Source of the DNA: Bacteroidaceae bacterium | GTDB lineage: Bacteria; Bacteroidota; Bacteroidia; Bacteroidales; Bacteroidaceae | Length of the DNA stretch: 64,000 bases | Direction of reading: 5' to 3' | Assembly (NCBI GenBank): GCA_017522915.1 | Contig: JAFWXX010000006.1 | Span: forward strand, 1 to 64,000 | In this document: positions 1-64,000 of the stretch, piece after piece | Numbering within the stretch: position 1 is the stretch's first letter | How the letters are laid out: every line of letters starts with the position of its first letter | Notes under the pieces: generated by a model | Databases searched by the model: none | Told to the model about the DNA's origin: nothing | What the model saw: the letters and a program-made list of their open reading frames with translations, nothing else | Made by a program: the position numbers and the translations under genes

Positions 1-47
1 CAGGCGAACACCGCAACGACTGGGACAACATTTGGAAAGAGATGTAA
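1..47 (+). CDS. C-terminal end of an unidentified protein (partial)
   Basis: Only the last 14 codons are in the window, in the frame beginning at base 3, ending GEHRNDWDNIWKEM then TAA at 45-47. The frame was chosen because a hairpin resembling a terminator begins 9 nt after this stop and because the residue mix looks like a real protein end. A second frame (from base 1) is also open to about base 150 but runs through the hairpin. The tail is too short to name a family. It could be the end of an alpha/beta hydrolase, but that is only an impression. Confidence 0.45.
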   Translation, partial: GEHRNDWDNIWKEM

Positions 48-55
48 CTTCTATC

Positions 56-90
56 GATTCAGGCTCCGGATTCGGGGCCTGAATCGTTTC
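56..90 (+). terminator. Probable terminator of the partial upstream gene
   Basis: GATTCAGGC at 56-64 pairs with GCCTGAATC at 77-85, a 9-bp stem around a 12-nt loop, starting 9 nt after the TAA at 45-47. Only a short T-containing tract (GTTTC) follows, so termination may be weak. Confidence 0.5.
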
Positions 91-139
91 ATTATGGCTG
101 CAATAGCCAAAAAGTGCCGTCTGTTACATAAAAATTTGG

Positions 140-247
140 CAGATTGAAGAGAAGGAGAATTCGCTCAAGGAGTTGCAACTGCGATGCACCGCTCTTGAGA
201 AAAGCTACAACGATCTTAAACAAGCAAGGGTCATCAGCCTGCTTTAG
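140..247 (+). pseudogene. Possible relic of a small coiled-coil protein
   Basis: A 35-codon stretch without an ATG or other normal start reads as charged heptad-like sequence (QIEEKENSLKELQLR, then ALEKSYNDLKQARVISLL) and ends TAG at 245-247. The same frame has a TAG upstream near 105. From memory it resembles the middle of a small conserved Bacteroidales coiled-coil protein of about 100 residues, ZapB-like, that sits next to zapA; that protein normally continues past the 'ARVISL' position into a second conserved segment, which is absent here. Both ends appear lost, so a decayed copy is the simplest reading. Chance coiled-coil-like sequence cannot be excluded. The rest of 48-381 holds two hairpins and no other gene. 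Confidence 0.35.
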
Positions 248-305
248 TAGGCGTAGTGATGAAAACTTCTGATTTAGCTAATAATAGTAGAATATAGCAT
301 TTATT

Positions 306-345
306 GTTGGCATATATTGATGGGAAACTTTCATTATATGCCAAC
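306..345. terminator. Inverted repeat, probable bidirectional terminator
   Basis: GTTGGCATATA at 306-316 is perfectly complementary to TATATGCCAAC at 335-345, with an 18-nt loop. On the plus strand it is followed by a T-rich tract. It lies 37 nt beyond the stop of the minus-strand yifB gene and downstream of the plus-strand relic, so it probably ends transcription from the yifB side. Confidence 0.55.
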
Positions 346-381
346 TTTCTATTATTTTGTCACTTATTTTTCCATCAAAAT

Positions 382-1920
382 CTATGTGCCCCAGTTACCT
401 CTGTCAAGGTTGCGGTAACCTATGGCCTCTGCAATGTGCTGGAACTGTATCTCCTCGCTCTTGTCGAGGTCGGCAATGGTGCGTGCGACCTTGAGTATGC
501 GGTCGTAGGCGCGTGCCGATAGGTCGAACCTGGTCATGGCTGTCTTTAACATCGCGAGGCTGGTGTCGTCAAGCACCGCATACTTTGCAATGAGCTTAGG
601 TGTCATCTGTGCATTGCAGTATATCCCCTTTTCGTTCTTGAAACGCTCCTCCTGAATCTTGCGTGCAGCGATTACACGTTCGCGTATTGCTGCGCTGGGT
701 TCACCAGGTGCTGTGTCCGAAATCTTTTCGAACGGTACGGGTACAATCTCAATCTGCAGGTCGATGCGGTCGAGGAGGGGGCCGCTTATCTTGTTCAGAT
801 AACGCTGAACCTGTCCGGGGCTGCAGGTACAATCCTTTGTCGGGTGATTGTAGTATCCGCACGGGCAGGGGTTCATACTTGCCACGAACATCACTCCAGC
901 GGGGTATTCTACTTTGTAGTTGGCACGCGCAACGCATATCTTGCGGTCTTCGAGCGGCTGTCTCATAACCTCAAGCACATCGCGGCTGAACTCCGGAAGC
1001 TCGTCTAGGAACAGCACTCCGTTGTGCGCAAGCGATATCTCGCCTGGCTTCGGGTTGCTTCCGCCACCGCAGAGTGCTACCGATGATATTGTGTGGTGCG
1101 GGCTGCGGAACGGCCTTTGCGTGATGAGTGAAACGCCGTCGGGCATCATGCCGCTTACTGAATGTATCTTTGTCGTTTCAAGGCTCTCTTCGAGGGTCAG
1201 GGGGGGCAAGATGCTTGGCAACCGTTTTGCCATCATCGACTTGCCGCTTCCTGGGGGGCCTACCATAATAAGGTTGTGTCCGCCGGCTGCAGCTACCTCA
1301 AAGGCACGCTTTACGTTCTCCTGTCCGCGCACTTCGCTGAAGTCGAACGCAAAATCGCTCTGTCTGGAGTAGAAATCGTTCTCTATGTCAATATGGAACG
1401 GAGGAATCTCCTCTTCGTCGTTGAGGAAGCGTATTACCTGCATCATGTTTTCGGCACCATGGACTCTAATGCCTTCGACTACTGCAGCTTCCGCAGCATT
1501 GCCGGCAGGCAGTATGATGCCTTCGTAGCCGAGCTCCTTTGCCTTGATAGTGATAGGGAGTGCCCCTTTTATAGGCATCAGCATTCCGTCAAGCCCAAGC
1601 TCTCCCATAATCAGGTATCGGCTGAGTTTTGCGGTTGATACCACCTCGTCCGCAGCGAGAATGCCCATAGCTATGGGCAAGTCGTATGCCGACCCCTCTT
1701 TCTTGATGTCGGCAGGTGCCATGTTCACGATTATCTGCTTGCTCGGAAAGCGCAGACCGTTGTATTGCAGTGCGGAGTTTATGCGTTGCTGGCTCTCCTT
1801 TACGGCATTGTCGGGCAATCCTACGAGGAAGAATTTTATACCTCGTAAAGCGTTTACCTCTATTGTGACCAGTGTGGCATTTATGCCCTGGATTGCTGCA
1901 GCAAGAACCTTTACCAACAT
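382..1920 (-). CDS. yifB: YifB/ComM-family AAA+ ATPase (Mg-chelatase-like)
   Basis: This 512-residue protein has the full YifB layout: an N-terminal ATP-dependent-protease-like S5/Lon-type domain (about 1-170), a Mg-chelatase-type AAA+ domain with Walker A GPPGSGKS at 221-228 and Walker B VLFLDELPEF, a CPCG-containing cysteine cluster, and a C-terminal helical domain. Relatives (ComM in Haemophilus and Vibrio) are hexameric helicases that promote branch migration during natural transformation; the role in Bacteroidales is not established. It is the last gene of the bipA-lipoprotein-yifB run, starting 4 nt after the upstream stop. Length is normal for the family and no key residue is missing. 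Confidence 0.96.
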   Translation of the reverse strand: MLVKVLAAAIQGINATLVTIEVNALRGIKFFLVGLPDNAVKESQQRINSALQYNGLRFPSKQIIVNMAPADIKKEGSAYDLPIAMGILAADEVVSTAKLSRYLIMGELGLDGMLMPIKGALPITIKAKELGYEGIILPAGNAAEAAVVEGIRVHGAENMMQVIRFLNDEEEIPPFHIDIENDFYSRQSDFAFDFSEVRGQENVKRAFEVAAAGGHNLIMVGPPGSGKSMMAKRLPSILPPLTLEESLETTKIHSVSGMMPDGVSLITQRPFRSPHHTISSVALCGGGSNPKPGEISLAHNGVLFLDELPEFSRDVLEVMRQPLEDRKICVARANYKVEYPAGVMFVASMNPCPCGYYNHPTKDCTCSPGQVQRYLNKISGPLLDRIDLQIEIVPVPFEKISDTAPGEPSAAIRERVIAARKIQEERFKNEKGIYCNAQMTPKLIAKYAVLDDTSLAMLKTAMTRFDLSARAYDRILKVARTIADLDKSEEIQFQHIAEAIGYRNLDRGNWGT

Positions 1921-1924
1921 CGCG

Positions 1925-2986
1925 TTATCTCCTTTTCTTCTTTTTCAGCTCTTTCTCCTTCTCCTTTTTCCGGTGAACCTTGACCAGAGAATCCAAGCGT
2001 TCGGCAGCTCCGTCGAGCTGTACTCCATATTCGTTTACCCTCTGGTACGGGTTTATAAGGATAGAGTAGGGAATGGACGGTATTGTGAACTCCTGTATCA
2101 GTTCGCTGTTCCACCCTTTGAGGTCATATACATTGTCTCCTACGATGCTGTCGCTTACTATGCACTCTCTCCACTTTGCAGTGTCGTGTTCAAGTGCGAT
2201 GTTCAGTATGGCAAGGCCCGAAGTGTCGGTCTTCTCGTAAATCTCTCTCAGTGCCTGCATCGACTTGCGGCTCTCCTCGTTCCACGATGCCCAGAACGTT
2301 ACAAGTGTGTATCGGAGAATGTAGTCCGACAATGTCACCTTCTTGCCTTCGGCCGTTGTGTAGTTGAATGCTGGGAACGACCTGTTGAGGATGTTGCTTC
2401 TTTTGTGTTCCACACGACGCTTTACCGAGGCGAAGAACTCCTGGTCCTGCATGATTCCGCCCATAGATGCTATCCGGCTGCGTATCTTTTCGGCTTTCGG
2501 GTTCTCGATATCAATCATATAACGGCGCATGATTTCGATGTTTACATCGCTTATCGGGTGGGCATCGACAAAATCTTCAATCATCTTCATTCTCTGGTTC
2601 TCACCCTTGCATGCGTCAAGCTCACGCGAAATGCTGTCGTGCAGTGCCTGTGTTCTGCCGCCGTCAATGCACCAGCCGCTCTTCATCAGTTTGTCCTTCT
2701 TTAGGAAAGCCTCTACATCGGGTTCTGCATATACCGGAACAAGTTCTCCTTTGGGAAGCAGCAACAGCAACGGTATTATGGTGTCGGTCTCCATTTCGAA
2801 ATGGAACTCACCGTTATCCTCGCTTTCAAATGAGTCGATTCTCTCGTAACGGCTGTCGGTGCCGAACAGATAGAGCATGCATTGCTCATCTCCGGCCTTG
2901 CCGCTTATGGTAAAGTTTATCTTGCTCTTCTCTGTACAAGAAAAGAGCAAAATTGCCGGCAACAGATATGCAAGAATCCTTTTCAT
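1925..2986 (-). CDS. Lipoprotein with DUF4369-like and CXXC-less thioredoxin-like domains
   Basis: The 353-residue product begins with a lipoprotein signal (lipobox LLFSC, Cys17), so it should be anchored in an envelope membrane facing the periplasm. The N-terminal part (about 20-110) resembles the DUF4369 beta domain common in Bacteroidota thiol-oxidoreductase-like lipoproteins, the middle (110-200) is helical, and 203-330 reads as an AhpC/TlpA thioredoxin fold. The place of the active-site CXXC reads FWASWNEES (231-239), with both cysteines absent, so redox activity is unlikely; a binding or structural role is inferred. The C-terminus is highly lysine-rich. The gene lies 3 nt after bipA and 4 nt before yifB, so all three are probably cotranscribed. 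Confidence 0.85.
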   Translation of the reverse strand: MKRILAYLLPAILLFSCTEKSKINFTISGKAGDEQCMLYLFGTDSRYERIDSFESEDNGEFHFEMETDTIIPLLLLLPKGELVPVYAEPDVEAFLKKDKLMKSGWCIDGGRTQALHDSISRELDACKGENQRMKMIEDFVDAHPISDVNIEIMRRYMIDIENPKAEKIRSRIASMGGIMQDQEFFASVKRRVEHKRSNILNRSFPAFNYTTAEGKKVTLSDYILRYTLVTFWASWNEESRKSMQALREIYEKTDTSGLAILNIALEHDTAKWRECIVSDSIVGDNVYDLKGWNSELIQEFTIPSIPYSILINPYQRVNEYGVQLDGAAERLDSLVKVHRKKEKEKELKKKKRR

Positions 2987-2989
2987 TGG

Positions 2990-4786
2990 TTACTGCTTGT
3001 TTGCGCGTTTACGTTCCAGTTCGTCAAGTATAATCTTGCGCATGCGCATGGACTTCGGCGTTACCTCAAGGTATTCGTCCTCTTTGATATACTCAAGAGC
3101 CTCTTCGAGCGAGAATATTATAGGTGGAATAATACGCGCCTTGTCGTCACTTCCGCTTGCGCGCATGTTTGTAAGCTTCTTGCTCTTTGTTACATTTATA
3201 ACAAGGTCATTGTCGTGTATATGCTCGCCGACAACCTGTCCTGCATAAACCTCTTCCTGGGGGCTTATGAAGAAGCGTCCGCGCTCCTGAAGCTTGTCGA
3301 TTGCGTACGCGAAGGCTGTTCCGCTCTCCATTGCCACCATCGAGCCGTTAGTGCGGCGTTCAATTTCCCCCTTGAACGGCTGGTACTCCTTGAAGCGGTG
3401 TGCCATTATTGCCTCGCCTGCCGAAGCTGTTAGCACGTTTGTTCTCAGGCCGATGATTCCGCGTGACGGGATGTTGAACTCGATGTTCACTCTGTCGGCC
3501 TGTGCCTCCATAGAGAGCATCTCTCCCTTGCGGCGTGTAACCATGTCGATAATCTTGCTTGAAAAGTCTGTCGGCACGTTTATGGTAAGCTCTTCGATAG
3601 GTTCATGGCGTACACCGTCAATCTCCTTGTATATTACCTGCGGCTGGCCCACCTGCAGCTCATATCCTTCGCGTCTCATGGTCTCTATCAGCACTGAGAG
3701 ATGCAGCACTCCACGTCCGAAGACTGTCCATGCATCCTCTTCGGGGTCTTTCTTCACTCGCAGTGCCAGGTTCTTGTCGAGCTCCTTGTCGAGTCTGTCC
3801 TGAATGTGGCGCGATGTCACGAACTTGCCCTCCTTGCCAAAGAACGGTGAATCGTTTATGGTAAAGAGCATGCTCATGGTTGGCTCGTCAATAGCAATCG
3901 GCGGCAGTGCTTCGGGGTTCTCGAAATCGCAGATAGTGTCGCCTATCTCGAATTTATCAAGTCCTACGATGGCACATATATCACCCGAACTCACCTCTTC
4001 TGCCTTTTTGCGTCCCAGTCCTTCGAAAGTATGCAGCTCCTTAATCTTCATCTTGCTCTCCTGTCCGTTGCGGTTGACAAGGGTGATGTTCGCTCCCTCC
4101 TTGAGTGTTCCGCGATGCACGCGCCCTATTGCGATACGTCCGGTGTAAGGGGAGTAGTCGAGTGAGGTGATAAGCATCTGGGGTGTACCTTCCAGCTTCT
4201 TTGGTGCAGGGATATGCTCAATAATTGCATCGAGAAGGGCTGTAAGGTCGGTTGTCTCCTTGCGCCAGTCGGTGCTCATCCAGTTGTTCTTTGCCGAACC
4301 GTAGAGTACCGGGAAGTCGAGCTGTTCCTCGGTCGCTTCAAGTGAGAACATCAGGTCGAAGACCATTTCATATACCTCTTCCGGGCGGCAGTTGGGCTTG
4401 TCAACCTTGTTCACGACAACAATAGGTTTCAAGCCTATCTGCAGTGCCTTCTGCAATACGAATCGAGTCTGCGGCATAGGCCCTTCGAATGCATCCACAA
4501 GAAGAATGCAGCCGTCGGCCATGTTGAGCACGCGCTCAACCTCTCCTCCGAAGTCGCTGTGTCCCGGAGTGTCTATAATGTTTATCTTGGTGTCCTTGTA
4601 TCTTATCGATACGTTTTTCGATAGAATTGTAATTCCTCTTTCACGCTCAAGTTCGTTGTTGTCGAGTGTGAGCTTGTCGTTGTCCTGCTCCTTCAGCAGG
4701 TTTCCTGCCAACATCATCTTATCGACAAGTGTAGTCTTGCCGTGGTCAACGTGTGCAATGATGGCAATGTTACGGATATTCTGCAT
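2990..4786 (-). CDS. typA: Translational GTPase BipA/TypA
   Basis: This 598-residue protein is a full-length BipA. The G1 motif AHVDHGKTTL lies at 11-20, the switch I RERGIT segment near 50, DTPGH at 72-76 and NKVD near 130, followed by the beta-barrel, the EF-G-like domains and the BipA-specific C-terminal domain. BipA binds the ribosome in an EF-G-like way and helps 50S assembly and growth under stress or cold. It heads an operon with the thioredoxin-fold lipoprotein and yifB (gaps of 3 and 4 nt). A TAACTTTG-type -7 element sits about 40 nt upstream of the start codon. Confidence 0.97.
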   Translation of the reverse strand: MQNIRNIAIIAHVDHGKTTLVDKMMLAGNLLKEQDNDKLTLDNNELERERGITILSKNVSIRYKDTKINIIDTPGHSDFGGEVERVLNMADGCILLVDAFEGPMPQTRFVLQKALQIGLKPIVVVNKVDKPNCRPEEVYEMVFDLMFSLEATEEQLDFPVLYGSAKNNWMSTDWRKETTDLTALLDAIIEHIPAPKKLEGTPQMLITSLDYSPYTGRIAIGRVHRGTLKEGANITLVNRNGQESKMKIKELHTFEGLGRKKAEEVSSGDICAIVGLDKFEIGDTICDFENPEALPPIAIDEPTMSMLFTINDSPFFGKEGKFVTSRHIQDRLDKELDKNLALRVKKDPEEDAWTVFGRGVLHLSVLIETMRREGYELQVGQPQVIYKEIDGVRHEPIEELTINVPTDFSSKIIDMVTRRKGEMLSMEAQADRVNIEFNIPSRGIIGLRTNVLTASAGEAIMAHRFKEYQPFKGEIERRTNGSMVAMESGTAFAYAIDKLQERGRFFISPQEEVYAGQVVGEHIHDNDLVINVTKSKKLTNMRASGSDDKARIIPPIIFSLEEALEYIKEDEYLEVTPKSMRMRKIILDELERKRANKQ

Positions 4787-4824
4787 ATGAATTATGTAAA
4801 TCTTGTTTCGTATCTTTCAATCTG

Positions 4825-4832
4825 CAAAGTTA
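4825..4832 (-). promoter_or_regulatory. -7 element for bipA operon
   Basis: On the minus strand the bases read TAACTTTG, matching the Bacteroidota TAnnTTTG consensus. Transcription would start near 4818, about 32 nt before the bipA ATG. No clear TTTG -33 box is seen at the usual distance, so this is a moderate call. Confidence 0.5.
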
Positions 4833-4959
4833 CAACAAAACAGCGGAAAATTTTAATAAAAAGGCATTTAGTGTGTCGTCAAAGCTATAAATAGTTCAAA
4901 AATAGGCCCTTCGGCAGTCTCGCGGATTACAGCTATTTTAAAATTTTATGCGAATGTGG

Positions 4960-4989
4960 TTGCCAATCCGAAAAAAGGTTGTATCTTTG
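4960..4989 (+). promoter_or_regulatory. Bacteroidota-type promoter of rpsO
   Basis: TTG at 4960-4962 is followed after 19 nt by TATCTTTG at 4982-4989, a full match to the -33/-7 arrangement of the primary sigma factor of Bacteroidota. The predicted transcript starts near 4996 and has a leader of about 75 nt before the rpsO ATG at 5072. Confidence 0.75.
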
Positions 4990-5009
4990 CACCCGCGTTG
5001 GCAACATAG

Positions 5010-5043
5010 TGCGCTTTGGCGCATTCATTTGTCGGCCAAATGA
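5010..5043 (+). promoter_or_regulatory. Tandem hairpins in the rpsO leader (possible S15 autoregulatory element)
   Basis: Two perfect hairpins lie side by side in the predicted leader: TGCGC/GCGCA (5010-5014 and 5019-5023, TTTG loop) and TCATTTG/CAAATGA (5025-5031 and 5037-5043, TCGGC loop). The second ends 28 nt before the ATG. Ribosomal protein S15 is known to control its own mRNA through leader structures that differ between phyla, so an autoregulatory role is plausible but inferred. Confidence 0.4.
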
Positions 5044-5071
5044 TTTTCTAACAATTTAAAACCTTAAATCT

Positions 5072-5341
5072 ATGTATTTGGATTCAGAAAAAAAGAAAGA
5101 GATCTTTGGCACATACGGAACGTCTAACACTGATACTGGTTCAGCAGAGAGCCAGATTGCATTGTTCTCATACCGTATTGCCCATTTGACGGAGCACCTT
5201 AAGGCTAACCGTAAAGACTATAGCACACAGAGAGCTTTGACAATGTTGGTAGGTAAGCGTCGTGCGCTCCTTAACTATCTTAAGAGCCGTGACATCAACC
5301 GTTACCGTGCAATTGTCGCTAAGCTTGGCTTGCGTAGATAA
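5072..5341 (+). CDS. rpsO: 30S ribosomal protein S15
   Basis: The 89-residue product has the normal length and sequence of bacterial S15, including the conserved TGSAESQIALFSYRI segment, the HLKANRKDYSTQRAL region and the YRAIVAKLGLRR C-terminus. S15 binds the 16S rRNA central-domain three-way junction early in 30S assembly. It is a single-gene transcript: a strong promoter and leader upstream, and a hairpin terminator starting 18 nt after the stop. It is not followed by pnp, which is its neighbour in many other bacteria. Confidence 0.98.
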   Translation: MYLDSEKKKEIFGTYGTSNTDTGSAESQIALFSYRIAHLTEHLKANRKDYSTQRALTMLVGKRRALLNYLKSRDINRYRAIVAKLGLRR

Positions 5342-5359
5342 TCTGCGTCAGGAAAGTTT

Positions 5360-5400
5360 AAAAGGGAGGTTTTCAATTGAAATCCTCCCTTTTTGTTTTT
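5360..5400. terminator. Bidirectional terminator between rpsO and nhaC
   Basis: AAAAGGGAGG at 5360-5369 pairs with CCTCCCTTTT at 5384-5393; a self-complementary TTTCAATTGAAA extends the stem after one mismatch, and a T-rich run follows on the plus strand. It lies between the convergent rpsO and nhaC genes and can serve both. Confidence 0.85.
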
Positions 5401-6703
5401 AGCTCTTTCTTATAATTATTGAAACCGCTATTGCTGCCCCAACGCACATGGGGTAGTAGAGGTGCGGAATAATCTCTATCGGCGAGACGAGTGCCAGGCC
5501 CGAAGCCATGAGCAGCTGTGCTCCGTAGGGGATTATGCCCTGCACAAAGCACGATGCCGTGTCCATGAGGCTTGCCGAACGGCGGGGCGAGATCTTGAAC
5601 TCCTTAGCTATGTCGTGCGATATCTCACCGGCCGACAGAATAGCTATGGTGTTGTTCGCTGTACAGATATTGGCGAGAGCCGTCAGTCCTGTAATGGCAC
5701 ACTCTGCACCTCTCTTCGATTTTATTCTGGCTGTAGTGAGCTGTATCAGGTAATCTATTCCGCCGTTCAGGCGCACCATCTCAAGCACTCCTCCTGCAAG
5801 CATGGTGACTATTATCAACTCTCCCATTGACATGATGCCGTTCCCGATATGCGTGCACAGCCCAATGCAACTGAAACTTCCGTATGCAATTCCCAATATT
5901 GCAGCCGAAACAATGCCCAGTGCGAGTACGGCAAGCACGTTCACTCCAATAAGGGCTGCCGCTATCACAATTATGTATGGCATGCACTTGAGCATTTCTG
6001 TAACAGTTACAGTCGGGGCTTCTGCTGTTCCTATGCTGTTTCCGCTGAATGCATATATAAGCAGGGCTACGATTGCAGCCGGAGCAACCAGAAGTATGTT
6101 CGAATAGAACTTGCTTCTCATGGAGCATCCTTGCGTCTGGGTCGCAGCAATGGTTGTATCCGAAATGAATGACAGATTATCACCGAAGAATGCGCCTCCT
6201 ACGACAATGGCAACCATCCATGCAGTATCGCACCCTATCTGCCCGGCCAGGGTGGTGACAACAGGTGTGAGCGCGACTATGGTTCCTACCGATGTGCCTA
6301 TTGAAAGCGAAACGAAGCAGCTTGCGATGAATATGCCGGCCGGGAGGTAGTTGGCAGGAATGGTGCTTCTTGCCACTGCAACGGTCGCATCTATGGCCCC
6401 CATGGCTTCGGTTGTCTTGGCAAAGGCTCCTGCAAGCACAAATATCCACACCATGTACATAATGCGGGTGTTTGCTGCACCTTTGGAAAAACTGTCGATT
6501 CTTTCGTTTATGTTCCCTTCTTTCGTAATGACAATTGCATATATAGCAGCAACAAGGAATGCTACAGCAATGGGTATGCGGTAGAAGTCACCGGCAATTA
6601 TTGAGCCGCAAAGATATACAGTAAGCAGCACTATTATTGGAGATATGGCGAATAACCCGCGGAGTGCATTGAGTTTTTGCATGGTATTAGAGAATTCAGA
6701 CAA
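5399..6703 (-). CDS. nhaC: NhaC-family Na+/H+ antiporter
   Basis: The 434-residue product is a polytopic inner-membrane protein with about a dozen hydrophobic segments. It contains the NhaC-family signature GGAFFGDNLSFISDTTIAA and a second conserved region, TANNTIAILSAGEI, near the C-terminus. Members exchange Na+ (or organic anions) for H+. The substrate here cannot be read from sequence. Two in-frame ATGs are possible (6703 and 6682); the promoter predicts an RNA start near 6714, so the first would leave a leader of only about 11 nt and MQKLNALRG at 6682 is a fair alternative. The gene is monocistronic, with its own promoter and a shared terminator. Confidence 0.92.
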   Translation of the reverse strand: MSEFSNTMQKLNALRGLFAISPIIVLLTVYLCGSIIAGDFYRIPIAVAFLVAAIYAIVITKEGNINERIDSFSKGAANTRIMYMVWIFVLAGAFAKTTEAMGAIDATVAVARSTIPANYLPAGIFIASCFVSLSIGTSVGTIVALTPVVTTLAGQIGCDTAWMVAIVVGGAFFGDNLSFISDTTIAATQTQGCSMRSKFYSNILLVAPAAIVALLIYAFSGNSIGTAEAPTVTVTEMLKCMPYIIVIAAALIGVNVLAVLALGIVSAAILGIAYGSFSCIGLCTHIGNGIMSMGELIIVTMLAGGVLEMVRLNGGIDYLIQLTTARIKSKRGAECAITGLTALANICTANNTIAILSAGEISHDIAKEFKISPRRSASLMDTASCFVQGIIPYGAQLLMASGLALVSPIEIIPHLYYPMCVGAAIAVSIIIRKS

Positions 6704-6720
6704 CTTCTTTTATCGTTGTG

Positions 6721-6751
6721 CAAAGGTATGCAAAAATAAGACACCGGCAAA
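6721..6751 (-). promoter_or_regulatory. Promoter of nhaC
   Basis: On the minus strand TTTG (6748-6751) is followed after exactly 19 nt by TACCTTTG (6721-6728), a textbook Bacteroidota promoter. It lies between the GH85 terminator and the nhaC start. Confidence 0.8.
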
Positions 6752-6769
6752 GTGCGATGTGCAAGAATG

Positions 6770-6804
6770 AATCAGGGGCCGCATCGACGATGCAGCCCCT
6801 GATT
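6770..6804 (-). terminator. Terminator of the GH85 gene
   Basis: AATCAGGGGC (6770-6779) and GCCCCTGATT (6795-6804) form a 10-bp stem, with an inner GCAT/ATGC pairing. It starts 20 nt downstream of the GH85 stop codon on the minus strand. Confidence 0.75.
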
Positions 6805-6824
6805 ATAGAAGTGTCAAATGATTC

Positions 6825-9800
6825 TTATTTAACAAGTACCTTTGCCGAACGGATAACGCTTCCCTTCTGCATCTTGACAATGTAAACACCGGCCGGTGCC
6901 GCAACTGATGTCGGGTTCTTCACGAACTCAACAAGCTTGCCGTCTGCTGTGTAAATCCAAGCCTTGTCTGCGTTGTTGAAGTCGATTGCGCCTTCGCCGG
7001 CCTCAGCTGTAGAAACCTCACCGCCGATAACTTCCTCAACACCTGTCAAGCCGCCTTCAAGACATTCTGGCTCTTCGGCAGCACCGCTGTCGCGTGTATC
7101 AACTGGAACACGTCCTGGGTTATTGCCAATGATTTCTGCACCAAAGTCCATTGAGAAGCCCTTTGCATGGAGGCCGGTAGGCAAGAACATACCTGCGAAC
7201 CAAGCATCAGAGAATACGATACGCAAACGGCTCTTGCCTGGAGTTGCATCTTCCGGAATCTTGAAACTGAATGTAAGACCTGGGTTTTGGAATGCCGGTG
7301 TTTCAGCGCGTAGTGTACCTGCGAAGAAGATGCGCTCACTGAGCGGGTCCTCTTCTGGTGAACCCGGATGGTTGAAGTCGCCGCTTGCATCAAGGTCAAG
7401 CCAGCCACCTGCAAAGCACCACTTCAAACCATCGTCGAAGTTTGCGCACTTGATGAACATGGTGATAGTCTGTCCTTGCTCTACGATAAGAACCTGATCG
7501 CGTACGTCTGCATATTGCGAACCGTCGGCTACTGGGCCGTTTGCTTCATAGTTGAGGTCTTGTGTTGCACCTGTTGTTGTAAGTTCTACAACGTAACGCT
7601 GTACACGTGCAATATCAGCACCCTCACACTGTGGATCCATTGCGCTTACACCGTAAGTATCTTCTTCAACCTCTTCAGGGAGCTCTGCTTGTACACCACG
7701 TGGAATTTCAACCCATTCGATAGGAGAATATGTCTTCAGGTCTGTTGATACGGCACGTACACCAACATAAGGAACATCGTTTGCGCTCTCGAATCGGATA
7801 TTTGGAACAAGTGTAGCCCACTGTGTTGTTGTACCAACCTGTGCAACCTTGCCGTCTTTGCCGACCTTGTACATAATCTCGAAGTGGCTGATGTTTGCCT
7901 CGTCATTGTAAACCAATCCCCAATCGGCACGTGTCTTGGCAACTGCATCGACATTCCAGTTGAGTTTTACGGTCATAGAAACTTTTGTCTCCTTCTTCAC
8001 CTCAGCAACTACGTCTTTAACGTTGGCCGGAGTTACTGTTGAATTGTCATTGATTTCGAGCTTGCCCACATAGAGCTGATAGTCGCTGTTGTTGCCCTTA
8101 ACGCGCAAACCTATACGGTCGATAACTTTGCCTTTAGCGATATCTGCAATGGCGATGTGTTTCTCCTCCCATGTGTTGCCATTAACGTCACCAACTGCAT
8201 ATTCTTTCCATGCACTCTCTCCCTTGAGTCTTATGATAAGGTAAAGGTCGGTTGCTTTTACATTCTTAAGTGTCTTTACTGCAACATTAGCGAATACACC
8301 TTCACCTGCTTCAAGTGCAGTCTTATAAAGAATGATGTCTGTGCCTGTTGATGTTGAAGCACCTGTAAGCTCGATACAAGAACCTCCTGTATATGCATCA
8401 AGGTGTGTGTAGTTTATTTCAACGTCAGTACTTACTGTTGTAGTATTGCTCTTGTAACGCAACCAACGGTATGTAGGAACGATATCCTGTGCACCCATGT
8501 TGTACCATGTGCTGTTGTGTGACATCTTTCCTTTGTAGTAGTAGCGGTCGCCGTTGCCAAGTGTGAAGTGTGTCTCGAACGGAAGTGTTCCTTGTATAGC
8601 AGAACGCTCAGGAATCCATGTCGCCAATCCTGCAAATGTTGAAAGTGGGAGCTTGCTGCCTTCCTGCTCCCAGTTATTTCCGCTGTTGCTTATTGCAGGG
8701 CGTGTAGCCGGGTTGCGGTAACCGCCGGAGAAACCACGCTCAAGAAGTCTCTGATAGTTGCCTTGTGTGTCGTATGGGCCGTCACCAGAGTTGTAACTCA
8801 TGAAACGGCTCTGTCCATGCTCACCCCAAAGACAAACACCGCATTTGTGTGCCTGAGTATCTTCGTCGAGTGCAGTCCAACGTCTATCCATTCCAACAAT
8901 CCATACACCGGTGTAAAGGCCGTCAGCGGTGCCAAAAGCTTGTTCTGCAGCAGTGACAGTTGAACCAATTTGGTAAGAGAAATCGCCACCTGCGTAGTTG
9001 AGCATGGTGTCGTGGGTCTTTCCATTCTCTTTTGTTCCGAAAAGTACATCTGCGTTATCTGTTGTAAAGCTGCTCTGAGAAGTATATATACCGCTGTGGT
9101 AGTTGTCGAAACCTACTTCTGCAGCATATCTGTAGAGTGCCTTGTGGAAATTTACAATATCTGAATTCTGGTAGCTGTTGTCCTCCCAGTTATAGTTGAT
9201 ACCGTCGGAACCGAAGAACATCAAACAGTTGATAAGCGGTTTTACATATATGAACTCGCCATTTGCATTCTTCTTAGTTACCAGTGCGCTGTATGCTCCG
9301 TCTCCGCTTCCGGCTGTCCAGCTCTCAAAGAACTTGATACCGCTCATTATGTCGGTACCATTGCGGTGAGCTGCATCAACCCATGCACCCGGAGCCTGGA
9401 ATATTGAGTGGTTCCATGAACCGAAAAGGTTGGTGTATTGCCACATAGAATATACATCGGCCACAAACTTGTCACTTGGGTATCCGGCTGCACCACCTGA
9501 ACCAACATCCATAGGTATGTTCATCCATAGATTTCGCTCCTGATATGTGCTTGGGATTAGACGGTCCTCACGGCTCATGATGTTTGCGCGGCGAACATGT
9601 GAACGTACAAATGCTATGTCTGATGCCTGGATACCTGCAGCCTCGAATTCGGCCATTGTGGGATAGTTGCGACCGTTTTGCAGTGCTGTGTAAAAAAGAT
9701 TCAGCAGGTTCTCGTCGCTGAAGCCTGCAAAGTCATAGATTTCATCTGTTGAAGCTGAAGAACCGCCTTCTCCTGTCTCTTCGTCTGTAACTTCTTCGAT

Positions 9801-10268
9801 AATGTATCTGTTACCGGCATCTGTCGTTGACCACGAGTCAATAACAAGACCTGCATCGGTTTGGTTAGGGTCCTGTGAGTTCAAGTACAGAGTACCGAGA
9901 CCGAGCTTCCAAGGGTATGCGCTATTGCCCGACTTTGTTATGCTTAAAGCTAAAGTCTTGGTGGCATAGAAACCGGTAGGTATTACATATTTGCCGGCTC
10001 CTACGCTGTAAAGGTAGTACTTTCCACTGCTTTCCTCAATCTTGAATTGCTGATTGGGGTCCTGCGGGTTGCGTGTTACTGTGCCTACAGCCTTACCGTT
10101 GCTTGATGCAAGTGTATTTACACTTGAACTGTAGAGCAAGAATGCACGTTCGGAACGAATCGTGTAGAGCTTGTCATTGCTCAGCTGTGACAAATCGGTG
10201 ACAGCCGCTGCCTGTGCCGAGACTGCAAGGCACAAGAAACTGATGAGCATAAAGTAAATCTTCTTCAT
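6825..10268 (-). CDS. Secreted GH85 endo-beta-N-acetylglucosaminidase with T9SS sorting domain
   Basis: The 1147-residue protein starts with a signal peptide, followed by a ricin-type/beta-trefoil-like domain (about 25-160). The GH85 catalytic region follows: GSDGINYNWED carries the family's N-x-E pair as Asn360 and Glu362, and the family's 'LPFxTxFxxG...DIxPTYRW...DAYxGGS' block is clear (LPFETHFTLGNG, DIVPTYRWLRY, DAYTGGS). Next come a fibronectin-III-like stretch (about 750-860), a GEVED-like beta domain (about 880-1040) and a type A T9SS sorting domain ending GVYIVKMQKGSVIRSAKVLVK-like. GH85 enzymes cleave the chitobiose core of protein N-glycans. The gene lies downstream of susC-susD but is separated from them by a terminator. 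A surface-exposed or released enzyme is inferred. Confidence 0.93.
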   Translation of the reverse strand: MKKIYFMLISFLCLAVSAQAAAVTDLSQLSNDKLYTIRSERAFLLYSSSVNTLASSNGKAVGTVTRNPQDPNQQFKIEESSGKYYLYSVGAGKYVIPTGFYATKTLALSITKSGNSAYPWKLGLGTLYLNSQDPNQTDAGLVIDSWSTTDAGNRYIIEEVTDEETGEGGSSASTDEIYDFAGFSDENLLNLFYTALQNGRNYPTMAEFEAAGIQASDIAFVRSHVRRANIMSREDRLIPSTYQERNLWMNIPMDVGSGGAAGYPSDKFVADVYSMWQYTNLFGSWNHSIFQAPGAWVDAAHRNGTDIMSGIKFFESWTAGSGDGAYSALVTKKNANGEFIYVKPLINCLMFFGSDGINYNWEDNSYQNSDIVNFHKALYRYAAEVGFDNYHSGIYTSQSSFTTDNADVLFGTKENGKTHDTMLNYAGGDFSYQIGSTVTAAEQAFGTADGLYTGVWIVGMDRRWTALDEDTQAHKCGVCLWGEHGQSRFMSYNSGDGPYDTQGNYQRLLERGFSGGYRNPATRPAISNSGNNWEQEGSKLPLSTFAGLATWIPERSAIQGTLPFETHFTLGNGDRYYYKGKMSHNSTWYNMGAQDIVPTYRWLRYKSNTTTVSTDVEINYTHLDAYTGGSCIELTGASTSTGTDIILYKTALEAGEGVFANVAVKTLKNVKATDLYLIIRLKGESAWKEYAVGDVNGNTWEEKHIAIADIAKGKVIDRIGLRVKGNNSDYQLYVGKLEINDNSTVTPANVKDVVAEVKKETKVSMTVKLNWNVDAVAKTRADWGLVYNDEANISHFEIMYKVGKDGKVAQVGTTTQWATLVPNIRFESANDVPYVGVRAVSTDLKTYSPIEWVEIPRGVQAELPEEVEEDTYGVSAMDPQCEGADIARVQRYVVELTTTGATQDLNYEANGPVADGSQYADVRDQVLIVEQGQTITMFIKCANFDDGLKWCFAGGWLDLDASGDFNHPGSPEEDPLSERIFFAGTLRAETPAFQNPGLTFSFKIPEDATPGKSRLRIVFSDAWFAGMFLPTGLHAKGFSMDFGAEIIGNNPGRVPVDTRDSGAAEEPECLEGGLTGVEEVIGGEVSTAEAGEGAIDFNNADKAWIYTADGKLVEFVKNPTSVAAPAGVYIVKMQKGSVIRSAKVLVK

Positions 10269-10571
10269 GGATTTGTTGTTAAAGGTTAGTATAAAATAAT
10301 TATCTCTATTCTGCTAAAATTACGATAAAATGTATGCCTTACGCGTTGTTTGCTGTCAAAAAATATGTAAAGTCAGGAGTTGGCTTGCGATATGCTATTA
10401 CATTGGCAATCCACGCAATATACACCTAAGCAAATATAGTTGTTTTATTGGTAAAAATAGGATATCCTTAGATAAATTTTATCAATTTTATAGTTCTTTC
10501 CAAAATACGGCTTCCTGAATTAGTCTATCTGCAATCTGATGACACGGTTCTTAAAGAGTCGTCTTACATAC
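10269..10571. other. Intergenic region upstream of GH85 (no gene seen)
   Basis: This stretch of about 300 nt separates the susCD terminator from the GH85 start. It is AT-rich, with no credible coding frame: a 62-codon plus-strand frame at 10330-10518 lacks a ribosome site and has no recognisable motif. It contains a candidate minus-strand promoter and would form a leader of about 150 nt for GH85. Confidence 0.6.
10431..10438 (-). promoter_or_regulatory. Candidate -7 element for GH85
   Basis: The minus strand reads TATATTTG, matching TAnnTTTG. The upstream region has only a T-rich stretch (TTTTTAC) in place of a TTTG -33 box, so an activator-dependent promoter is possible. It is the best candidate in the gap. 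Confidence 0.4.
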
Positions 10572-10608
10572 AAAAAAAGGACCTCTTGCCATTAGAGGTC
10601 CTTTTTTT
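10572..10608 (-). terminator. Terminator of the susC-susD transcript
   Basis: AAAAAAAGGACCTCT (10572-10586) and AGAGGTCCTTTTTTT (10594-10608) form a perfect 15-bp stem with a 7-nt loop and U-tract, 13 nt past the susD stop. The structure is symmetric, but it only needs to act on the minus strand here. Confidence 0.9.
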
Positions 10609-10621
10609 GTGTTGTTATGTC

Positions 10622-12409
10622 TTAGAAGTTCGGTCCTTCAACATCCCACCATAGACGTGTGGCCTGCTCGTCGGGTCCGCCAAGTGCCGGGATACCGCTT
10701 GCCTCAACCATGCTAACAGCTATAGGGTCTGTAGGAACCCAAGGAATACGGCGAATCATGTCTCCCTGTTCGATAGAACCGTCACCGTCATCGGTGTTGA
10801 GTACCGGGAACAGCTTAGGATAGCCTGTACGACGCAACTCTGCCCAAGCCTCTGTAGAGAGCGGGAACAATGCAATGTACTTCTGTGTAATAATTTTCTC
10901 AAGTTTTGTCTCCTGGTCGTCACCCTCATTCCACTTGACTCCGATAGTTGTTACACTAGGCCAGTCCGGACCGTCACCCATCGGGTCTCTGCTTATGTAG
11001 TTAACAGGTTGTTCCAAGTTCTTGTATGCATTCAATGAGCCTTTATATTGTGAACCGTTCAACGGATCCTCGATATAAGCATTGTCAATACCGCGCTCGT
11101 AGAAGAACTGTGCTGTGCCGCCCATTTCCCAGCCACGCAATGCACCTTCGGCACGCAGGAAGTCAACTTCGGCCCACTTTACAAAGTATGTAGGGCATTG
11201 GCTTCTTGCAATGACATCGGTACTGAATGTCGAATAAGCTTGTCGTTTGTTCTGTGCGAACGTCTGGCCATTTCCGACAAGTGTACCGGCACGGATACCA
11301 CATATACGGTCACCGGCTGGAGTGATTTCTTTTGTAACCTTGTTCTCAATATCGTAGCCGTTCGGAAGGAACAGATACTTTGTATATGGGTGGTCAAGGC
11401 TCATAAGCAAACTCTCGAATGATGCGCACAAGCGAAGGTCGTTCCAGTTGTTTGCGATATCAACAATAGGGTGCGTAAAACCGCTGATGGTAGGGAAAAT
11501 ACCCTGTTGCTCGGCTTCGCTCTCAACAACACCGCTTGCTACAGCTTCTTCAGCCCATCTTCTGGCAGTTTCCGGCTCTACCTTTACAATGTGCATTGCC
11601 ATACGGAGCTTCAATGAGTTGGCAAGTTTGATATATGAGTTCATGCTCATGTCGCCATAGAGAACACCTCTGTTTGTTACGCAGTATTCTCCCGTAACTT
11701 CCATAATCTTCTCTTTATACCATTCAGGACGTGTCTCGAAATGCTTGAGACAAGCAACGATAGTGTCGAGGTTTTCAACTATTCCGTAATAGATCTCACG
11801 TACACTGTTGTATTCTTCCGGAGACTCAGAGTTCTGCTTGTCCTCGAAATATGTGAAAGGGCCTGACAAGTCGGCCTGCTCCTGAGCTATTACACAATAG
11901 TAAAGCAGGTTAATAGCCTTCATCTCCGGGATAGAGTCTATAAGCGGGTGGTTAAGGAGAGGCATAATGGCGTTCTTTGCCATTGTGTATGCTCCTAAAG
12001 GACCGTTGTTGAACTCTGCCGATACGTTATATGTTGAAGTGAGTGTACCATACATGAAGTCCTTGTGAGGCACAGTAAAGTACTGTGCGTAGAGGTCGGG
12101 GCCTAAGCAGTACTGACGCTGGTATGCGTGTGCTGCAGGCAATCCGCCTTCCTTGCCTCCACGTATGTTGTATTGGCCAGAGAGTGACTGCATGAAGTAT
12201 GTTTCAAGTGTTGTGAGTGCAGAATCGACACCGTGCGGTGTTGGCTGGTTCAGGTATGGGATTGAGTCAACATTTCCGACAAAGTGTGTAGTTTCTGTTT
12301 CTGTGCTGTTTACACCTCTTTCAGCACCCGGATCGTCGTAGTCGAGACACGACTGCATTGCAAATGAAGCAAATAGCAGTGAACCTGCAAACATTATATA
12401 TTTTTTCAT
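10622..12409 (-). CDS. susD-like: SusD/RagB-family surface glycan-binding lipoprotein
   Basis: The 595-residue protein has a lipoprotein signal with Cys21 (AMQSCLDYDD) and the alpha-helical TPR-like scaffold of the SusD superfamily, closest in style to the SusD-like_2 group: YCVIAQEQADLSGPFTYFED early on, LANSLKLRMAMHIVKVEPE in the middle, and the FVKWAEVDFLRAEGALRGW and EKIITQKYIALFPLSTEAWAELRRTGYPKLFP blocks near the end. SusD proteins cap a SusC porin and capture oligosaccharide at the cell surface. The gene lies 42 nt after susC. Given GH85 next door, N-glycan fragments are the likely ligand, which is an inference from context. Confidence 0.95.
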   Translation of the reverse strand: MKKYIMFAGSLLFASFAMQSCLDYDDPGAERGVNSTETETTHFVGNVDSIPYLNQPTPHGVDSALTTLETYFMQSLSGQYNIRGGKEGGLPAAHAYQRQYCLGPDLYAQYFTVPHKDFMYGTLTSTYNVSAEFNNGPLGAYTMAKNAIMPLLNHPLIDSIPEMKAINLLYYCVIAQEQADLSGPFTYFEDKQNSESPEEYNSVREIYYGIVENLDTIVACLKHFETRPEWYKEKIMEVTGEYCVTNRGVLYGDMSMNSYIKLANSLKLRMAMHIVKVEPETARRWAEEAVASGVVESEAEQQGIFPTISGFTHPIVDIANNWNDLRLCASFESLLMSLDHPYTKYLFLPNGYDIENKVTKEITPAGDRICGIRAGTLVGNGQTFAQNKRQAYSTFSTDVIARSQCPTYFVKWAEVDFLRAEGALRGWEMGGTAQFFYERGIDNAYIEDPLNGSQYKGSLNAYKNLEQPVNYISRDPMGDGPDWPSVTTIGVKWNEGDDQETKLEKIITQKYIALFPLSTEAWAELRRTGYPKLFPVLNTDDGDGSIEQGDMIRRIPWVPTDPIAVSMVEASGIPALGGPDEQATRLWWDVEGPNF

Positions 12410-12451
12410 ATCTTATACTTTTAAATTAATAAATAGTTCTGTTTCCTTTGC

Positions 12452-15400
12452 TTAGAGGTTAACCTTGAGATTGATACCGAATGAACGTGCTGACGGGTAG
12501 TTGAATACATCGATACCGCCCAAACCGTTTGCTGTTGACAATGAAACGTCAGGATCAACCGGTGAATCCTTATAAAGGAAGAAGAGGTTGCGACATACAA
12601 ATGATACGTTCAGGTTCTTGTTCTCACCGAAAAGGTCGCGGAATGTGTATCCGAGTGAGAGCTCGCGCAAACGGAAGTTAGTTGCATTATAGATGTAGCT
12701 TGACGCGTCACTTCCACCTATGAATGTATAGTAGTCCTCCACTGCTACAAGGTTGCGTCCTTCATTGAGATACATGCCGTGACGTCCGTCTTCGGTATAT
12801 ATATTGTTCGCTTCTGCATACAAACGTGCGTCTCCGGTACGCTTTGATGAACCAATCTCGTCAAGATATCCTTCGGTGAGTGATACAACCTTGCCGCCAA
12901 TACGGCCGTTGATTAGGAAGTATAGAGAGAAGTCCTTCCAGGTAAGTGTGTTTGACCATGAGAGCTGGTACTTGCTGTTTACGTTTCCTGCATACTTCTG
13001 GAACTTCTTGTTTGCCTCGTAAACACGTATTTTGCCGTTGCTTGCAGCTGTAGCGTAACCGCCAAGTGAGGGCTTGCCATTTGTAATGTAGATGTCACCG
13101 GCCTTATTTGCAAGTTCACCGTTGCCTTCTGTATTATAATAAGGTACATCAATCATTACAGGGGTGCCGTCAGCATTGTACAGCGGATTGTTAGCTTCGT
13201 CATACTTCTGCTCAGGTCTGTATTCTACATATACGTCCTCTTTATATCTTGTGAAGTCTGTTATGTAAATGTCACCGTATGAACCTCCCTTTCTGTAGAG
13301 CAACTGAATCTTGCCGTTAGCAAATGATGTTGCCATATCTTTGCTGTTGCCGTACTTGTCCTTTGCTGTCTCCTCAATCTCGTTGTGGTTGTATGAGAAG
13401 TTGACAGATGTCTTCCAACGTAGGTTCTTGTTTATCTTCCAATCGTATCCCAATGTCATTTCAATACCCTGGTTGCGTATAATACCGCTGTTCACCGGCT
13501 GCATTTTTCCGTTGGTGCCGGCAATTTCAAGGTATGAATTGTGCATTGCAGAATTGTAGTATGTAATATCGAATGTGAGACAGTCGCGCAAGAACTGCAT
13601 TTCAAGACCGGTTTCGAATGACTTTGTCTTCTCAGGTATTGGCACAAAGCGGTTTCTTGATGTCACGCCGGCTGTACCCAAAGATGTGTCGGTGTTGACA
13701 TCAAAATATGATACATTCGGTATTGAGTTACCTACCTCTGAATAGCTCAAGCGGTACTTTGCGTATGTAAACCACTTTGGCAGCTTGAAGATGTCGCTAA
13801 GTATGGCGTTTGCACCGAAGCCAAAGTAACCGTAGTTGTCATCTGTGCCAAGATGCTCGAACTGCTTGAAGGTACGGTACCAGTCCCTACGGTATGAACC
13901 GTCGATAAATATTACATCCTTCCAACCTACTTGTGCTGTGATGAGTGCAGCCTGGTCCCAGTTGGAGCTCTTTCCCTTTGTAGTAACACCTGAACGGCCG
14001 AAGCTTGGATCGAATTTGTTTATTGCATCGGGAATGAAAAGTGCAATGCTACCGCCTCTTGTCGGGTCATTGGTCGCTTCTCCGATGTATGTGTTGCTCC
14101 AATCGCTTTTGATTGTATGTCCAACATAACCTACAGATGCAGATATAGCCCAATCCTTGCTGAGTTGCTTGTTGTATGAGAGCATGTAGTCGGTGTATAT
14201 TTCATTTGTACGGCTGTTGTTGAGGTAGTATGTACCATAACGATACATTTCAACAGGTCCCCATGTGCTGGCATAAGTTCCGCCTTCGTCTTTGTACTTG
14301 GTATGATCGATAGAAACGCGTCCTTGGAGGTTCAATCCTTCAAGAATCTTGTATGTAGCGCTGAATGATGCAGAGAAACGCTCTTCGTTTGTTTCACCCT
14401 GGTTCATGTTTGTGAGCCAATATGGGTTGTTCTGCATTGGCGACTGGAATGCATACTGCTGCATTGGACCGTTAAGGAGTACATGGTCCTTGAATTCCAT
14501 CCAAAGTCCGCCGATGTCCTGAAAATAGCTTTGAGTACCATTTCCTTCCTGGTCTCCGGAAGACCACCACTGGCCTTGAGCCGCGTAATTGTCCTTGTAG
14601 TATTCCATATCAACGTCACGAGGGGTAGTGTATAGATGGTAGATAGGGTTTCCTACAGTACCGCCACCGACACGGTTCTTTGTCTTTGCCTGATTATAGT
14701 TTACATTCAAATTCATTGTAAGACGCTCCCAAAGGTTGTAGGTCTGCCTGAATGCGAATGTGTTACGGTTGTAACGGTTTGTCTCAATCATACCCTTTGA
14801 GTGTGTGTTCGAGAAAGAACCGTAGGTCTGTATTTTCTCAGTACCTCCAGAAATTGAAATTGAGTTTGTAGCATTCAATGCCCAATCGTAGAAGTCGTCT
14901 ATGTCATCGTTTGCATAGTTGCGAAGGTGGGCCTTGAGTATGTTTGGAGTACCGTCCTCATTTACTTGAGGGAAGTACTGCTTGTCGCCGGTGTATTCAT
15001 AGATATGCTTGCCTGTTCCGCTCAAACGGTCTCCCCAGCTGTCAAAGATGAGCGAGCCATTGCCTGCTGCACGGTATCCGCCATATGAGTTCTGGAGTTC
15101 AGGGGTCAAGAGTGGCTTGTCAAAAGTGGTGCTTGAGTTGAATGTAATCTCCATCTTGCCTTCTTTACCCTTCTTTGTAGTAATCATGATGACACCGTTG
15201 GCTGCACGTGAACCGTAGAGGGCTGCAGCATTAGCACCCTTGAGGATATTCATCGATTCGATGTCATCGGGGTTGATCATTGAAAGAGGGTCGCTTCCTT
15301 CGGATGCTCCTTGATAAGTAAGATTGGCCGCATCGCCGATCTGTCCGCGGATGCTGTTTGTCATAGGCACACCGTCAACAACGATAAGCGGAGCATTGTC

Positions 15401-15973
15401 ACCCATGATTGACTTGTTACCGCGCAGAGTGATTTTTGATGCACCGCCCGCACCACCGGCACTGGGGGTGATTGTGATACCGGAAACCTTACCCTCAAGA
15501 GAGTTGATCAGGTTTGCGTCTGGAGCCTTGAAGAGATCGTCTGCCTTTACCATCTGGGTGGCATATGTAAGAGACTTCTCCTTGCGCATGATACCCATGG
15601 CTGTTACCACAATCTCGTCGAGCATTGCAGCCTCCTCCTTCATCACGAAGTTGAGGACTCCGCCGTTCCATATCTGATCAGCGCAGGTGTAACCCATGAG
15701 GGTCGCACGGATTGTAGAACCGATCTTTACATTCTGCAACTCATAGTTTCCGTCAAAGTCAACGGCCGATGAGTTGGTTGTGCCTACAACATACACGACT
15801 GCACCGAACATGGCTTCGCCGTTGTCTGCTGTTACAACACCTTTAACTGTGCCATACTGCTGTTGCTGCTGCATGGCGGTTGTCTCTGCCCACGCATCAG
15901 CGGGCGTTAGGGAAAGTGTCATCCCCAAGACCATTGCCGCTAAAAGCGACTTTCCAACCGATTTGAATTTCAT
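12452..15973 (-). CDS. susC-like: SusC/RagA-family TonB-dependent outer-membrane transporter
   Basis: The 1173-residue protein has a signal peptide (cleavage near AWAETTA), a carboxypeptidase-regulatory-like beta domain (about 40-112), a TonB-box-like LDEIVVTAMG, a plug with the SusC signature segments SLEGKVSGITI, LRGNKSI, PLIVVDGVPM, NPDDIESMNILKGANAAALYGSRAANGVI, and a long beta-barrel ending FGINLKVNL. SusC imports glycans bound by its SusD partner using TonB energy. It heads a two-gene operon with susD. No sensor (ECF sigma/anti-sigma or hybrid two-component regulator) lies beside it, so regulation must be supplied from elsewhere. Confidence 0.97.
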   Translation of the reverse strand: MKFKSVGKSLLAAMVLGMTLSLTPADAWAETTAMQQQQQYGTVKGVVTADNGEAMFGAVVYVVGTTNSSAVDFDGNYELQNVKIGSTIRATLMGYTCADQIWNGGVLNFVMKEEAAMLDEIVVTAMGIMRKEKSLTYATQMVKADDLFKAPDANLINSLEGKVSGITITPSAGGAGGASKITLRGNKSIMGDNAPLIVVDGVPMTNSIRGQIGDAANLTYQGASEGSDPLSMINPDDIESMNILKGANAAALYGSRAANGVIMITTKKGKEGKMEITFNSSTTFDKPLLTPELQNSYGGYRAAGNGSLIFDSWGDRLSGTGKHIYEYTGDKQYFPQVNEDGTPNILKAHLRNYANDDIDDFYDWALNATNSISISGGTEKIQTYGSFSNTHSKGMIETNRYNRNTFAFRQTYNLWERLTMNLNVNYNQAKTKNRVGGGTVGNPIYHLYTTPRDVDMEYYKDNYAAQGQWWSSGDQEGNGTQSYFQDIGGLWMEFKDHVLLNGPMQQYAFQSPMQNNPYWLTNMNQGETNEERFSASFSATYKILEGLNLQGRVSIDHTKYKDEGGTYASTWGPVEMYRYGTYYLNNSRTNEIYTDYMLSYNKQLSKDWAISASVGYVGHTIKSDWSNTYIGEATNDPTRGGSIALFIPDAINKFDPSFGRSGVTTKGKSSNWDQAALITAQVGWKDVIFIDGSYRRDWYRTFKQFEHLGTDDNYGYFGFGANAILSDIFKLPKWFTYAKYRLSYSEVGNSIPNVSYFDVNTDTSLGTAGVTSRNRFVPIPEKTKSFETGLEMQFLRDCLTFDITYYNSAMHNSYLEIAGTNGKMQPVNSGIIRNQGIEMTLGYDWKINKNLRWKTSVNFSYNHNEIEETAKDKYGNSKDMATSFANGKIQLLYRKGGSYGDIYITDFTRYKEDVYVEYRPEQKYDEANNPLYNADGTPVMIDVPYYNTEGNGELANKAGDIYITNGKPSLGGYATAASNGKIRVYEANKKFQKYAGNVNSKYQLSWSNTLTWKDFSLYFLINGRIGGKVVSLTEGYLDEIGSSKRTGDARLYAEANNIYTEDGRHGMYLNEGRNLVAVEDYYTFIGGSDASSYIYNATNFRLRELSLGYTFRDLFGENKNLNVSFVCRNLFFLYKDSPVDPDVSLSTANGLGGIDVFNYPSARSFGINLKVNL

Positions 15974-16280
15974 ATAAGTTAGTTTTTATTCGGGGAGCAT
16001 TGCATCCCCTTGAGTTAAATAAAGTTTCTCTTTATACGGTGTTTTTTGTATAAGTTTTATTATTTTAATAATAATTTGCTATTACACCGGTTTCAAAAAT
16101 ACGCAATATTTTGTTAGTACGAAATTTTTAACATGTTTTTTGTGTAAAAAGAGTGATAAAATTGTTCGTTTGACCGATTCTTAAGCTTGTTTTATGCTTT
16201 TTATATAAAAAAATGGAAATGACTCAAAAGTAAAATCGGTATCCGGAATTTGGCTGCATTCGTTGTAGAACAGCAAAAAT
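15974..16280. other. Intergenic leader of susC (no gene seen)
   Basis: About 300 nt of very AT-rich sequence between the korB terminator and susC. It holds the candidate susC promoter and a leader of about 115 nt. No coding frame or strong structure was noticed. Confidence 0.6.
16094..16124 (-). promoter_or_regulatory. Candidate promoter of susC-susD
   Basis: On the minus strand TATTTTTG (16094-16101) follows a TTTC (16121-16124, one mismatch to TTTG) after 19 nt. Transcription would start near 16087. Confidence 0.5.
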
Positions 16281-16326
16281 TATACAGCAGGGCGGCCCAT
16301 TTTATTTTGGGCCGCCCTGCTGTATA
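16281..16326 (-). terminator. Terminator of the korA-korB operon
   Basis: TATACAGCAGGGCGGCCCA (16281-16299) and its exact complement (16308-16326) form a perfect 19-bp GC-rich stem with an 8-nt loop, followed on the minus strand by ATTTTTG. It starts 17 nt past the korB stop. Confidence 0.92.
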
Positions 16327-16343
16327 GTAGAACTTTCCGGTTA

Positions 16344-17348
16344 TTACTTGATCTCCCAGATTTCGTTTGTTTCGAGAAGTTCGCTGAATGAGTGGTACTT
16401 CTTAGCATTCTTCACCTCCTCGACCTGTGCGTGCACTGCGTCGTTGTAGGTCATCGCTTCGACATCGCGTATCACACCGAGTGCAATCGGGAAGTCCGGG
16501 CCTTCCATAAGGGCGAGCTTCAGCTGCAGTGTGGTGTCCTTGCAGTGTGCATCATGTACCAGTATGTCATTCTCTGTGATGCCGTTCTCTCCAATCTTCA
16601 CGACCTTGAGACCGAATCCCTCCTGCATGAGTCCGAATTCCCTGTTTTCACCGAAAACCATCGGCTTTCCATGCTCCAGGTAAATAGCGTTCTTTGCACG
16701 TCCTTCCTTGGTATATACGCTCTCGTGCGTGCCGTTGTTGAAGATGACGCAGTTCTGGAGAACCTCGACAACGGATGCTCCCTTGTGCTGCGCTGCAGCT
16801 TTGAGGCAACCTACGGCTGCAGCCATGTCAGTGGCAACGCAACGGGCAAAGAAGTTGCCTCTGGCTCCGAAACATAGCTCTGCAGGGCGGAACGGGTCTT
16901 CAACCGTTCCGTAAGGCGATGACTTGCTCACGAAGCCGCGTACCGAAGTCGGTGAGTATTGTCCCTTTGTAAGGCCGTATATGCGGTTGTTGAGCAGAAT
17001 CATGTTCAGGTCGATGTTGCGGCGCACCGCATGTATGAAGTGGTTTCCTCCTATGGCAAGGCCGTCGCCATCGCCCGAAACCTGCCAGATTGTAAGGTCG
17101 GGGTTCGCAACCTTCGCACCTGTTGCGATTGCTGCCGAACGGCCGTGTATCGTGTGGAAACCGTATGTGTTCATGTAGTACGGCAATCTTGAAGAGCAAC
17201 CGATACCCGAAATCACTGCAATGTCGTGCGGGGCAACGCCCAGTTCGCCCATAGCCTTGTGCAATGCACCCAGGAATGAGTGGTCACCGCATCCCGGACA
17301 CCAGCGTGGCTGTCCGAACTTGTAGTCTTGTGCTGTATGTTCGCTCAT
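16344..17348 (-). CDS. korB: 2-oxoacid:ferredoxin oxidoreductase, beta subunit
   Basis: The 334-residue protein has the beta-subunit fold that binds thiamine diphosphate: the N-terminal RWCPGCGDHS (Cys17, Cys20) and the TPP motif from SGDGDGLAIGGNHF to LLNNRIYGLTKGQ. With the alpha subunit it oxidatively decarboxylates a 2-oxoacid (2-oxoglutarate or a related acid) to its acyl-CoA, reducing ferredoxin, or runs in reverse. It starts 3 nt after korA, so the subunits are made together. No separate delta/ferredoxin subunit gene is adjacent, as is usual for the two-subunit Bacteroidota type. The exact substrate is not readable from sequence. Confidence 0.95.
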   Translation of the reverse strand: MSEHTAQDYKFGQPRWCPGCGDHSFLGALHKAMGELGVAPHDIAVISGIGCSSRLPYYMNTYGFHTIHGRSAAIATGAKVANPDLTIWQVSGDGDGLAIGGNHFIHAVRRNIDLNMILLNNRIYGLTKGQYSPTSVRGFVSKSSPYGTVEDPFRPAELCFGARGNFFARCVATDMAAAVGCLKAAAQHKGASVVEVLQNCVIFNNGTHESVYTKEGRAKNAIYLEHGKPMVFGENREFGLMQEGFGLKVVKIGENGITENDILVHDAHCKDTTLQLKLALMEGPDFPIALGVIRDVEAMTYNDAVHAQVEEVKNAKKYHSFSELLETNEIWEIK

Positions 17349-17351
17349 ATC

Positions 17352-19205
17352 TTACCCCTCCATGATTTTAGTGAATGAATCGACCAGTGCCGCAACTTCG
17401 AACGGCTGGCCCTTTACCTCGTTGTGCTGGAATAGTTCAATTCCCTGGAACTTGCTTCGCAGATATCCGGCGAACTGGCCCATGTTCTGCTCTGCAACTA
17501 CAATTTTCTTGTACTTCCTTAGAATCTCCTCGGTGTTGCGCGGCAACGGATTTATATACTCGAAATGCGCAAGGGCAACTTTCTTGCCGTTACTGTTCAT
17601 CTGCTGCATTGCTTCGCACAGATGTCCGTAAGTGCCGCCGAAGCCTACAATCAGAAGGTCGGCATCCTCAAATCCTTCAACCTGCAATTCGGGTATATAG
17701 TCGGCAATCCTTGCAACCTTCCTTGCTCTTGCCTCAACCATGCTGTGGTGGTTTGCAGGGTCGTTGCTTATTGCACCGGTCGCTGCGTTCTTCTCAAGTC
17801 CGCCTATACGGTGTGTGAAGCCAGGTGTGCCCGGTACGGCCCAATAGCGCACGTCGTTTTCCGGGTTGCGCTTGTAAGGGCTCCATTCTCCTTGCATTTC
17901 TGGTGTCACATAAGGAGGAACAATAGCGGGGTATTTGTTTATGTCGGGCAACTTCCAGGCTGCCGAGCCGTTTGCGATGAATGCGTCGCTTAGCAGAATG
18001 ACAGGTGTCATGTGCTCTACGGCAATCCTGCATGCGTTGTATGCGGCATCGAAACAGTTTGTCGGAGATGTCGCTGCAATGACAGGAATAGGGCTTTCGC
18101 CGTTTCTTCCGTAAAGTGCCTGGAGCAGGTCGGTCTGCTCGCTCTTCGTGGGGAGTCCTGTAGATGGTCCTCCGCGCTGTACGTCGATTATCACCAATGG
18201 CAGCTCTGTTATTACTGCAAGGTTTATGGCCTCACTCTTTAGGCATATACCGGGGCCTGATGTCGATGTGCATGCTAGTGCACCTGCGTATGCGGCACCT
18301 ACGGCCGAAGCGCATCCGGCTATCTCGTCCTCTGCCTGCATGGTTACAACGCCCATAGACTTGTGTTTTGCAAGCTCATGCAGGATATCTGTAGCAGGGG
18401 TAATTGGGTATGAGCCCAGGAAGAGTCTCATGCCTGCCTTCTCGGCAGCGGCCATAAGACCGTATGCAGTAGCCTTGTTGCCGTTTATATCCATGTAGCG
18501 GCCTTTTTTCTTTTCGGCGTCGCTCTCTACACTGTATGTGTGGGCAATGGATGTATGTGTGTTGTGGCCCATGTCGTAACCGGCACGAAGCACCTTTATG
18601 TTTGCTTCTGCAATTTCGGGCTTCTTGGCGAACTTGGTACGCAGCATTTTCTCGGCTAAAGCGAGGTTGCGGTCATATATCCAGCATACGAGTCCCAAAG
18701 CAAGCATGTTCTTGCAGCGTAGTATGCTCTTGTTGTCAAGTCCGCTATCCTTGAGCGTCTCCTGGCATAGCGATGTAATCGGGCATGGAACTACTTCGCA
18801 TGTTATTCCCAACTCTGCGATAGGGTCTTCGGTCTTGAACTCGGCTTTCTGCAGGTCCTTTTCGGTGAACGAGTCGATGTCGATGATTATTGCACCGGTA
18901 GGCTTGCAGAACTTGTGCTGCGTCTTCAATGCCGCAGGGTTCATCGCGACAAGTATGTCGCATTTGTCACCCGGTGTGAGTACCTTGTCGGTTCCGATGT
19001 GTACCTGGAATCCCGAAACTCCGGTGAGCACTCCTTGCGGAGCACGTATGTCGGCTGGGTAGTCGGGGAAGGTGCAGATGTCATTTCCCACTGTTGCCGA
19101 AATTGTGGAAAAGATGTTTCCGGCCAGCTGCATGCCGTCTCCGGAGTCTCCGGAGAAGCGTACGACAATCTGGTCCAATTTCTGTTTTTCTTCTGTGTTT
19201 GCCAT
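17352..19205 (-). CDS. korA: 2-oxoacid:ferredoxin oxidoreductase, fused gamma-alpha subunit
   Basis: The 617-residue product has a gamma domain (about 10-190, beginning VVRFSGDSGDGMQLAGN) fused to an alpha pyrimidine-binding domain (about 225-420, with GSYPITPATDILHELAK and QAEDEIAGCASAVGAAYAG) and a C-terminal domain. The frame is open for a further 36 codons upstream, but the ATG at 19205 (MANTEEKQK) is chosen because the protein similarity starts there and an AAAGGA sequence lies upstream. It is cotranscribed with korB and provides CoA and 2-oxoacid handling in the fermentative carbon route, feeding acyl-CoA that Pta-AckA elsewhere in the window could use. Confidence 0.95.
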   Translation of the reverse strand: MANTEEKQKLDQIVVRFSGDSGDGMQLAGNIFSTISATVGNDICTFPDYPADIRAPQGVLTGVSGFQVHIGTDKVLTPGDKCDILVAMNPAALKTQHKFCKPTGAIIIDIDSFTEKDLQKAEFKTEDPIAELGITCEVVPCPITSLCQETLKDSGLDNKSILRCKNMLALGLVCWIYDRNLALAEKMLRTKFAKKPEIAEANIKVLRAGYDMGHNTHTSIAHTYSVESDAEKKKGRYMDINGNKATAYGLMAAAEKAGMRLFLGSYPITPATDILHELAKHKSMGVVTMQAEDEIAGCASAVGAAYAGALACTSTSGPGICLKSEAINLAVITELPLVIIDVQRGGPSTGLPTKSEQTDLLQALYGRNGESPIPVIAATSPTNCFDAAYNACRIAVEHMTPVILLSDAFIANGSAAWKLPDINKYPAIVPPYVTPEMQGEWSPYKRNPENDVRYWAVPGTPGFTHRIGGLEKNAATGAISNDPANHHSMVEARARKVARIADYIPELQVEGFEDADLLIVGFGGTYGHLCEAMQQMNSNGKKVALAHFEYINPLPRNTEEILRKYKKIVVAEQNMGQFAGYLRSKFQGIELFQHNEVKGQPFEVAALVDSFTKIMEG

Positions 19206-19317
19206 GTTATGGTCCTTTATAACTTTTCTCTTTTGCCCTTTCGAGGCTTCTGACGTCAAATTTCGCAAACATTTGTGAAACGAAGAAATATTTTTGCATA
19301 AAAAAAGAGACAAATAA

Positions 19318-19354
19318 AAAGAGCATACCGCGTTCTTGCCGCAGCATGCTCTTT
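19318..19354 (-). terminator. Terminator of the TonB-linked barrel gene
   Basis: AAAGAGCAT (19318-19326) pairs with ATGCTCTTT (19346-19354); on the minus strand it is followed by TTTTTATTTG. It lies 21 nt past the stop at 19376. Confidence 0.75.
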
Positions 19355-19375
19355 AATGTGTTGTAGCACTTGCTG

Positions 19376-21859
19376 TTACATTTCTCCCATTCCGTCCATG
19401 TCGCTGTAGCCGTTGGCTGGCATCTCCTGTTGCTTGCGTTTAGGCATCTTGGCCTTCATGTTGCCGAAGCTGTATGTCAGGGTGAATCCTATGCGTCGTC
19501 CTCCGTGAGAGCTCTCGGAATCGCGGTAGAAAGTGTTGTTCTCGGTCACAGTGTGCCAGCCACGCGAGTCAAGAATGTCTCGTGCATTGATGCTGAGGCT
19601 CCAGTTGTTGTTGAACGATTTGCGCAGGCCCAAATCGAGGGAGTAGCTTGGCTCGCGGTGTCCCTGCGCCACAATGCGCTTTGCATTGTATCGTCCTGTC
19701 GCCTGCATGGTTACTCCCCACGGAAGCATAAGGCTGGCGGTCATGCGGGCGTTCCATGAGAAATTCTTCTCCTCTTTTCCCGTGATGTCCTGGTCGTAAA
19801 TGGTATATCTGAAACCGTCGAGCTTGTAGTAGAAGAGGTTTACAGTCGTTGTTATGTCCAGCTTCTTGAAAATCTTGTTCTTGCTTACAATCTCAAGTCC
19901 GGCTGATTCGGTGCTGGATACGTTCTCGTGTGTGGTGTAGATGACTTTGTCCAAGCTGTAGCTTATACGCTCAATCACATCCTCTGTAGTACGGTAGTAG
20001 CCCGAAAGCGACAGGGTGTGGTTCTTCCAGTTCTTGATGTAGTTTATCTCGTATGCGTTGGAGTATTCAGGAGTAAGGCCGGGGTTACCGAACGATATAT
20101 TCGTTGAGTCGCTGATGTTCTTGAAGTCATTCAGCTGTCCTCCCCAAGGACGGCGCAGGCGTCGTGTGTAGTTCACCTGAATCTCATGTCCTTTGCTTAT
20201 CTCATAGCTCAGGAATGCACTGGGGAATAGCTGGAAGAAGTCCTTCTTCCTGAATCCGGGGACGTTGCCGTTCTGTTCGTCGTGATATCCGTATGAACGG
20301 GTCCTTACGTTCCAATATTCGCCGCGCAGGCCAATCTGGAATCCAAGTTTGCCTATGCGGCCCGAATATGTACCGTAGAATGCATGGGTATCCTGCTTAT
20401 AGCGGAACATGTTATACAATCCCTCGTCAATTTGGGTATGCGCTTCGTCGGTGTATGTTATTACAGGGCTGTTGTCATCCGAGAAGTCGGCCTTGTAGCC
20501 TGCCTCGATGCGGCTGTTCTCGTTTATCTTGTACTCATAGTCGAGCTTTATCTCTGTGTTGGTGCTCCTGTTCTCGCCGTCCTGGAACTGGTAGCTTCTG
20601 TAAACGGTTGCAGGTGTTGTCGTCAGGTTTTCTGTCTCCTGGATATATTCGGCATCGCGCAACTGTTTCCACTGGTGACGGCCTACCGAGAAGTCGAGGA
20701 AGTGGCTGTCGCTCCAACGGTGGGTATATCCGATTTCAATATTATACATGCGTGGCCTGCCGTCCATAGATGTCTTGCGGCGGCGCAATTCTGTAGGGTT
20801 GCCGTACTTTCCGTCACTTTCGATGGCACCGCTCTCGGCGAGAATATTGCTCTCGTGCTTCCCTTTTCCGTACATTCCCATGAGGTTCAGGTATAACTCA
20901 TCCTTCTCGGTGAAACGCCATGTAAGGCCGGCACGTCCGAAAATGTTGTTGGGGTTGTGGCTTCCGGTGCTTCCCTGGTTCTGATAGCTGTTCCGCGCAC
21001 CGAAGTATCGGGTTCTGGTGGTGCTTTCGTTCTCGAACTCCATGTTGCGATAGTTGAATCCGCCGTATATGTCAATCTTTCCGCTGCTGTAGTTTATGTT
21101 TCCGCCGGCATTGTATCCTCCTTCAGAGTCTGCTCCGGCCTGTACGCTGCCATAATAGCCGGCCTTGCGGTCACGCTTGAGTATGATGTTGATTATGCCG
21201 GCAGTGCCCTCAGGAGAGTGCTTTGCCGAAGGGTTGGTTATAACCTCTATCTTCTCGATAGAGCCGGCCGGCATCTGCTGTAGTATGTCGCCCTGGTTGT
21301 CGCTTGTGAGTCCGCTTGACTTTCCGTTTATCCACACTGTAACGCTCTCGCTTCCGCGCAGCGATACAGTACCCTCGTTGCTTACCTCTACCGATGGAAT
21401 GTCGGCAAGCACCTCGCTTGCCGAGCCGCCTGTGGCAGCAATGCTCTGGTCAACTGTAAATACCTTCTTGTCTATCTCGAAACTCATCTGGGAACGCTGT
21501 TCTGTGACAACAATCTCCTTGAGCATCTTTCTGTCGGTTTTCATTACAATTGTGCCTACATTGCGCTTGTTCTCGGCGGCTGTGATGCTTATCTTGCGAC
21601 TGTCGCTCAAGTAGCCTACAAATGAGAACTTAAGGTCGTAGTTGCCCTCTTTCACACCGTTGATGACAAATGTTCCGTCGTCGTTGGTGTTGCAGCCGGC
21701 TACAGGGGCTGTCTGCCCGAACGGGACAAGGGCTACTGTTACAAAACCTAACGGTTCATTGTTTGCCTTGTCTATGACTTTTCCGCGTATGGTACCGCTT
21801 GTCTGTGCCATTATGACGAGAGGCAGCAGGAGCAGTAGTGAAATCAATGTCCTTTTCAT
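19376..21859 (-). CDS. TonB-dependent receptor-like outer-membrane beta-barrel protein
   Basis: The product from the ATG at 21859 is 827 residues; an in-frame ATG 75 nt upstream exists but MKRTLISLLLLLPLVIMAQ is an obvious signal peptide. A carboxypeptidase-regulatory-like domain (about 20-105), a plug with SEVLADIPSVEVSNEGTVSLRG and KIEVITNPSAKHSPEGTAGIINIILKR, and a large barrel with the family's RRPWGGQLNDF and FGNPGLTPEYSNAYEINYIK motifs place it in the 'outer membrane beta-barrel' family (PF14905 type). The barrel is followed by a Met/Lys-rich tail of about 25 residues. Function is unknown; some relatives lie beside efflux genes, as here, where it follows an RND operon. It could be cotranscribed with that operon but has its own candidate promoter. 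Confidence 0.88.
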   Translation of the reverse strand: MKRTLISLLLLLPLVIMAQTSGTIRGKVIDKANNEPLGFVTVALVPFGQTAPVAGCNTNDDGTFVINGVKEGNYDLKFSFVGYLSDSRKISITAAENKRNVGTIVMKTDRKMLKEIVVTEQRSQMSFEIDKKVFTVDQSIAATGGSASEVLADIPSVEVSNEGTVSLRGSESVTVWINGKSSGLTSDNQGDILQQMPAGSIEKIEVITNPSAKHSPEGTAGIINIILKRDRKAGYYGSVQAGADSEGGYNAGGNINYSSGKIDIYGGFNYRNMEFENESTTRTRYFGARNSYQNQGSTGSHNPNNIFGRAGLTWRFTEKDELYLNLMGMYGKGKHESNILAESGAIESDGKYGNPTELRRRKTSMDGRPRMYNIEIGYTHRWSDSHFLDFSVGRHQWKQLRDAEYIQETENLTTTPATVYRSYQFQDGENRSTNTEIKLDYEYKINENSRIEAGYKADFSDDNSPVITYTDEAHTQIDEGLYNMFRYKQDTHAFYGTYSGRIGKLGFQIGLRGEYWNVRTRSYGYHDEQNGNVPGFRKKDFFQLFPSAFLSYEISKGHEIQVNYTRRLRRPWGGQLNDFKNISDSTNISFGNPGLTPEYSNAYEINYIKNWKNHTLSLSGYYRTTEDVIERISYSLDKVIYTTHENVSSTESAGLEIVSKNKIFKKLDITTTVNLFYYKLDGFRYTIYDQDITGKEEKNFSWNARMTASLMLPWGVTMQATGRYNAKRIVAQGHREPSYSLDLGLRKSFNNNWSLSINARDILDSRGWHTVTENNTFYRDSESSHGGRRIGFTLTYSFGNMKAKMPKRKQQEMPANGYSDMDGMGEM

Positions 21860-21899
21860 TTTATGTGGTAAAAATACTTTACTTCGTGAAAAACGGTCG

Positions 21900-21907
21900 C
21901 AAAGGTA
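21900..21907 (-). promoter_or_regulatory. Candidate -7 element for the TonB-linked barrel gene
   Basis: The minus strand reads TACCTTTG, matching TAnnTTTG. The predicted RNA start is near 21893, about 34 nt before the ATG. A GTTG lies 24 nt upstream, slightly further than usual. Confidence 0.5.
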
Positions 21908-21963
21908 CGGAATGTTGTTGATTATACCTAACAACCGGTCGGATTTCTTTATAGGGAAACGAT

Positions 21964-23280
21964 TTACTTAAGCAATTCCTTGATATTGCCGCTTAGTTGC
22001 ATAAGAGATATTTCGCAAATCTTGGTATCGTATTCAACCGACAGAAGCCTCTCTTCGGCATCAAGAAGGCTCTTCTGCGCCTCACGCATCTCGAAGCCCG
22101 AAAGGTCTCCGAGCATGTAACGCTCCTTGGCAATTTCGTGGTTCTCGCGTGCTGTGACTACATTGTGTTTCTCAAGGGCAAGCAGCTGGAGGTTGTTCTG
22201 GTATGCCTGCCAAAGGTTTCCCAGGTCGGCCTTAAGCGCGAGTTCAAGCTGGTTGCGCTGAAGCTTGGCATTCTCGATTTCAATCCTTGCATTGCGCTTT
22301 TCACGGCGACGGTTGCCGTCCCAAAGATTGAATCCTATTGTAATGCCGGCACTGCCGCCCCAATTGCTTCGGCGGAGATAGCTGTTCGTGTCATACTTGT
22401 TATAAGTGAAGTCATATCCTGCATTCAGCTTAACATAAGGATAGTTGCGCGAAATCACCTTCTTGTAGTCGAGCTGCGACAGACGGCTGTTCTGCTCGGC
22501 AAGCAGAAGGTTGGCATTGCTTGCCAGAGTTGAGTTCCAAAGGTCGGTGAAGTTGAGGAGAGCATTTGTCTCAATATCTTTCTCTTCTGTCTCTATCGGG
22601 GTATATACCTGGTCTATTGCCATCATTTCGTTGAGGGCGATGCGCGATGTCAGGACTACCTCTTGCTGTTTCATGTACTTTGCGCTGTCGGCATTGAAAT
22701 CTACCTTAGCCTGCTGGTAGTCAAGACGAGAGAAATTTCCTATATTGTAACGCTCCTCAACGATGCGCAAGCGTTCTTTTGACAACTTTACAGCATAGTA
22801 GTAGTTGGCAAGTCGGAGCCTCTGGTGCAGGAAGTTGTAGTACTCTGCTGCAAGGCCTGCCATGAAGTCTTCAATGGCAATGCGTGTTGCAGTCTCGCCC
22901 ATGCGCTCCATCTCTTTCAACTGTTTGTAGTTTGTGCTTATCTTGAATCCGTCGAATATGGTCCAATTGAGGCCGATTCCTGCATTCAGGGTATGGTCGA
23001 GCGAATTGCGCACCTCCTGTATCTCTCCTGTTGAGCGTACCTTGGAATCGCTGCTGCTCACCGCTCCCTTGTAGCCTGCATTCAAGTCAACGGTAGGCAG
23101 GTAGCCTGCATTCGCCAGAGTGGCATTGTTGCGTGCAATCTGCTCCTCATTGCGTACTATGCGTAGCGAGTAGTTGTTCTCAAGCCCTGTCTCCAGGCAT
23201 TTGCGGAGCGTATATGTCTGTGCGTCGGCAATTATGGCCATAGCCATAAGGCATGCCGATACTATTGCTTTTCTTCTCAT
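21964..23280 (-). CDS. TolC-family outer-membrane efflux channel (RND partner)
   Basis: The 438-residue protein has a signal peptide (cleaved near IIADAQ) and two TolC-type repeats of long coiled helices separated by strands, for instance YNIGNFSRLDYQQAKVDF and YMLGDLSGFEMREAQKSLLDAEERL. It would be the trimeric outer-membrane duct for the pump. Its start overlaps the stop of the RND gene by 4 nt (ATGA), indicating translational coupling in the adaptor-pump-channel operon. Length is normal. Confidence 0.94.
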   Translation of the reverse strand: MRRKAIVSACLMAMAIIADAQTYTLRKCLETGLENNYSLRIVRNEEQIARNNATLANAGYLPTVDLNAGYKGAVSSSDSKVRSTGEIQEVRNSLDHTLNAGIGLNWTIFDGFKISTNYKQLKEMERMGETATRIAIEDFMAGLAAEYYNFLHQRLRLANYYYAVKLSKERLRIVEERYNIGNFSRLDYQQAKVDFNADSAKYMKQQEVVLTSRIALNEMMAIDQVYTPIETEEKDIETNALLNFTDLWNSTLASNANLLLAEQNSRLSQLDYKKVISRNYPYVKLNAGYDFTYNKYDTNSYLRRSNWGGSAGITIGFNLWDGNRRREKRNARIEIENAKLQRNQLELALKADLGNLWQAYQNNLQLLALEKHNVVTARENHEIAKERYMLGDLSGFEMREAQKSLLDAEERLLSVEYDTKICEISLMQLSGNIKELLK

Positions 23281-26200
23281 TCTTCTTTCTCTTTACGTTC
23301 GGTTGATATATAGCTGTAAATTGCCGGTACGATATACATCGTGAGAATTGTCGATACAAGCATTCCACCTACTACTGCCGTACCCATGGCTATGCGCTGG
23401 TTGGCTCCTTCGGCAGTTGCAAAGGTAAGCGGAAGTAGGCCCAGGATTGTCGATACGCTTGTCATCAGAATCGGACGTAAACGCTGCATGGAGGCACTCT
23501 TTATGGCCTCAAACTTACTCTCTCCGTTCTCCTGTTTCTGGTTGGCGAACTCCACGATTAGGATACCGTTCTTCGCGACAAGGCCAATGAGCATTATTAT
23601 TCCAATCTGGCTGAATATGTTCATGGTTATTCCCCCGAAGTACATGAATATAAGTGCGCCGGCAATAGCCAAAGGCACTGTAAGCATTATGATGAACGGG
23701 TCCTTGAAACTCTCGAACTGTGCCGCGAGTATGAGGTATATGAGCACCAGTGCGAGGATGAATGCGAACATAAGGCTCGAAGAGCTCTCGCGGAACTCCT
23801 TGGAGTCACCTGCAAGTGCTGTGCGGAATGTATCGTCAAGCACCTCCTCGGCAATCTTGTCCATCTCGTTTAGTCCGTCTCCGATGGTCTTCCCTTCGGC
23901 AAGTCCGGCCGATATGGTAGCCGACAGGAATCGGTTATAGTGATACAGCTTAGGCGGTGTGACCGACTCGGCGAACTCTACAAGGTTGTCGAGCTGTATC
24001 ATGTCACCCTTGTTGCTGCGTATATATATCGATTTTACGCTCGACGGTGTGTTGCGCTGCTGGCGGTCAATCTGTCCGATGATTTCATACTGCTTGCCGT
24101 TTATGTAGAAATAGCCCATGCGCTGTCCGCTGAGTCCGTACTGGAGGGTCTCTGCCAGGTCGCGTACGCTTGCTCCCATTGTTCCGGCCTTGTTGCGGTT
24201 TATGTTCACGCGCATTTCGGGGCTGCTGAACTTGAGGTCGGCATCTGCCATCTTGAACACCGGGTTCTCGTGTACCTTCTGCAGGAACTCCGGGAGAACC
24301 TTCTGCAGCTTTTCAATGCTCGTAGCCTGTATTACATATTGTACAGGCATGCTTCCTCTTCGTCCGCCGAATGATGACTGCTGCTGTACGAATGCGCGCG
24401 CCTTGGTGCGTGTGCTCACAGCTTTGGTCAGCTTCTCGGCAACCTCCATCTGGGTATAGTCGCGCTCATCAAGGTCCTTTAGAGTAATCCTGATGTTTCC
24501 GCTTCCGCTCGATACCCGCGATGTTACCGAGGCTGCATCGGGTACTATTGAATCGACGAGCATTGTTATCTCTTCGGTGTAGTCGCGCATGTATTCGTAG
24601 CTCACTCCTTCTGCACCTCTGGTATTTACAGTAATCTGCGAACGGTCCTCCATGGGGGCCATTTCGGCAGGAATTTCGCCCCATAGATAGCCTATGAGCA
24701 CGAACATTACGAGTGTGACCGGTATTGCAATCCAACGGTGCTTGAGGAACGCTGCCAACGATTTCTCGTAATACATGTTTATGCCGGCAAAGAACGGTTC
24801 CGTCTTGCGGTAGAACCATTTCTGCTCCTTGCGCCTCTTCAGAATCTTTGTCGCAAGCATAGGAGTGAATGTGAGGGCTGCGAATGAGGAGATTATAACC
24901 GAACCTGCGACAACGAAGCTGAACTCGCGGAATAGCCTTCCGCTGGTTCCCTCCATGAAAACAATCGGAAGGAATACGGCTATAAGAGTGATTGTCGTGG
25001 ATATTACAGCGAAGAAAATCTCCTTTGCTCCCTCTATTCCGGCCTTGAAAGGCTTCATGCCCTGCTCGATGCGGATATAGATGTTCTCTGTCATCACGAT
25101 TGCGTCATCTACTACAAGGCCTACCGAAAGCACGATGGCAAGCATGGTAAGCACGTTTATTGAGAAACCGGCTACGTACATCACGAAGAATGCGCCGATT
25201 AGCGACACCGGAATGACAATACATGGAATGAGCGTTACGCGCCAGTCGCGCAGAAAGAGGAAGATGATTATTATCACAAGCACGAAAGCCTCATATACCG
25301 TGCTTTTCACCTCGTCTATTGATGCGCGTATGAACTTTGTGTTGTCGAAACCGTATGAGTATTGCACATCGTCCGGGAGGTCCTTCTTCATCATCTCCAT
25401 GCGCTCATAGACGGCATCGGCAATCTCAATGTGGTTGGCTCCCGGCTGCGGTACTACTACTACGCCCACCATCGGCACTCCGTTCATCTTCATGTAGCTC
25501 TTGATGTCGGCAGGGCCCAGTTCCGTCCGTGCTATGTCGTTTACACGTACCACGCTTCCGTTGCTCTCCTTGAGTATTATGTTTCCGAACTCCTGTGCGG
25601 TATGCATCTGTCCCATAGTGCGGAGTGTAAGCTCTACGGTGTTTCCTTCGATGCTTCCCGACGGCAGTTCGACATTCTCTTTTGTGACAGCATTCTTTAC
25701 ATCAATAGGAGTAAGACCGTATGCAGCCATTCTCACCGGGTCGAGCCATATACGCATTGAGTAGCGTTTCTCTCCCCATATCTGTACGCCGCTCACGTCG
25801 GGAATCGTTTGCAGCTGCTCCTTTACCGTAAGGTCGGCAATTTCGCTCAGTTCGAGCAACGAACGCTTGTCGCTCTGCACGGCCACCATGAGTATCGGCA
25901 TGGCATCTGCATCGGCCTTTGATACAGTAGGCGGGTCGCAGTCGCGTGGCAGGTAACGCTGTGCGCGAGATACTTTGTCGCGTACATCGTTGGCAGCAGT
26001 CTCAAGGTCAACCGACAGTTCGAACTCGACCGTGATTCGGCAGTTTCCCTGCTGGCTCACACTGGTCAGCGAACGTATTCCCGGAATACCGTTGATGTTC
26101 TGCTCCAGCGGCTCCGTTATCTGGTTTTCTATTACATCGGCATTGGCTCCGGCATAGCTGCAGCTCACCGATATTATCGGGTTATCGACCGAAGGGTACT

Positions 26201-26306
26201 CACGCACTCCTAACGTGTAGTATCCTATCATGCCGAAAAGGATTATTATGATTGTGAGTACCGTTGCAAGCACCGGCCTGCGGATACTTAGTTCTGAAAT
26301 ATTCAT
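23277..26306 (-). CDS. RND multidrug efflux permease (HAE1/AcrB-like)
   Basis: The 1009-residue inner-membrane protein has the RND layout of two sets of six membrane helices and two large periplasmic loops. The proton-relay aspartates lie in VLSVGLVVDDAIVMTENIY near residue 400, and the second half has the matching GIIMLIGLVAKNGILIVEFAN. The N-terminal signature ISELSIRRPVLATVLTI and the GQWGEK-like porter segments support the HAE1 (hydrophobe/amphiphile) class rather than the heavy-metal class. Substrates cannot be deduced. It is the middle gene of a three-gene operon, 21 nt after the adaptor. Confidence 0.97.
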   Translation of the reverse strand: MNISELSIRRPVLATVLTIIIILFGMIGYYTLGVREYPSVDNPIISVSCSYAGANADVIENQITEPLEQNINGIPGIRSLTSVSQQGNCRITVEFELSVDLETAANDVRDKVSRAQRYLPRDCDPPTVSKADADAMPILMVAVQSDKRSLLELSEIADLTVKEQLQTIPDVSGVQIWGEKRYSMRIWLDPVRMAAYGLTPIDVKNAVTKENVELPSGSIEGNTVELTLRTMGQMHTAQEFGNIILKESNGSVVRVNDIARTELGPADIKSYMKMNGVPMVGVVVVPQPGANHIEIADAVYERMEMMKKDLPDDVQYSYGFDNTKFIRASIDEVKSTVYEAFVLVIIIIFLFLRDWRVTLIPCIVIPVSLIGAFFVMYVAGFSINVLTMLAIVLSVGLVVDDAIVMTENIYIRIEQGMKPFKAGIEGAKEIFFAVISTTITLIAVFLPIVFMEGTSGRLFREFSFVVAGSVIISSFAALTFTPMLATKILKRRKEQKWFYRKTEPFFAGINMYYEKSLAAFLKHRWIAIPVTLVMFVLIGYLWGEIPAEMAPMEDRSQITVNTRGAEGVSYEYMRDYTEEITMLVDSIVPDAASVTSRVSSGSGNIRITLKDLDERDYTQMEVAEKLTKAVSTRTKARAFVQQQSSFGGRRGSMPVQYVIQATSIEKLQKVLPEFLQKVHENPVFKMADADLKFSSPEMRVNINRNKAGTMGASVRDLAETLQYGLSGQRMGYFYINGKQYEIIGQIDRQQRNTPSSVKSIYIRSNKGDMIQLDNLVEFAESVTPPKLYHYNRFLSATISAGLAEGKTIGDGLNEMDKIAEEVLDDTFRTALAGDSKEFRESSSSLMFAFILALVLIYLILAAQFESFKDPFIIMLTVPLAIAGALIFMYFGGITMNIFSQIGIIMLIGLVAKNGILIVEFANQKQENGESKFEAIKSASMQRLRPILMTSVSTILGLLPLTFATAEGANQRIAMGTAVVGGMLVSTILTMYIVPAIYSYISTERKEKEE

Positions 26307-26327
26307 ATCCTTGCCTTTTATGCAGTG

Positions 26328-27404
26328 TTACTCCATTGATGCTATCTCTACAACAGAGCCCTTGCGTAGCTGCAGTGTACCCGATGTCAGAATAGTGTCA
26401 CCTTCGCTCAGCCCTTTGAGAATCTGTACTTCGGCTTCGGTACGCAAGCCGGTCGTTACCTCAACCGGTTCGGCTTTCCCGCTCCTGTAGATGAAAACCT
26501 TGCTCTTGCCCATTTCGGGAACAATCGCTTCGGCAGGGACTGCGATTGCATTCTCAATCTCTTTCTGCTTAAGGCGTATGTCGGCATAAAGCCCCGGCAT
26601 CAGTTCAGCGTTGCTGTTGGGGTAGAGTGCCTTAACGGGGAGGTTGTGTGTCTCCGGATCGAGACTCGATTCCGTAGCATATACCTGGGCATGGTAGGTC
26701 TCGATGCTGCCGTTTACCTGAAAGGTGAGGTTTGTGCCTTTCTTCACTTCGTTGGCATATCGCTCCGCTACTGAGAACTCTACTTTAATAGGCTTTACCG
26801 ATGTGAGTGTAGCTATGACAGTTGTAGGGGATGCGTATGCGCCTACGCTCACCTGGCGCAAACCTATGACACCGTCGAACGGTGCACGGAGCTCAGTCAT
26901 TTCTATCTGCGCCTTTATCTTGTCGATATCGGCTTTCAAGGTTGCAAGTTCTGTCTTTACAATTTCAAGAGCCTCCTTGCTTACGGCATCACGCTGCAAC
27001 AGTGCATTCTGCCTATATACACGTTCCTCGGCAAGAGGCAGCTGAGCCTCAAGGCGTACAAGCTGTGCCTGGTATTGCTGGTCATTTACTTTGGCGAGAA
27101 GCATCCCTTTCTTGACATGGCTGCCCTCCTTGAAGTATATTCCTGTGATTTTTCCGGATGTCTCGAACGAGAGCTGTACCTCTTCGTCGGGGACAAGACG
27201 GCCTACAGCCAGTATTTCGTCAGTCAGCAAGTGGGGCTTGAGAATCTTTGCATTTACGCTCAGAACTTTCTTGTTTCCGCCCTTCGGCTTGTTCTCTGCT
27301 GCAGAGAGTTCCTCGTTCTCCTTAGGTGTAAGCTGGTAATAGCCGAATGCCCCAATGGCAATAGCCAGAGCAGCTATAAGACTCCATTTGAGTTTCTTGT
27401 TCAT
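26328..27404 (-). CDS. RND efflux periplasmic adaptor (membrane fusion protein)
   Basis: The 358-residue protein starts with an uncleaved membrane anchor (WSLIAALAIAIGAFGYYQL) and no lipobox. It then has the barrel-sandwich/lipoyl halves (GRLVPDEEVQLSFETSGKI and TELRAPFDGVIGLRQVSVGAY), a coiled-coil hairpin between them (about 115-165), a beta-barrel and a membrane-proximal domain (AVPAEAIVPEMGKSKVFI). It links the inner-membrane pump to the TolC channel and heads the operon. No repressor gene adjoins it, unlike many acrAB-type loci. Confidence 0.95.
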   Translation of the reverse strand: MNKKLKWSLIAALAIAIGAFGYYQLTPKENEELSAAENKPKGGNKKVLSVNAKILKPHLLTDEILAVGRLVPDEEVQLSFETSGKITGIYFKEGSHVKKGMLLAKVNDQQYQAQLVRLEAQLPLAEERVYRQNALLQRDAVSKEALEIVKTELATLKADIDKIKAQIEMTELRAPFDGVIGLRQVSVGAYASPTTVIATLTSVKPIKVEFSVAERYANEVKKGTNLTFQVNGSIETYHAQVYATESSLDPETHNLPVKALYPNSNAELMPGLYADIRLKQKEIENAIAVPAEAIVPEMGKSKVFIYRSGKAEPVEVTTGLRTEAEVQILKGLSEGDTILTSGTLQLRKGSVVEIASME

Positions 27405-27455
27405 GTCTATGATGTTTGCTTGTTTGAAAATTATTTACATAGAGTTCTAATTTTA

Positions 27456-27485
27456 CAAAATTAGTCATAATTCGTGTTTCTCAAA
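27456..27485 (-). promoter_or_regulatory. Promoter of the RND efflux operon
   Basis: On the minus strand TTTG (27482-27485) and TAATTTTG (27456-27463) are 18 nt apart. The predicted start is near 27449, about 45 nt before the adaptor ATG. The region is very AT-rich. Confidence 0.65.
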
Positions 27486-27568
27486 ACAATTGAATCCTTA
27501 ATAAATTTTAAATATAAAGTTTTATTAATATGAAACGCGAGCGCGTACAGATAAAAAGAAAGCAACCG

Positions 27569-27599
27569 TTGTATATGTTCTCTGTTTTTGTTATCTTTG
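27569..27599 (+). promoter_or_regulatory. Promoter of efp
   Basis: TTG (27569-27571) and TATCTTTG (27592-27599) are 20 nt apart. The predicted start is near 27606, giving a leader of about 63 nt to the ATG at 27669. This also argues against the earlier in-frame ATG at 27588, which lies upstream of the transcription start. Confidence 0.75.
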
Positions 27600-27668
27600 C
27601 ATCCGATTATGCGTGACATGTTGCGTGACGCGCTTTTTGATGAACTATATCAACAAAAAAAGAATATT

Positions 27669-28235
27669 ATGATTAATGCTCAAGACATCAAAATCGGTAC
27701 AGCTATCCGTATGGATGGCAAGTTGTATTTCTGCATCGACTTCCTGCACGTAAAGCCGGGAAAGGGTAACACTTTCATGCGTACAAAGCTGAAAGACGTT
27801 GTTGACGGCTACGTTCTCGAACGTCGTTTCAATATCGGTGAGAAGCTTGAGGATGTACGCGTTGAGCGCCGTCCTTACCAGTATCTCTACCAGGAGGGTG
27901 ACGAATACGTGTTCATGAACCAGGAGACTTACGAGCAGGTAAACATCTCAGGCGACCAGATAAACGGCGTTGCCTACATGAAGGAGGGTATGACACTTGA
28001 GGTTGTTACCGATGCTTCAACAGAGACTATTCTCTTTGCCGATATGCCTGTAAAGGTTGTTCTTGCAATTACTTATACAGAGCCTGGTCTCAAGGGCGAT
28101 ACAGCTACCAACGCAACAAAACCTGCAACATTGGAGACAGGTGCCGAGATTCGTGTTCCTCTCTTCATCAATGAGGGCGAGCTCGTTGAGGTTGATACCC
28201 GCGACGGTTCATACGTTGGCCGTGTAAAGGCTTGA
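27669..28235 (+). CDS. efp: Elongation factor P
   Basis: From the ATG at 27669 the product is 188 residues, the normal EF-P length; the frame is open for 27 codons more upstream, but MINAQDIKIGTAIR is the conserved beginning. It has the three EF-P barrels, the loop HVKPGKGNTFMRTKL carrying the lysine that is modified in many bacteria, and a C-terminal end VDTRDGSYVGRVKA. EF-P relieves ribosome stalling at polyproline. No epmA/epmB modification genes are nearby. Confidence 0.97.
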   Translation: MINAQDIKIGTAIRMDGKLYFCIDFLHVKPGKGNTFMRTKLKDVVDGYVLERRFNIGEKLEDVRVERRPYQYLYQEGDEYVFMNQETYEQVNISGDQINGVAYMKEGMTLEVVTDASTETILFADMPVKVVLAITYTEPGLKGDTATNATKPATLETGAEIRVPLFINEGELVEVDTRDGSYVGRVKA

Positions 28236-28243
28236 TTAGCCTG

Positions 28244-28312
28244 TTAAAAAGGTGAGGATCAAGGATGCTCAAAGGATGTCCCTTGCATTGCATCCCTGAA
28301 TCGGCTTTTTAA
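28244..28312 (+). terminator. Long imperfect hairpin after efp (terminator or processing site)
   Basis: TTAAAAAG (28244-28251) pairs with CTTTTTAA (28305-28312), enclosing GGATGC (28263-28268) with GCATCC (28290-28295). The outer arm ends in a T-run. It lies between efp and the glycosyltransferase and would end or limit transcription into the next gene. Confidence 0.45.
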
Positions 28313-28336
28313 TGTATAAACCTTAAAAATTAAATT

Positions 28337-29332
28337 TTGTTATACTCTATAATTGTTCCGGTATATAACAGGCCCGGCGAGGTAAAGGAACTGCTCGACA
28401 GCCTGTCGGCTCAGACGGTAAAACCATTTGAGTTGCTGATTATAGAGGATGGCTCAAAAGAACGGTGTGATCATTTGCTTGATCACTATCGTTCTTTTTT
28501 TACTGTCCGCTATTTCTACAAGGATAATTCGGGCCGCAGCGATACGCGCAACTATGGCATGGAGAGGGCCGAAGGCGATTATCTGCTGTTCTTCGATTCC
28601 GATGTGATTCTTCCGCCTGCATACTTCGAAAAGCTCGAAGAGGCTATGAATAACGGCTATTGCGATTGCTTTGGCGGTCCCGATGCTGCCGACAGCTCTT
28701 TCTCCGATATGCAGAAGGCTGTCAGCCATGCCATGACTTCGTTCTGGACAACCGGCGGCATACGCGGTGGCAAGGCTGTAATGGAGAAGTTCTGTCCGCG
28801 CACATTCAATATGGGCTTTTCGAAGGAGGTCTATAGGAAAGTGGGTGATTTCAAGGATATGATGGGTGAAGACATTGACCTGAGCATAAGAATACGCAAT
28901 GCTGGTTTCAATATACGCCTTATACGCGAGGTGTATGTCTATCACAAGAGACGGATCGACATGAAGCGTTTCTACAAGCAGGTGAACAACTTCGGGCAGG
29001 CACGCATATGGCTGCAGCTTATACATCCGGGTTCGTTGAAGGCGGTGCATGCGGCACCGGCATTGATGCTCATAACGGGAGCAGTGCTTCTTGCCGCCTC
29101 TTTCTTCTGTCCCTGGCTGTTGCTTCTTCCTTTGTTCTATATGCTTCTTATATTCTTCGACTCTCTGTTCAAGAACAGAAGCTTTAAGGTTGCTTCCTTG
29201 TCGGTGGTTGCTGCAGCAGTGCAGATAACCGGCTATGGAATGGGGTTCCTGAAGGCATTCTGGTACAAGATGATTCTGAAGCAGCCTCTTGAGACAAAAG
29301 AGAACCTTACCAAAATATATAACAGAGGATAA
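28337..29332 (+). CDS. GT2-family glycosyltransferase
   Basis: The 331-residue product has a GT-A domain (about 1-230): SIIVPVYNRPGEVKELLDSL, the LIIEDGS nucleotide-binding segment, FFDSDV as the DXD metal site, and GEDIDLSIRIRNAGF as the acceptor/base region, followed by two or three C-terminal membrane helices (about 245-315). It probably adds a sugar to a lipid or surface polysaccharide. The start is unusual: TTG at 28337, because a TAA lies in frame just upstream and there is no ATG before the conserved SIIVPVYN. It ends 2 nt before radC, so the two are cotranscribed. Confidence 0.9.
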   Translation: MLYSIIVPVYNRPGEVKELLDSLSAQTVKPFELLIIEDGSKERCDHLLDHYRSFFTVRYFYKDNSGRSDTRNYGMERAEGDYLLFFDSDVILPPAYFEKLEEAMNNGYCDCFGGPDAADSSFSDMQKAVSHAMTSFWTTGGIRGGKAVMEKFCPRTFNMGFSKEVYRKVGDFKDMMGEDIDLSIRIRNAGFNIRLIREVYVYHKRRIDMKRFYKQVNNFGQARIWLQLIHPGSLKAVHAAPALMLITGAVLLAASFFCPWLLLLPLFYMLLIFFDSLFKNRSFKVASLSVVAAAVQITGYGMGFLKAFWYKMILKQPLETKENLTKIYNRG

Positions 29333-29334
29333 GT

Positions 29335-30033
29335 ATGGCCGAAGAAAAGTTAAGGCAGAGCATAAAGGAGTGGCCTCTTGACGAGCGTCCTCGTGAGAAG
29401 GCCATGATGCATGGCATCTCTTCGCTCAGCAAGTCGGAACTGTTGGCAATACTTGTGGGCTCCGGAAACGACAAGGAGTCGGCCGTAGCACTGATGAAAA
29501 GGGTGCTGGCCTCGTGCGGTGACAGTATCGCCGAACTCTCCAGGCTTTCGGTCGATGACCTCTGTACTTTCAGGGGAATCGGTGAGGCAAAAGCCATAAC
29601 AATAGTGGCTGCATGTGAATTGTGGAAACGCCGTGCCGGCGACGAACGTACGGAGGCCAGCCGGATAACATCATCAAAGGATATATACGGATATTTTCAT
29701 CCTATATTGTGCGATTCACCTGTTGAACGCTGTTATGTTCTATTGATGAACAATATGCACCGCGTGATTGACCATGTGCTGATAGGCAGTGGGGGGCTCA
29801 CCGCTACAGTTGTCGATGTAAGGCTTGTGATGCGCGAGGCATTGATGAAGCGCGCAACAGCCATTGCTCTGTGCCACAACCATCCGTCGGGCAACATAAA
29901 GCCGAGCCGCGAGGATGACAAGCTGACCGAAAACCTTTCGCAGGCATGCAAGGTTATGAATATACGGATGCTCGACCATATAGTCCTTGCCGACGGAAAA
30001 TATTACAGTTATAATGATGAGGCTCGCCTGTAA
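29335..30033 (+). CDS. radC: RadC-family JAB-domain protein
   Basis: The 232-residue protein has an N-terminal helix-hairpin-helix part (about 1-90; LSVDDLCTFRGIGEAKAITI) and a C-terminal JAB/MPN metalloprotease-like domain with HNHPSGN at 181-187 and the aspartate of SREDDKLT. Despite the 'DNA repair protein RadC' label, the function of the family is not settled. The gene starts 2 nt after the glycosyltransferase and lies 14 nt before the SufT-like gene. Confidence 0.95.
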   Translation: MAEEKLRQSIKEWPLDERPREKAMMHGISSLSKSELLAILVGSGNDKESAVALMKRVLASCGDSIAELSRLSVDDLCTFRGIGEAKAITIVAACELWKRRAGDERTEASRITSSKDIYGYFHPILCDSPVERCYVLLMNNMHRVIDHVLIGSGGLTATVVDVRLVMREALMKRATAIALCHNHPSGNIKPSREDDKLTENLSQACKVMNIRMLDHIVLADGKYYSYNDEARL

Positions 30034-30047
30034 AGGCATGAAATGAT

Positions 30048-30359
30048 ATGGAAAAGATTGAACTTGAAGAGAAGATTGTAGAAATGATTAAGACGGTCTA
30101 TGACCCGGAGATACCTGTAAACATATACGACCTGGGGCTTATATACCGCATAGAGGTCAAGGAGGACTGTTCTGTCGATATCGACATGACACTCACTGCC
30201 CCCAACTGTCCGGCTGCCGATTTCATGATGGAAGATGTCCGCATGAAGGTAGAGGCAATAGAGGGTGTCACTGCTGTGAATCTTAACCTTGTATTCGAGC
30301 CTGAATGGAGCCAGGACCTTATGACAGAAGAGGCAAAACTGGAATTGGGTCTGCTATAG
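30048..30359 (+). CDS. MIP18/DUF59-family Fe-S assembly protein (SufT-like)
   Basis: The 103-residue single-domain protein has the hallmarks of the MIP18/PaaD/SufT family: VYDPEIPVNIYDLGLIYRI, MTLTAPNCPAADFM with the reactive cysteine, and a C-terminal VNLVFEPEWSQDLMTEEAKLELG. Members help deliver or mature iron-sulphur clusters. No suf cluster genes adjoin it in this window. It is part of the plus-strand run from the glycosyltransferase to lpxH. Confidence 0.93.
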   Translation: MEKIELEEKIVEMIKTVYDPEIPVNIYDLGLIYRIEVKEDCSVDIDMTLTAPNCPAADFMMEDVRMKVEAIEGVTAVNLNLVFEPEWSQDLMTEEAKLELGLL

Positions 30360-30402
30360 TGCTTCAGAAACAATAATCTTTCTGAATCTATATACGAGAA
30401 CT

Positions 30403-31167
30403 ATGAAAAAGATATATTTCCTCTCTGATGCGCATCTCGGTTCGTGGGCTATCGAGCATAGCCGCACTCATGAACGCCGCCTGGTGTCGTTCCTCGACAA
30501 GATAAAGAACGAGGCTGCCGCAGTGTATATGCTCGGCGACATGTTCGACTTCTGGTATGAGTTCCGATATGCTGTCCCCAAAGGATATACACGTTTTCTG
30601 GGCAAGGTCTCAGAATTGACCGACAAGGGGGTTGAGGTACATTTCTTTACGGGAAATCACGACCAGTGGTGTCTCGACTACTTTGAGAAGGAGTGCGGAA
30701 TGACAATTCATCGTGAACCATGTCTCGTTGAGCTATACGGTAAGGAGTTCTTCCTTGCGCATGGTGACGAGTTCTCCGATGACAGGATGTATCGTTTCAT
30801 GCGTGCCGGATTCCGCAGCCGTTTCCTTAGGTGGATGTTCTCGATGCTTCATCCGCGCTGGAGTCTTTGGATGGGGCATGGCTGGGCGCGTCATAGCATG
30901 ATGGAGCACAAGGTCAAGGGGGATACTCCTTTTCAGGGAGAGGAGAAAGAGGATTCCGTAATTTTTGCAAAGGAGTATCTGAAGATGCATTCCGGTGTCG
31001 ACTGTTTTATATTCGGGCATCGGCACATTGATGAAGATTTCCCGTTGGGCAATACTTCCCGATGTATATTCCTGGGCGATTGGATTTCGACATTTGCATA
31101 TGTCGTGTTTGACGGAAATACGATAGAACGCAGATATTACATTGAGGGTGAGAGTAAGGAACTTTGA
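30403..31167 (+). CDS. lpxH: UDP-2,3-diacylglucosamine diphosphatase
   Basis: The 254-residue metallophosphatase has all family motifs: SDAHLG (8-13), LGDMFDFW (44-51), GNHD (84-87), HGDEFSDD (120-127) and FGHRHID near 205. LpxH hydrolyses UDP-2,3-diacylglucosamine to lipid X, the fourth step of lipid A synthesis, at the inner face of the cytoplasmic membrane. It lies 43 nt after the SufT-like gene. The phosphoethanolamine transferase that follows also concerns lipid A, though it looks separately acquired. Confidence 0.94.
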   Translation: MKKIYFLSDAHLGSWAIEHSRTHERRLVSFLDKIKNEAAAVYMLGDMFDFWYEFRYAVPKGYTRFLGKVSELTDKGVEVHFFTGNHDQWCLDYFEKECGMTIHREPCLVELYGKEFFLAHGDEFSDDRMYRFMRAGFRSRFLRWMFSMLHPRWSLWMGHGWARHSMMEHKVKGDTPFQGEEKEDSVIFAKEYLKMHSGVDCFIFGHRHIDEDFPLGNTSRCIFLGDWISTFAYVVFDGNTIERRYYIEGESKEL

Positions 31168-31181
31168 ATATTCAATTACAA

Positions 31182-31210
31182 ATAGTGCTTGTTGCATGGA
31201 GCAACCTATT
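31182..31210 (+). terminator. Weak hairpin between lpxH and the transferase gene
   Basis: GTTGC (31191-31195) pairs with GCAAC (31201-31205), and AATAG (31182-31186) with CTATT (31206-31210) around a one-sided bulge. There is no clean U-tract. It may be a weak terminator of the lpxH run. Confidence 0.35.
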
Positions 31211-31249
31211 GTACTCTTTTGAAATAATGAACATTATTTAAATATTACC

Positions 31250-32854
31250 ATGAAATTTACGTTCACTGTTTGTAGACAATTTGTAATCAATACTTTAAGG
31301 TTTGTTGCAAAACCTGTAATCTGTCAGCCTATATTCTCTTTTTTGTGCTTTATACTGCTCAATCTTCTGGATTTATTTGCTGATGGCGGCTTCCCTCTGT
31401 TAGGGCCTTTATTGAAAATAACTTTCGGTTGTTTTGTTTGTTATTGTTTATTGTTACCAACATTGTTTTTACCTTCTTTTATAAGAAGGATATACAAGTT
31501 TATGGTATTGCTTGTTGCAATTGTGCAGTTCATTGTCGATTTGTATTTATTAATAATTTATGGCGAGACTTTCAGTACGCTGCACGTCGATATGTTGGCC
31601 GCATTTGTTGCAACAAACCCTTCTGAAGCAATAGAGTATTTGAAATCGTATTTAACAATTGACAAAGTTTTTATAATATCTCTTTCTTTATCATTGTTAT
31701 TGGTGCTTTTTTACTTTTTGCGTAGAATAAAGTTTAAAGCAAATTTTTGGGGCGAGTGTGTTATTTCTATAATAGTCTTAGTCTCGGTATGTGTTTCTGG
31801 GATTGAATACAAGAATCTTTTGTTGGGTAATATCTATTTTTTATTCCAGACGGAGAGTTACGATCTAAAGGAGTACAGACAGAATCCAGAACTTATTTGT
31901 AGTGGTGAAAAACCTAAATACGTAGTACTTATTATTGGAGAAAGTTTCTCGAAAATGCATAGTTCACTCTATAGCTATAGCAAAGAGACCAATCCTCTGT
32001 TGTCAAAGTTGGCTGCAGATAGTCTTTTGTTTGTATGTAAGAACTCTACAAGTGCTTGTACTAAGACTATTCCTGCCATTAAATCTATAATGACATCATA
32101 TGTCAATGAAATGAGTGATAGTATTGACTGGTTTAAGTGTCTCACTCTTATTGAAGTTATGCAGAAAATTGATTATAAAGCAGTGTGGATATCTAATCAT
32201 TCTAGAGAGGGCTTTTTTGATAACGAGGTCGGTTGTTATGCTGCATTATGTGATTATTCTGTGTTTGCAAATGAACGGGATTATTATTCAAGGTATGACC
32301 AAGTGTTGTTACCGTTGATAGAAGAGTGTCTTAATGGCGATTCTACTCAAACATTTTTTGTAGTCAATATGTTAGGCTCTCACATATATTATAAAGACCG
32401 TTATCCTGAAAAATTCTCAAAATTTAAGTCAGAGGATTATATAGCTTCTTATCATCATTTACCAACAGAAAGCAGACAAACAATATCAGAGTACGATAAT
32501 TCAATACTATATAACGATTCGGTTGTGTATGAAATAATGAAAACTTTTGAGCAGCAAGATGCTATTGTTGTCTATATATCAGACCATGGTCAAGACATAT
32601 TCAATAGTTCTAATGATTATGCCGGTCACGCAATAAATGGTAATTATGTTTCTGAGCAAGTTGCAGTTCTGGTTCCTTTGTTGGTATACACATCTCCTAT
32701 ATTTAAGAAGAAGCATTCCTTGTTATACAAAAGAATAGAAAGTTCGGAAACAATGCCTTACCGTACAGATAGTATTATGTATACAATAATGGATGTCGCA
32801 GGCATTGAAACGGTGAACGGTGTGTCGTATAAGCATAAAAGTCTGTTAAAATAG
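31250..32854 (+). CDS. Phosphoethanolamine transferase (sulfatase fold, EptA/CptA-like)
   Basis: The 534-residue protein has about five membrane helices in its first 200 residues and then a periplasmic alkaline-phosphatase-fold domain: YVVLIIGESFSKMHSS (metal Glu), SACTKTIPAIKSIM with the candidate nucleophilic threonine near 271, VVNMLGSHIYY, and YISDHGQD with metal Asp/His near the end. Such enzymes move phosphoethanolamine from phosphatidylethanolamine to lipid A or other cell-surface sugars, lowering negative charge. The donor and target here are inferred. The gene is strikingly AT-rich: two 60-base lines I counted have 30% and 32% G+C, against 55% for a line of lpxH, suggesting horizontal transfer. 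A sibling LTA-synthase-like role is less likely. Confidence 0.85.
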   Translation: MKFTFTVCRQFVINTLRFVAKPVICQPIFSFLCFILLNLLDLFADGGFPLLGPLLKITFGCFVCYCLLLPTLFLPSFIRRIYKFMVLLVAIVQFIVDLYLLIIYGETFSTLHVDMLAAFVATNPSEAIEYLKSYLTIDKVFIISLSLSLLLVLFYFLRRIKFKANFWGECVISIIVLVSVCVSGIEYKNLLLGNIYFLFQTESYDLKEYRQNPELICSGEKPKYVVLIIGESFSKMHSSLYSYSKETNPLLSKLAADSLLFVCKNSTSACTKTIPAIKSIMTSYVNEMSDSIDWFKCLTLIEVMQKIDYKAVWISNHSREGFFDNEVGCYAALCDYSVFANERDYYSRYDQVLLPLIEECLNGDSTQTFFVVNMLGSHIYYKDRYPEKFSKFKSEDYIASYHHLPTESRQTISEYDNSILYNDSVVYEIMKTFEQQDAIVVYISDHGQDIFNSSNDYAGHAINGNYVSEQVAVLVPLLVYTSPIFKKKHSLLYKRIESSETMPYRTDSIMYTIMDVAGIETVNGVSYKHKSLLK

Positions 32855-32892
32855 AGAGGGATGAGGGTGACTCTAAAGTCCTATTCTTGAAT

Positions 32893-32931
32893 AAGCAATC
32901 CTTGTCATACTTATTTTGACGAGGATTGCTT
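32893..32931. terminator. Bidirectional terminator between convergent genes
   Basis: AAGCAATCCTTGTCA (32893-32907) and TGACGAGGATTGCTT (32917-32931) form a 15-bp stem with one wobble pair and a 9-nt loop. It separates the plus-strand transferase from the minus-strand tolC-like gene. Confidence 0.8.
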
Positions 32932-32954
32932 TCCTTGTAAAATACCCTCATTGT

Positions 32955-34202
32955 TTATTCTGCCAGCTGCATTGTGCCGAACTCCATGCTGAATCCTGTT
33001 GCACGCTGCAGTTCAACCCATGCTACAGCCTTGTTGAATAGTGTTTCGATATGTTCCCTTCTCATTTCGCTTTCGTTGCGCTCTACAATCAGGTAGTCGT
33101 GGAATGATATCTCCCCCAATTCGTATGCTCTCTTCTTGCCGGCAACAACACTTCTCATATCGCTAAGCATGTCGCTGGAGAAAGTAGTGCTCTGCTTCAG
33201 TGCCGAACCGAACTCATTGTATGCCTGTGTAACATCGGCCTGTACAAGAAGTCTGGCCTCTTCAATCTCTATGTTTGCCTGCTTTACAAGCAGTTCGTCA
33301 ATGATACGTGCGCCTTTGTTGAGATTCGAGAATTTGAGAGGTACGGCAATGCCTGCCTTTAAAGTTGTGAAGTCGGGGCGGGCACGGTTGTATGTCGCGC
33401 CTACTGTTACATTAAGGTCGGGGTAGCGCAGTGCCTTGTTGAACTTCTGTGTCGCAGATGCTATGTCTGCGCGGCCCAATGCCACAACGATGTCGGCACG
33501 GTGAGCCAATGCTTTCTCGATATAGCTGTCCAGTGGCAAAGCCTTTTCGCTCATCTCAAGCGTGCCGGTTCCACGGAGGTTCTCGGCTCCGCTGATGCTG
33601 CCCATGAAGTATCCCATCTTGATTGCGCTGTTGGTGAGCTGTGTCTCGGCATCGAGCATGCTGTTCTTTGCCATTCCTTGTGCCATACGGCTCTCAAGCC
33701 AGTCGCTTTCGGCGATATCGCCTCTCCTGAAGCGTATGCTGTCGTTGTCGGCAACACCGCTCAGCTCCTTGTATATCTCTTTTGCCTCGTCAAGAATCAT
33801 TTTGGCACGGAGGTGCTCAAGATAGGCGATTGTAGCATCGGCACGGAAGTTGCGCATGTACTCCTCAAATAGCGCAACACTTTGCTTGCGCTCGTTCTCG
33901 GCAAGGTCGATACGGCTACGGCGCACTCCGAATGTGAAACTTCGGCTCAGCTCAAGTTCAATTCCTTGACCGAGCTTCTTGTCCCAATCCTCGCTGTTGG
34001 TATATGTAAGTGCAATGGTGGGGTCGTTATAAACCTTTGACTTCTTCACTCCGGCATCAGCAATCTCAATGTCCATCTTGCGTGCGGCAAGTGCGATGTT
34101 TCCCGATAGTACACGTTCCATATACGCACCGTAGGATATTTCCTGTGCATGCATTGCTGCCGTTGCAAGGAATGCTATTGCCGATACTATAATTCTGTTC
34201 AT
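32955..34202 (-). CDS. Solitary TolC-family outer-membrane protein
   Basis: The 415-residue product from the ATG at 34202 starts with a signal peptide (MNRIIVSAIAFLATAAMHAQ); an ATG 14 codons upstream is in frame but would spoil it. It has the paired long helical repeats of TolC/CusC-type channels (for example RYPDLNVTVGATYNRARPDF and AYELGEISFHDYLIVERNE). No adaptor or pump gene adjoins it, so it must work with a pump encoded elsewhere, or is a remnant of a metal-efflux (CusC-like) locus. The gene is 86 nt downstream of the cca start side and is convergent with the transferase gene. Confidence 0.9.
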   Translation of the reverse strand: MNRIIVSAIAFLATAAMHAQEISYGAYMERVLSGNIALAARKMDIEIADAGVKKSKVYNDPTIALTYTNSEDWDKKLGQGIELELSRSFTFGVRRSRIDLAENERKQSVALFEEYMRNFRADATIAYLEHLRAKMILDEAKEIYKELSGVADNDSIRFRRGDIAESDWLESRMAQGMAKNSMLDAETQLTNSAIKMGYFMGSISGAENLRGTGTLEMSEKALPLDSYIEKALAHRADIVVALGRADIASATQKFNKALRYPDLNVTVGATYNRARPDFTTLKAGIAVPLKFSNLNKGARIIDELLVKQANIEIEEARLLVQADVTQAYNEFGSALKQSTTFSSDMLSDMRSVVAGKKRAYELGEISFHDYLIVERNESEMRREHIETLFNKAVAWVELQRATGFSMEFGTMQLAE

Positions 34203-34288
34203 CTTTTTTATTGCAAATTTCGTTAATGTAAACATTTCGTGCAATAGTGATTTGTGTCTATTGCATACTTGTATGTTGACAAATATTG

Positions 34289-35725
34289 TTATGCTTGCTT
34301 AGGTGCAAGCCCCATTTCTGCAGCCTTGTTCATTATATATTCCAGTGCGGCATCATGCTCGTTCGGTATTATGCCGTCGAGTATGGCATCCTTTACCGCA
34401 CTTTTCAGCCTGCCTACTTCGGCGCACGGGCCAAGTTCGAATATTCTCATAATCTCCTCTCCGTTCACCGGGGGCTGAAAGTTGCGTATGCGGTCCTTTT
34501 CCTCGATGTCCTTAAGCTTCTGCCTTACAATCTGGAAGTTGTTGAGGAACTGTTTCTTCCGTACCTCGTTCTTTGATGTAATGTCGGCCTCGCAGAGTAT
34601 CATCAGGTCGTCGATGTCGTCACCCGCATCGAAAAGAAGCCTGCGTACAGCAGAGTCTGTGACCTCATCGTCTGCTATGGCTATCGGGCGCATGTGCAGC
34701 GAAACGAGTTTCGCTACATATTTCATCTTCTCGTTCTGAGGCATCTTGTAGTCGCGGAAGAGCTTAAACACCATTTTCTCGCCTACAATATTGTGATTGT
34801 GGAATGTCCATTTCATTATAGGGTCCCACCTCTTTGTCTTAGGCTTGCCTATGTCGTGCAGCAGAGCAGCCCAGCGCAGCCAAAGATTATCGGTCTTTCT
34901 TGCGATATTGTCAAGTACCTCCAGAGTATGGTAGAACATCTCCTTGTGGCTGTATCCGTTCTTGGTCTCAACGCCTTGCATCGCTGTAAGCTGCGGGAAT
35001 ATAATCTCCAGCAGGCCGCAACGGTCGAGTTCTATGAATCCCTTTGACGGGATAGGGGAAAGCATTATCTTGTTGAGTTCGTCATTTATTCTCTCTCGTG
35101 ATATTATTCTAATCCTATCCTTGTGCTTGCATAGAGCCTCGAAGGTCTCTTCTTCTATGTAGAAGTTGAGCTGTGTGGCAAACCGTATGCACCTCATCAT
35201 GCGCAAGGGGTCGTCACTGAATGTTATTCCCGGTTCAAGAGGGGTACATATAATGCGGTCCGCCAAGTCCAGCATACCGTCAAACGGGTCAACAAGCTCT
35301 CCAAAACGGTTGGCATTAAGGCAAATAGCCATTGCGTTTATAGTGAAGTCCCTACGGTTCTGGTCATCCTCAAGGGTGCCGTCCTCTACGATTGGGTTGC
35401 GTGAGTCGTGGCTGTAGCTCTCCTTCCGGGCCCCGACGAACTCAATCTCATGATTGCCGTACTTTACCTGCGCAGTGCCGAAATTGGCATACACGGCAAG
35501 ATGTGCCTTGCGTCCCAGCTTCTTGCTGAATGCGCGTGCCATCTCTATGCCTTTGCCTACAACTACGACGTCTATGTCGGTCGATGGCCGTTCAAGGAAT
35601 ATGTCACGTACATAACCGCCTACTACATAGCACTCCATGCCGAGTTCGTCGGCAGTCTCCGAAATCTTCCGGAATATCGGGGTGTCGAGCAGTTTGCAAA
35701 GTTCCTCTCTTGTCGGTGTGTACAT
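34289..35725 (-). CDS. CCA-adding tRNA nucleotidyltransferase / poly(A) polymerase-family protein with HD domain
   Basis: The 478-residue protein has the class II nucleotidyltransferase head (VVGGYVRDIFLERPSTDIDVVV, with GGxVRD at 36-41 and DID at 50-52), the RRDFTINAMA motif at 124-133, the neck, and an HD phosphohydrolase domain with His290-Asp291 in ALLHDIGKP. The family adds or repairs CCA at tRNA 3' ends; the tRNA-Arg gene in this window lacks an encoded CCA, which fits a need for such activity. The HD domain may give 2',3'-cyclic phosphodiesterase or phosphatase activity. It is transcribed on its own, away from the lipoprotein gene. Confidence 0.94.
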   Translation of the reverse strand: MYTPTREELCKLLDTPIFRKISETADELGMECYVVGGYVRDIFLERPSTDIDVVVVGKGIEMARAFSKKLGRKAHLAVYANFGTAQVKYGNHEIEFVGARKESYSHDSRNPIVEDGTLEDDQNRRDFTINAMAICLNANRFGELVDPFDGMLDLADRIICTPLEPGITFSDDPLRMMRCIRFATQLNFYIEEETFEALCKHKDRIRIISRERINDELNKIMLSPIPSKGFIELDRCGLLEIIFPQLTAMQGVETKNGYSHKEMFYHTLEVLDNIARKTDNLWLRWAALLHDIGKPKTKRWDPIMKWTFHNHNIVGEKMVFKLFRDYKMPQNEKMKYVAKLVSLHMRPIAIADDEVTDSAVRRLLFDAGDDIDDLMILCEADITSKNEVRKKQFLNNFQIVRQKLKDIEEKDRIRNFQPPVNGEEIMRIFELGPCAEVGRLKSAVKDAILDGIIPNEHDAALEYIMNKAAEMGLAPKQA

Positions 35726-35872
35726 GGCAATAAATGATTTATGTGCATTTTTCGGTCCGTAAAGATACTTAATTTCGTCCTATTAGCGAAATTGAGGCTG
35801 TTAAAAACTATTCAAAGGCTTCAAGTAATGTAAAAAGAACAGTTGTTATAGTGTATGGCAAATAAATAATTG

Positions 35873-35880
35873 TAATTTTG
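35873..35880 (+). promoter_or_regulatory. Candidate -7 element for the 36 kb lipoprotein gene
   Basis: TAATTTTG matches TAnnTTTG. The predicted start is near 35887 and the leader is about 48 nt. No clear TTTG lies at the normal spacing. Confidence 0.5.
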
Positions 35881-35934
35881 CACTATAAGGACAGATATCC
35901 GCATTGTATAACATCTGTATAAATACACATAGTC

Positions 35935-36789
35935 ATGAAAAGAACATTCTTTCAATTGCCGTTGCTGCTTCTTTTGGCAGCAGTTTTTCTCTCTTGTGAA
36001 GACTCTGTCGAGAAACCGGCTAAGGAACTGCTGGAGGAGGCAAGAAATGAGTATGCTGCCGGAAACTACAACATGGCAAGGGTCATTATCGATTCCCTGT
36101 CGTTGACACATCCCAAGGCCTATAAGACACGTCGTGATGCTGAACTCCTGCGTCGTGAGGTTCTGCTCGAAGAGAAGAGGCGTGACGTGGTTTTCTATGA
36201 TGAGACACTCGTTTCGCTTATGGCACAGCGCGATTCCCTGGTGCAAGGGCTGGCATATAGCAAGGAGTCCCGTTATCAGGATGCCGGGGTATATTCGGCA
36301 TCATCACAGGCGATGTCGCTCAATCCTTTCAATAATTTCCTTCGTGCTACCGTAAAGGAGAACGGTGATGCCTATATCACTTCATTCTATCGTGGAAAGC
36401 GCATTGCACACAAGAATGTTACTGTATCATCCGGCGATAGCTTCGTGAGCTGCTCGGCTCCGTTCCTTACCCGTTCGTACAAGGAGCGTGGAGTCTATAA
36501 CGAGCGTCTTGACTTCAAGTATGGTTCCGATGGCGGTATAATGGACTTTGTAGCTGCATCGGGAGGCCCTTTCAAGGTTAAGCTTGACGGTGGCAGCGGG
36601 AGTGCTGAATATACATTGCGTCATGATGACGTACTGGCTATTTCTCATGTTCTCGAACTTGCCAAGGTGCTGAAGGCCATCGAGGAGACAAAAGGCATGT
36701 CGGAGGAGGCTAAGCGTGCATTGGACTTCCTGCAGGCAAGCCAGGAGCGTTCAAAGGCTGCCCGTGAAAAGGAGGCTGCTGAAAAGTGA
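35935..36789 (+). CDS. Predicted lipoprotein of unknown function
   Basis: The 284-residue protein has a lipoprotein signal with Cys21 (AAVFLSCEDS). After it comes a helical, TPR-like stretch (about 25-100; ARNEYAAGNYNMARVIIDSL, then a charged helix to about 115), a beta-rich central domain (about 125-220; YITSFYRGKRIAHKN, GSDGGIMDFVAASGG) and a charged C-terminal helix ending AAREKEAAEK. I do not recognise a named family. It sits alone between cca and the ackA terminator, with its own promoter. An envelope-facing role is inferred only from the signal. Confidence 0.85.
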   Translation: MKRTFFQLPLLLLLAAVFLSCEDSVEKPAKELLEEARNEYAAGNYNMARVIIDSLSLTHPKAYKTRRDAELLRREVLLEEKRRDVVFYDETLVSLMAQRDSLVQGLAYSKESRYQDAGVYSASSQAMSLNPFNNFLRATVKENGDAYITSFYRGKRIAHKNVTVSSGDSFVSCSAPFLTRSYKERGVYNERLDFKYGSDGGIMDFVAASGGPFKVKLDGGSGSAEYTLRHDDVLAISHVLELAKVLKAIEETKGMSEEAKRALDFLQASQERSKAAREKEAAEK

Positions 36790-36802
36790 CGTATGACATA
36801 AT

Positions 36803-36838
36803 AAAAACAAACGCTCCCAAGCGGGAGCGTTTGTTTTT
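36803..36838. terminator. Bidirectional terminator of the lipoprotein gene and ackA
   Basis: AAAAACAAACGCTCCC (36803-36818) and GGGAGCGTTTGTTTTT (36823-36838) form a perfect 16-bp stem with a 4-nt loop and T-runs on both strands, between the convergent genes. Confidence 0.92.
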
Positions 36839-36853
36839 ATCATAAAGTTATTA

Positions 36854-38059
36854 TTACTTCATTCCTTTTACAATCTCGTAAGTATCGCTTGCAATCATAA
36901 GCTCTTCGTCTGTCGGTATGAGAAGAACCTTTACGCGTGAGTTTGGAGTAGAGAGGACTGCCTCCTCGCCACGCATCTTGGCATTTACCTCCTTGTCAAG
37001 CTCAACGCCGATGAAGTCAAGTCCTTCAAGGACAGCCTCACGGCAGTCGGCCTGATTCTCGCCGACACCGCCGGCAAAGATAATGACGTCAACACCGCCC
37101 ATTGCCGCCGCGTATGCACCGATATACTTCTTGATGCGGTAGAAATACATTGTGTTGGAGAGTATCGCACGCCTGTTGCCTTCCTGCGCAGCTGCGTTGA
37201 CCTCGCGCATGTCCGAAGAAACGCCAGTGATGCCGGCAACACCCGATTTCTTGTTGAGCATGTCCGACAAGCCGTGGATGTCAAGGCCTGTCTTGTCCAT
37301 GATGTATGGGAGTGCGCCCGGGTCAACATCACCGCTTCGTGTACCCATCATGAGACCGGCCAATGGAGTCATGCCCATTGATGTGTCAACGCTCTTGCCA
37401 TCCTTTACGGCTGCAATAGAACCGCCGTTACCGATGTGGCACGTGATAATCTTGCTTCCTTCTGCAGGCATGCCGAGCATCTCAAGAGCGCGCTTTGTAA
37501 TGTAGCGATGAGATGTTCCGTGGAAACCGTAGCGACGTACACCGTACTTCTCATACAGTTCATACGGAAGGGCATACATGTATGCGTAGTCGGGCATTGT
37601 CTGGTGGAATGATGTGTCGAATACACCGACCTGAGGAATCTCAGGAGCTACTTCCTTAACGGCGTTTACACCTTTGAGGTTTGCCGGGTTATGGAGAGGA
37701 GCAAGGTCGTTGCATGACTCGAATACCTCAAGTACCTCGTCGGTGAGCAGTGTTGATTGGCTGAACTTCTCGCCGCCGTGTACCATGCGGTGGCCTACTG
37801 CATCAATCTCCTCAATAGACTTCACAACACCGAACTTTTCGCTTGTGAGAATGTCTATGATAAGGCGTACACCTGTTGTATGCTCAGGTATTGCTGTGAA
37901 TATTGTCTCTTTCTCGCCGTTTGGCAGGTTGAACTTGAGGAAAGAGCCTTCAAGACCAATCTTCTCGATGCCACCCTTTGCGAGAACTGTCTTTGTCTCA
38001 ATGTCAAACAACTGATACTTTATTGATGAACTTCCGCAGTTCAATACAAGAATCTTCAT
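36854..38059 (-). CDS. ackA: Acetate kinase
   Basis: The 401-residue protein has the acetokinase signature at the N-terminus (LNCGSSSIKYQLFD) and the second signature in the middle (GFHGTSHRYI), plus the ADP/ATP region THIGNGGS-like CHIGNGGSIAAV and GGVGENQADCR. It makes ATP from acetyl phosphate, releasing acetate, in the last step of the fermentation route. It lies 32 nt after pta on the same transcript and ends at a strong terminator. Confidence 0.98.
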   Translation of the reverse strand: MKILVLNCGSSSIKYQLFDIETKTVLAKGGIEKIGLEGSFLKFNLPNGEKETIFTAIPEHTTGVRLIIDILTSEKFGVVKSIEEIDAVGHRMVHGGEKFSQSTLLTDEVLEVFESCNDLAPLHNPANLKGVNAVKEVAPEIPQVGVFDTSFHQTMPDYAYMYALPYELYEKYGVRRYGFHGTSHRYITKRALEMLGMPAEGSKIITCHIGNGGSIAAVKDGKSVDTSMGMTPLAGLMMGTRSGDVDPGALPYIMDKTGLDIHGLSDMLNKKSGVAGITGVSSDMREVNAAAQEGNRRAILSNTMYFYRIKKYIGAYAAAMGGVDVIIFAGGVGENQADCREAVLEGLDFIGVELDKEVNAKMRGEEAVLSTPNSRVKVLLIPTDEELMIASDTYEIVKGMK

Positions 38060-38091
38060 ATCGTGTCAATTTTGATTGTTAGAAAACTTCC

Positions 38092-39102
38092 TTACTTCTT
38101 TGCCGCAATAGCCTGGTTCGCAGTGATTGCAATCATCATGTAAACGTCCTCAACGGAGCAACCGCGTGAAAGGTCGTTTACAGGACGGGCAATACCCTGA
38201 AGAACCGGACCGATAGCTTCGGCATGACCAAGACGCTGTACCAGTTTGTAACCGATGTTTCCGGCACCGAGGTCCGGGAATACGAGTACGTTTGCCTTTC
38301 CTGCAACGGTTGAGCCGGGAGCCTTGCTCTGTCCTACAAAAGGAACGAGTGCAGCGTCGGCCTGCAGTTCACCGTCGAGTGAGAGGGCTGGGTCAAGCTC
38401 ATGTGCGAGTCTTGTAGCTTCTGTCACCTTGTCAACCATCTCATGCTTTGCCGAGCCCTTTGTAGAGAAGCTCAACATTGCAACACGTGGCTCCTCAAAG
38501 CCGCCGATAGCCTTTGCTGTCTGTGCTGTGCATACAGCAATCTGTGAAAGCTGGTTTGCATCGGGCTGAGGTGTAACGGCAACGTCTGCAACAAAGAGCA
38601 CTCCCTCTTCGCCATACTCCTTTGCGTTTGTGATAAGCATCATGGCACCGCTTACGCATGTGATGCCGGGAGTTGTCTTTATAATCTGAAGGGCTGGGCG
38701 AAGCACGTTTCCTGTTGTGTTCTGTGCACCTGCGACCTGTCCGTCTGCATCGCCGTTCTTGATGATAAGGCAACCGAGGTAAAGCGGGTTGCATACAAGT
38801 TTCTGTGCATCTTCCATTGTCATGCCCTTAGCCTTGCGGAGCTCGAAGAGAAGGTTTGCATACTTCTCAGCTTCGGGGTTGTTGCACGGGTCGATGATTG
38901 TAGCCTTCTCAATGTTCGCAAGGCCGTTCTTCTGTGCAAGAGCGAGAATCTCTTCCCTGTTGCCTAAAATGACCAACTCTGCGATACCGTCGGCAATAGC
39001 CTTGTCGGCAGCCTTGAGTGTACGCTCTTCTGTTCCCTCCGGGAGTACTATGCGCTGCTTGTTCTGTTGTGCACGCGCAATCAGGTTCTTAATAACATCC
39101 AT
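38092..39102 (-). CDS. pta: Phosphate acetyltransferase
   Basis: The 336-residue protein is the short single-domain form of Pta, with RIVLPEGTEERTLKAAD at the start, the NTTGNVLRPALQIIKT region, LSFSTKGSA, and FPDLGAGNIGYKLVQRLG plus PVNDLSRGCSVEDV at the end. It converts acetyl-CoA to acetyl phosphate for AckA. It lacks the N-terminal regulatory domain of enterobacterial Pta. The gene is preceded by a leader of about 205 nt with strong secondary structure. Confidence 0.97.
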   Translation of the reverse strand: MDVIKNLIARAQQNKQRIVLPEGTEERTLKAADKAIADGIAELVILGNREEILALAQKNGLANIEKATIIDPCNNPEAEKYANLLFELRKAKGMTMEDAQKLVCNPLYLGCLIIKNGDADGQVAGAQNTTGNVLRPALQIIKTTPGITCVSGAMMLITNAKEYGEEGVLFVADVAVTPQPDANQLSQIAVCTAQTAKAIGGFEEPRVAMLSFSTKGSAKHEMVDKVTEATRLAHELDPALSLDGELQADAALVPFVGQSKAPGSTVAGKANVLVFPDLGAGNIGYKLVQRLGHAEAIGPVLQGIARPVNDLSRGCSVEDVYMMIAITANQAIAAKK

Positions 39103-39307
39103 TGTTCTGATATTTTATTGTTACTGTAAATTCCAGTTGTTTGTCTGTGGAGCGTTATCACGCAGGCATTGTGTTGCCTTTACAATGCAGGGGAGAGTCG
39201 GGCGGCAGTTTTTATGGGTGATGTCGTGCGACAACCGGTGCGGCAACGTGCCGGCCTTATTGTTTTGCAGACCGGCAAGGAATGGCAGAAGTCTCTCTTC
39301 TTATTAT
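39103..39307 (-). promoter_or_regulatory. Structured 5' leader of pta-ackA
   Basis: From the predicted start near 39307 to the pta ATG is about 205 nt, with GC-rich helices unlike the AT-rich gaps elsewhere. Hairpins include GCATTGT/ACAATGC (39166-39172 and 39182-39188) and TGTC/GACA (39222-39225 and 39230-39233). TGCCG(G) at 39249-39254 can pair either with CGGCA at 39241-39245 or with CCGGCA at 39272-39277, mutually exclusive helices. No known riboswitch motif was recognised. A regulatory leader is an inference. Confidence 0.5.
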
Positions 39308-39313
39308 GCCATA

Positions 39314-39344
39314 CAAAATTAGCTCAAAGAGCGTGAGGAACAAA
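39314..39344 (-). promoter_or_regulatory. Promoter of pta-ackA
   Basis: On the minus strand TTTG (39341-39344) is followed after exactly 19 nt by TAATTTTG (39314-39321). It is divergent from the promoter of the next gene. Confidence 0.8.
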
Positions 39345-39383
39345 ATAAATTCCATTTATTTTACTCTCTGTTTCTCTTTTTGT

Positions 39384-39414
39384 TTTGCCCCTTTTGAATT
39401 AATTGCTATTTTCG
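39384..39414 (+). promoter_or_regulatory. Promoter of the small DUF4878-like lipoprotein gene
   Basis: TTTG (39384-39387), 19 nt, TATTTTCG (39407-39414; one mismatch to TAnnTTTG). The predicted start is near 39421, about 18 nt before the ATG. Confidence 0.7.
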
Positions 39415-39438
39415 CGGCGTAAATAAAAGGTAGAACAG

Positions 39439-39846
39439 ATGAAAAGGTTGTTTTTTGCAGTTTCCATATTATGCCTTCTGCTCTCTTGTACGAAGAAGGC
39501 TACTCCGGGTGAGGTGGCAGTCCTGCTCTTCAATGCACTGACATCGGGCGAGGCGCAAACGGTCAAGAGTAATATATATTTTGCCGATAAAGTAGAGCGC
39601 AGTGCATTCTATGCATATCTTGATATGGCGCGGGACTCCAAGGATTTCGCTGAGCGTACTAAGGGCTATAAGGCCGACTATAGGGTTGTGTCCGAAGAAA
39701 TTGAAGGGGATTCGGCATATGTAGTCCTGTTAGGTAGGACAGTGTTGGCGCAGGATACGCGTTTCAATGTACTTATGGTGAAAGTGGATGGAGAGTGGAA
39801 GGTCGATGGACGTTTCTCGGTGCTTCACCGCCAGAGAAAGGAATAA
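39439..39846 (+). CDS. Small DUF4878-like lipoprotein
   Basis: The 135-residue protein has a lipoprotein signal (LCLLLSCTKK, Cys17) and one compact alpha+beta domain. The layout, with PGEVAVLLFNALTSGEAQTVKSNI at the start and VLMVKVDGEWKVDGR at the end, matches the NTF2-like DUF4878 family, which is common in Bacteroidota. Its function is unknown. It is a single-gene transcript with its own promoter and terminator. Confidence 0.85.
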   Translation: MKRLFFAVSILCLLLSCTKKATPGEVAVLLFNALTSGEAQTVKSNIYFADKVERSAFYAYLDMARDSKDFAERTKGYKADYRVVSEEIEGDSAYVVLLGRTVLAQDTRFNVLMVKVDGEWKVDGRFSVLHRQRKE

Positions 39847-39862
39847 TGTAAACTGAACATAA

Positions 39863-39903
39863 AAAGAGACCGAATCAAAAATTGTTTTTGATTCGGTCTC
39901 TTT
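39863..39903. terminator. Bidirectional terminator between the DUF4878-like gene and hisS
   Basis: AAAGAGACCGAATCAAAAA (39863-39881) and its exact complement (39885-39903) form a perfect 19-bp stem with a 3-nt loop, between convergent genes. Confidence 0.92.
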
Positions 39904-39918
39904 ATGTTTATTTATTGC

Positions 39919-41280
39919 TTATGCAAGAATTGCTTTAAGTTCTTCGGCTGTAACAGTTTTCTGTTCACCTATTGCCATGTTCTTCAGAGCTATAGTGCCG
40001 TCACTCATCTCCTGTTCGCCGATAATGGCCACGTATGGAATCGAATGGCTGTTGGCGTATCCCATCTGTTTCTTCATCTTATCACTGCTTGGGAAGAGTT
40101 CTGCCGAAATGCCGGCTTTGCGTAGCCCCGCAATAATGCGAAGCGAGTGCATGGCCTCTTTCTCTCCGAAGTTTACGAACATTACCTGTGTGGTGTGTAT
40201 CGATTCTTTCGGGTAAAGATCGAGCTGGTTCATTACATCGTATATCCTGTCGGCTCCGAATGATATTCCTACACCCGAAACGCCTTCCATTCCGAAAACA
40301 CCGGTGAGGTTGTCGTATCTTCCTCCGCCGGTAATGCTGCCTATGGCAACATCAAGGGCCTTTACTTCAAGAATTGCTCCTGTGTAGTAGTTGAGTCCGC
40401 GTGCAAGTGTGAGGTCAAGGTCGAGCGCGCTGTTGAGTTCGAGGCTGTCGAATGCATCGAGTATGAAACGTATCTCCTCAACACCCTTTTCGCCTATGGC
40501 ATTGCCTTTGAGTGTCTCTGCTATTATATCCAGCTTCTCGCTGTTGCTGCCCTGTGCCTTGAGTATCGGGAGCAGTTTCTCTACCGATGTGTCGCTTATA
40601 CCTTTGCTCTTCAGCTCGGCAATGACTCCGTCAAGACCTATCTTGTCAATCTTGTCAATGGCAACGGTGATGTCAATTATCTTGTCCGGTTCTCCTATAA
40701 CATCTGCTATGCCGGCAAGGACCTTACGGTTATTGAGCTTTATGGCAACGCGTATGTTAAGCTTGCCGAAGACATGGTCAATGAGCTGTATCAGCTCAAC
40801 CTCGTTTATAAGAGAATTGTTGCCGATAATGTCGGCATCGCACTGATAGAATTCACGGTAACGTCCTTTCTGTGGCCTGTCGGCACGCCACACCGGCTGT
40901 ATCTGGTAACGCTTGAACGGGAATGTCAGTTCTTCACGGTGCATGACAACGTACCGTGCGAAAGGAACGGTTAGGTCGTATCGCAATCCTTTCTCGCAGA
41001 ATTTGGATGCAAGCCTGGCTGCATTGCGGCTAAGGAGCTCTTCGTCTGTAAGTCCGCTGAAGTAGTCGCCTGAGTTCTGTATCTTGAAGAGAAGCTTGTC
41101 GCCCTCTTCACCGTACTTTCCCATGAGCGTGGATAGGTTTTCCATGGCCGGAGTCTCTATCTGCTCGAACCCGAATATGTGGAATGCTTCGCGTATGGTG
41201 TCGAATATGTAGTTTCTCTTTGACATCTCTATAGGCGAGAAGTCTCTGGTGCCCTTTGGTATTGTTGGTTTTGCTGCCAT
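39919..41280 (-). CDS. hisS: Histidyl-tRNA synthetase
   Basis: The 453-residue class II synthetase has motif 1 near the N-terminus ([19 protein letters not shown]), motif 2 ([30 protein letters not shown]), the histidine-A region [15 protein letters not shown], motif 3 ([17 protein letters not shown]) and a C-terminal anticodon-binding domain. It charges tRNA-His in the cytoplasm. It is the last gene of the fur-purA-yugP-hisS run, 10 nt after the peptidase gene. Confidence 0.98.
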
Positions 41281-41290
41281 CTGTCTTTTG

Positions 41291-42001
41291 TTAGTCGCGT
41301 CTGTTCATGTATATCATCACGTAGTATAGCAGTGTTGCCAATGAAGACAATGCTGCCACAACATAGGTGTATGCTGCCGAGCGCAATGCACTTGTCGCAT
41401 ACTTGTGGTTGCCTGAATTTGTTACTCCGGCCCTTTCCAGCCATACAAGTGCTCTTTTGCTTGCATCAATCTCTACCGGCAGGGTGATGAAGCTGAATGC
41501 AGTTGTGGTTGCAAAGAGTATGATTCCTGCAAGCAGCAGCTGCGGGAAACTTTCGACTGTAAGTATGCCAATCAGCAATACCCATGTCATTATGCTTGAC
41601 GAGAATGATACAATGGGCACAAGTGCCGAACGCATCTTGAGAGGCGCGTATGCTCTTGCATGCTGTACTGCGTGTCCGCACTCATGTGCGGCAACAGCTG
41701 CAGCAGCAATGCTTGCAGAGCTATATACTCCTTCGCTCAGGTTCACGGTCTTGTTAGCCGGGTTATAATGGTCGGTGAGCATGCCCGGTGTGCTTATGAC
41801 CTTTACATCATAAATCCCGTTGTCGTGAAGCATCTTCTCTGCAATGTCACGTCCGGTCATGCCTACAGGCATCTTTGAAAATTTCTCGAACTTTCTCTTC
41901 AGGCTTGCCTGAACAATGTAGCTCAGAATAGCAATGCCTGCAAATATTATAATATAGGTATAGTCGTAACCGACATATCCCACTTGTGTTGTCAGGAACA
42001 T
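41291..42001 (-). CDS. YugP-type zinc metallopeptidase (membrane)
   Basis: The 236-residue inner-membrane protein has one N-terminal helix (about 12-32), the zinc-site motif HECGH at 106-110, and two or three more helices (about 118-175 and 205-230). This is the 'neutral zinc metallopeptidase/YugP' (DUF2268-unrelated) family of unknown substrate. It lies 32 nt after purA and 10 nt before hisS. Confidence 0.9.
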
Positions 42002-42033
42002 ACAGTTTCTTTTAGTTGGTTATTCTGTCGCAA

Positions 42034-43781
<1,748 letters not shown>

Positions 43782-43797
43782 TGCTTCTCTATTGCTA

Positions 43798-43805
43798 CAA
43801 AGTTA
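43798..43805 (-). promoter_or_regulatory. Candidate -7 element for the fur operon
   Basis: The minus strand reads TAACTTTG, matching TAnnTTTG. No TTTG -33 is obvious, the upstream sequence being T/A runs. Confidence 0.5.
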
Positions 43806-43875
43806 CCTTTTTTTTTATAATAAGATATAGTTTGGCTTCTAAATTTGAACAAATAAATGTTTAAACGTACAAAAA

Positions 43876-43895
43876 CCGGCCACAGATGTAGCCGG
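43876..43895 (-). terminator. Terminator of the AraC-alkD operon
   Basis: CCGGCCAC (43876-43883) and GTAGCCGG (43888-43895) form an 8-bp stem with one wobble and a 4-nt loop; on the minus strand a TTTTTG run follows. It lies 33 nt past the alkD-like stop. Confidence 0.7.
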
Positions 43896-43927
43896 CTGTT
43901 GTTTATGGCACTTCGAACGGTTGTTTG

Positions 43928-44560
43928 CTATAGCATTCCGAGCAATCCGGTACTTCCGTTCTCAACCAATGTTCTCCTTAACCTCTCTTCCCTATCTGTG
44001 TCTGTCTCAATATAGTGAAGCAGTGCATTCAGCGCGCATCTTTTGAGCATTGCTCCCTTTTCTGTTTCTGCAATGCCGGCAACCATGCCGAACAGCTGCA
44101 GTTCCTCCTCCTCGTTGAGTGAGTAGCCATTGCGCAGAAGGTGCGAAAGGGTCATGAATCCACAATAGGCTGTTATATATTCATTTTGGCTTGCCCAACG
44201 GAATGCCTTTCCGCATGCATCGGGAAGCTTGCTCAGAACCTGCATCGCAAGCCTGTCGGCAATTTCTGTATATCTTGTCTCTGCTATCCACTCTTCGGCA
44301 ACAGAAGAATATTCCTCTTCGGGGAGAAGGTATGTCGCAAGTATCTTGCACTCCCTTATATCCTCTTTCCATAGAGCCTTGGCAAGCTCCTTCTCTTGCG
44401 GGTACTTTTCTGCAATGCTCTTCAAGCGCGGAATCTCAATTCCGAAATTAATCTTGTACTGCAGTCCTTGACGGTGCTGCAGTGTCGATACAACACCATT
44501 CATGGAGAGCCTGAAATCCTTCTTGATTTCTCTTATTGTCTCTTGAATGTTTTCTGTCAT
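43928..44560 (-). CDS. AlkD-like DNA alkylation repair protein
   Basis: The 210-residue all-helical protein matches the HEAT-like AlkC/AlkD glycosylase family, with its IPRLKSIAEKYPQEKELAKALWKEDIRECKILATYLL-type helices near residues 45-85 and a TRYTEIADRLAMQVLSKL block. AlkD removes alkylated bases without base flipping in Bacillus. Here no catalytic Trp/Asp was assigned with certainty. The gene starts 4 nt after the AraC-type regulator, so they form a two-gene operon. Confidence 0.85.
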   Translation of the reverse strand: MTENIQETIREIKKDFRLSMNGVVSTLQHRQGLQYKINFGIEIPRLKSIAEKYPQEKELAKALWKEDIRECKILATYLLPEEEYSSVAEEWIAETRYTEIADRLAMQVLSKLPDACGKAFRWASQNEYITAYCGFMTLSHLLRNGYSLNEEEELQLFGMVAGIAETEKGAMLKRCALNALLHYIETDTDREERLRRTLVENGSTGLLGML

Positions 44561-44564
44561 GGAA

Positions 44565-45005
44565 TTACTTTATAAGAAGGTGTCTTTTCCTGTAGCCGTT
44601 GGGAGTTTCTCCCATCATGCGGTAGAATGAGGCGTAGAACGACTGGCGGTTGGCGAATCCTACAGCATTGCCAATCTCCTCTATCGTCATGTCAACAAAT
44701 CTCTTGTCGGTCATGCGATGAAGGGCTTCCTTGATTCTGTACTCATTTACAAGACAGGAGAAGTTGGTGTTGAAACGCGAGTTTATTACGGCCGATATGT
44801 ATCGTGTGTTGGTATTAAGTTCCTTGGCAAGTTCCTTAGCCGAAAAGTCCTTGTTCCTGTATCGCTTTTCAATGACGATTATATTCAGAATCTTTTCATA
44901 CAGTTCATCGGCCAGTTCGGCTCTTATCAATGAGCGGTAAGCGGCATTCTTCTCCTGCTTCTCTTTGATGTTGTAAGGTTTGGATGTCTTTTCTGTCATG
45001 GTCAA
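44565..45005 (-). CDS. Small AraC-type (HTH_18) transcription regulator
   Basis: The 146-residue protein is essentially a bare AraC/XylS double helix-turn-helix domain (about 45-143; FSAKELAKELNTNTRYISAVIN and VGFANRQSFYASFYRMMGETPNGYRK), with a short charged N-terminal tail and no sensor domain or Ada-type cysteine cluster. It may control the AlkD-like gene that follows after 4 nt, or act on other targets. Signal and targets are unknown. The region upstream carries a TATTTTTG -7 candidate at 45023-45030. Confidence 0.88.
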   Translation of the reverse strand: MTMTEKTSKPYNIKEKQEKNAAYRSLIRAELADELYEKILNIIVIEKRYRNKDFSAKELAKELNTNTRYISAVINSRFNTNFSCLVNEYRIKEALHRMTDKRFVDMTIEEIGNAVGFANRQSFYASFYRMMGETPNGYRKRHLLIK

Positions 45006-45022
45006 TTGTTTTCAATGTTTCC

Positions 45023-45030
45023 CAAAAATA
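45023..45030 (-). promoter_or_regulatory. Candidate -7 element for the AraC-alkD operon
   Basis: The minus strand reads TATTTTTG, matching TAnnTTTG, 17 nt upstream of the regulator start. A -33 is not evident. Confidence 0.4.
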
Positions 45031-45143
45031 CAATCATTTTGTTAAATAAATTCATAATTGCCCAAATATTTATCGTTTTTGTATAGGAAAGTCTTGAAAA
45101 CATTTTTTTTCTACCTCAAGGCCGGTTCTGTGGTATTTGAGCA

Positions 45144-45929
45144 CTATTGCTTGTTTTTCAGCATGTTGGCTTTGCTTTGGCTGCGTCTGGCTGCCTCTTT
45201 CTTTCCAAGTTTGTCGAGCAGTATGCTTTTGAGATTATGAAAATTGGCATTCTCCGGTTCAAGCTCAATAGCCTTGTCAACATCCAGCAATGCGAGTTCG
45301 GTGTGCCCCATCTCTCTTGAGACGTCGCTTCTGGATATATAGAATTCGGCTCTGGAAGGGTTGTCTTCTATAAGCTGTCCCAAAAGCATCAGGCATTCGT
45401 TGTAACGCTTCTCTTTCTGGTAGAGCCTTGCATACCCCAAACGTGTGTTGTTGTCGTTTGGGTCTATCTGCATGAGGAGATGGTAGTCGGCCCTCGCCTT
45501 GCTGTATTCTCCGCTTTGAGTGTATATGTGTGCTCTGTAGAAAAGTGCACTACTGTTGCCGGGCTCTTTCTGTAGTATGAATGTGTAGTCGGCAAGAGCC
45601 TTGTCTATGCTGTCGAGATACATGTATAGCCCGGCTCTCTGCTGCATGAGCGTAATCTCTTCACGGTTTATCATAAGGGCTTTGTTGTAGTTTTCAAGCG
45701 CGTTCCTGATGTCTCCTGTTACCTGATACGAGAATGCAAGGTTTGCGAGAGCATATATTTTTTCCTCTTCGGTGTTGCTCATCATAGCAGCTCTTTCGAA
45801 GTTGTTTATTGCATTCTTGTACTCTTTCTTTCTCAGGCTCCTTAGGCCGTCGTTGCATAGAGACTCGAACCCTTGTGCGTATGATTGCTGTATGAAAATG
45901 AAAGCCAGTATGGATAATGTGATTCTCAT
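45144..45929 (-). CDS. TPR-repeat secreted or periplasmic protein
   Basis: From the ATG at 45929 the product is 261 residues and starts with a signal peptide (MRITLSILAFIFIQQSYAQ); the in-frame ATG 45 nt upstream would spoil the signal. It is made almost entirely of tetratricopeptide repeats (about six; for instance ALANLAFSYQVTGDIRNALENYNKAL and SALFYRAHIYTQSGEYSKARADYHLL), suited to protein-protein binding. Partner and function are unknown. It ends in a basic tail (KKEAARRSQSKANMLKN) and is transcribed alone. Confidence 0.88.
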   Translation of the reverse strand: MRITLSILAFIFIQQSYAQGFESLCNDGLRSLRKKEYKNAINNFERAAMMSNTEEEKIYALANLAFSYQVTGDIRNALENYNKALMINREEITLMQQRAGLYMYLDSIDKALADYTFILQKEPGNSSALFYRAHIYTQSGEYSKARADYHLLMQIDPNDNNTRLGYARLYQKEKRYNECLMLLGQLIEDNPSRAEFYISRSDVSREMGHTELALLDVDKAIELEPENANFHNLKSILLDKLGKKEAARRSQSKANMLKNKQ

Positions 45930-46054
45930 AAATATCGTTTGTCGTTTGTGCTGCGAATATAATGTAATTATCATTATACTTTATATAGTGGCATTAAACT
46001 TTAAAAATCTATAACAGTTTTTTGTGTTTTTATAGTCAAAATGGCATTATAGCA

Positions 46055-46086
46055 TTTGACGGTTGAGAATAATTTGATTATCTTCG
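46055..46086 (+). promoter_or_regulatory. Promoter of tRNA-Arg
   Basis: TTTG (46055-46058), 20 nt, TATCTTCG (46079-46086; one mismatch to TAnnTTTG). Transcription would start near 46093, 20 nt before the tRNA. Confidence 0.7.
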
Positions 46087-46112
46087 CGGCAGAAACATCT
46101 GATATTGTGTTT

Positions 46113-46184
46113 GCCTTAGTAGTTCAATGGATAGAATAAATCTCTCCTAAAGATTAGATTCGGGTTCGATTCCCGACTGAGGTA
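46113..46184 (+). tRNA. tRNA-Arg, anticodon CCU (reads AGG)
   Basis: A 72-nt cloverleaf can be drawn: acceptor arm GCCTTAG / CTGAGGT with discriminator A; D arm GTTC...GAAT; anticodon arm AATCT-CTCCTAA-AGATT with CCT at loop positions 34-36; variable loop AGAT; T arm TCGGG-TTCGATT-CCCGA. The 3' CCA is not encoded, so the CCA-adding enzyme in the window would be needed. The first acceptor pair is G-U. tRNA-Arg(CCU) genes are common integration sites, but nothing mobile adjoins this one. Confidence 0.92.
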
Positions 46185-46223
46185 CAAAGCAAGGCGGCCA
46201 AAAGATTTGGCCGCCTTGCTTTG
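46185..46223. terminator. Bidirectional terminator after tRNA-Arg and the L,D-transpeptidase gene
   Basis: CAAAGCAAGGCGGCCAAA (46185-46202) and its exact complement (46206-46223) form a perfect 18-bp stem with a 3-nt loop, starting directly after the tRNA discriminator. It also ends the minus-strand transpeptidase gene 19 nt past its stop. T-rich sequence (TCTTTT) follows on the plus strand. Confidence 0.92.
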
Positions 46224-46241
46224 TCTTTTACAGATACCGTT

Positions 46242-46718
46242 CTACTGTTCTTTATCCGGTTCAATCACCACTGTCATGCCTGTACGGCAAAGAGGGTAGA
46301 GCTTCTTTATATCCTCATTTTTCAGCCTGATGCATCCGCGGCTGCTGCGTGTGCCTATCGATTCCGGGAATATGGTTCCGTGTATTCCAATGTCGTTGAA
46401 TCCTGGAACATTAAGCCTGAAGAAGTATGGCCCGTATGCACCCACACGTGGTCCCTTACCGTCCTTGAAATCGTACTTCCATGTTGTGGCATCGTACATT
46501 ATCTTTATCTTGAATGTTCCCTCCGGAGTCTTGTGGTCTCCGGCACGTGTCTTGTTGCCGTAGTACATTCCGCACGCTATAGGGCATTGGAATATGGTGT
46601 CCTGCGCTTCGTTTACAACATAAAGCTGCATCAGCTGTTTCGATATTATTATGCGGTTGTTGCCCAGCATGCATGCTGGTACAAGTACAAGAAGTATAAC
46701 AATCAGTTTCTTTATCAT
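46242..46718 (-). CDS. L,D-transpeptidase (YkuD family)
   Basis: The 158-residue protein starts with a signal peptide (MIKKLIVILLVLVPACML; VPAC at 13-16 could be a lipobox, but it is not a good match). A YkuD domain spans about 20-150, with the catalytic pair His113 (IGIHGT) and Cys129 (SRGCIRL, arginine 131) in order. Such enzymes make 3-3 peptidoglycan crosslinks or attach proteins to peptidoglycan in the periplasm. It lies 10 nt after sprA, so it is probably the last gene of the ruvA-sprA-transpeptidase run. Confidence 0.93.
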   Translation of the reverse strand: MIKKLIVILLVLVPACMLGNNRIIISKQLMQLYVVNEAQDTIFQCPIACGMYYGNKTRAGDHKTPEGTFKIKIMYDATTWKYDFKDGKGPRVGAYGPYFFRLNVPGFNDIGIHGTIFPESIGTRSSRGCIRLKNEDIKKLYPLCRTGMTVVIEPDKEQ

Positions 46719-46728
46719 AATACAAATA

Positions 46729-49700
46729 TTATCTTGCTAATGAGAATTTCATGCTTACGCCAAAGTCGGTAGTAGTTGTCGGGTACGAGCTTGACGATAT
46801 GAGTGGTATTGTCTTCTGCCTGTCAAAGTAGAGGCTGAATGTAATTGTCTTGCTGTAGGCATAGTCGGCGGTAAGCGAATAGTTGAACGACTTGTTTCCG
46901 CTTGTCGCCTGGGTGGTTCCCTTGTCTATGCTGCGGCATAGTGCCGAAGTGTTCTTGAACGAGAAGTCGGCACGTATGTTTATGTCGTTTCCTTTCTTAC
47001 TCTCCTGCTTTCTCTTATTGGCCTTTCTGCCCCAGTCGAACAACTTGAAGTTCAATATCTTGTAACCGATATTGAATGCTACCTCACTGCTGTATGTCTC
47101 AACCATCTGTATTGCGGTAAGGCTTAGGTTGAGTATGCGTGTCTGTATGTACTTTGCGCCGATGGTGAGGTTGTTGTTTGTCGTGACATCGATACCGATA
47201 AGCGGTGAGAAACTCTCGTTTATCGAAACCGTACCGATGTTGTATCTGCTGCTTGGTATCGGCATGCCTGTCGTTGTATTGTTGACGAAACCGATGCCCT
47301 TGCTGTACTCCATGTAAGTGGCGAATGTGCTGTATGAGCCTACCGCATACACGCTCTTGTAGCCATGCTCAATGTTTACGCTCTTGAAATATTTCTTGAA
47401 GAACGGCAGTTTTGAGAGTCCGGAATATCTGATTTTCCAGTTCGGAAGCATTCTCAGCATGCTTGGGAATATTTCGCTTCCAGCAGCTCCTGTATATGCA
47501 TCCAGGAATGCCGGAATCATCACGTCGGCCGAGTATTTGTCAACAGCACCGTTTGCAGGGTCATACATCTGTCCTGCAAGGTTGCTTGATGCCGGATATT
47601 TTGTTCCTGCATAGGTGTTCTCCAACTTTGTGCGGTATGTTTCCAGCTTGCCCACAAAATCATCAAACACATCCGACTGATAATTGTTGTCGGCGTTGCC
47701 AGCTCCACCGAATGCATTTCCCAATGTTATTGTTGTCATGGAGAAGCCTCCCGACTCGCTGGTTGGCATGCCCTCGTGCATAAACTGTATTGTCTTGCTC
47801 TTGTTGCGTGTCCAGCTTGCATTAAGGTCTATCTTGAAATCCCTGAAAGGCTCAAGTGTCATTCGTATCTGCAAGTCCTCTGCCGCTGTTGTTGTTGCCT
47901 GTGCTGCAATACTGTCGTTCTTCAGCAGCCAGCTGTTGCGGTGAGCCTTTTTAAGGAAACTGTCTCCTGTGAGTCCGAATGCAAAGTCCAGTCCAGGTGC
48001 ATATATTCCGTTGACCTTGTTCTGTCCGAAGATGTCACCGGCCTCTGGGAGGAATCCCGGCAGGTTCATTGCATAGGCATTGGTGTAGGTGAATGAGATG
48101 TTGCGTACCATCATCAGCGCCCTTACAGGATACTGCATCATCTTGGCGAAGTTGCTTCTCTCATTATCCTTTATCTTTGGTGTTACGGTAATCTTCACAC
48201 TGATGGTATCCTGGTTCTTGATGAGGATATTGTTCTCGTCAATTACCTTGTACTTCAGTTTGTATATCTCGCCTTTCTTAGTGCGTGCAGTTATCTCAAG
48301 TTTCTTGTTCTTGAGGTTGTGTGCAAGCGTAACCGTAGTGTCTGTCTGCAACTTTATCTCCTTAGTGAATGGCTTCGGCTTCTTTACTTTCGGTTTCTTT
48401 ACAGGCTTTGTGCTCTTTTTCTTGTTGCTGTTTGCAAACCGCTTGTTCGTCTCTTCGAGGTACGGGAAGAGATTGTAGAACTTCTCAAGGTTGAATGTTC
48501 CTTTTATTGAGATGTTGCGCTTGTTCGAGATATTGTTTCCAAGATTGACATTGCCTATCTTGTTTCCTCTTTGCCAGTTGTATGTGGCAGAGTAGTCTAT
48601 ATCTGTTGTAAGCCATTCGAATATGGGCAACTTGTTCAACGGCAACGAATAGGATGCGTTGAAGCTCTGCTGGTAGCTTAACGGGCGTCCGAATTCCTTT
48701 ATGCTGCGTTTTACAGAATCTTTCCAAATGGCATACTCATTCGGGAATTTGTCCTTGTTTACCGGCAGGAACGGCTCTTCGATTTCGGCGTTCGTTCCGG
48801 TATTGAGGCTCATCCTGAGGTTAGTCGTCGGGTCCCACTTGATTGCGAGCGAGCGGTTCCAGTAGAACTGTTGGGAGAATGTAAGAGGTATTTCATCCCC
48901 GTTCGCTATGGCATTGATGTCGCGACGCTGTACCTCATGATAGTTTCTTGTCATGTCGGTGTTTATAGCCAATGACTGCGGCAGAGGGTTGAAGCCCCAA
49001 TCCTTAAGAATCTTTGCCCATTTTGACTTGCTCTTCATCTTTTCGAACGGCTTTATTGTCTTCAGCGGGCTAGCATAGTTGTAGCTTATTGAAGCCTTCC
49101 AGTTGAGCTTGTTTTCCCATGCAATGGTGCTTCCGCTATTGTTTGTGGTTGAACGCGAATAGCTGAACGAGAAGTTTGCCGGGTCGTATGGCATAGGTGT
49201 CTTGCTTGCAATGTTTATCCTTGCATTGCTTATGCTGAAGTTGCGCGATACGGAACGTACCTCCGCAATGTTCTTGAGAGAGTCTCTGCTCATTCCTGAA
49301 TATGAATCGAGAACATCGTCAAGAAGCAAATCCGAGTCGAACGGACTGTACAGCGGCGATGTCACCTCCTTTGTATATGAGTAATATACCGGAAGCGATA
49401 CCTTGAATGATGGCGGCAGCAGGCGTCCGAAATCCATAGTACCTGTCAATGAATAACGGTAATAGTCGTCGGTACGACGCGATGCCAGCTTGTCTTCGAT
49501 GCCACCGAATCCGGCAGTCTCTATTCGGCCTTGTGCCACGAATGTACCGATATCGCTCAGCTTTACATTAAGGTTGCCTTGTGCGGCCCAACCGCTCTTG
49601 TTGTTGAAACCCAAAAGGCGCATCTCGTTGACCCAGACGATTGCCGACTTGTTGTATGCAGTGTTGTTGCGTACACCAATCATCATCACCTTTATCTGTC

Positions 49701-52700
49701 CGAGTGAGGGGCTTCCGACAACACTTATCCTATTCTTGGGCTCATCCTCGTCGTACTCGCTGTATATGGTTGTGTTGGTTACGCCTTCGGCATTGTTGTT
49801 GCGTAGTGTGTTGCGTTTTACCTTTATGCCTGTAAGTTTGCTCAAAGGTATGTCAATCATGTTCTCCTGTGGCCATACAATGGTAGCTGCGGCAGCACTG
49901 TTGCCGTCGTACGAGCCGTGGGGGGTGATTGTCAAAGGCACCTCATACTCATAGTAGTTGCTCTTGTAGTCTGAGCCCAAACGTACGAACAGCGATACGT
50001 CGTTGCTCGATAGCTGGGTAGCATCAACCTCTAATGCCTCGGCATGCACGAAGAGCTGTATTCTCTCATATTGGCGTATGTCAAGGTTGCTCTTCTTATA
50101 GACAGCACGCGACTCCTTGCTTCCCAGGTTGTTTACATTAAGTGACAAAGCTTGCTCGTTGTCTTGTCTCAGCTGTGGCTGGCTTGGGTCAACGACGCGT
50201 GTGATGCCTGGAGGCAATACATAGTTTACAGGCTTTCTGTCGCCATGCTCTTCAATGCTTATTGCCGACATTGTGAAGTCGCCCGAAATGGTCGGTGCCG
50301 TATTGTTCTTCGAAGCAATAGGCTGCTGGTATGTTCTCCAGTCTCCGCGTATGAACTGCATTGTTGCAAAACGCAGTGTTATCGGCTTCTTGAACTGTGT
50401 CATGTACATACGTATGAAACGTATGGATGTGAAGTCGCGGATAGAACCGACGGCTTTCTCGTACTCGTCTATAGGAATACGGAACTTGTACCATGTAACG
50501 CTCTCTGTATTTCCGTTGCGCAGCTTTGTCGTTACCTGGCGTTTGTCCGTTATGTAGTTCGTGCCTACCTGCATTTCCTCCGGTTTAAGTGATATGCGGT
50601 ACTGGAAATAGTTCTCATACTCGTCCATGGTGAAGTCCTGGTTCGCGTCCTCGACATCCGGTGTAGTCTTTGCAGCACTGCTGAAGCTCTCTCCCGATGA
50701 ACTCGGTGAGTTGCCTTCGGTGTTGTTGAAGTACTTGTAACGTTCTATGATGCTCTTCTCTGCAGCATCATAGTCGCTTCCGCGGAAGTAGTGGTACTTG
50801 TCACCTGCAGGGTCGGCAAGAATGCTGTCATATACCTCCTGACGCACTCTTCCCTGAATCGCAGAGAGGTAATCCTTATATGCCGGGAAATTGGCCTCCT
50901 CTTCGCTGCTGAGGCCATTGTATCCGAGGTCCTGCTGTTCGCGTGTACCGGCATTGTTGTCGAATGCATAGACAAGGCTTGTCGTTGTAGGTATGCGGCC
51001 CCATGCTGTCTCTTCCGAACCGTAGTTGTTTCCTGTTGCCGGCAATCCGTTCTCATAGAACTTCTTTCCGTCTTTCAATACATCTTCCGATACTTCACCG
51101 AGGTTAAAGTAAAGCTCGCCGCCCATGCCTGTCTGGTCGTAAATGAACGGGTCAAGCATCCAGAATTCCAGATACTGTATATTGGCAGCCTCGAAATCGG
51201 TTGTCGATAGCTGGCGTGTAATACCGCCCCAACGCTTTGCCGGGTTGTTGAGCTTGCCGTCGAAATCAAGGTCGGTATCGAGGTTGTACGGGCCTCGCTC
51301 GTTAGGGTAGTATGTGACATTGAACAGCGACAATGTCGAAGACTCGCCGTATGTCGATTCCTTGTTGGGGTAGAGCTCTCTCTCATAGACCTCACGTACA
51401 TAGTGGTTCGAGAGTTGTTCTATATCGCTCTTTATATGTGCCGGGGTAAGTGACGAACTGCGCCTTGTAAAGAGCGGGTCAATGGTGTACCAGCTTATAT
51501 GAGCACGGTCGTATCCGGTACGTATATCGTTCGTCAGGTTGCTGTACGGCATGCTGCTGGGCAGTGAAGAGAGCATCCAACTCGATGCCGACTTTATATC
51601 TATTCCATTTTCTGTGCTTTCAAAATCGTCGATGTATGACGCTTCGCTCTGTACCTCCCCCGATGTTCCGGCCTGCAACTTTGCGAACTCGGCCGAAAGG
51701 CTTATCGAGGATGGTTCTGTGCAGCTGATGAACGGAAGCCTGTCTATCATGTTCGTAAGCCATTGGCTCTGCTTTTTCCAGCTAAGGTTGAATCCCCAAA
51801 GGAAGTTGCGCAGAGGCTCTGAGCCCATATCGACCTTTGTGGTCATAGGCTTCTCGGTAAGCGACATGAAAGTACCTCCGAACTTGAGATTCTCCGAATA
51901 GTCGTACATCCAGTTCAATCCCAAGAATGTCTTTCGCTGCATGTTGAATAGGGTGTTGCTCTCCAATGATACCTGTACATTTGTTCCGGCATCTATAATG
52001 CTTTGGTTGAGAATGGTAATGGTACCGGTTGAGTAATCGACCTGATAGTCGGTATTCTCAATGAGAGTGACACCTCCGGCAGTGACGACTACCGACCCAC
52101 GCGGAATGTTTGTAGAACCTGTCTGTATTACATTTGCTGCCGAACCTGTATATTCTCCAATCAGGTAGAACTTGTCTTTCTCGGCCAATTGCTTGGCAAC
52201 GGTCTTCGTTGAGTCGTACAGTTCCTGGAATATATACTTTTCAGCCAGTGCGTCATTGTTTATCTTCCCTTTCAGGTAACTTCCGAACGGTTCTACAGAC
52301 GGGAAGAATATCCTTCCGGTAGAAGTATCGACAGTATATCCGGGAATGAAGTCGAAAATGCCGTTAGGGTTCTCCTTGCTGTTGTTGCTGTCAAGACGGT
52401 CAAGGCCGAGCATCTGTATGAGCGGCTTGCTTTTAAGCATCTGCTCCGGGAGGTATGTGATGTTTGTTCCCAAGCTGTCGCTTGCATAATATACATCGAG
52501 CTTGAAGTCAGTGCTTTGCAGACTTCTGGTTCCCAGTGCATATACGTTCTTCATCATGAGGTCCCAGCAACCGTTTTTCGGCGAGCATGCGTTCGGCTTG
52601 ATAAGCTTTACGAACATGGTTGTCTTTGAGTCCTTTACGTCACTTGAAAACTCGCCGACCTGATATGTCTGTCCGCCGTACGTGTATTCGTACGCGACGG

Positions 52701-54123
52701 CAAGAACTTCATCGGCCCTTAATGCCGTCCTGAGCGAAATGAAACCGAGCTCCCTGTTCAGAGTATATTCTGAAGAGGATAGCAGTCTGGCATTTGACAG
52801 CTTTTCGTAGTCAATGCCTCCGCTTATTCCTGCAATGCCTCCGAGGACAGTATTCACCTGGTCGATGTCGCGTATTGCCGAATAGCCTGTATTCAACTGT
52901 GTATAAAGGCTGTTTGAATTGTTCGATGGCAATGCACTGCCTCCGGCAGGCGTCCATAGCGGGTTGCTGATACGTGTTCCTTCCGCCATATCGGTAAACG
53001 CTACAATGTTCCTCGGATTGTTGTAGTCGCTTGTCTTGTTTGTTATCCATACCTCAATGCGGTTGATGCTCACTCCCGACAGGATTGACGGCAACTGCGA
53101 CATGGAACGGTCGTAGTTGTCGCGGAAGTAATGGGCCAGGAAGAAGTGCTTGTTCTCCTCATAGTTGGTTACCTCAATTTCGAATGTGTTCAATTGTGTT
53201 CCGCCTTTTGAGCTCACAACTGTTGTATTCGAAGTCTTTTGTGAGACAACGGTCTGCAGCGTAAGTTTGCCGAACTGAAGATCGGCTCTTATACCGAACA
53301 GAGATGATGCACCTTTGATAAGGCTGGAGTTGGTCGGGAAGGTTACGTTTCCAGCCTCGATGAGCTTGATTACCTCATCCTCTTTGCCTTCGTACTTAAG
53401 GTTGATTTTTTGTGCGTCGTAGCTGAATGTGGCCTCAGTGTTGTAATTGAAGTCCATGTTCATCTTGTCTCCGACGCTTCCTCGTACATTGAGGTTAATC
53501 TTCTCTCCGAAGTCGAAACTGTTTGTCTTGCGGCTTCTGGCAGGAAGCGAAGGATTGTCAATAGTCTGTATTGAGTAGCCGATCTTTATTTCTGCGCTAC
53601 CCTGTGTCTTGATTCTTACACCGCCAGGGCCGAATATCTTTTCTGCCGGTCCAATGTCAAAATGCATGTCGGTGAAGTCGAACTTGCCCTTCTCTTTTGA
53701 ACTTACCCACTCCTCATAGTTCTTTTGGCGGAAGTACCGCTGCATGGAGCCGCGATGTTCCCATTTCGAGAACTCTTCGGGGGTGAGCAGTATCGGAGCT
53801 CCCAGCATACTTCTCTTGCCCAGCCTTGTGACTAAAGAATATGTGCTATCCTTGTCGTTGTAGATTGTATCTGTAACAATGTTTTGCGGAGTGCGCAGGT
53901 CGAGCGAATGATGTTCCATATCGTCAACAGTGGTCGGCGATATGTCCGAGATTGGGTAGCGGGCCTTTACCGTATCGCTGCCATATGTCTTTTCGAGCCT
54001 GGCCTTGTTCCTGTTCCTTATAGCCTGGCGTAGTGAGTCAACACGCGAATTGCTCTGCGCAAATATCCCCATACTTGCGAAGAGTGTTGCCAAAAGCAAT
54101 ATGAATGCGTGTTTTTTCATCAA
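46729..54123 (-). CDS. sprA: SprA/Sov, outer-membrane translocon of type IX secretion and gliding
   Basis: The 2464-residue protein starts with a signal peptide (MMKKHAFILLLATLFASMGIFAQ) and spans the full length of SprA. The N-terminal RPQNIV/GPAEKIFGPGGVRIKTQGSAEIKIGY and FDFGEKINLNVRGSVGDKMNMDFNYNTE blocks, DQVNTVLGGI in the first third and GDWRTYQQPI in the middle are all recognisable SprA-like blocks. SprA is the 36-strand barrel through which T9SS cargo leaves the cell. About residues 1894-1920 is a lysine/proline-rich insert. It follows ruvA by 17 nt and precedes the L,D-transpeptidase by 10 nt. It is consistent with the T9SS-type tail of the GH85 enzyme elsewhere in the window. Confidence 0.93.
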   Translation of the reverse strand: MMKKHAFILLLATLFASMGIFAQSNSRVDSLRQAIRNRNKARLEKTYGSDTVKARYPISDISPTTVDDMEHHSLDLRTPQNIVTDTIYNDKDSTYSLVTRLGKRSMLGAPILLTPEEFSKWEHRGSMQRYFRQKNYEEWVSSKEKGKFDFTDMHFDIGPAEKIFGPGGVRIKTQGSAEIKIGYSIQTIDNPSLPARSRKTNSFDFGEKINLNVRGSVGDKMNMDFNYNTEATFSYDAQKINLKYEGKEDEVIKLIEAGNVTFPTNSSLIKGASSLFGIRADLQFGKLTLQTVVSQKTSNTTVVSSKGGTQLNTFEIEVTNYEENKHFFLAHYFRDNYDRSMSQLPSILSGVSINRIEVWITNKTSDYNNPRNIVAFTDMAEGTRISNPLWTPAGGSALPSNNSNSLYTQLNTGYSAIRDIDQVNTVLGGIAGISGGIDYEKLSNARLLSSSEYTLNRELGFISLRTALRADEVLAVAYEYTYGGQTYQVGEFSSDVKDSKTTMFVKLIKPNACSPKNGCWDLMMKNVYALGTRSLQSTDFKLDVYYASDSLGTNITYLPEQMLKSKPLIQMLGLDRLDSNNSKENPNGIFDFIPGYTVDTSTGRIFFPSVEPFGSYLKGKINNDALAEKYIFQELYDSTKTVAKQLAEKDKFYLIGEYTGSAANVIQTGSTNIPRGSVVVTAGGVTLIENTDYQVDYSTGTITILNQSIIDAGTNVQVSLESNTLFNMQRKTFLGLNWMYDYSENLKFGGTFMSLTEKPMTTKVDMGSEPLRNFLWGFNLSWKKQSQWLTNMIDRLPFISCTEPSSISLSAEFAKLQAGTSGEVQSEASYIDDFESTENGIDIKSASSWMLSSLPSSMPYSNLTNDIRTGYDRAHISWYTIDPLFTRRSSSLTPAHIKSDIEQLSNHYVREVYERELYPNKESTYGESSTLSLFNVTYYPNERGPYNLDTDLDFDGKLNNPAKRWGGITRQLSTTDFEAANIQYLEFWMLDPFIYDQTGMGGELYFNLGEVSEDVLKDGKKFYENGLPATGNNYGSEETAWGRIPTTTSLVYAFDNNAGTREQQDLGYNGLSSEEEANFPAYKDYLSAIQGRVRQEVYDSILADPAGDKYHYFRGSDYDAAEKSIIERYKYFNNTEGNSPSSSGESFSSAAKTTPDVEDANQDFTMDEYENYFQYRISLKPEEMQVGTNYITDKRQVTTKLRNGNTESVTWYKFRIPIDEYEKAVGSIRDFTSIRFIRMYMTQFKKPITLRFATMQFIRGDWRTYQQPIASKNNTAPTISGDFTMSAISIEEHGDRKPVNYVLPPGITRVVDPSQPQLRQDNEQALSLNVNNLGSKESRAVYKKSNLDIRQYERIQLFVHAEALEVDATQLSSNDVSLFVRLGSDYKSNYYEYEVPLTITPHGSYDGNSAAAATIVWPQENMIDIPLSKLTGIKVKRNTLRNNNAEGVTNTTIYSEYDEDEPKNRISVVGSPSLGQIKVMMIGVRNNTAYNKSAIVWVNEMRLLGFNNKSGWAAQGNLNVKLSDIGTFVAQGRIETAGFGGIEDKLASRRTDDYYRYSLTGTMDFGRLLPPSFKVSLPVYYSYTKEVTSPLYSPFDSDLLLDDVLDSYSGMSRDSLKNIAEVRSVSRNFSISNARINIASKTPMPYDPANFSFSYSRSTTNNSGSTIAWENKLNWKASISYNYASPLKTIKPFEKMKSKSKWAKILKDWGFNPLPQSLAINTDMTRNYHEVQRRDINAIANGDEIPLTFSQQFYWNRSLAIKWDPTTNLRMSLNTGTNAEIEEPFLPVNKDKFPNEYAIWKDSVKRSIKEFGRPLSYQQSFNASYSLPLNKLPIFEWLTTDIDYSATYNWQRGNKIGNVNLGNNISNKRNISIKGTFNLEKFYNLFPYLEETNKRFANSNKKKSTKPVKKPKVKKPKPFTKEIKLQTDTTVTLAHNLKNKKLEITARTKKGEIYKLKYKVIDENNILIKNQDTISVKITVTPKIKDNERSNFAKMMQYPVRALMMVRNISFTYTNAYAMNLPGFLPEAGDIFGQNKVNGIYAPGLDFAFGLTGDSFLKKAHRNSWLLKNDSIAAQATTTAAEDLQIRMTLEPFRDFKIDLNASWTRNKSKTIQFMHEGMPTSESGGFSMTTITLGNAFGGAGNADNNYQSDVFDDFVGKLETYRTKLENTYAGTKYPASSNLAGQMYDPANGAVDKYSADVMIPAFLDAYTGAAGSEIFPSMLRMLPNWKIRYSGLSKLPFFKKYFKSVNIEHGYKSVYAVGSYSTFATYMEYSKGIGFVNNTTTGMPIPSSRYNIGTVSINESFSPLIGIDVTTNNNLTIGAKYIQTRILNLSLTAIQMVETYSSEVAFNIGYKILNFKLFDWGRKANKRKQESKKGNDINIRADFSFKNTSALCRSIDKGTTQATSGNKSFNYSLTADYAYSKTITFSLYFDRQKTIPLISSSSYPTTTTDFGVSMKFSLAR

Positions 54124-54140
54124 ATCCCCTTATTGTTCTC

Positions 54141-54731
54141 TTAAAGCAGTTTCAAAGCCTGTTTTATTACCTGTTCAATAGTCATTCCCGGCTCGCTCTT
54201 CATTATCGACTGTACGGCCTTGTTCGCTGCGGTTGACGGGAATCCGAGCATGACAAGTGCTGCAACGGCTCCTTCCATTACATCATTGTCGGCAGTTGCA
54301 GGAAGAACTGCAGTCCCGGAACTGCTTCCAATGCCTTTAATCTTGTCTTTAAGGTCAACGATTAGCCTTTGCGCAGTCTTGAGCCCGATACCCTTGACGC
54401 TCTTGATTGCAACCTCGTTCCCGGTTGCTATTGCCTCGCACAGTTCGTTGACCGTGAAAGCCGAAAGTATAGTGCGTGCAGTGTTGCCGCCTATGCCTGA
54501 TACCGAAATGAGCTGCAGGAACAGCTCCCGCTCCTGTTTGTTGCTGAAGCCGTAAAGCAAGTGGGCATCCTCGCGTATCACTTCGTAGATGTAGAGTCTG
54601 GTATCTTTTTTGCCTTGCAGTGCGCTGTATGTGTTCAAGGTGATATTTGCTTCATAACCGACCCCGCAACACTCTATTATGGCTGTTGCAGGTGTCAGTT
54701 CTGCAATTTCTCCCTTAAGATATTCTATCAT
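54141..54731 (-). CDS. ruvA: Holliday junction branch-migration protein RuvA
   Basis: The 196-residue protein has the normal RuvA layout: an OB-fold N-terminal domain ([32 protein letters not shown]), two helix-hairpin-helix motifs ([19 protein letters not shown] and [23 protein letters not shown]) and a C-terminal RuvB-binding domain ([23 protein letters not shown]). It binds Holliday junctions with RuvB. It precedes sprA by 17 nt; ruvA next to sprA is also seen in other Bacteroidota, from what I recall. Confidence 0.97.
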
Positions 54732-54826
54732 AGTCTAAGTTTCTGTCTGTTTTATCTTTTACAGAACGGCAAAAGTGCTGTTTTATTGTATCGCATCAAT
54801 CTTTAAGCCGTTCTTTATCCCTGTCG

Positions 54827-56509
54827 TTATTTTTCAATTCTCAATACCTGATTGCAGTATTCCATTATTGCAGGCCGGTGCGTTACGAATATAAGCGTCT
54901 TGCCTATCTGGTTCTGTGTAAGCCTGCGCAGCATCTCCCTTTCTGTCTCTTCGTCAAGTGCCGAGGTTATTTCGTCAAGTATCAGAATGCTGCCCGGCCT
55001 TAGTATCGAACGGGCTACGGCAATGCGCTGGGCCTGTCCCTCGCTCAATCCGCCGCCTCTCTCCGTTACCTTGCTTTCAATGCCTTCGGGCAGCTCCATT
55101 ACATAATCGGCGCATGCTATATGAAGTGCTTCCATCATCTCCTCTTCCGTTGCCTCCGGGTTGCCCATGAGGAGGTTGTCCTTTATGGTTCCGCTGATGA
55201 GGCTGTTCCCTTGCGGTATATAAACGAAGTTGCCTCTTGTCAATGTCGATGAAATATGCTGTTCTTTTCCGTTGTATATCTCTATACATCCGCTCTGCGG
55301 GCTTATGAGGGCAACCAGAAGGCGTATGAGAGTGGTCTTTCCTGCTCCTGTCTCGCCGACAATAGCGGTGCTGCTGTTGGGCGTGAAATCGAAACTGAAG
55401 TTGTCGAGTATGCTCCTGCTCTTGTCGTCGTACCTGAAACATACATTCTTGAATCTTACTCCAGCCGTTCCTTCGAGAATCAAGGAATCGCCTTCGTGCT
55501 CCAAAGGCATGTCCTCAAGTTCATATAGCCTTTCTGCTGCTGTCAGTGATGAAACAATGCCAGGTATGTATTTGCTGAGGTCCATTGTCGGTCTCTGTAT
55601 CAAGCCTACAAGCTGAAGGTATGCAGCCATTGCACCATAGGTTATAATGCCGTCACGCAGATTAGCCACTCCCCACATGAATGCAATCAGGTAACCGGCA
55701 GCAAATCCTAACTGTATGAATGTGAATGCCCCCAGAGAGAACTTTGTGCGGTCGGCAACCTGCGTGTGAAGTTGTCTCTGCAAGTCCGAAAGCTGCTTCT
55801 CAGTCGATTTGTTCTGCTCCAGAGCCTTAATGAGTTCCTTGTGTTGCAGGCTCTCCTGAAGCACCGATTGTATCTGGCTGTCACTGTTTCTGACATCACG
55901 GTTAAGCCCTCTCATCCTGCGTACATAGAACTGGCTTACGACGATGCATACAGGCAGTGTTATCAAAACAGATACGGCCAGCATGGGGCTCATTGCGAAA
56001 AGAATGAAAAAAGATGCAGCCAATTGTGCTGTTACTACTATTACAGCCGGAACAGTCTCTGTAATCAGTGCCGTAATGCCGTTGACATCACCTTCGAGGC
56101 GGTTGACAAGGTCGCCTGTATGGTGCTTCTGCAAATGAAGCCATTCGCATCTCAGGAGGCGTGAGAATATCTTCAGCCTCATCCTGTTGCGTACCTTGTT
56201 CCCTACAACAGCGTGTATCCAACGGCTGCCGGCCCTTGAGGCTATTTCCGCAAGCATGAGTGCTCCGATTACTGCTCCTGTGTAAAGAAGAGAGCCTTCA
56301 GCTACGCCTGTGGCAATGTCAATCGCGTGTTTGCAGGCAAGCACCCAAAGGAGCTGGCACACGACATCGGCCAAGCCCAATGCGGTGTTTGCTGCTGCCT
56401 GCTTGCGTGCTCCTTTCGAGTTGTACCATAGCCAAGCCAGCAAGGTCTTAACCTTGATTATTTTGCCATTGTTTCCAGTCACGTTCCTTGTTTTGCCAAT
56501 AATCTGCAA
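54827..56509 (-). CDS. ABC exporter with fused membrane and ATPase domains
   Basis: The 560-residue half-transporter has six membrane helices (about 25-310) and an ATP-binding domain with Walker A GETGAGKTTL, signature LSEGQAQR, Walker B ILILDEITSALDEET and the H-loop FVTHRP. It resembles MsbA/lipid and multidrug exporters of the inner membrane; the substrate is unknown. The start is uncertain: a TATATTTG -7 element at 56507-56514 would begin transcription near 56500, downstream of the ATG at 56509. A GTG at 56482 (residue 10 of the long form) would fit that promoter and still keep the first helix. It lies 95 nt before ruvA. Confidence 0.9.
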   Translation of the reverse strand: MQIIGKTRNVTGNNGKIIKVKTLLAWLWYNSKGARKQAAANTALGLADVVCQLLWVLACKHAIDIATGVAEGSLLYTGAVIGALMLAEIASRAGSRWIHAVVGNKVRNRMRLKIFSRLLRCEWLHLQKHHTGDLVNRLEGDVNGITALITETVPAVIVVTAQLAASFFILFAMSPMLAVSVLITLPVCIVVSQFYVRRMRGLNRDVRNSDSQIQSVLQESLQHKELIKALEQNKSTEKQLSDLQRQLHTQVADRTKFSLGAFTFIQLGFAAGYLIAFMWGVANLRDGIITYGAMAAYLQLVGLIQRPTMDLSKYIPGIVSSLTAAERLYELEDMPLEHEGDSLILEGTAGVRFKNVCFRYDDKSRSILDNFSFDFTPNSSTAIVGETGAGKTTLIRLLVALISPQSGCIEIYNGKEQHISSTLTRGNFVYIPQGNSLISGTIKDNLLMGNPEATEEEMMEALHIACADYVMELPEGIESKVTERGGGLSEGQAQRIAVARSILRPGSILILDEITSALDEETEREMLRRLTQNQIGKTLIFVTHRPAIMEYCNQVLRIEK

Positions 56510-56514
56510 ATATA
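56507..56514 (-). promoter_or_regulatory. Candidate -7 element for the ABC exporter
   Basis: The minus strand reads TATATTTG, matching TAnnTTTG, but it overlaps the ATG at 56509. Either the promoter is fortuitous or the protein starts at the GTG at 56482. Confidence 0.35.
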
Positions 56515-56646
56515 CAAAATATATTTGATAGTATAGTTTGCAGTGCCTAAAATGAACTGTTTTTGCAGTTTCGGTTCATTCTTCGCCTCTTTTGTGCCGG
56601 CTCAATGCAATTTATGATTATATTTACGGCTGGAAAATACTTTTTT

Positions 56647-59274
56647 ATGAAAAAATACATCACACTCTTTATGGCAGCAATGCTGTCTGTATCGTTCTTG
56701 CCTGCGCAGAGAAACCAGAAAAAGAACGACTGCTCCGAAGTTGATTTTGAAGCACGCCGCAAGGCTGTCGGTGACGAACGCTATTTTGCGTCAATAGACA
56801 ATCTCAGCGGCGAAAGGAAACATGCTATGCAGTTCCTTTATGCCTACATGCCGTTGCCCGACATTGTCGATTACCCGGCAGAGTTCCATCTGAAGAATGT
56901 CGATTATGCCCTTATGGCGCGGAATGAAATGCCATGGGGCAAGAAAGTGCCTGCAAGGGAGTTCTATCACTTCGTGTTGCCGGTGCGTGTGAACAACGAA
57001 GATATGGACGACAGCCGTTCTGTATTCTATAACGAACTGCGCAGCAGGGTAAAGGACCTCTCTATGCGTGACGCAGTGCTTGAGGTCAACCATTGGTGTC
57101 ACGAGAAAGTAACATATACACCGAGCGATATACGTACAAGCGCACCTCTTGCCACTGTCCGCACCGCATACGGCCGTTGCGGCGAGGAATCTACATTTAC
57201 GGTTGCTGCTCTACGCTCTGTCGGAATCCCTGCACGCCAGGTATATACTCCACGTTGGGCACATACCGACAATAACCATGCATGGGTAGAAGCCTGGATT
57301 GACGGCAAATGGCACTTCCTTGGTGCTTGTGAGCCGGAACCGGTACTTGACCTTGCCTGGTTCAATGCTCCCGCATCGCGTGGAATGCTCATGCACACAA
57401 AGGCTTTCGGCAAATACGACGGGCCGGAAGAGGTTCTGAGCGTAACTCCCTGCTATACTGAGATAAATGTCACATCCAACTATGCTCCTGTAGCAAAGAC
57501 TGCTGTCCGTGTTACCGATGCCGAAGGCAATCCACTCCAGGCTACCGTAGAGTTCAAGATATACAATTATGCCGAATTCTTTACAGCTGCAAGCAAGGTT
57601 ACTGACGAGCAAGGCCTCACATCGATAACCACTGGACACGGCGATATGGTTGCCTGGGCCTCAAAGGACGGAAAGTTCGGCTTTGCGAAGTTTACTGCAG
57701 GCAAGGATAAGGATGTTACAGTTGCAATAGACAAGTCGCAAGGCTACAATGCGACATTGGAAATGAACATCACTCCTCCGAAAGAGCGTAATACAGTACC
57801 GTTCGTGAGCGAGGAACAGGCTGCGGAGAATGTGCGCCGTTTTGCCTATGAGGATTCATTGCGCAATGCCTATGTGTCAACATTCATGACACGTGATGCA
57901 GCAAAGCAGTATGCTCTCGACCTGGGCTTCGGTGACAGAGCCGGTGATGTTGCAGAACTTTTCGTGAAATCACGTGGAAATCATGCTGTAATAAAGAAAT
58001 TCTTTGATGAGACTCCAACAAGTGAGCAGGCATTGGCATTCTATCTGCTCTCTGTCATCTCGGACAAGGACCTGCGCGATGTAAGAATCGAAGTCCTGCG
58101 CGACCACTTGAAGCATACTGTGCGGAACGGCAGCTTCGATGAGGTGTATCGCCGCTACATACTCAATCCGCGTGTAAGCAATGAGATGATTACTCCTTAC
58201 AAAGAGTTCTTCAGAGGCTGTTTCTCTCAATCGGAAAGGGAATTCTTTGCAGGCGACCCTCAGCGTTGGGTCGATTGGTGCAACAAGAACATCAAGGTCG
58301 ATGGCGAGTGGAATCCTCTTGCCTTGTGCATGTCTCCGAAAGGTGTGTGGGATATTCGTGTTGCCGACCCGCACTCACGCGACATCTTCTTTGTAGCATC
58401 GGCACGTTCATTGGGGATTCCTTCACGCATAGACGAGGTGACAGGCAAGGTGCAGTATATGATGGGCAACAGGTGGATTGATGTCAACTTCGGCGTTTCG
58501 GAGAACGGCAATGCACCTCAGGGCACAGTTAAAGCATCCTATCTCCCCACACGTTTCATAGACGATCCTAAGTATTATTCACATTTCTCAATATCCAAGA
58601 TTGTTGACGGACGTCTGCAGCTACTCAACTATCCCGAAGAGGCTACTACGCTCAAGAAGGACTTCAGCAACGGTACACCTCTCGATGCCGGAGACTACTT
58701 TATGATGAGCGGTACCCGTATGGCCGATGGCGGAGTACTTGCACACCTGAACTTCTTTACAATAAATGAGAACGAAACTCTTGAACTGCAGTACGTACAG
58801 CGCGAAAGCAGTGAAAGGCTGCAGGTGATAGGTGACTTCAATAGCGAGAATCTTTTCTACGATACAGCAGAGAACCGCGAACGTTCATTGTTGTCGGCAA
58901 CAGGCAGAGGCTATTATATAATTGCTGTAATTGCTCCAGGCAGTGAGCCTACAAACCATTTCCTGCGCGATGTAATGCCCTATAAGGATGATTTCGAGAA
59001 GTGGGGGCAGAAGATAGTTCTCCTTTTCCGCGACAAGGACGAAGCATCGCGTTTTGTGAACGACTTCCCGGACCTTCCCTCTACAGTAGTGTGGGGTACA
59101 GATATCAACGACAAGATATATAACGAGATTGTTGCCAATATGAAACTGGTGAACCCGAACCGTCCGCTTATCCTTGTTGCCGACACTTTCAACCGTGTGG
59201 TGTTCGTGTCACAAGGCTACTCGATAGGGTTAGGTGAGCAGTTGGTAAAGGTAATCAAGCAACTTGCCGAATAG
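56647..59274 (+). CDS. Secreted transglutaminase-like protein with thioredoxin-like C-terminus
   Basis: From the ATG at 56647 the product is 875 residues; the frame is open 28 codons upstream, but MKKYITLFMAAMLSVSFLPAQ is the signal peptide. A transglutaminase-like domain (about 120-260) has Cys178 in YGRCGEES, His211 in NNHAWVEAW and Glu229 (in place of the usual Asp) in the third position. A second, cysteine-less transglutaminase-like block follows near 585-640 (SARSLGIPSRIDEVTGKV). The C-terminal quarter (about 755-875) reads as a thioredoxin-like fold without CXXC. Proteolysis or crosslinking of envelope proteins or glycopeptides is possible; function is unknown. It is transcribed alone on the plus strand. 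Confidence 0.88.
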   Translation: MKKYITLFMAAMLSVSFLPAQRNQKKNDCSEVDFEARRKAVGDERYFASIDNLSGERKHAMQFLYAYMPLPDIVDYPAEFHLKNVDYALMARNEMPWGKKVPAREFYHFVLPVRVNNEDMDDSRSVFYNELRSRVKDLSMRDAVLEVNHWCHEKVTYTPSDIRTSAPLATVRTAYGRCGEESTFTVAALRSVGIPARQVYTPRWAHTDNNHAWVEAWIDGKWHFLGACEPEPVLDLAWFNAPASRGMLMHTKAFGKYDGPEEVLSVTPCYTEINVTSNYAPVAKTAVRVTDAEGNPLQATVEFKIYNYAEFFTAASKVTDEQGLTSITTGHGDMVAWASKDGKFGFAKFTAGKDKDVTVAIDKSQGYNATLEMNITPPKERNTVPFVSEEQAAENVRRFAYEDSLRNAYVSTFMTRDAAKQYALDLGFGDRAGDVAELFVKSRGNHAVIKKFFDETPTSEQALAFYLLSVISDKDLRDVRIEVLRDHLKHTVRNGSFDEVYRRYILNPRVSNEMITPYKEFFRGCFSQSEREFFAGDPQRWVDWCNKNIKVDGEWNPLALCMSPKGVWDIRVADPHSRDIFFVASARSLGIPSRIDEVTGKVQYMMGNRWIDVNFGVSENGNAPQGTVKASYLPTRFIDDPKYYSHFSISKIVDGRLQLLNYPEEATTLKKDFSNGTPLDAGDYFMMSGTRMADGGVLAHLNFFTINENETLELQYVQRESSERLQVIGDFNSENLFYDTAENRERSLLSATGRGYYIIAVIAPGSEPTNHFLRDVMPYKDDFEKWGQKIVLLFRDKDEASRFVNDFPDLPSTVVWGTDINDKIYNEIVANMKLVNPNRPLILVADTFNRVVFVSQGYSIGLGEQLVKVIKQLAE

Positions 59275-59291
59275 TGCAAGTTGCTTGATTA
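59252..59291 (+). repeat. Perfect hairpin spanning the stop codon of the transglutaminase-like gene
   Basis: TAATCAAGCAACTTG (59252-59266) is perfectly complementary to CAAGTTGCTTGATTA (59277-59291), 15 bp, with the stop codon TAG in the 10-nt loop. No U-tract follows on the plus strand. Confidence 0.7.
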
Positions 59292-59341
59292 GCTCGACAG
59301 CACCAACAGCAAGAGGTCGCACGCAGCATGGTGCAGTCATA

Positions 59342-59384
59342 TATAATCCACCGTTCCCCAGCACCAGGGGAACGGTGGATTATA
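59342..59384. terminator. Perfect 18-bp hairpin without a U-tract
   Basis: TATAATCCACCGTTCCCC (59342-59359) and its exact complement (59367-59384) enclose AGCACCA. It sits in the 160-nt gap between the convergent transglutaminase-like and xpt genes, and no T-run adjoins it. It may terminate or protect both transcripts. Confidence 0.5.
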
Positions 59385-59434
59385 CATAGGGGTATCCTTA
59401 AAATCCTTTAATCTCCTTTAAGATTCTTTTCGCT

Positions 59435-60004
59435 TTACTCATTGAACCTTATCTCGCAGTTGTCGAGGCTTTCGATTATGGCAAGGGATTCTACATGTAT
59501 TCCCTTGCTGCGCAGCATCTCGCCACCGCGTTGGAACGATTTCTCTATCAGGAATCCCATTCCGGTTATTTCTGCTCCTGCCTGCGATGCAAGGTCGAGT
59601 ATTCCTGCCGCCGCATTTCCGTTTGCGAGAAAGTCGTCAATAAAGAGGCACTTCTCGCCTTTTGTCAGGTACTTGTCGCTAATGCATATATTGTAGGAAC
59701 GGCTTTTAGTGAACGAGAATACCTCGCTCTTGAGAATGCCGCTCATTGTGCTGGGAACTTTCTTCTTTGCAAATACTGCCGGAACGTCGAGCAGATATGC
59801 AACCATTACGGCCGGAGCAATGCCGCTTGCCTCAACTGTGACAACCTTGTCGATTTCCGTTCCTTTGAAACGTCTCACAAACTCTTCGGCCATTCTCATC
59901 ATGAGCCCGGCATCCATCTGATGGTTTATGAAACTGTCAACTTTCAGTATTCCGCCTTCAAGGCAGCATCCGTCCTTGAGGATACGTTCTTTCAGTTCTC
60001 TCAT
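59435..60004 (-). CDS. xpt: Xanthine phosphoribosyltransferase
   Basis: The 189-residue protein has the type I phosphoribosyltransferase fold, with [22 protein letters not shown] early, the [17 protein letters not shown] segment and the PRPP loop [15 protein letters not shown]. It converts xanthine and PRPP to XMP in purine salvage. Its ATG overlaps the stop of cutC by 4 nt, so both are translationally coupled. Confidence 0.96.
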
Positions 60005-60735
60005 GATATGCTTCTTACTATAAGTTTTACCTCATCTACATCGGTTTCCTTGCGTTCATATTCATCACTTCCTGGTGTTCCCATGCTCACTCCGCTATGG
60101 CGGAACAGCATGCCACTGCCTACACTCTTGCGTGCCGATGCATGTATCTCAACAGCTCCTGTCGCTTGCAGAATCCGTGCTGCATTTCCGCTGTTTACGC
60201 CGCATCCGGGCATTATCGATATGCGGCCGGCAGCCTGTTGTACAAGCTCTTTCAGTAGCGGTAATCCGGCCTCAGCAGTTGCTGCCTGCCCCGATGTCAA
60301 GACCCTGTCGCAACCTATTGCTATAAGTTCTTCAAGGGCTCTCTTCGGGTCGCGGCACATGTCGAATGCGCGGTGGAATGTAATGCTCATGCCGTCGGCT
60401 GCATCAATAAGCCTCTTGCAGAGTGCGGTGTCGATATCTCCTTCAGCAGTCAATGCCCCAATCACTACACCGTCAGCACCCAGTTGCCTGCATGTGCGTA
60501 TGTCCTGTTCCATGCAGGCGGCTTCGTGTTCATTGTGCAGGAAGTCTCCTCCACGAGGGCGTATAATCACGTTCAGCACAATTCCTTCAATCTTGCGCAC
60601 CTCTGCTATAAGGCCCGCCGACGGTGTCGTTCCGCCTATCTCAAGTGCAGCGCACAGTTCTATTCGTGCGGCACCTCCGTCGCGTGCGGCAATTGCGCTC
60701 TCAACGCTTCCGGCACATATTTCAAGTATTGCCAT
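60001..60735 (-). CDS. cutC: CutC-family protein
   Basis: The 244-residue protein is a CutC-type TIM barrel: [39 protein letters not shown]-type start (key block [18 protein letters not shown]), [44 protein letters not shown], and [15 protein letters not shown] near the end. The family was named for copper tolerance, but its role is unclear. It lies 51 nt after the fucosidase gene, perhaps on one transcript, and overlaps xpt by 4 nt. Confidence 0.94.
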
Positions 60736-60786
60736 AATATTAAACTGAAAGCTGAAATGTGAAAACTGTAAGGGGTTAGTTCATTA

Positions 60787-62112
60787 TTACTTAGTAATAA
60801 GCTCTACTATGTAGTCGGTGCCGCTCGGTACCTCGTTCAGCATCAGCACTACGCCCTCCTTTGTCTTCTTTGTCTTTATGGTCTTCTTGTCGGCATAGGT
60901 GAAAGCCTTCTTAACTTTGCATCCCAATGGCAAAAGCAACTCCTGCTTGTCGAGGTTGAATATGTGAACGAACAAACGGTCACCCTTACGTGTTGTAACG
61001 CCCCACTCCTGAGCAGGAATGTCACCGGCTGTCGTTCCATATACGGTCTCGCCGTTGGCACGGAGCCATTCTCCCATCTCCTTCATGCGTTCAAGTGCTG
61101 CTGCTGGAATCTCACCGTTGGGCTGAGGGCCTACATTCAGTAAGAGGTTCGCACCTTTTCCCGAAGTGCTGATAAGCAATCTCAGCAGTGTTTCTGTACT
61201 CTTGTAGTTCTGGTCAACAAGCTTGTAGCCCCACATCCCGTTCATGGTCTGGCAGGTCTCAAGTGGCAAGCGGCTTATTTCCTGTCCGCTCAGTCCGGCC
61301 TTGTTCTCTCCTGGCAGGTCGCGTTCGAATATCTGTATATCCTCACCGGGGAACGGTGACTCATGGTGGTTGTTTCCGATGAGGCATGCAGGTTGTAAGC
61401 GGTGTATCATCGCATACTGCTCGTTAAGTTGCCAGTTGAAAGGTATAGTGTCCTGGTCGCGGTCCCACTTGCCGTCGAACCAGATTGCTCCTATCTTTCC
61501 GTACTTGGTGAGCAATTCTGTCAGCTGTTTGTTCATGAACTCATAGTATGCCGGCCAATTCTCATTGTTTCTGTTGCGCCCGATAACTTTCTGCCCGGTA
61601 CGTCCGAGAGGGTACTCGTCACGTGCCCAATCCAAGTGCGAATAGTAAAAGTGCAACCTTATTCCCTGCTTGTGGCATTCATCGGCAAGTTCCTTTATCA
61701 CGTCACGCCCGAACGGAGTGGCATCGACAATATTGTATTCGCTCTGTTCGGTATCCCACATAGAGAAACTGTCGTGATGACGGCTGGTGAAGCATATATA
61801 CTTCGCTCCGGCATCCTTTATCGCAGAAACCCATGCCTTGGCATCGAAACGGTGAGGGTAGAAAGCGTCGGCAGCCTTGGCGTATTCAGCCTTGTCTATC
61901 GGAAAGTTCTGCAAATACCATTCGCCTTGCGCGAACATGCTGTATATGCCCCAGTGGATGAAAATTCCGAATTTGCTGTCGGCGAATTCCTGTCGCGACT
62001 GCAGGTTCTCCGGTGTCGGTGTGTATTTAACCTCTTGTGCAGATGCAACTGTTGAAATGAGCATCAGTGATGCCGTTAGCAGCGTGTTGAGTGTGTTTCC
62101 TGTAAATTTCAT
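60787..62112 (-). CDS. Secreted GH29 alpha-L-fucosidase
   Basis: The 441-residue product from the ATG at 62112 starts with a signal peptide (ending TVASAQE); a longer in-frame start adds 20 residues before it. It has the GH29 blocks FGIFIHWGIYSM (HWG at 53-55), TSRHHDSFSMWDT at 109-121, FHFYYSHLDW-like at about 152-162, and the nucleophile Asp213 in IGAIWFDGKWDRD. The length and form resemble GH29 subfamily B-type or A-type enzymes; linkage specificity is not readable. It removes terminal fucose, for instance from N-glycans or host glycans. It is periplasmic or exported and lies before cutC-xpt. Confidence 0.94.
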   Translation of the reverse strand: MKFTGNTLNTLLTASLMLISTVASAQEVKYTPTPENLQSRQEFADSKFGIFIHWGIYSMFAQGEWYLQNFPIDKAEYAKAADAFYPHRFDAKAWVSAIKDAGAKYICFTSRHHDSFSMWDTEQSEYNIVDATPFGRDVIKELADECHKQGIRLHFYYSHLDWARDEYPLGRTGQKVIGRNRNNENWPAYYEFMNKQLTELLTKYGKIGAIWFDGKWDRDQDTIPFNWQLNEQYAMIHRLQPACLIGNNHHESPFPGEDIQIFERDLPGENKAGLSGQEISRLPLETCQTMNGMWGYKLVDQNYKSTETLLRLLISTSGKGANLLLNVGPQPNGEIPAAALERMKEMGEWLRANGETVYGTTAGDIPAQEWGVTTRKGDRLFVHIFNLDKQELLLPLGCKVKKAFTYADKKTIKTKKTKEGVVLMLNEVPSGTDYIVELITK

Positions 62113-62141
62113 ATATGTAGCGTTTTTTATTATCGTTGACA

Positions 62142-62173
62142 CAAAAATAAAGGAAGGGAGCGAAAACAACAAA
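62142..62173 (-). promoter_or_regulatory. Promoter of the GH29 gene
   Basis: On the minus strand TTTG (62170-62173), 20 nt, TATTTTTG (62142-62149). The predicted start is near 62135, leaving about 22 nt to the ATG at 62112. Confidence 0.75.
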
Positions 62174-62178
62174 TATTT

Positions 62179-62209
62179 TTTGCGTTTAGATAGTGTGATA
62201 TTAATTTTG
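62179..62209 (+). promoter_or_regulatory. Promoter of the DUF4491-like gene
   Basis: TTTG (62179-62182), 19 nt, TAATTTTG (62202-62209). The predicted start is near 62216, leaving about 18 nt to the ATG at 62234. Its -33 box is back to back with that of the divergent GH29 promoter. Confidence 0.75.
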
Positions 62210-62233
62210 TATGGATTTATATAATAAAAGTTT

Positions 62234-62524
62234 ATGGAACTGAATTACTTTGGAATAATCATAGGGCTTGTGACTTTTCTGGTAATAGGCCTTTTTCATC
62301 CGCTGGTTATCAAGGCTGAGTACTATATTGGAGTGAAGAGCTGGTGGCTCTTTCTGTTGCTTGGTATTGCCGCATCAGTGGCATCGTTGCTGGTTTCAAG
62401 CCTTGTGCTGTCGATAATTTTGGGTGTTGTGGCATTCTCTTCATTCTGGAGCATAGGCGAGGTGTTCGCGCAGAAGAAACGTGTGGAGAAAGGATGGTTT
62501 CCCAAGAATCCTAAAAGAAAATAG
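62234..62524 (+). CDS. Small membrane protein, DUF4491-like
   Basis: The 96-residue protein has about three membrane helices (10-27, 37-70 in two parts) and a basic C-terminal tail (FAQKKRVEKGWFPKNPKRK). The FHPLVIKAEYYIGVKSWW and ASLLVSSLVLSIILGVVAFSSFWSIGEVF blocks match the Bacteroidota DUF4491 family, as I recall it. Its function is unknown. It has its own promoter, divergent from the fucosidase gene. Confidence 0.85.
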   Translation: MELNYFGIIIGLVTFLVIGLFHPLVIKAEYYIGVKSWWLFLLLGIAASVASLLVSSLVLSIILGVVAFSSFWSIGEVFAQKKRVEKGWFPKNPKRK

Positions 62525-62587
62525 AATCGGTTTCCCCTGATTTCAATACATTTTCCTATAAAATAATACTTAAATAGAATAAATTAT

Positions 62588-62595
62588 TATTTTTG
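62588..62595 (+). promoter_or_regulatory. Candidate -7 element for the GH2 gene
   Basis: TATTTTTG matches TAnnTTTG; transcription would begin near 62602, leaving about 44 nt to the ATG at 62646. No TTTG -33 at the normal spacing. Confidence 0.45.
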
Positions 62596-62639
62596 CGGAA
62601 TATGCTATATTGTGCAGAACAGAATTAACTTAAACATAA

Positions 62640-64000
<1,361 letters not shown>

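Follow-up and report, generated by a model that had tools for sequence, protein, structure and literature searches.

Results

An open frame coding for a putative phosphoethanolamine transferase lies directly downstream of an lpxH-like gene, beside which the sequence-only reading had placed it, in the window (the whole 64-kb stretch of DNA analysed), and is convergent with a gene for an outer membrane efflux protein (Table 1). The frame is intact and starts with ATG. Its left neighbour scored 92.5 and 97 bits against the LpxH models, whose cut-offs are 190 and 134, and thus falls below the equivalog cut-offs; we refer to it as lpxH for brevity. The AT-rich spacer between the two genes is not predicted to contain a strong terminator (z -1.95; 7 of 200 shuffles fold equally well), and its last bases before the ATG resemble, by eye, those of the copies found after lpxH in two other genomes of the genus, G003 and G031. 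On the far side of the gene, the stretch from 32850 to 32954, which holds a terminator-like hairpin, folds far better than its shuffles (z -4.85; 0 of 200 as good). A search for flanking repeats at the edges of the gene returned short matches and this hairpin only, with no convincing target-site duplication, and no mobile gene lies between the gene's neighbours within the 64-kb window. The genome itself, 91.7% complete, holds a single copy of the transferase at E 0.001 and four further places with a Sulfatase domain.

Two genes of the outer-membrane-efflux type occur within 12 kb, at 21964-27404 and 32955-34244, one of which reads as accompanied by an RND pump and an adaptor while the other stands alone after the transferase. 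In many members of the genus, the lone efflux gene, cca and a small gene were not found between lpxH and ackA. Elsewhere in the window, positions 46729-54123 form one open frame of 2464 aa with 47.9% G+C.

Table 1. Features at the transferase locus, in window coordinates
Feature	Position	Strand	Properties and basis
Putative phosphoethanolamine transferase gene, EptC/EptA kind	31250-32854	+	534 aa, 33.3% G+C
Predicted N-terminal membrane part, residues 1-205	31250-31864	+	Model mean pLDDT 90.6; alignment to EptA 5fgn
Predicted catalytic domain, residues 206-534	31865-32851	+	PF00884, invariant columns, EptC alignment
lpxH-like gene, left edge of slot	30403-31167	+	Present in 42 of 44 genus genomes
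Outer membrane efflux protein (OEP) gene, right edge of slot	32955-34244	-	PF02321, E 2e-35
AT-rich spacer, lpxH to transferase gene	31168-31249	+	26.8% G+C; composition, folding
Terminator-like hairpin, 15-nt arms, 93% complementary	32893-32931		Between transferase gene and convergent efflux gene

At E 0.001 the only Pfam domain in the protein is Sulfatase (PF00884), at residues 224-519 (E 2.5e-39; 135.8 bits against a cut-off of 25). The best NCBIfam model is CptA, followed by EptA models, and the score lies under the cut-off for every NCBIfam phosphoethanolamine-transferase model that the protein matches: 200.4 against 404 and 165 against 900 bits for the CptA models NF007933 and NF012179; 99.3, 96.4 and 72.6 against 561, 500 and 660 bits for the EptA models NF007160, NF028537 and NF008619; and at most 62.8 against 1075 or more for the MCR family models. 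As the protein scores under the curated CptA and EptA cut-offs, its acceptor may be a lipid A phosphate, a core sugar or another group. In the PDB, all 17 single-sequence matches are phosphoethanolamine transferases, three of them named by their entry titles only, and the top match is E. coli EptC (E 4e-32 with the single sequence, 7.5e-92 with a profile); a profile of 37 relatives gives 312 bits to EptC and 198 bits to full-length EptA. Across 37 aligned sequences, drawn from several phyla by record title, E231, T273, H378, D445 and H446 are invariant and H460 nearly so, and the invariant catalytic columns also hold in an alignment of seven sequences. T273 aligns with a threonine of EptC in the PDB alignment. 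We take T273 to be the nucleophile, E231, D445 and H446 to be metal ligands, and H378 to be a helper.

The AlphaFold2 model is confident (mean pLDDT 90.6, pTM 0.86) and consists of a helical N-terminal part, with long helices at residues 5-25, 27-44, 51-72, 76-104, 137-157 and 166-185 that would cross the membrane, and a catalytic domain. Its best fold match in VIA-align is E. coli EptC (6a82; Z 39.5, rmsd 2.0 over 313 residues, 26% identity), and full-length EptA (5fgn) aligns over 456 residues, within residues 25-534 (Z 35.0, rmsd 5.6, 17% identity). Within the families listed among the fold matches, the 18 best rows are phosphoethanolamine transferases and general sulfatases start at Z 26.7. 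The N-terminal model EptA_B_N (PF08019) reached only 13.4 bits (E 0.071) against its cut-off of 22.3, but a divergent domain of this kind is possible, since the predicted membrane part aligns structurally to EptA despite that score. With the Sulfatase domain, the catalytic residues and the confident model in agreement, the transferase reaction is a well-founded assignment, and the protein is very probably a phosphoethanolamine transferase of the EptC/EptA kind, as the sequence-only reading had proposed. Judged by domain, predicted fold, threonine nucleophile and metal site, it belongs to the phosphoethanolamine transferases with a Sulfatase domain in the wide sense (EptA/EptB/EptC).

The gene stands out sharply in composition. 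Its G+C content compares with 47.9% for the rest of the window, 48.5% for lpxH and 49.6% for the efflux gene, so that the sequence-only reading, which had put the gene at 30-32% and its neighbours at 53-55%, was right about the outlier and overstated the gap. In a table of 39 genes taken as real, with positions hand-picked from the ORF list, it has the lowest GC, the lowest third-position GC (GC3, 31.2%) and the most deviant codon usage, lying 6.8 sd (GC) and 5.7 sd (GC3) under the other 38 genes, which average 48.9% (sd 2.3) and 55.6% (sd 4.3). The lowest-GC stretch of 1605 bases in the window sits on it (33.0%, against 41.4% for the next non-overlapping one), and its single 60-base lines range from 23 to 42% G+C. 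Membrane-protein composition can be ruled out as the cause, because both halves of the gene are AT-rich (GC3 34.1% in the membrane part and 29.4% in the catalytic part), the soluble half equally so. When 322 kb of this genome (GC 46.5%) were sampled, 3 of 192 ORFs of 200 or more aa fell below 36% GC, one being a masked N run and two cut by the ends of stretches. The gene is therefore a real composition outlier near the 1% tail, and not unique.

We surveyed 44 genomes of the genus and 295 genomes drawn over the order. A seven-row profile matches 13 of the 44 at 1e-60, 10 of those at 1e-129 or better; among the 295, only the gene's own genome matches better than 1e-73. Eight of those ten genomes carry ten copies, three of them partial, which form one clade in a maximum-likelihood tree with an ultrafast-bootstrap support of 100, and the copies of G012 and G063 fall outside it; a second tree comprised 22 sequences, a chosen part of the first tree's 41 plus G063. 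Among the best 80 of 180 relatives in the named collection, nine loci of the genus are 38-61% identical to the protein, and the best relatives from outside it reach 36% and, over 299 residues, 37%. The named collection, the order genomes, plasmids (2431 records, none as high as 60% identity; 20.6-29.6% for the 20 that were listed), phages (15 records, 22-28% identity) and viral contigs (52 pattern stretches, none a relative) yielded nothing closer from beyond the genus, and within these collections the clade is confined to one genus. The members of that genus are uncultured Bacteroidales, several from the guts of ruminants (water buffalo, yak, sheep, goat and roe deer), the others with no host in the record title.

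Carriage within the genus is patchy. In a tree built from nine flanking proteins, of which several are missing in many genomes, the carriers are scattered, and for six of the eight genomes with a clade copy the closest sisters in the sample have none; most genus genomes are incomplete drafts, and some of these absences may be gaps. Nine genus genomes without the clade gene have a more distant relative in frames of 512-612 aa at 23-28% identity (L021-L025 and L027-L030), and no such relative was found in the gene's own genome at E 0.001. One copy in G036 (contig C43, L061:8001-9602) has a single in-frame TAG, and one in G005 (contig C161, L069:6-971) is without the stretch matching about residues 397-421; both look damaged, which fits frequent loss in the genus, draft errors being possible.

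The copies recur at a few chromosomal places. Of the 42 genus genomes with lpxH, 17 have it on the same stretch as the efflux gene. In three of these (the window's own genome, G003 and G031) the transferase separates the two; 12 have a spacer of 19-76 bases only, as measured between tblastn hit ends and with hairpins there seen by eye, and two hold other cargo, a DUF4419 gene (L078:4235-5698) and a protein kinase-Sel1 gene (L091:4056-6512). The place after lpxH may thus be a variable slot. At L079:6888-12411, also after lpxH, runs a series of genes that includes two O-antigen-ligase-like (Wzy_C) genes. G005 is likely a fourth carrier in this slot, since its transferase adjoins the efflux gene at the start of one contig and its lpxH lies near the end of another. 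A second slot, between a nagB-like gene and dnaE, is complete in G036, divided between two contigs in G035, and partial in G061 (nagB side, with a different open frame beyond) and G005 (dnaE side only). In G022 the transferase precedes ackA, three genes further along from lpxH; G036 carries a second copy at another place.

Slot and ancestry disagree. The four copies in the lpxH slot are not a clade, their forced grouping being rejected (delta lnL 106, AU p 1.9e-7): the G031 copy groups with the copies of the nagB/dnaE slot (support 90-96), and the G036 copy from elsewhere groups with the window gene and that of G005 (support 99-100). In the nearest relative, G064, whose lpxH is 89% identical, the slot is empty. 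Patchy carriage, this empty slot and the conflict between tree and slot suggest that members of the genus have gained, lost or exchanged the gene.

Low GC is widespread among the relatives. Seven of the ten clade copies, the window gene included, lie 10.8-16.2 points below their flanks in GC, and four of these seven occupy, or probably occupy, the slot after lpxH; two others lie about 6 points below and one (G061) is equal. Outside the clade, the copies of G012 and G063 are 5.9 and 0.9 points below. In the wider family, 63 of 79 named loci have a lower GC than their flanks; the deficit exceeds 5 points in 29 of them and 10 points in 17. Counting only differences from the flanks of over half a point, a set of 41 family loci has 34 on the low side and 3 on the high side. 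Because most related copies examined are AT-rich, an AT-rich composition alone is not a sign of recent foreign origin. G035 and G061, the one sister-species pair that shares a slot and also pairs in the gene tree, have copies of 41.6 and 48.1% GC, whereas carriers whose nearest sampled sisters lack the gene have lower values, 33-39%. The idea that long lonely branches are the low-GC copies found no support, as the correlation runs the opposite way (Spearman 0.46 over 41 loci, p 0.002; 0.38 over the 35 loci with flank GC of 43% or more, p 0.02; 0.31 over the 29 with 47% or more, p 0.10).

Third bases of fourfold codons are identical between clade copies at a fraction of 0.15-0.45, against 0.25-0.33 expected at saturation, and in lpxH and cca at 0.31-0.39, against 0.25-0.26. 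Silent third positions between clade copies are thus at or near saturation, as in lpxH and cca, and a copy inherited from the ancestor of the genus has had time to approach the composition of its host. It follows that a donor composition older than the species splits should be gone unless something maintains it.

Discussion

A gene that stands out in composition is usually labelled foreign, yet the relatives of this one have the same slot and low GC. We consider it, with a probability of about 0.6, an old accessory gene of the genus whose low GC is a common trait of its clade and not the mark of one recent foreign arrival. It would be carried by a minority of the species and kept in a few slots (after lpxH, or next to nagB and dnaE), with frequent losses and occasional moves or exchanges from one slot to another. 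The repeated use of two particular slots, the restriction of the clade to this genus and the want of a donor or a mobile context in the collections searched, and the frequency of low GC in the family weakly favour a resident family with a gene-specific AT bias over repeated later imports. Against it speak the higher GC of the G035/G061 pair beside the lower GC of the lone carriers, which recent separate arrivals fit better than an intrinsic bias, and the empty slot of G064.

These same observations would be expected if the gene had instead arrived repeatedly and recently, by separate transfers from an AT-rich source outside the sample, a lineage or a mobile element, into a slot that tolerates insertions, and had then drifted toward host GC, an account that we hold to be possible though less probable. 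It would explain why carriers are scattered over the species tree with sisters that mostly lack the gene, why the lpxH/efflux slot holds other cargo in two relatives, why gene tree and slot conflict, and why the one vertically paired lineage has the higher GC; GC deficits that range from 16 points to none resemble staged amelioration, and the 34 of 41 family loci below their flanks are what an AT-rich source would leave. Set against this account are the lack of a donor, with nothing closer outside the genus in the collections searched, the use of the same two slots again and again, and, at the window locus, the lack of a convincing target-site repeat and of a mobile gene between the neighbours.

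Within the preferred reading of an old resident gene, we tentatively suggest, as a rather doubtful extension, that low GC is actively kept: a gene-specific pressure, for example through transcription, silencing or the expression of surface-modifying genes, would hold about 35% G+C in hosts of about 48%, in recurring chromosomal slots and persisting even after silent-site turnover. If so, composition could not serve to recognise foreign origin in this class of gene.

A single recent acquisition by this species from a distant donor, which the sequence-only reading implies with "probably acquired", is unlikely, given the genus clade and its low-GC members. Outlying GC and codon usage, one copy in the genome and the empty slot of G064 are consistent with it, but the nearest homologues that we found come from its own genus, where some occupy the same slot and most share the low GC, and the collections searched held no closer source outside it; a tree placing the gene in its own group together with low-GC orthologues, which that reading had named as evidence against itself, is what we obtained at the level of the genus. 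What survives of the claim is some gain, loss or exchange among members of the genus, suggested by patchy presence there (8 of 44 genus genomes), the empty slot and the conflict between tree and slot. Least probable of all is that the protein is another enzyme of the same fold, a sulfatase, a phosphoglycerol transferase of the lipoteichoic-acid type or a phosphonate hydrolase: sulfatases (Z up to 26.7) and a lipoteichoic acid synthase have this fold, but the 18 best fold rows, the 17 PDB matches and the threonine aligned with that of EptC argue for a phosphoethanolamine transferase.

If it works like the EptC and EptA enzymes of known structure, the product would be an inner-membrane enzyme in which Thr273, at a zinc site of E231, D445 and H446 with helper histidines on the periplasmic side, takes phosphoethanolamine from phosphatidylethanolamine. 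The group would then be passed to a lipopolysaccharide acceptor, whether lipid A phosphate, core sugar or other, leaving a less negative surface charge. Such an accessory surface-modifying enzyme, carried by a minority of species in a gut-associated genus, could influence how sensitive they are to host peptides and polymyxins.

The sequence-only reading took lipid A to be the target, but the closest solved fold is that of EptC, and matches to EptA are weaker. Among known systems, E. coli EptC, which we take to be identical with CptA and to act on the lipopolysaccharide core, shares the fold of the catalytic domain and the aligned nucleophile threonine, and CptA is the best NCBIfam model; the protein nevertheless scores under the curated cut-offs, and its best stretch in the CptA model begins at residue 218, past the membrane part. 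One study (PMC12669032) reports on a Bacteroidales protein placed in the eptA family, likened to ours by that assignment, whose insertion mutants showed raised sensitivity to half of the xenobiotics tested. With Neisseria EptA (5fgn) and the MCR-type enzymes, the whole predicted architecture can be aligned, membrane part included, but identity is 17% and model scores, at 35 to 99 bits, fall short of cut-offs that start at 500, and the gene described here sits in a chromosomal slot between conserved genes.
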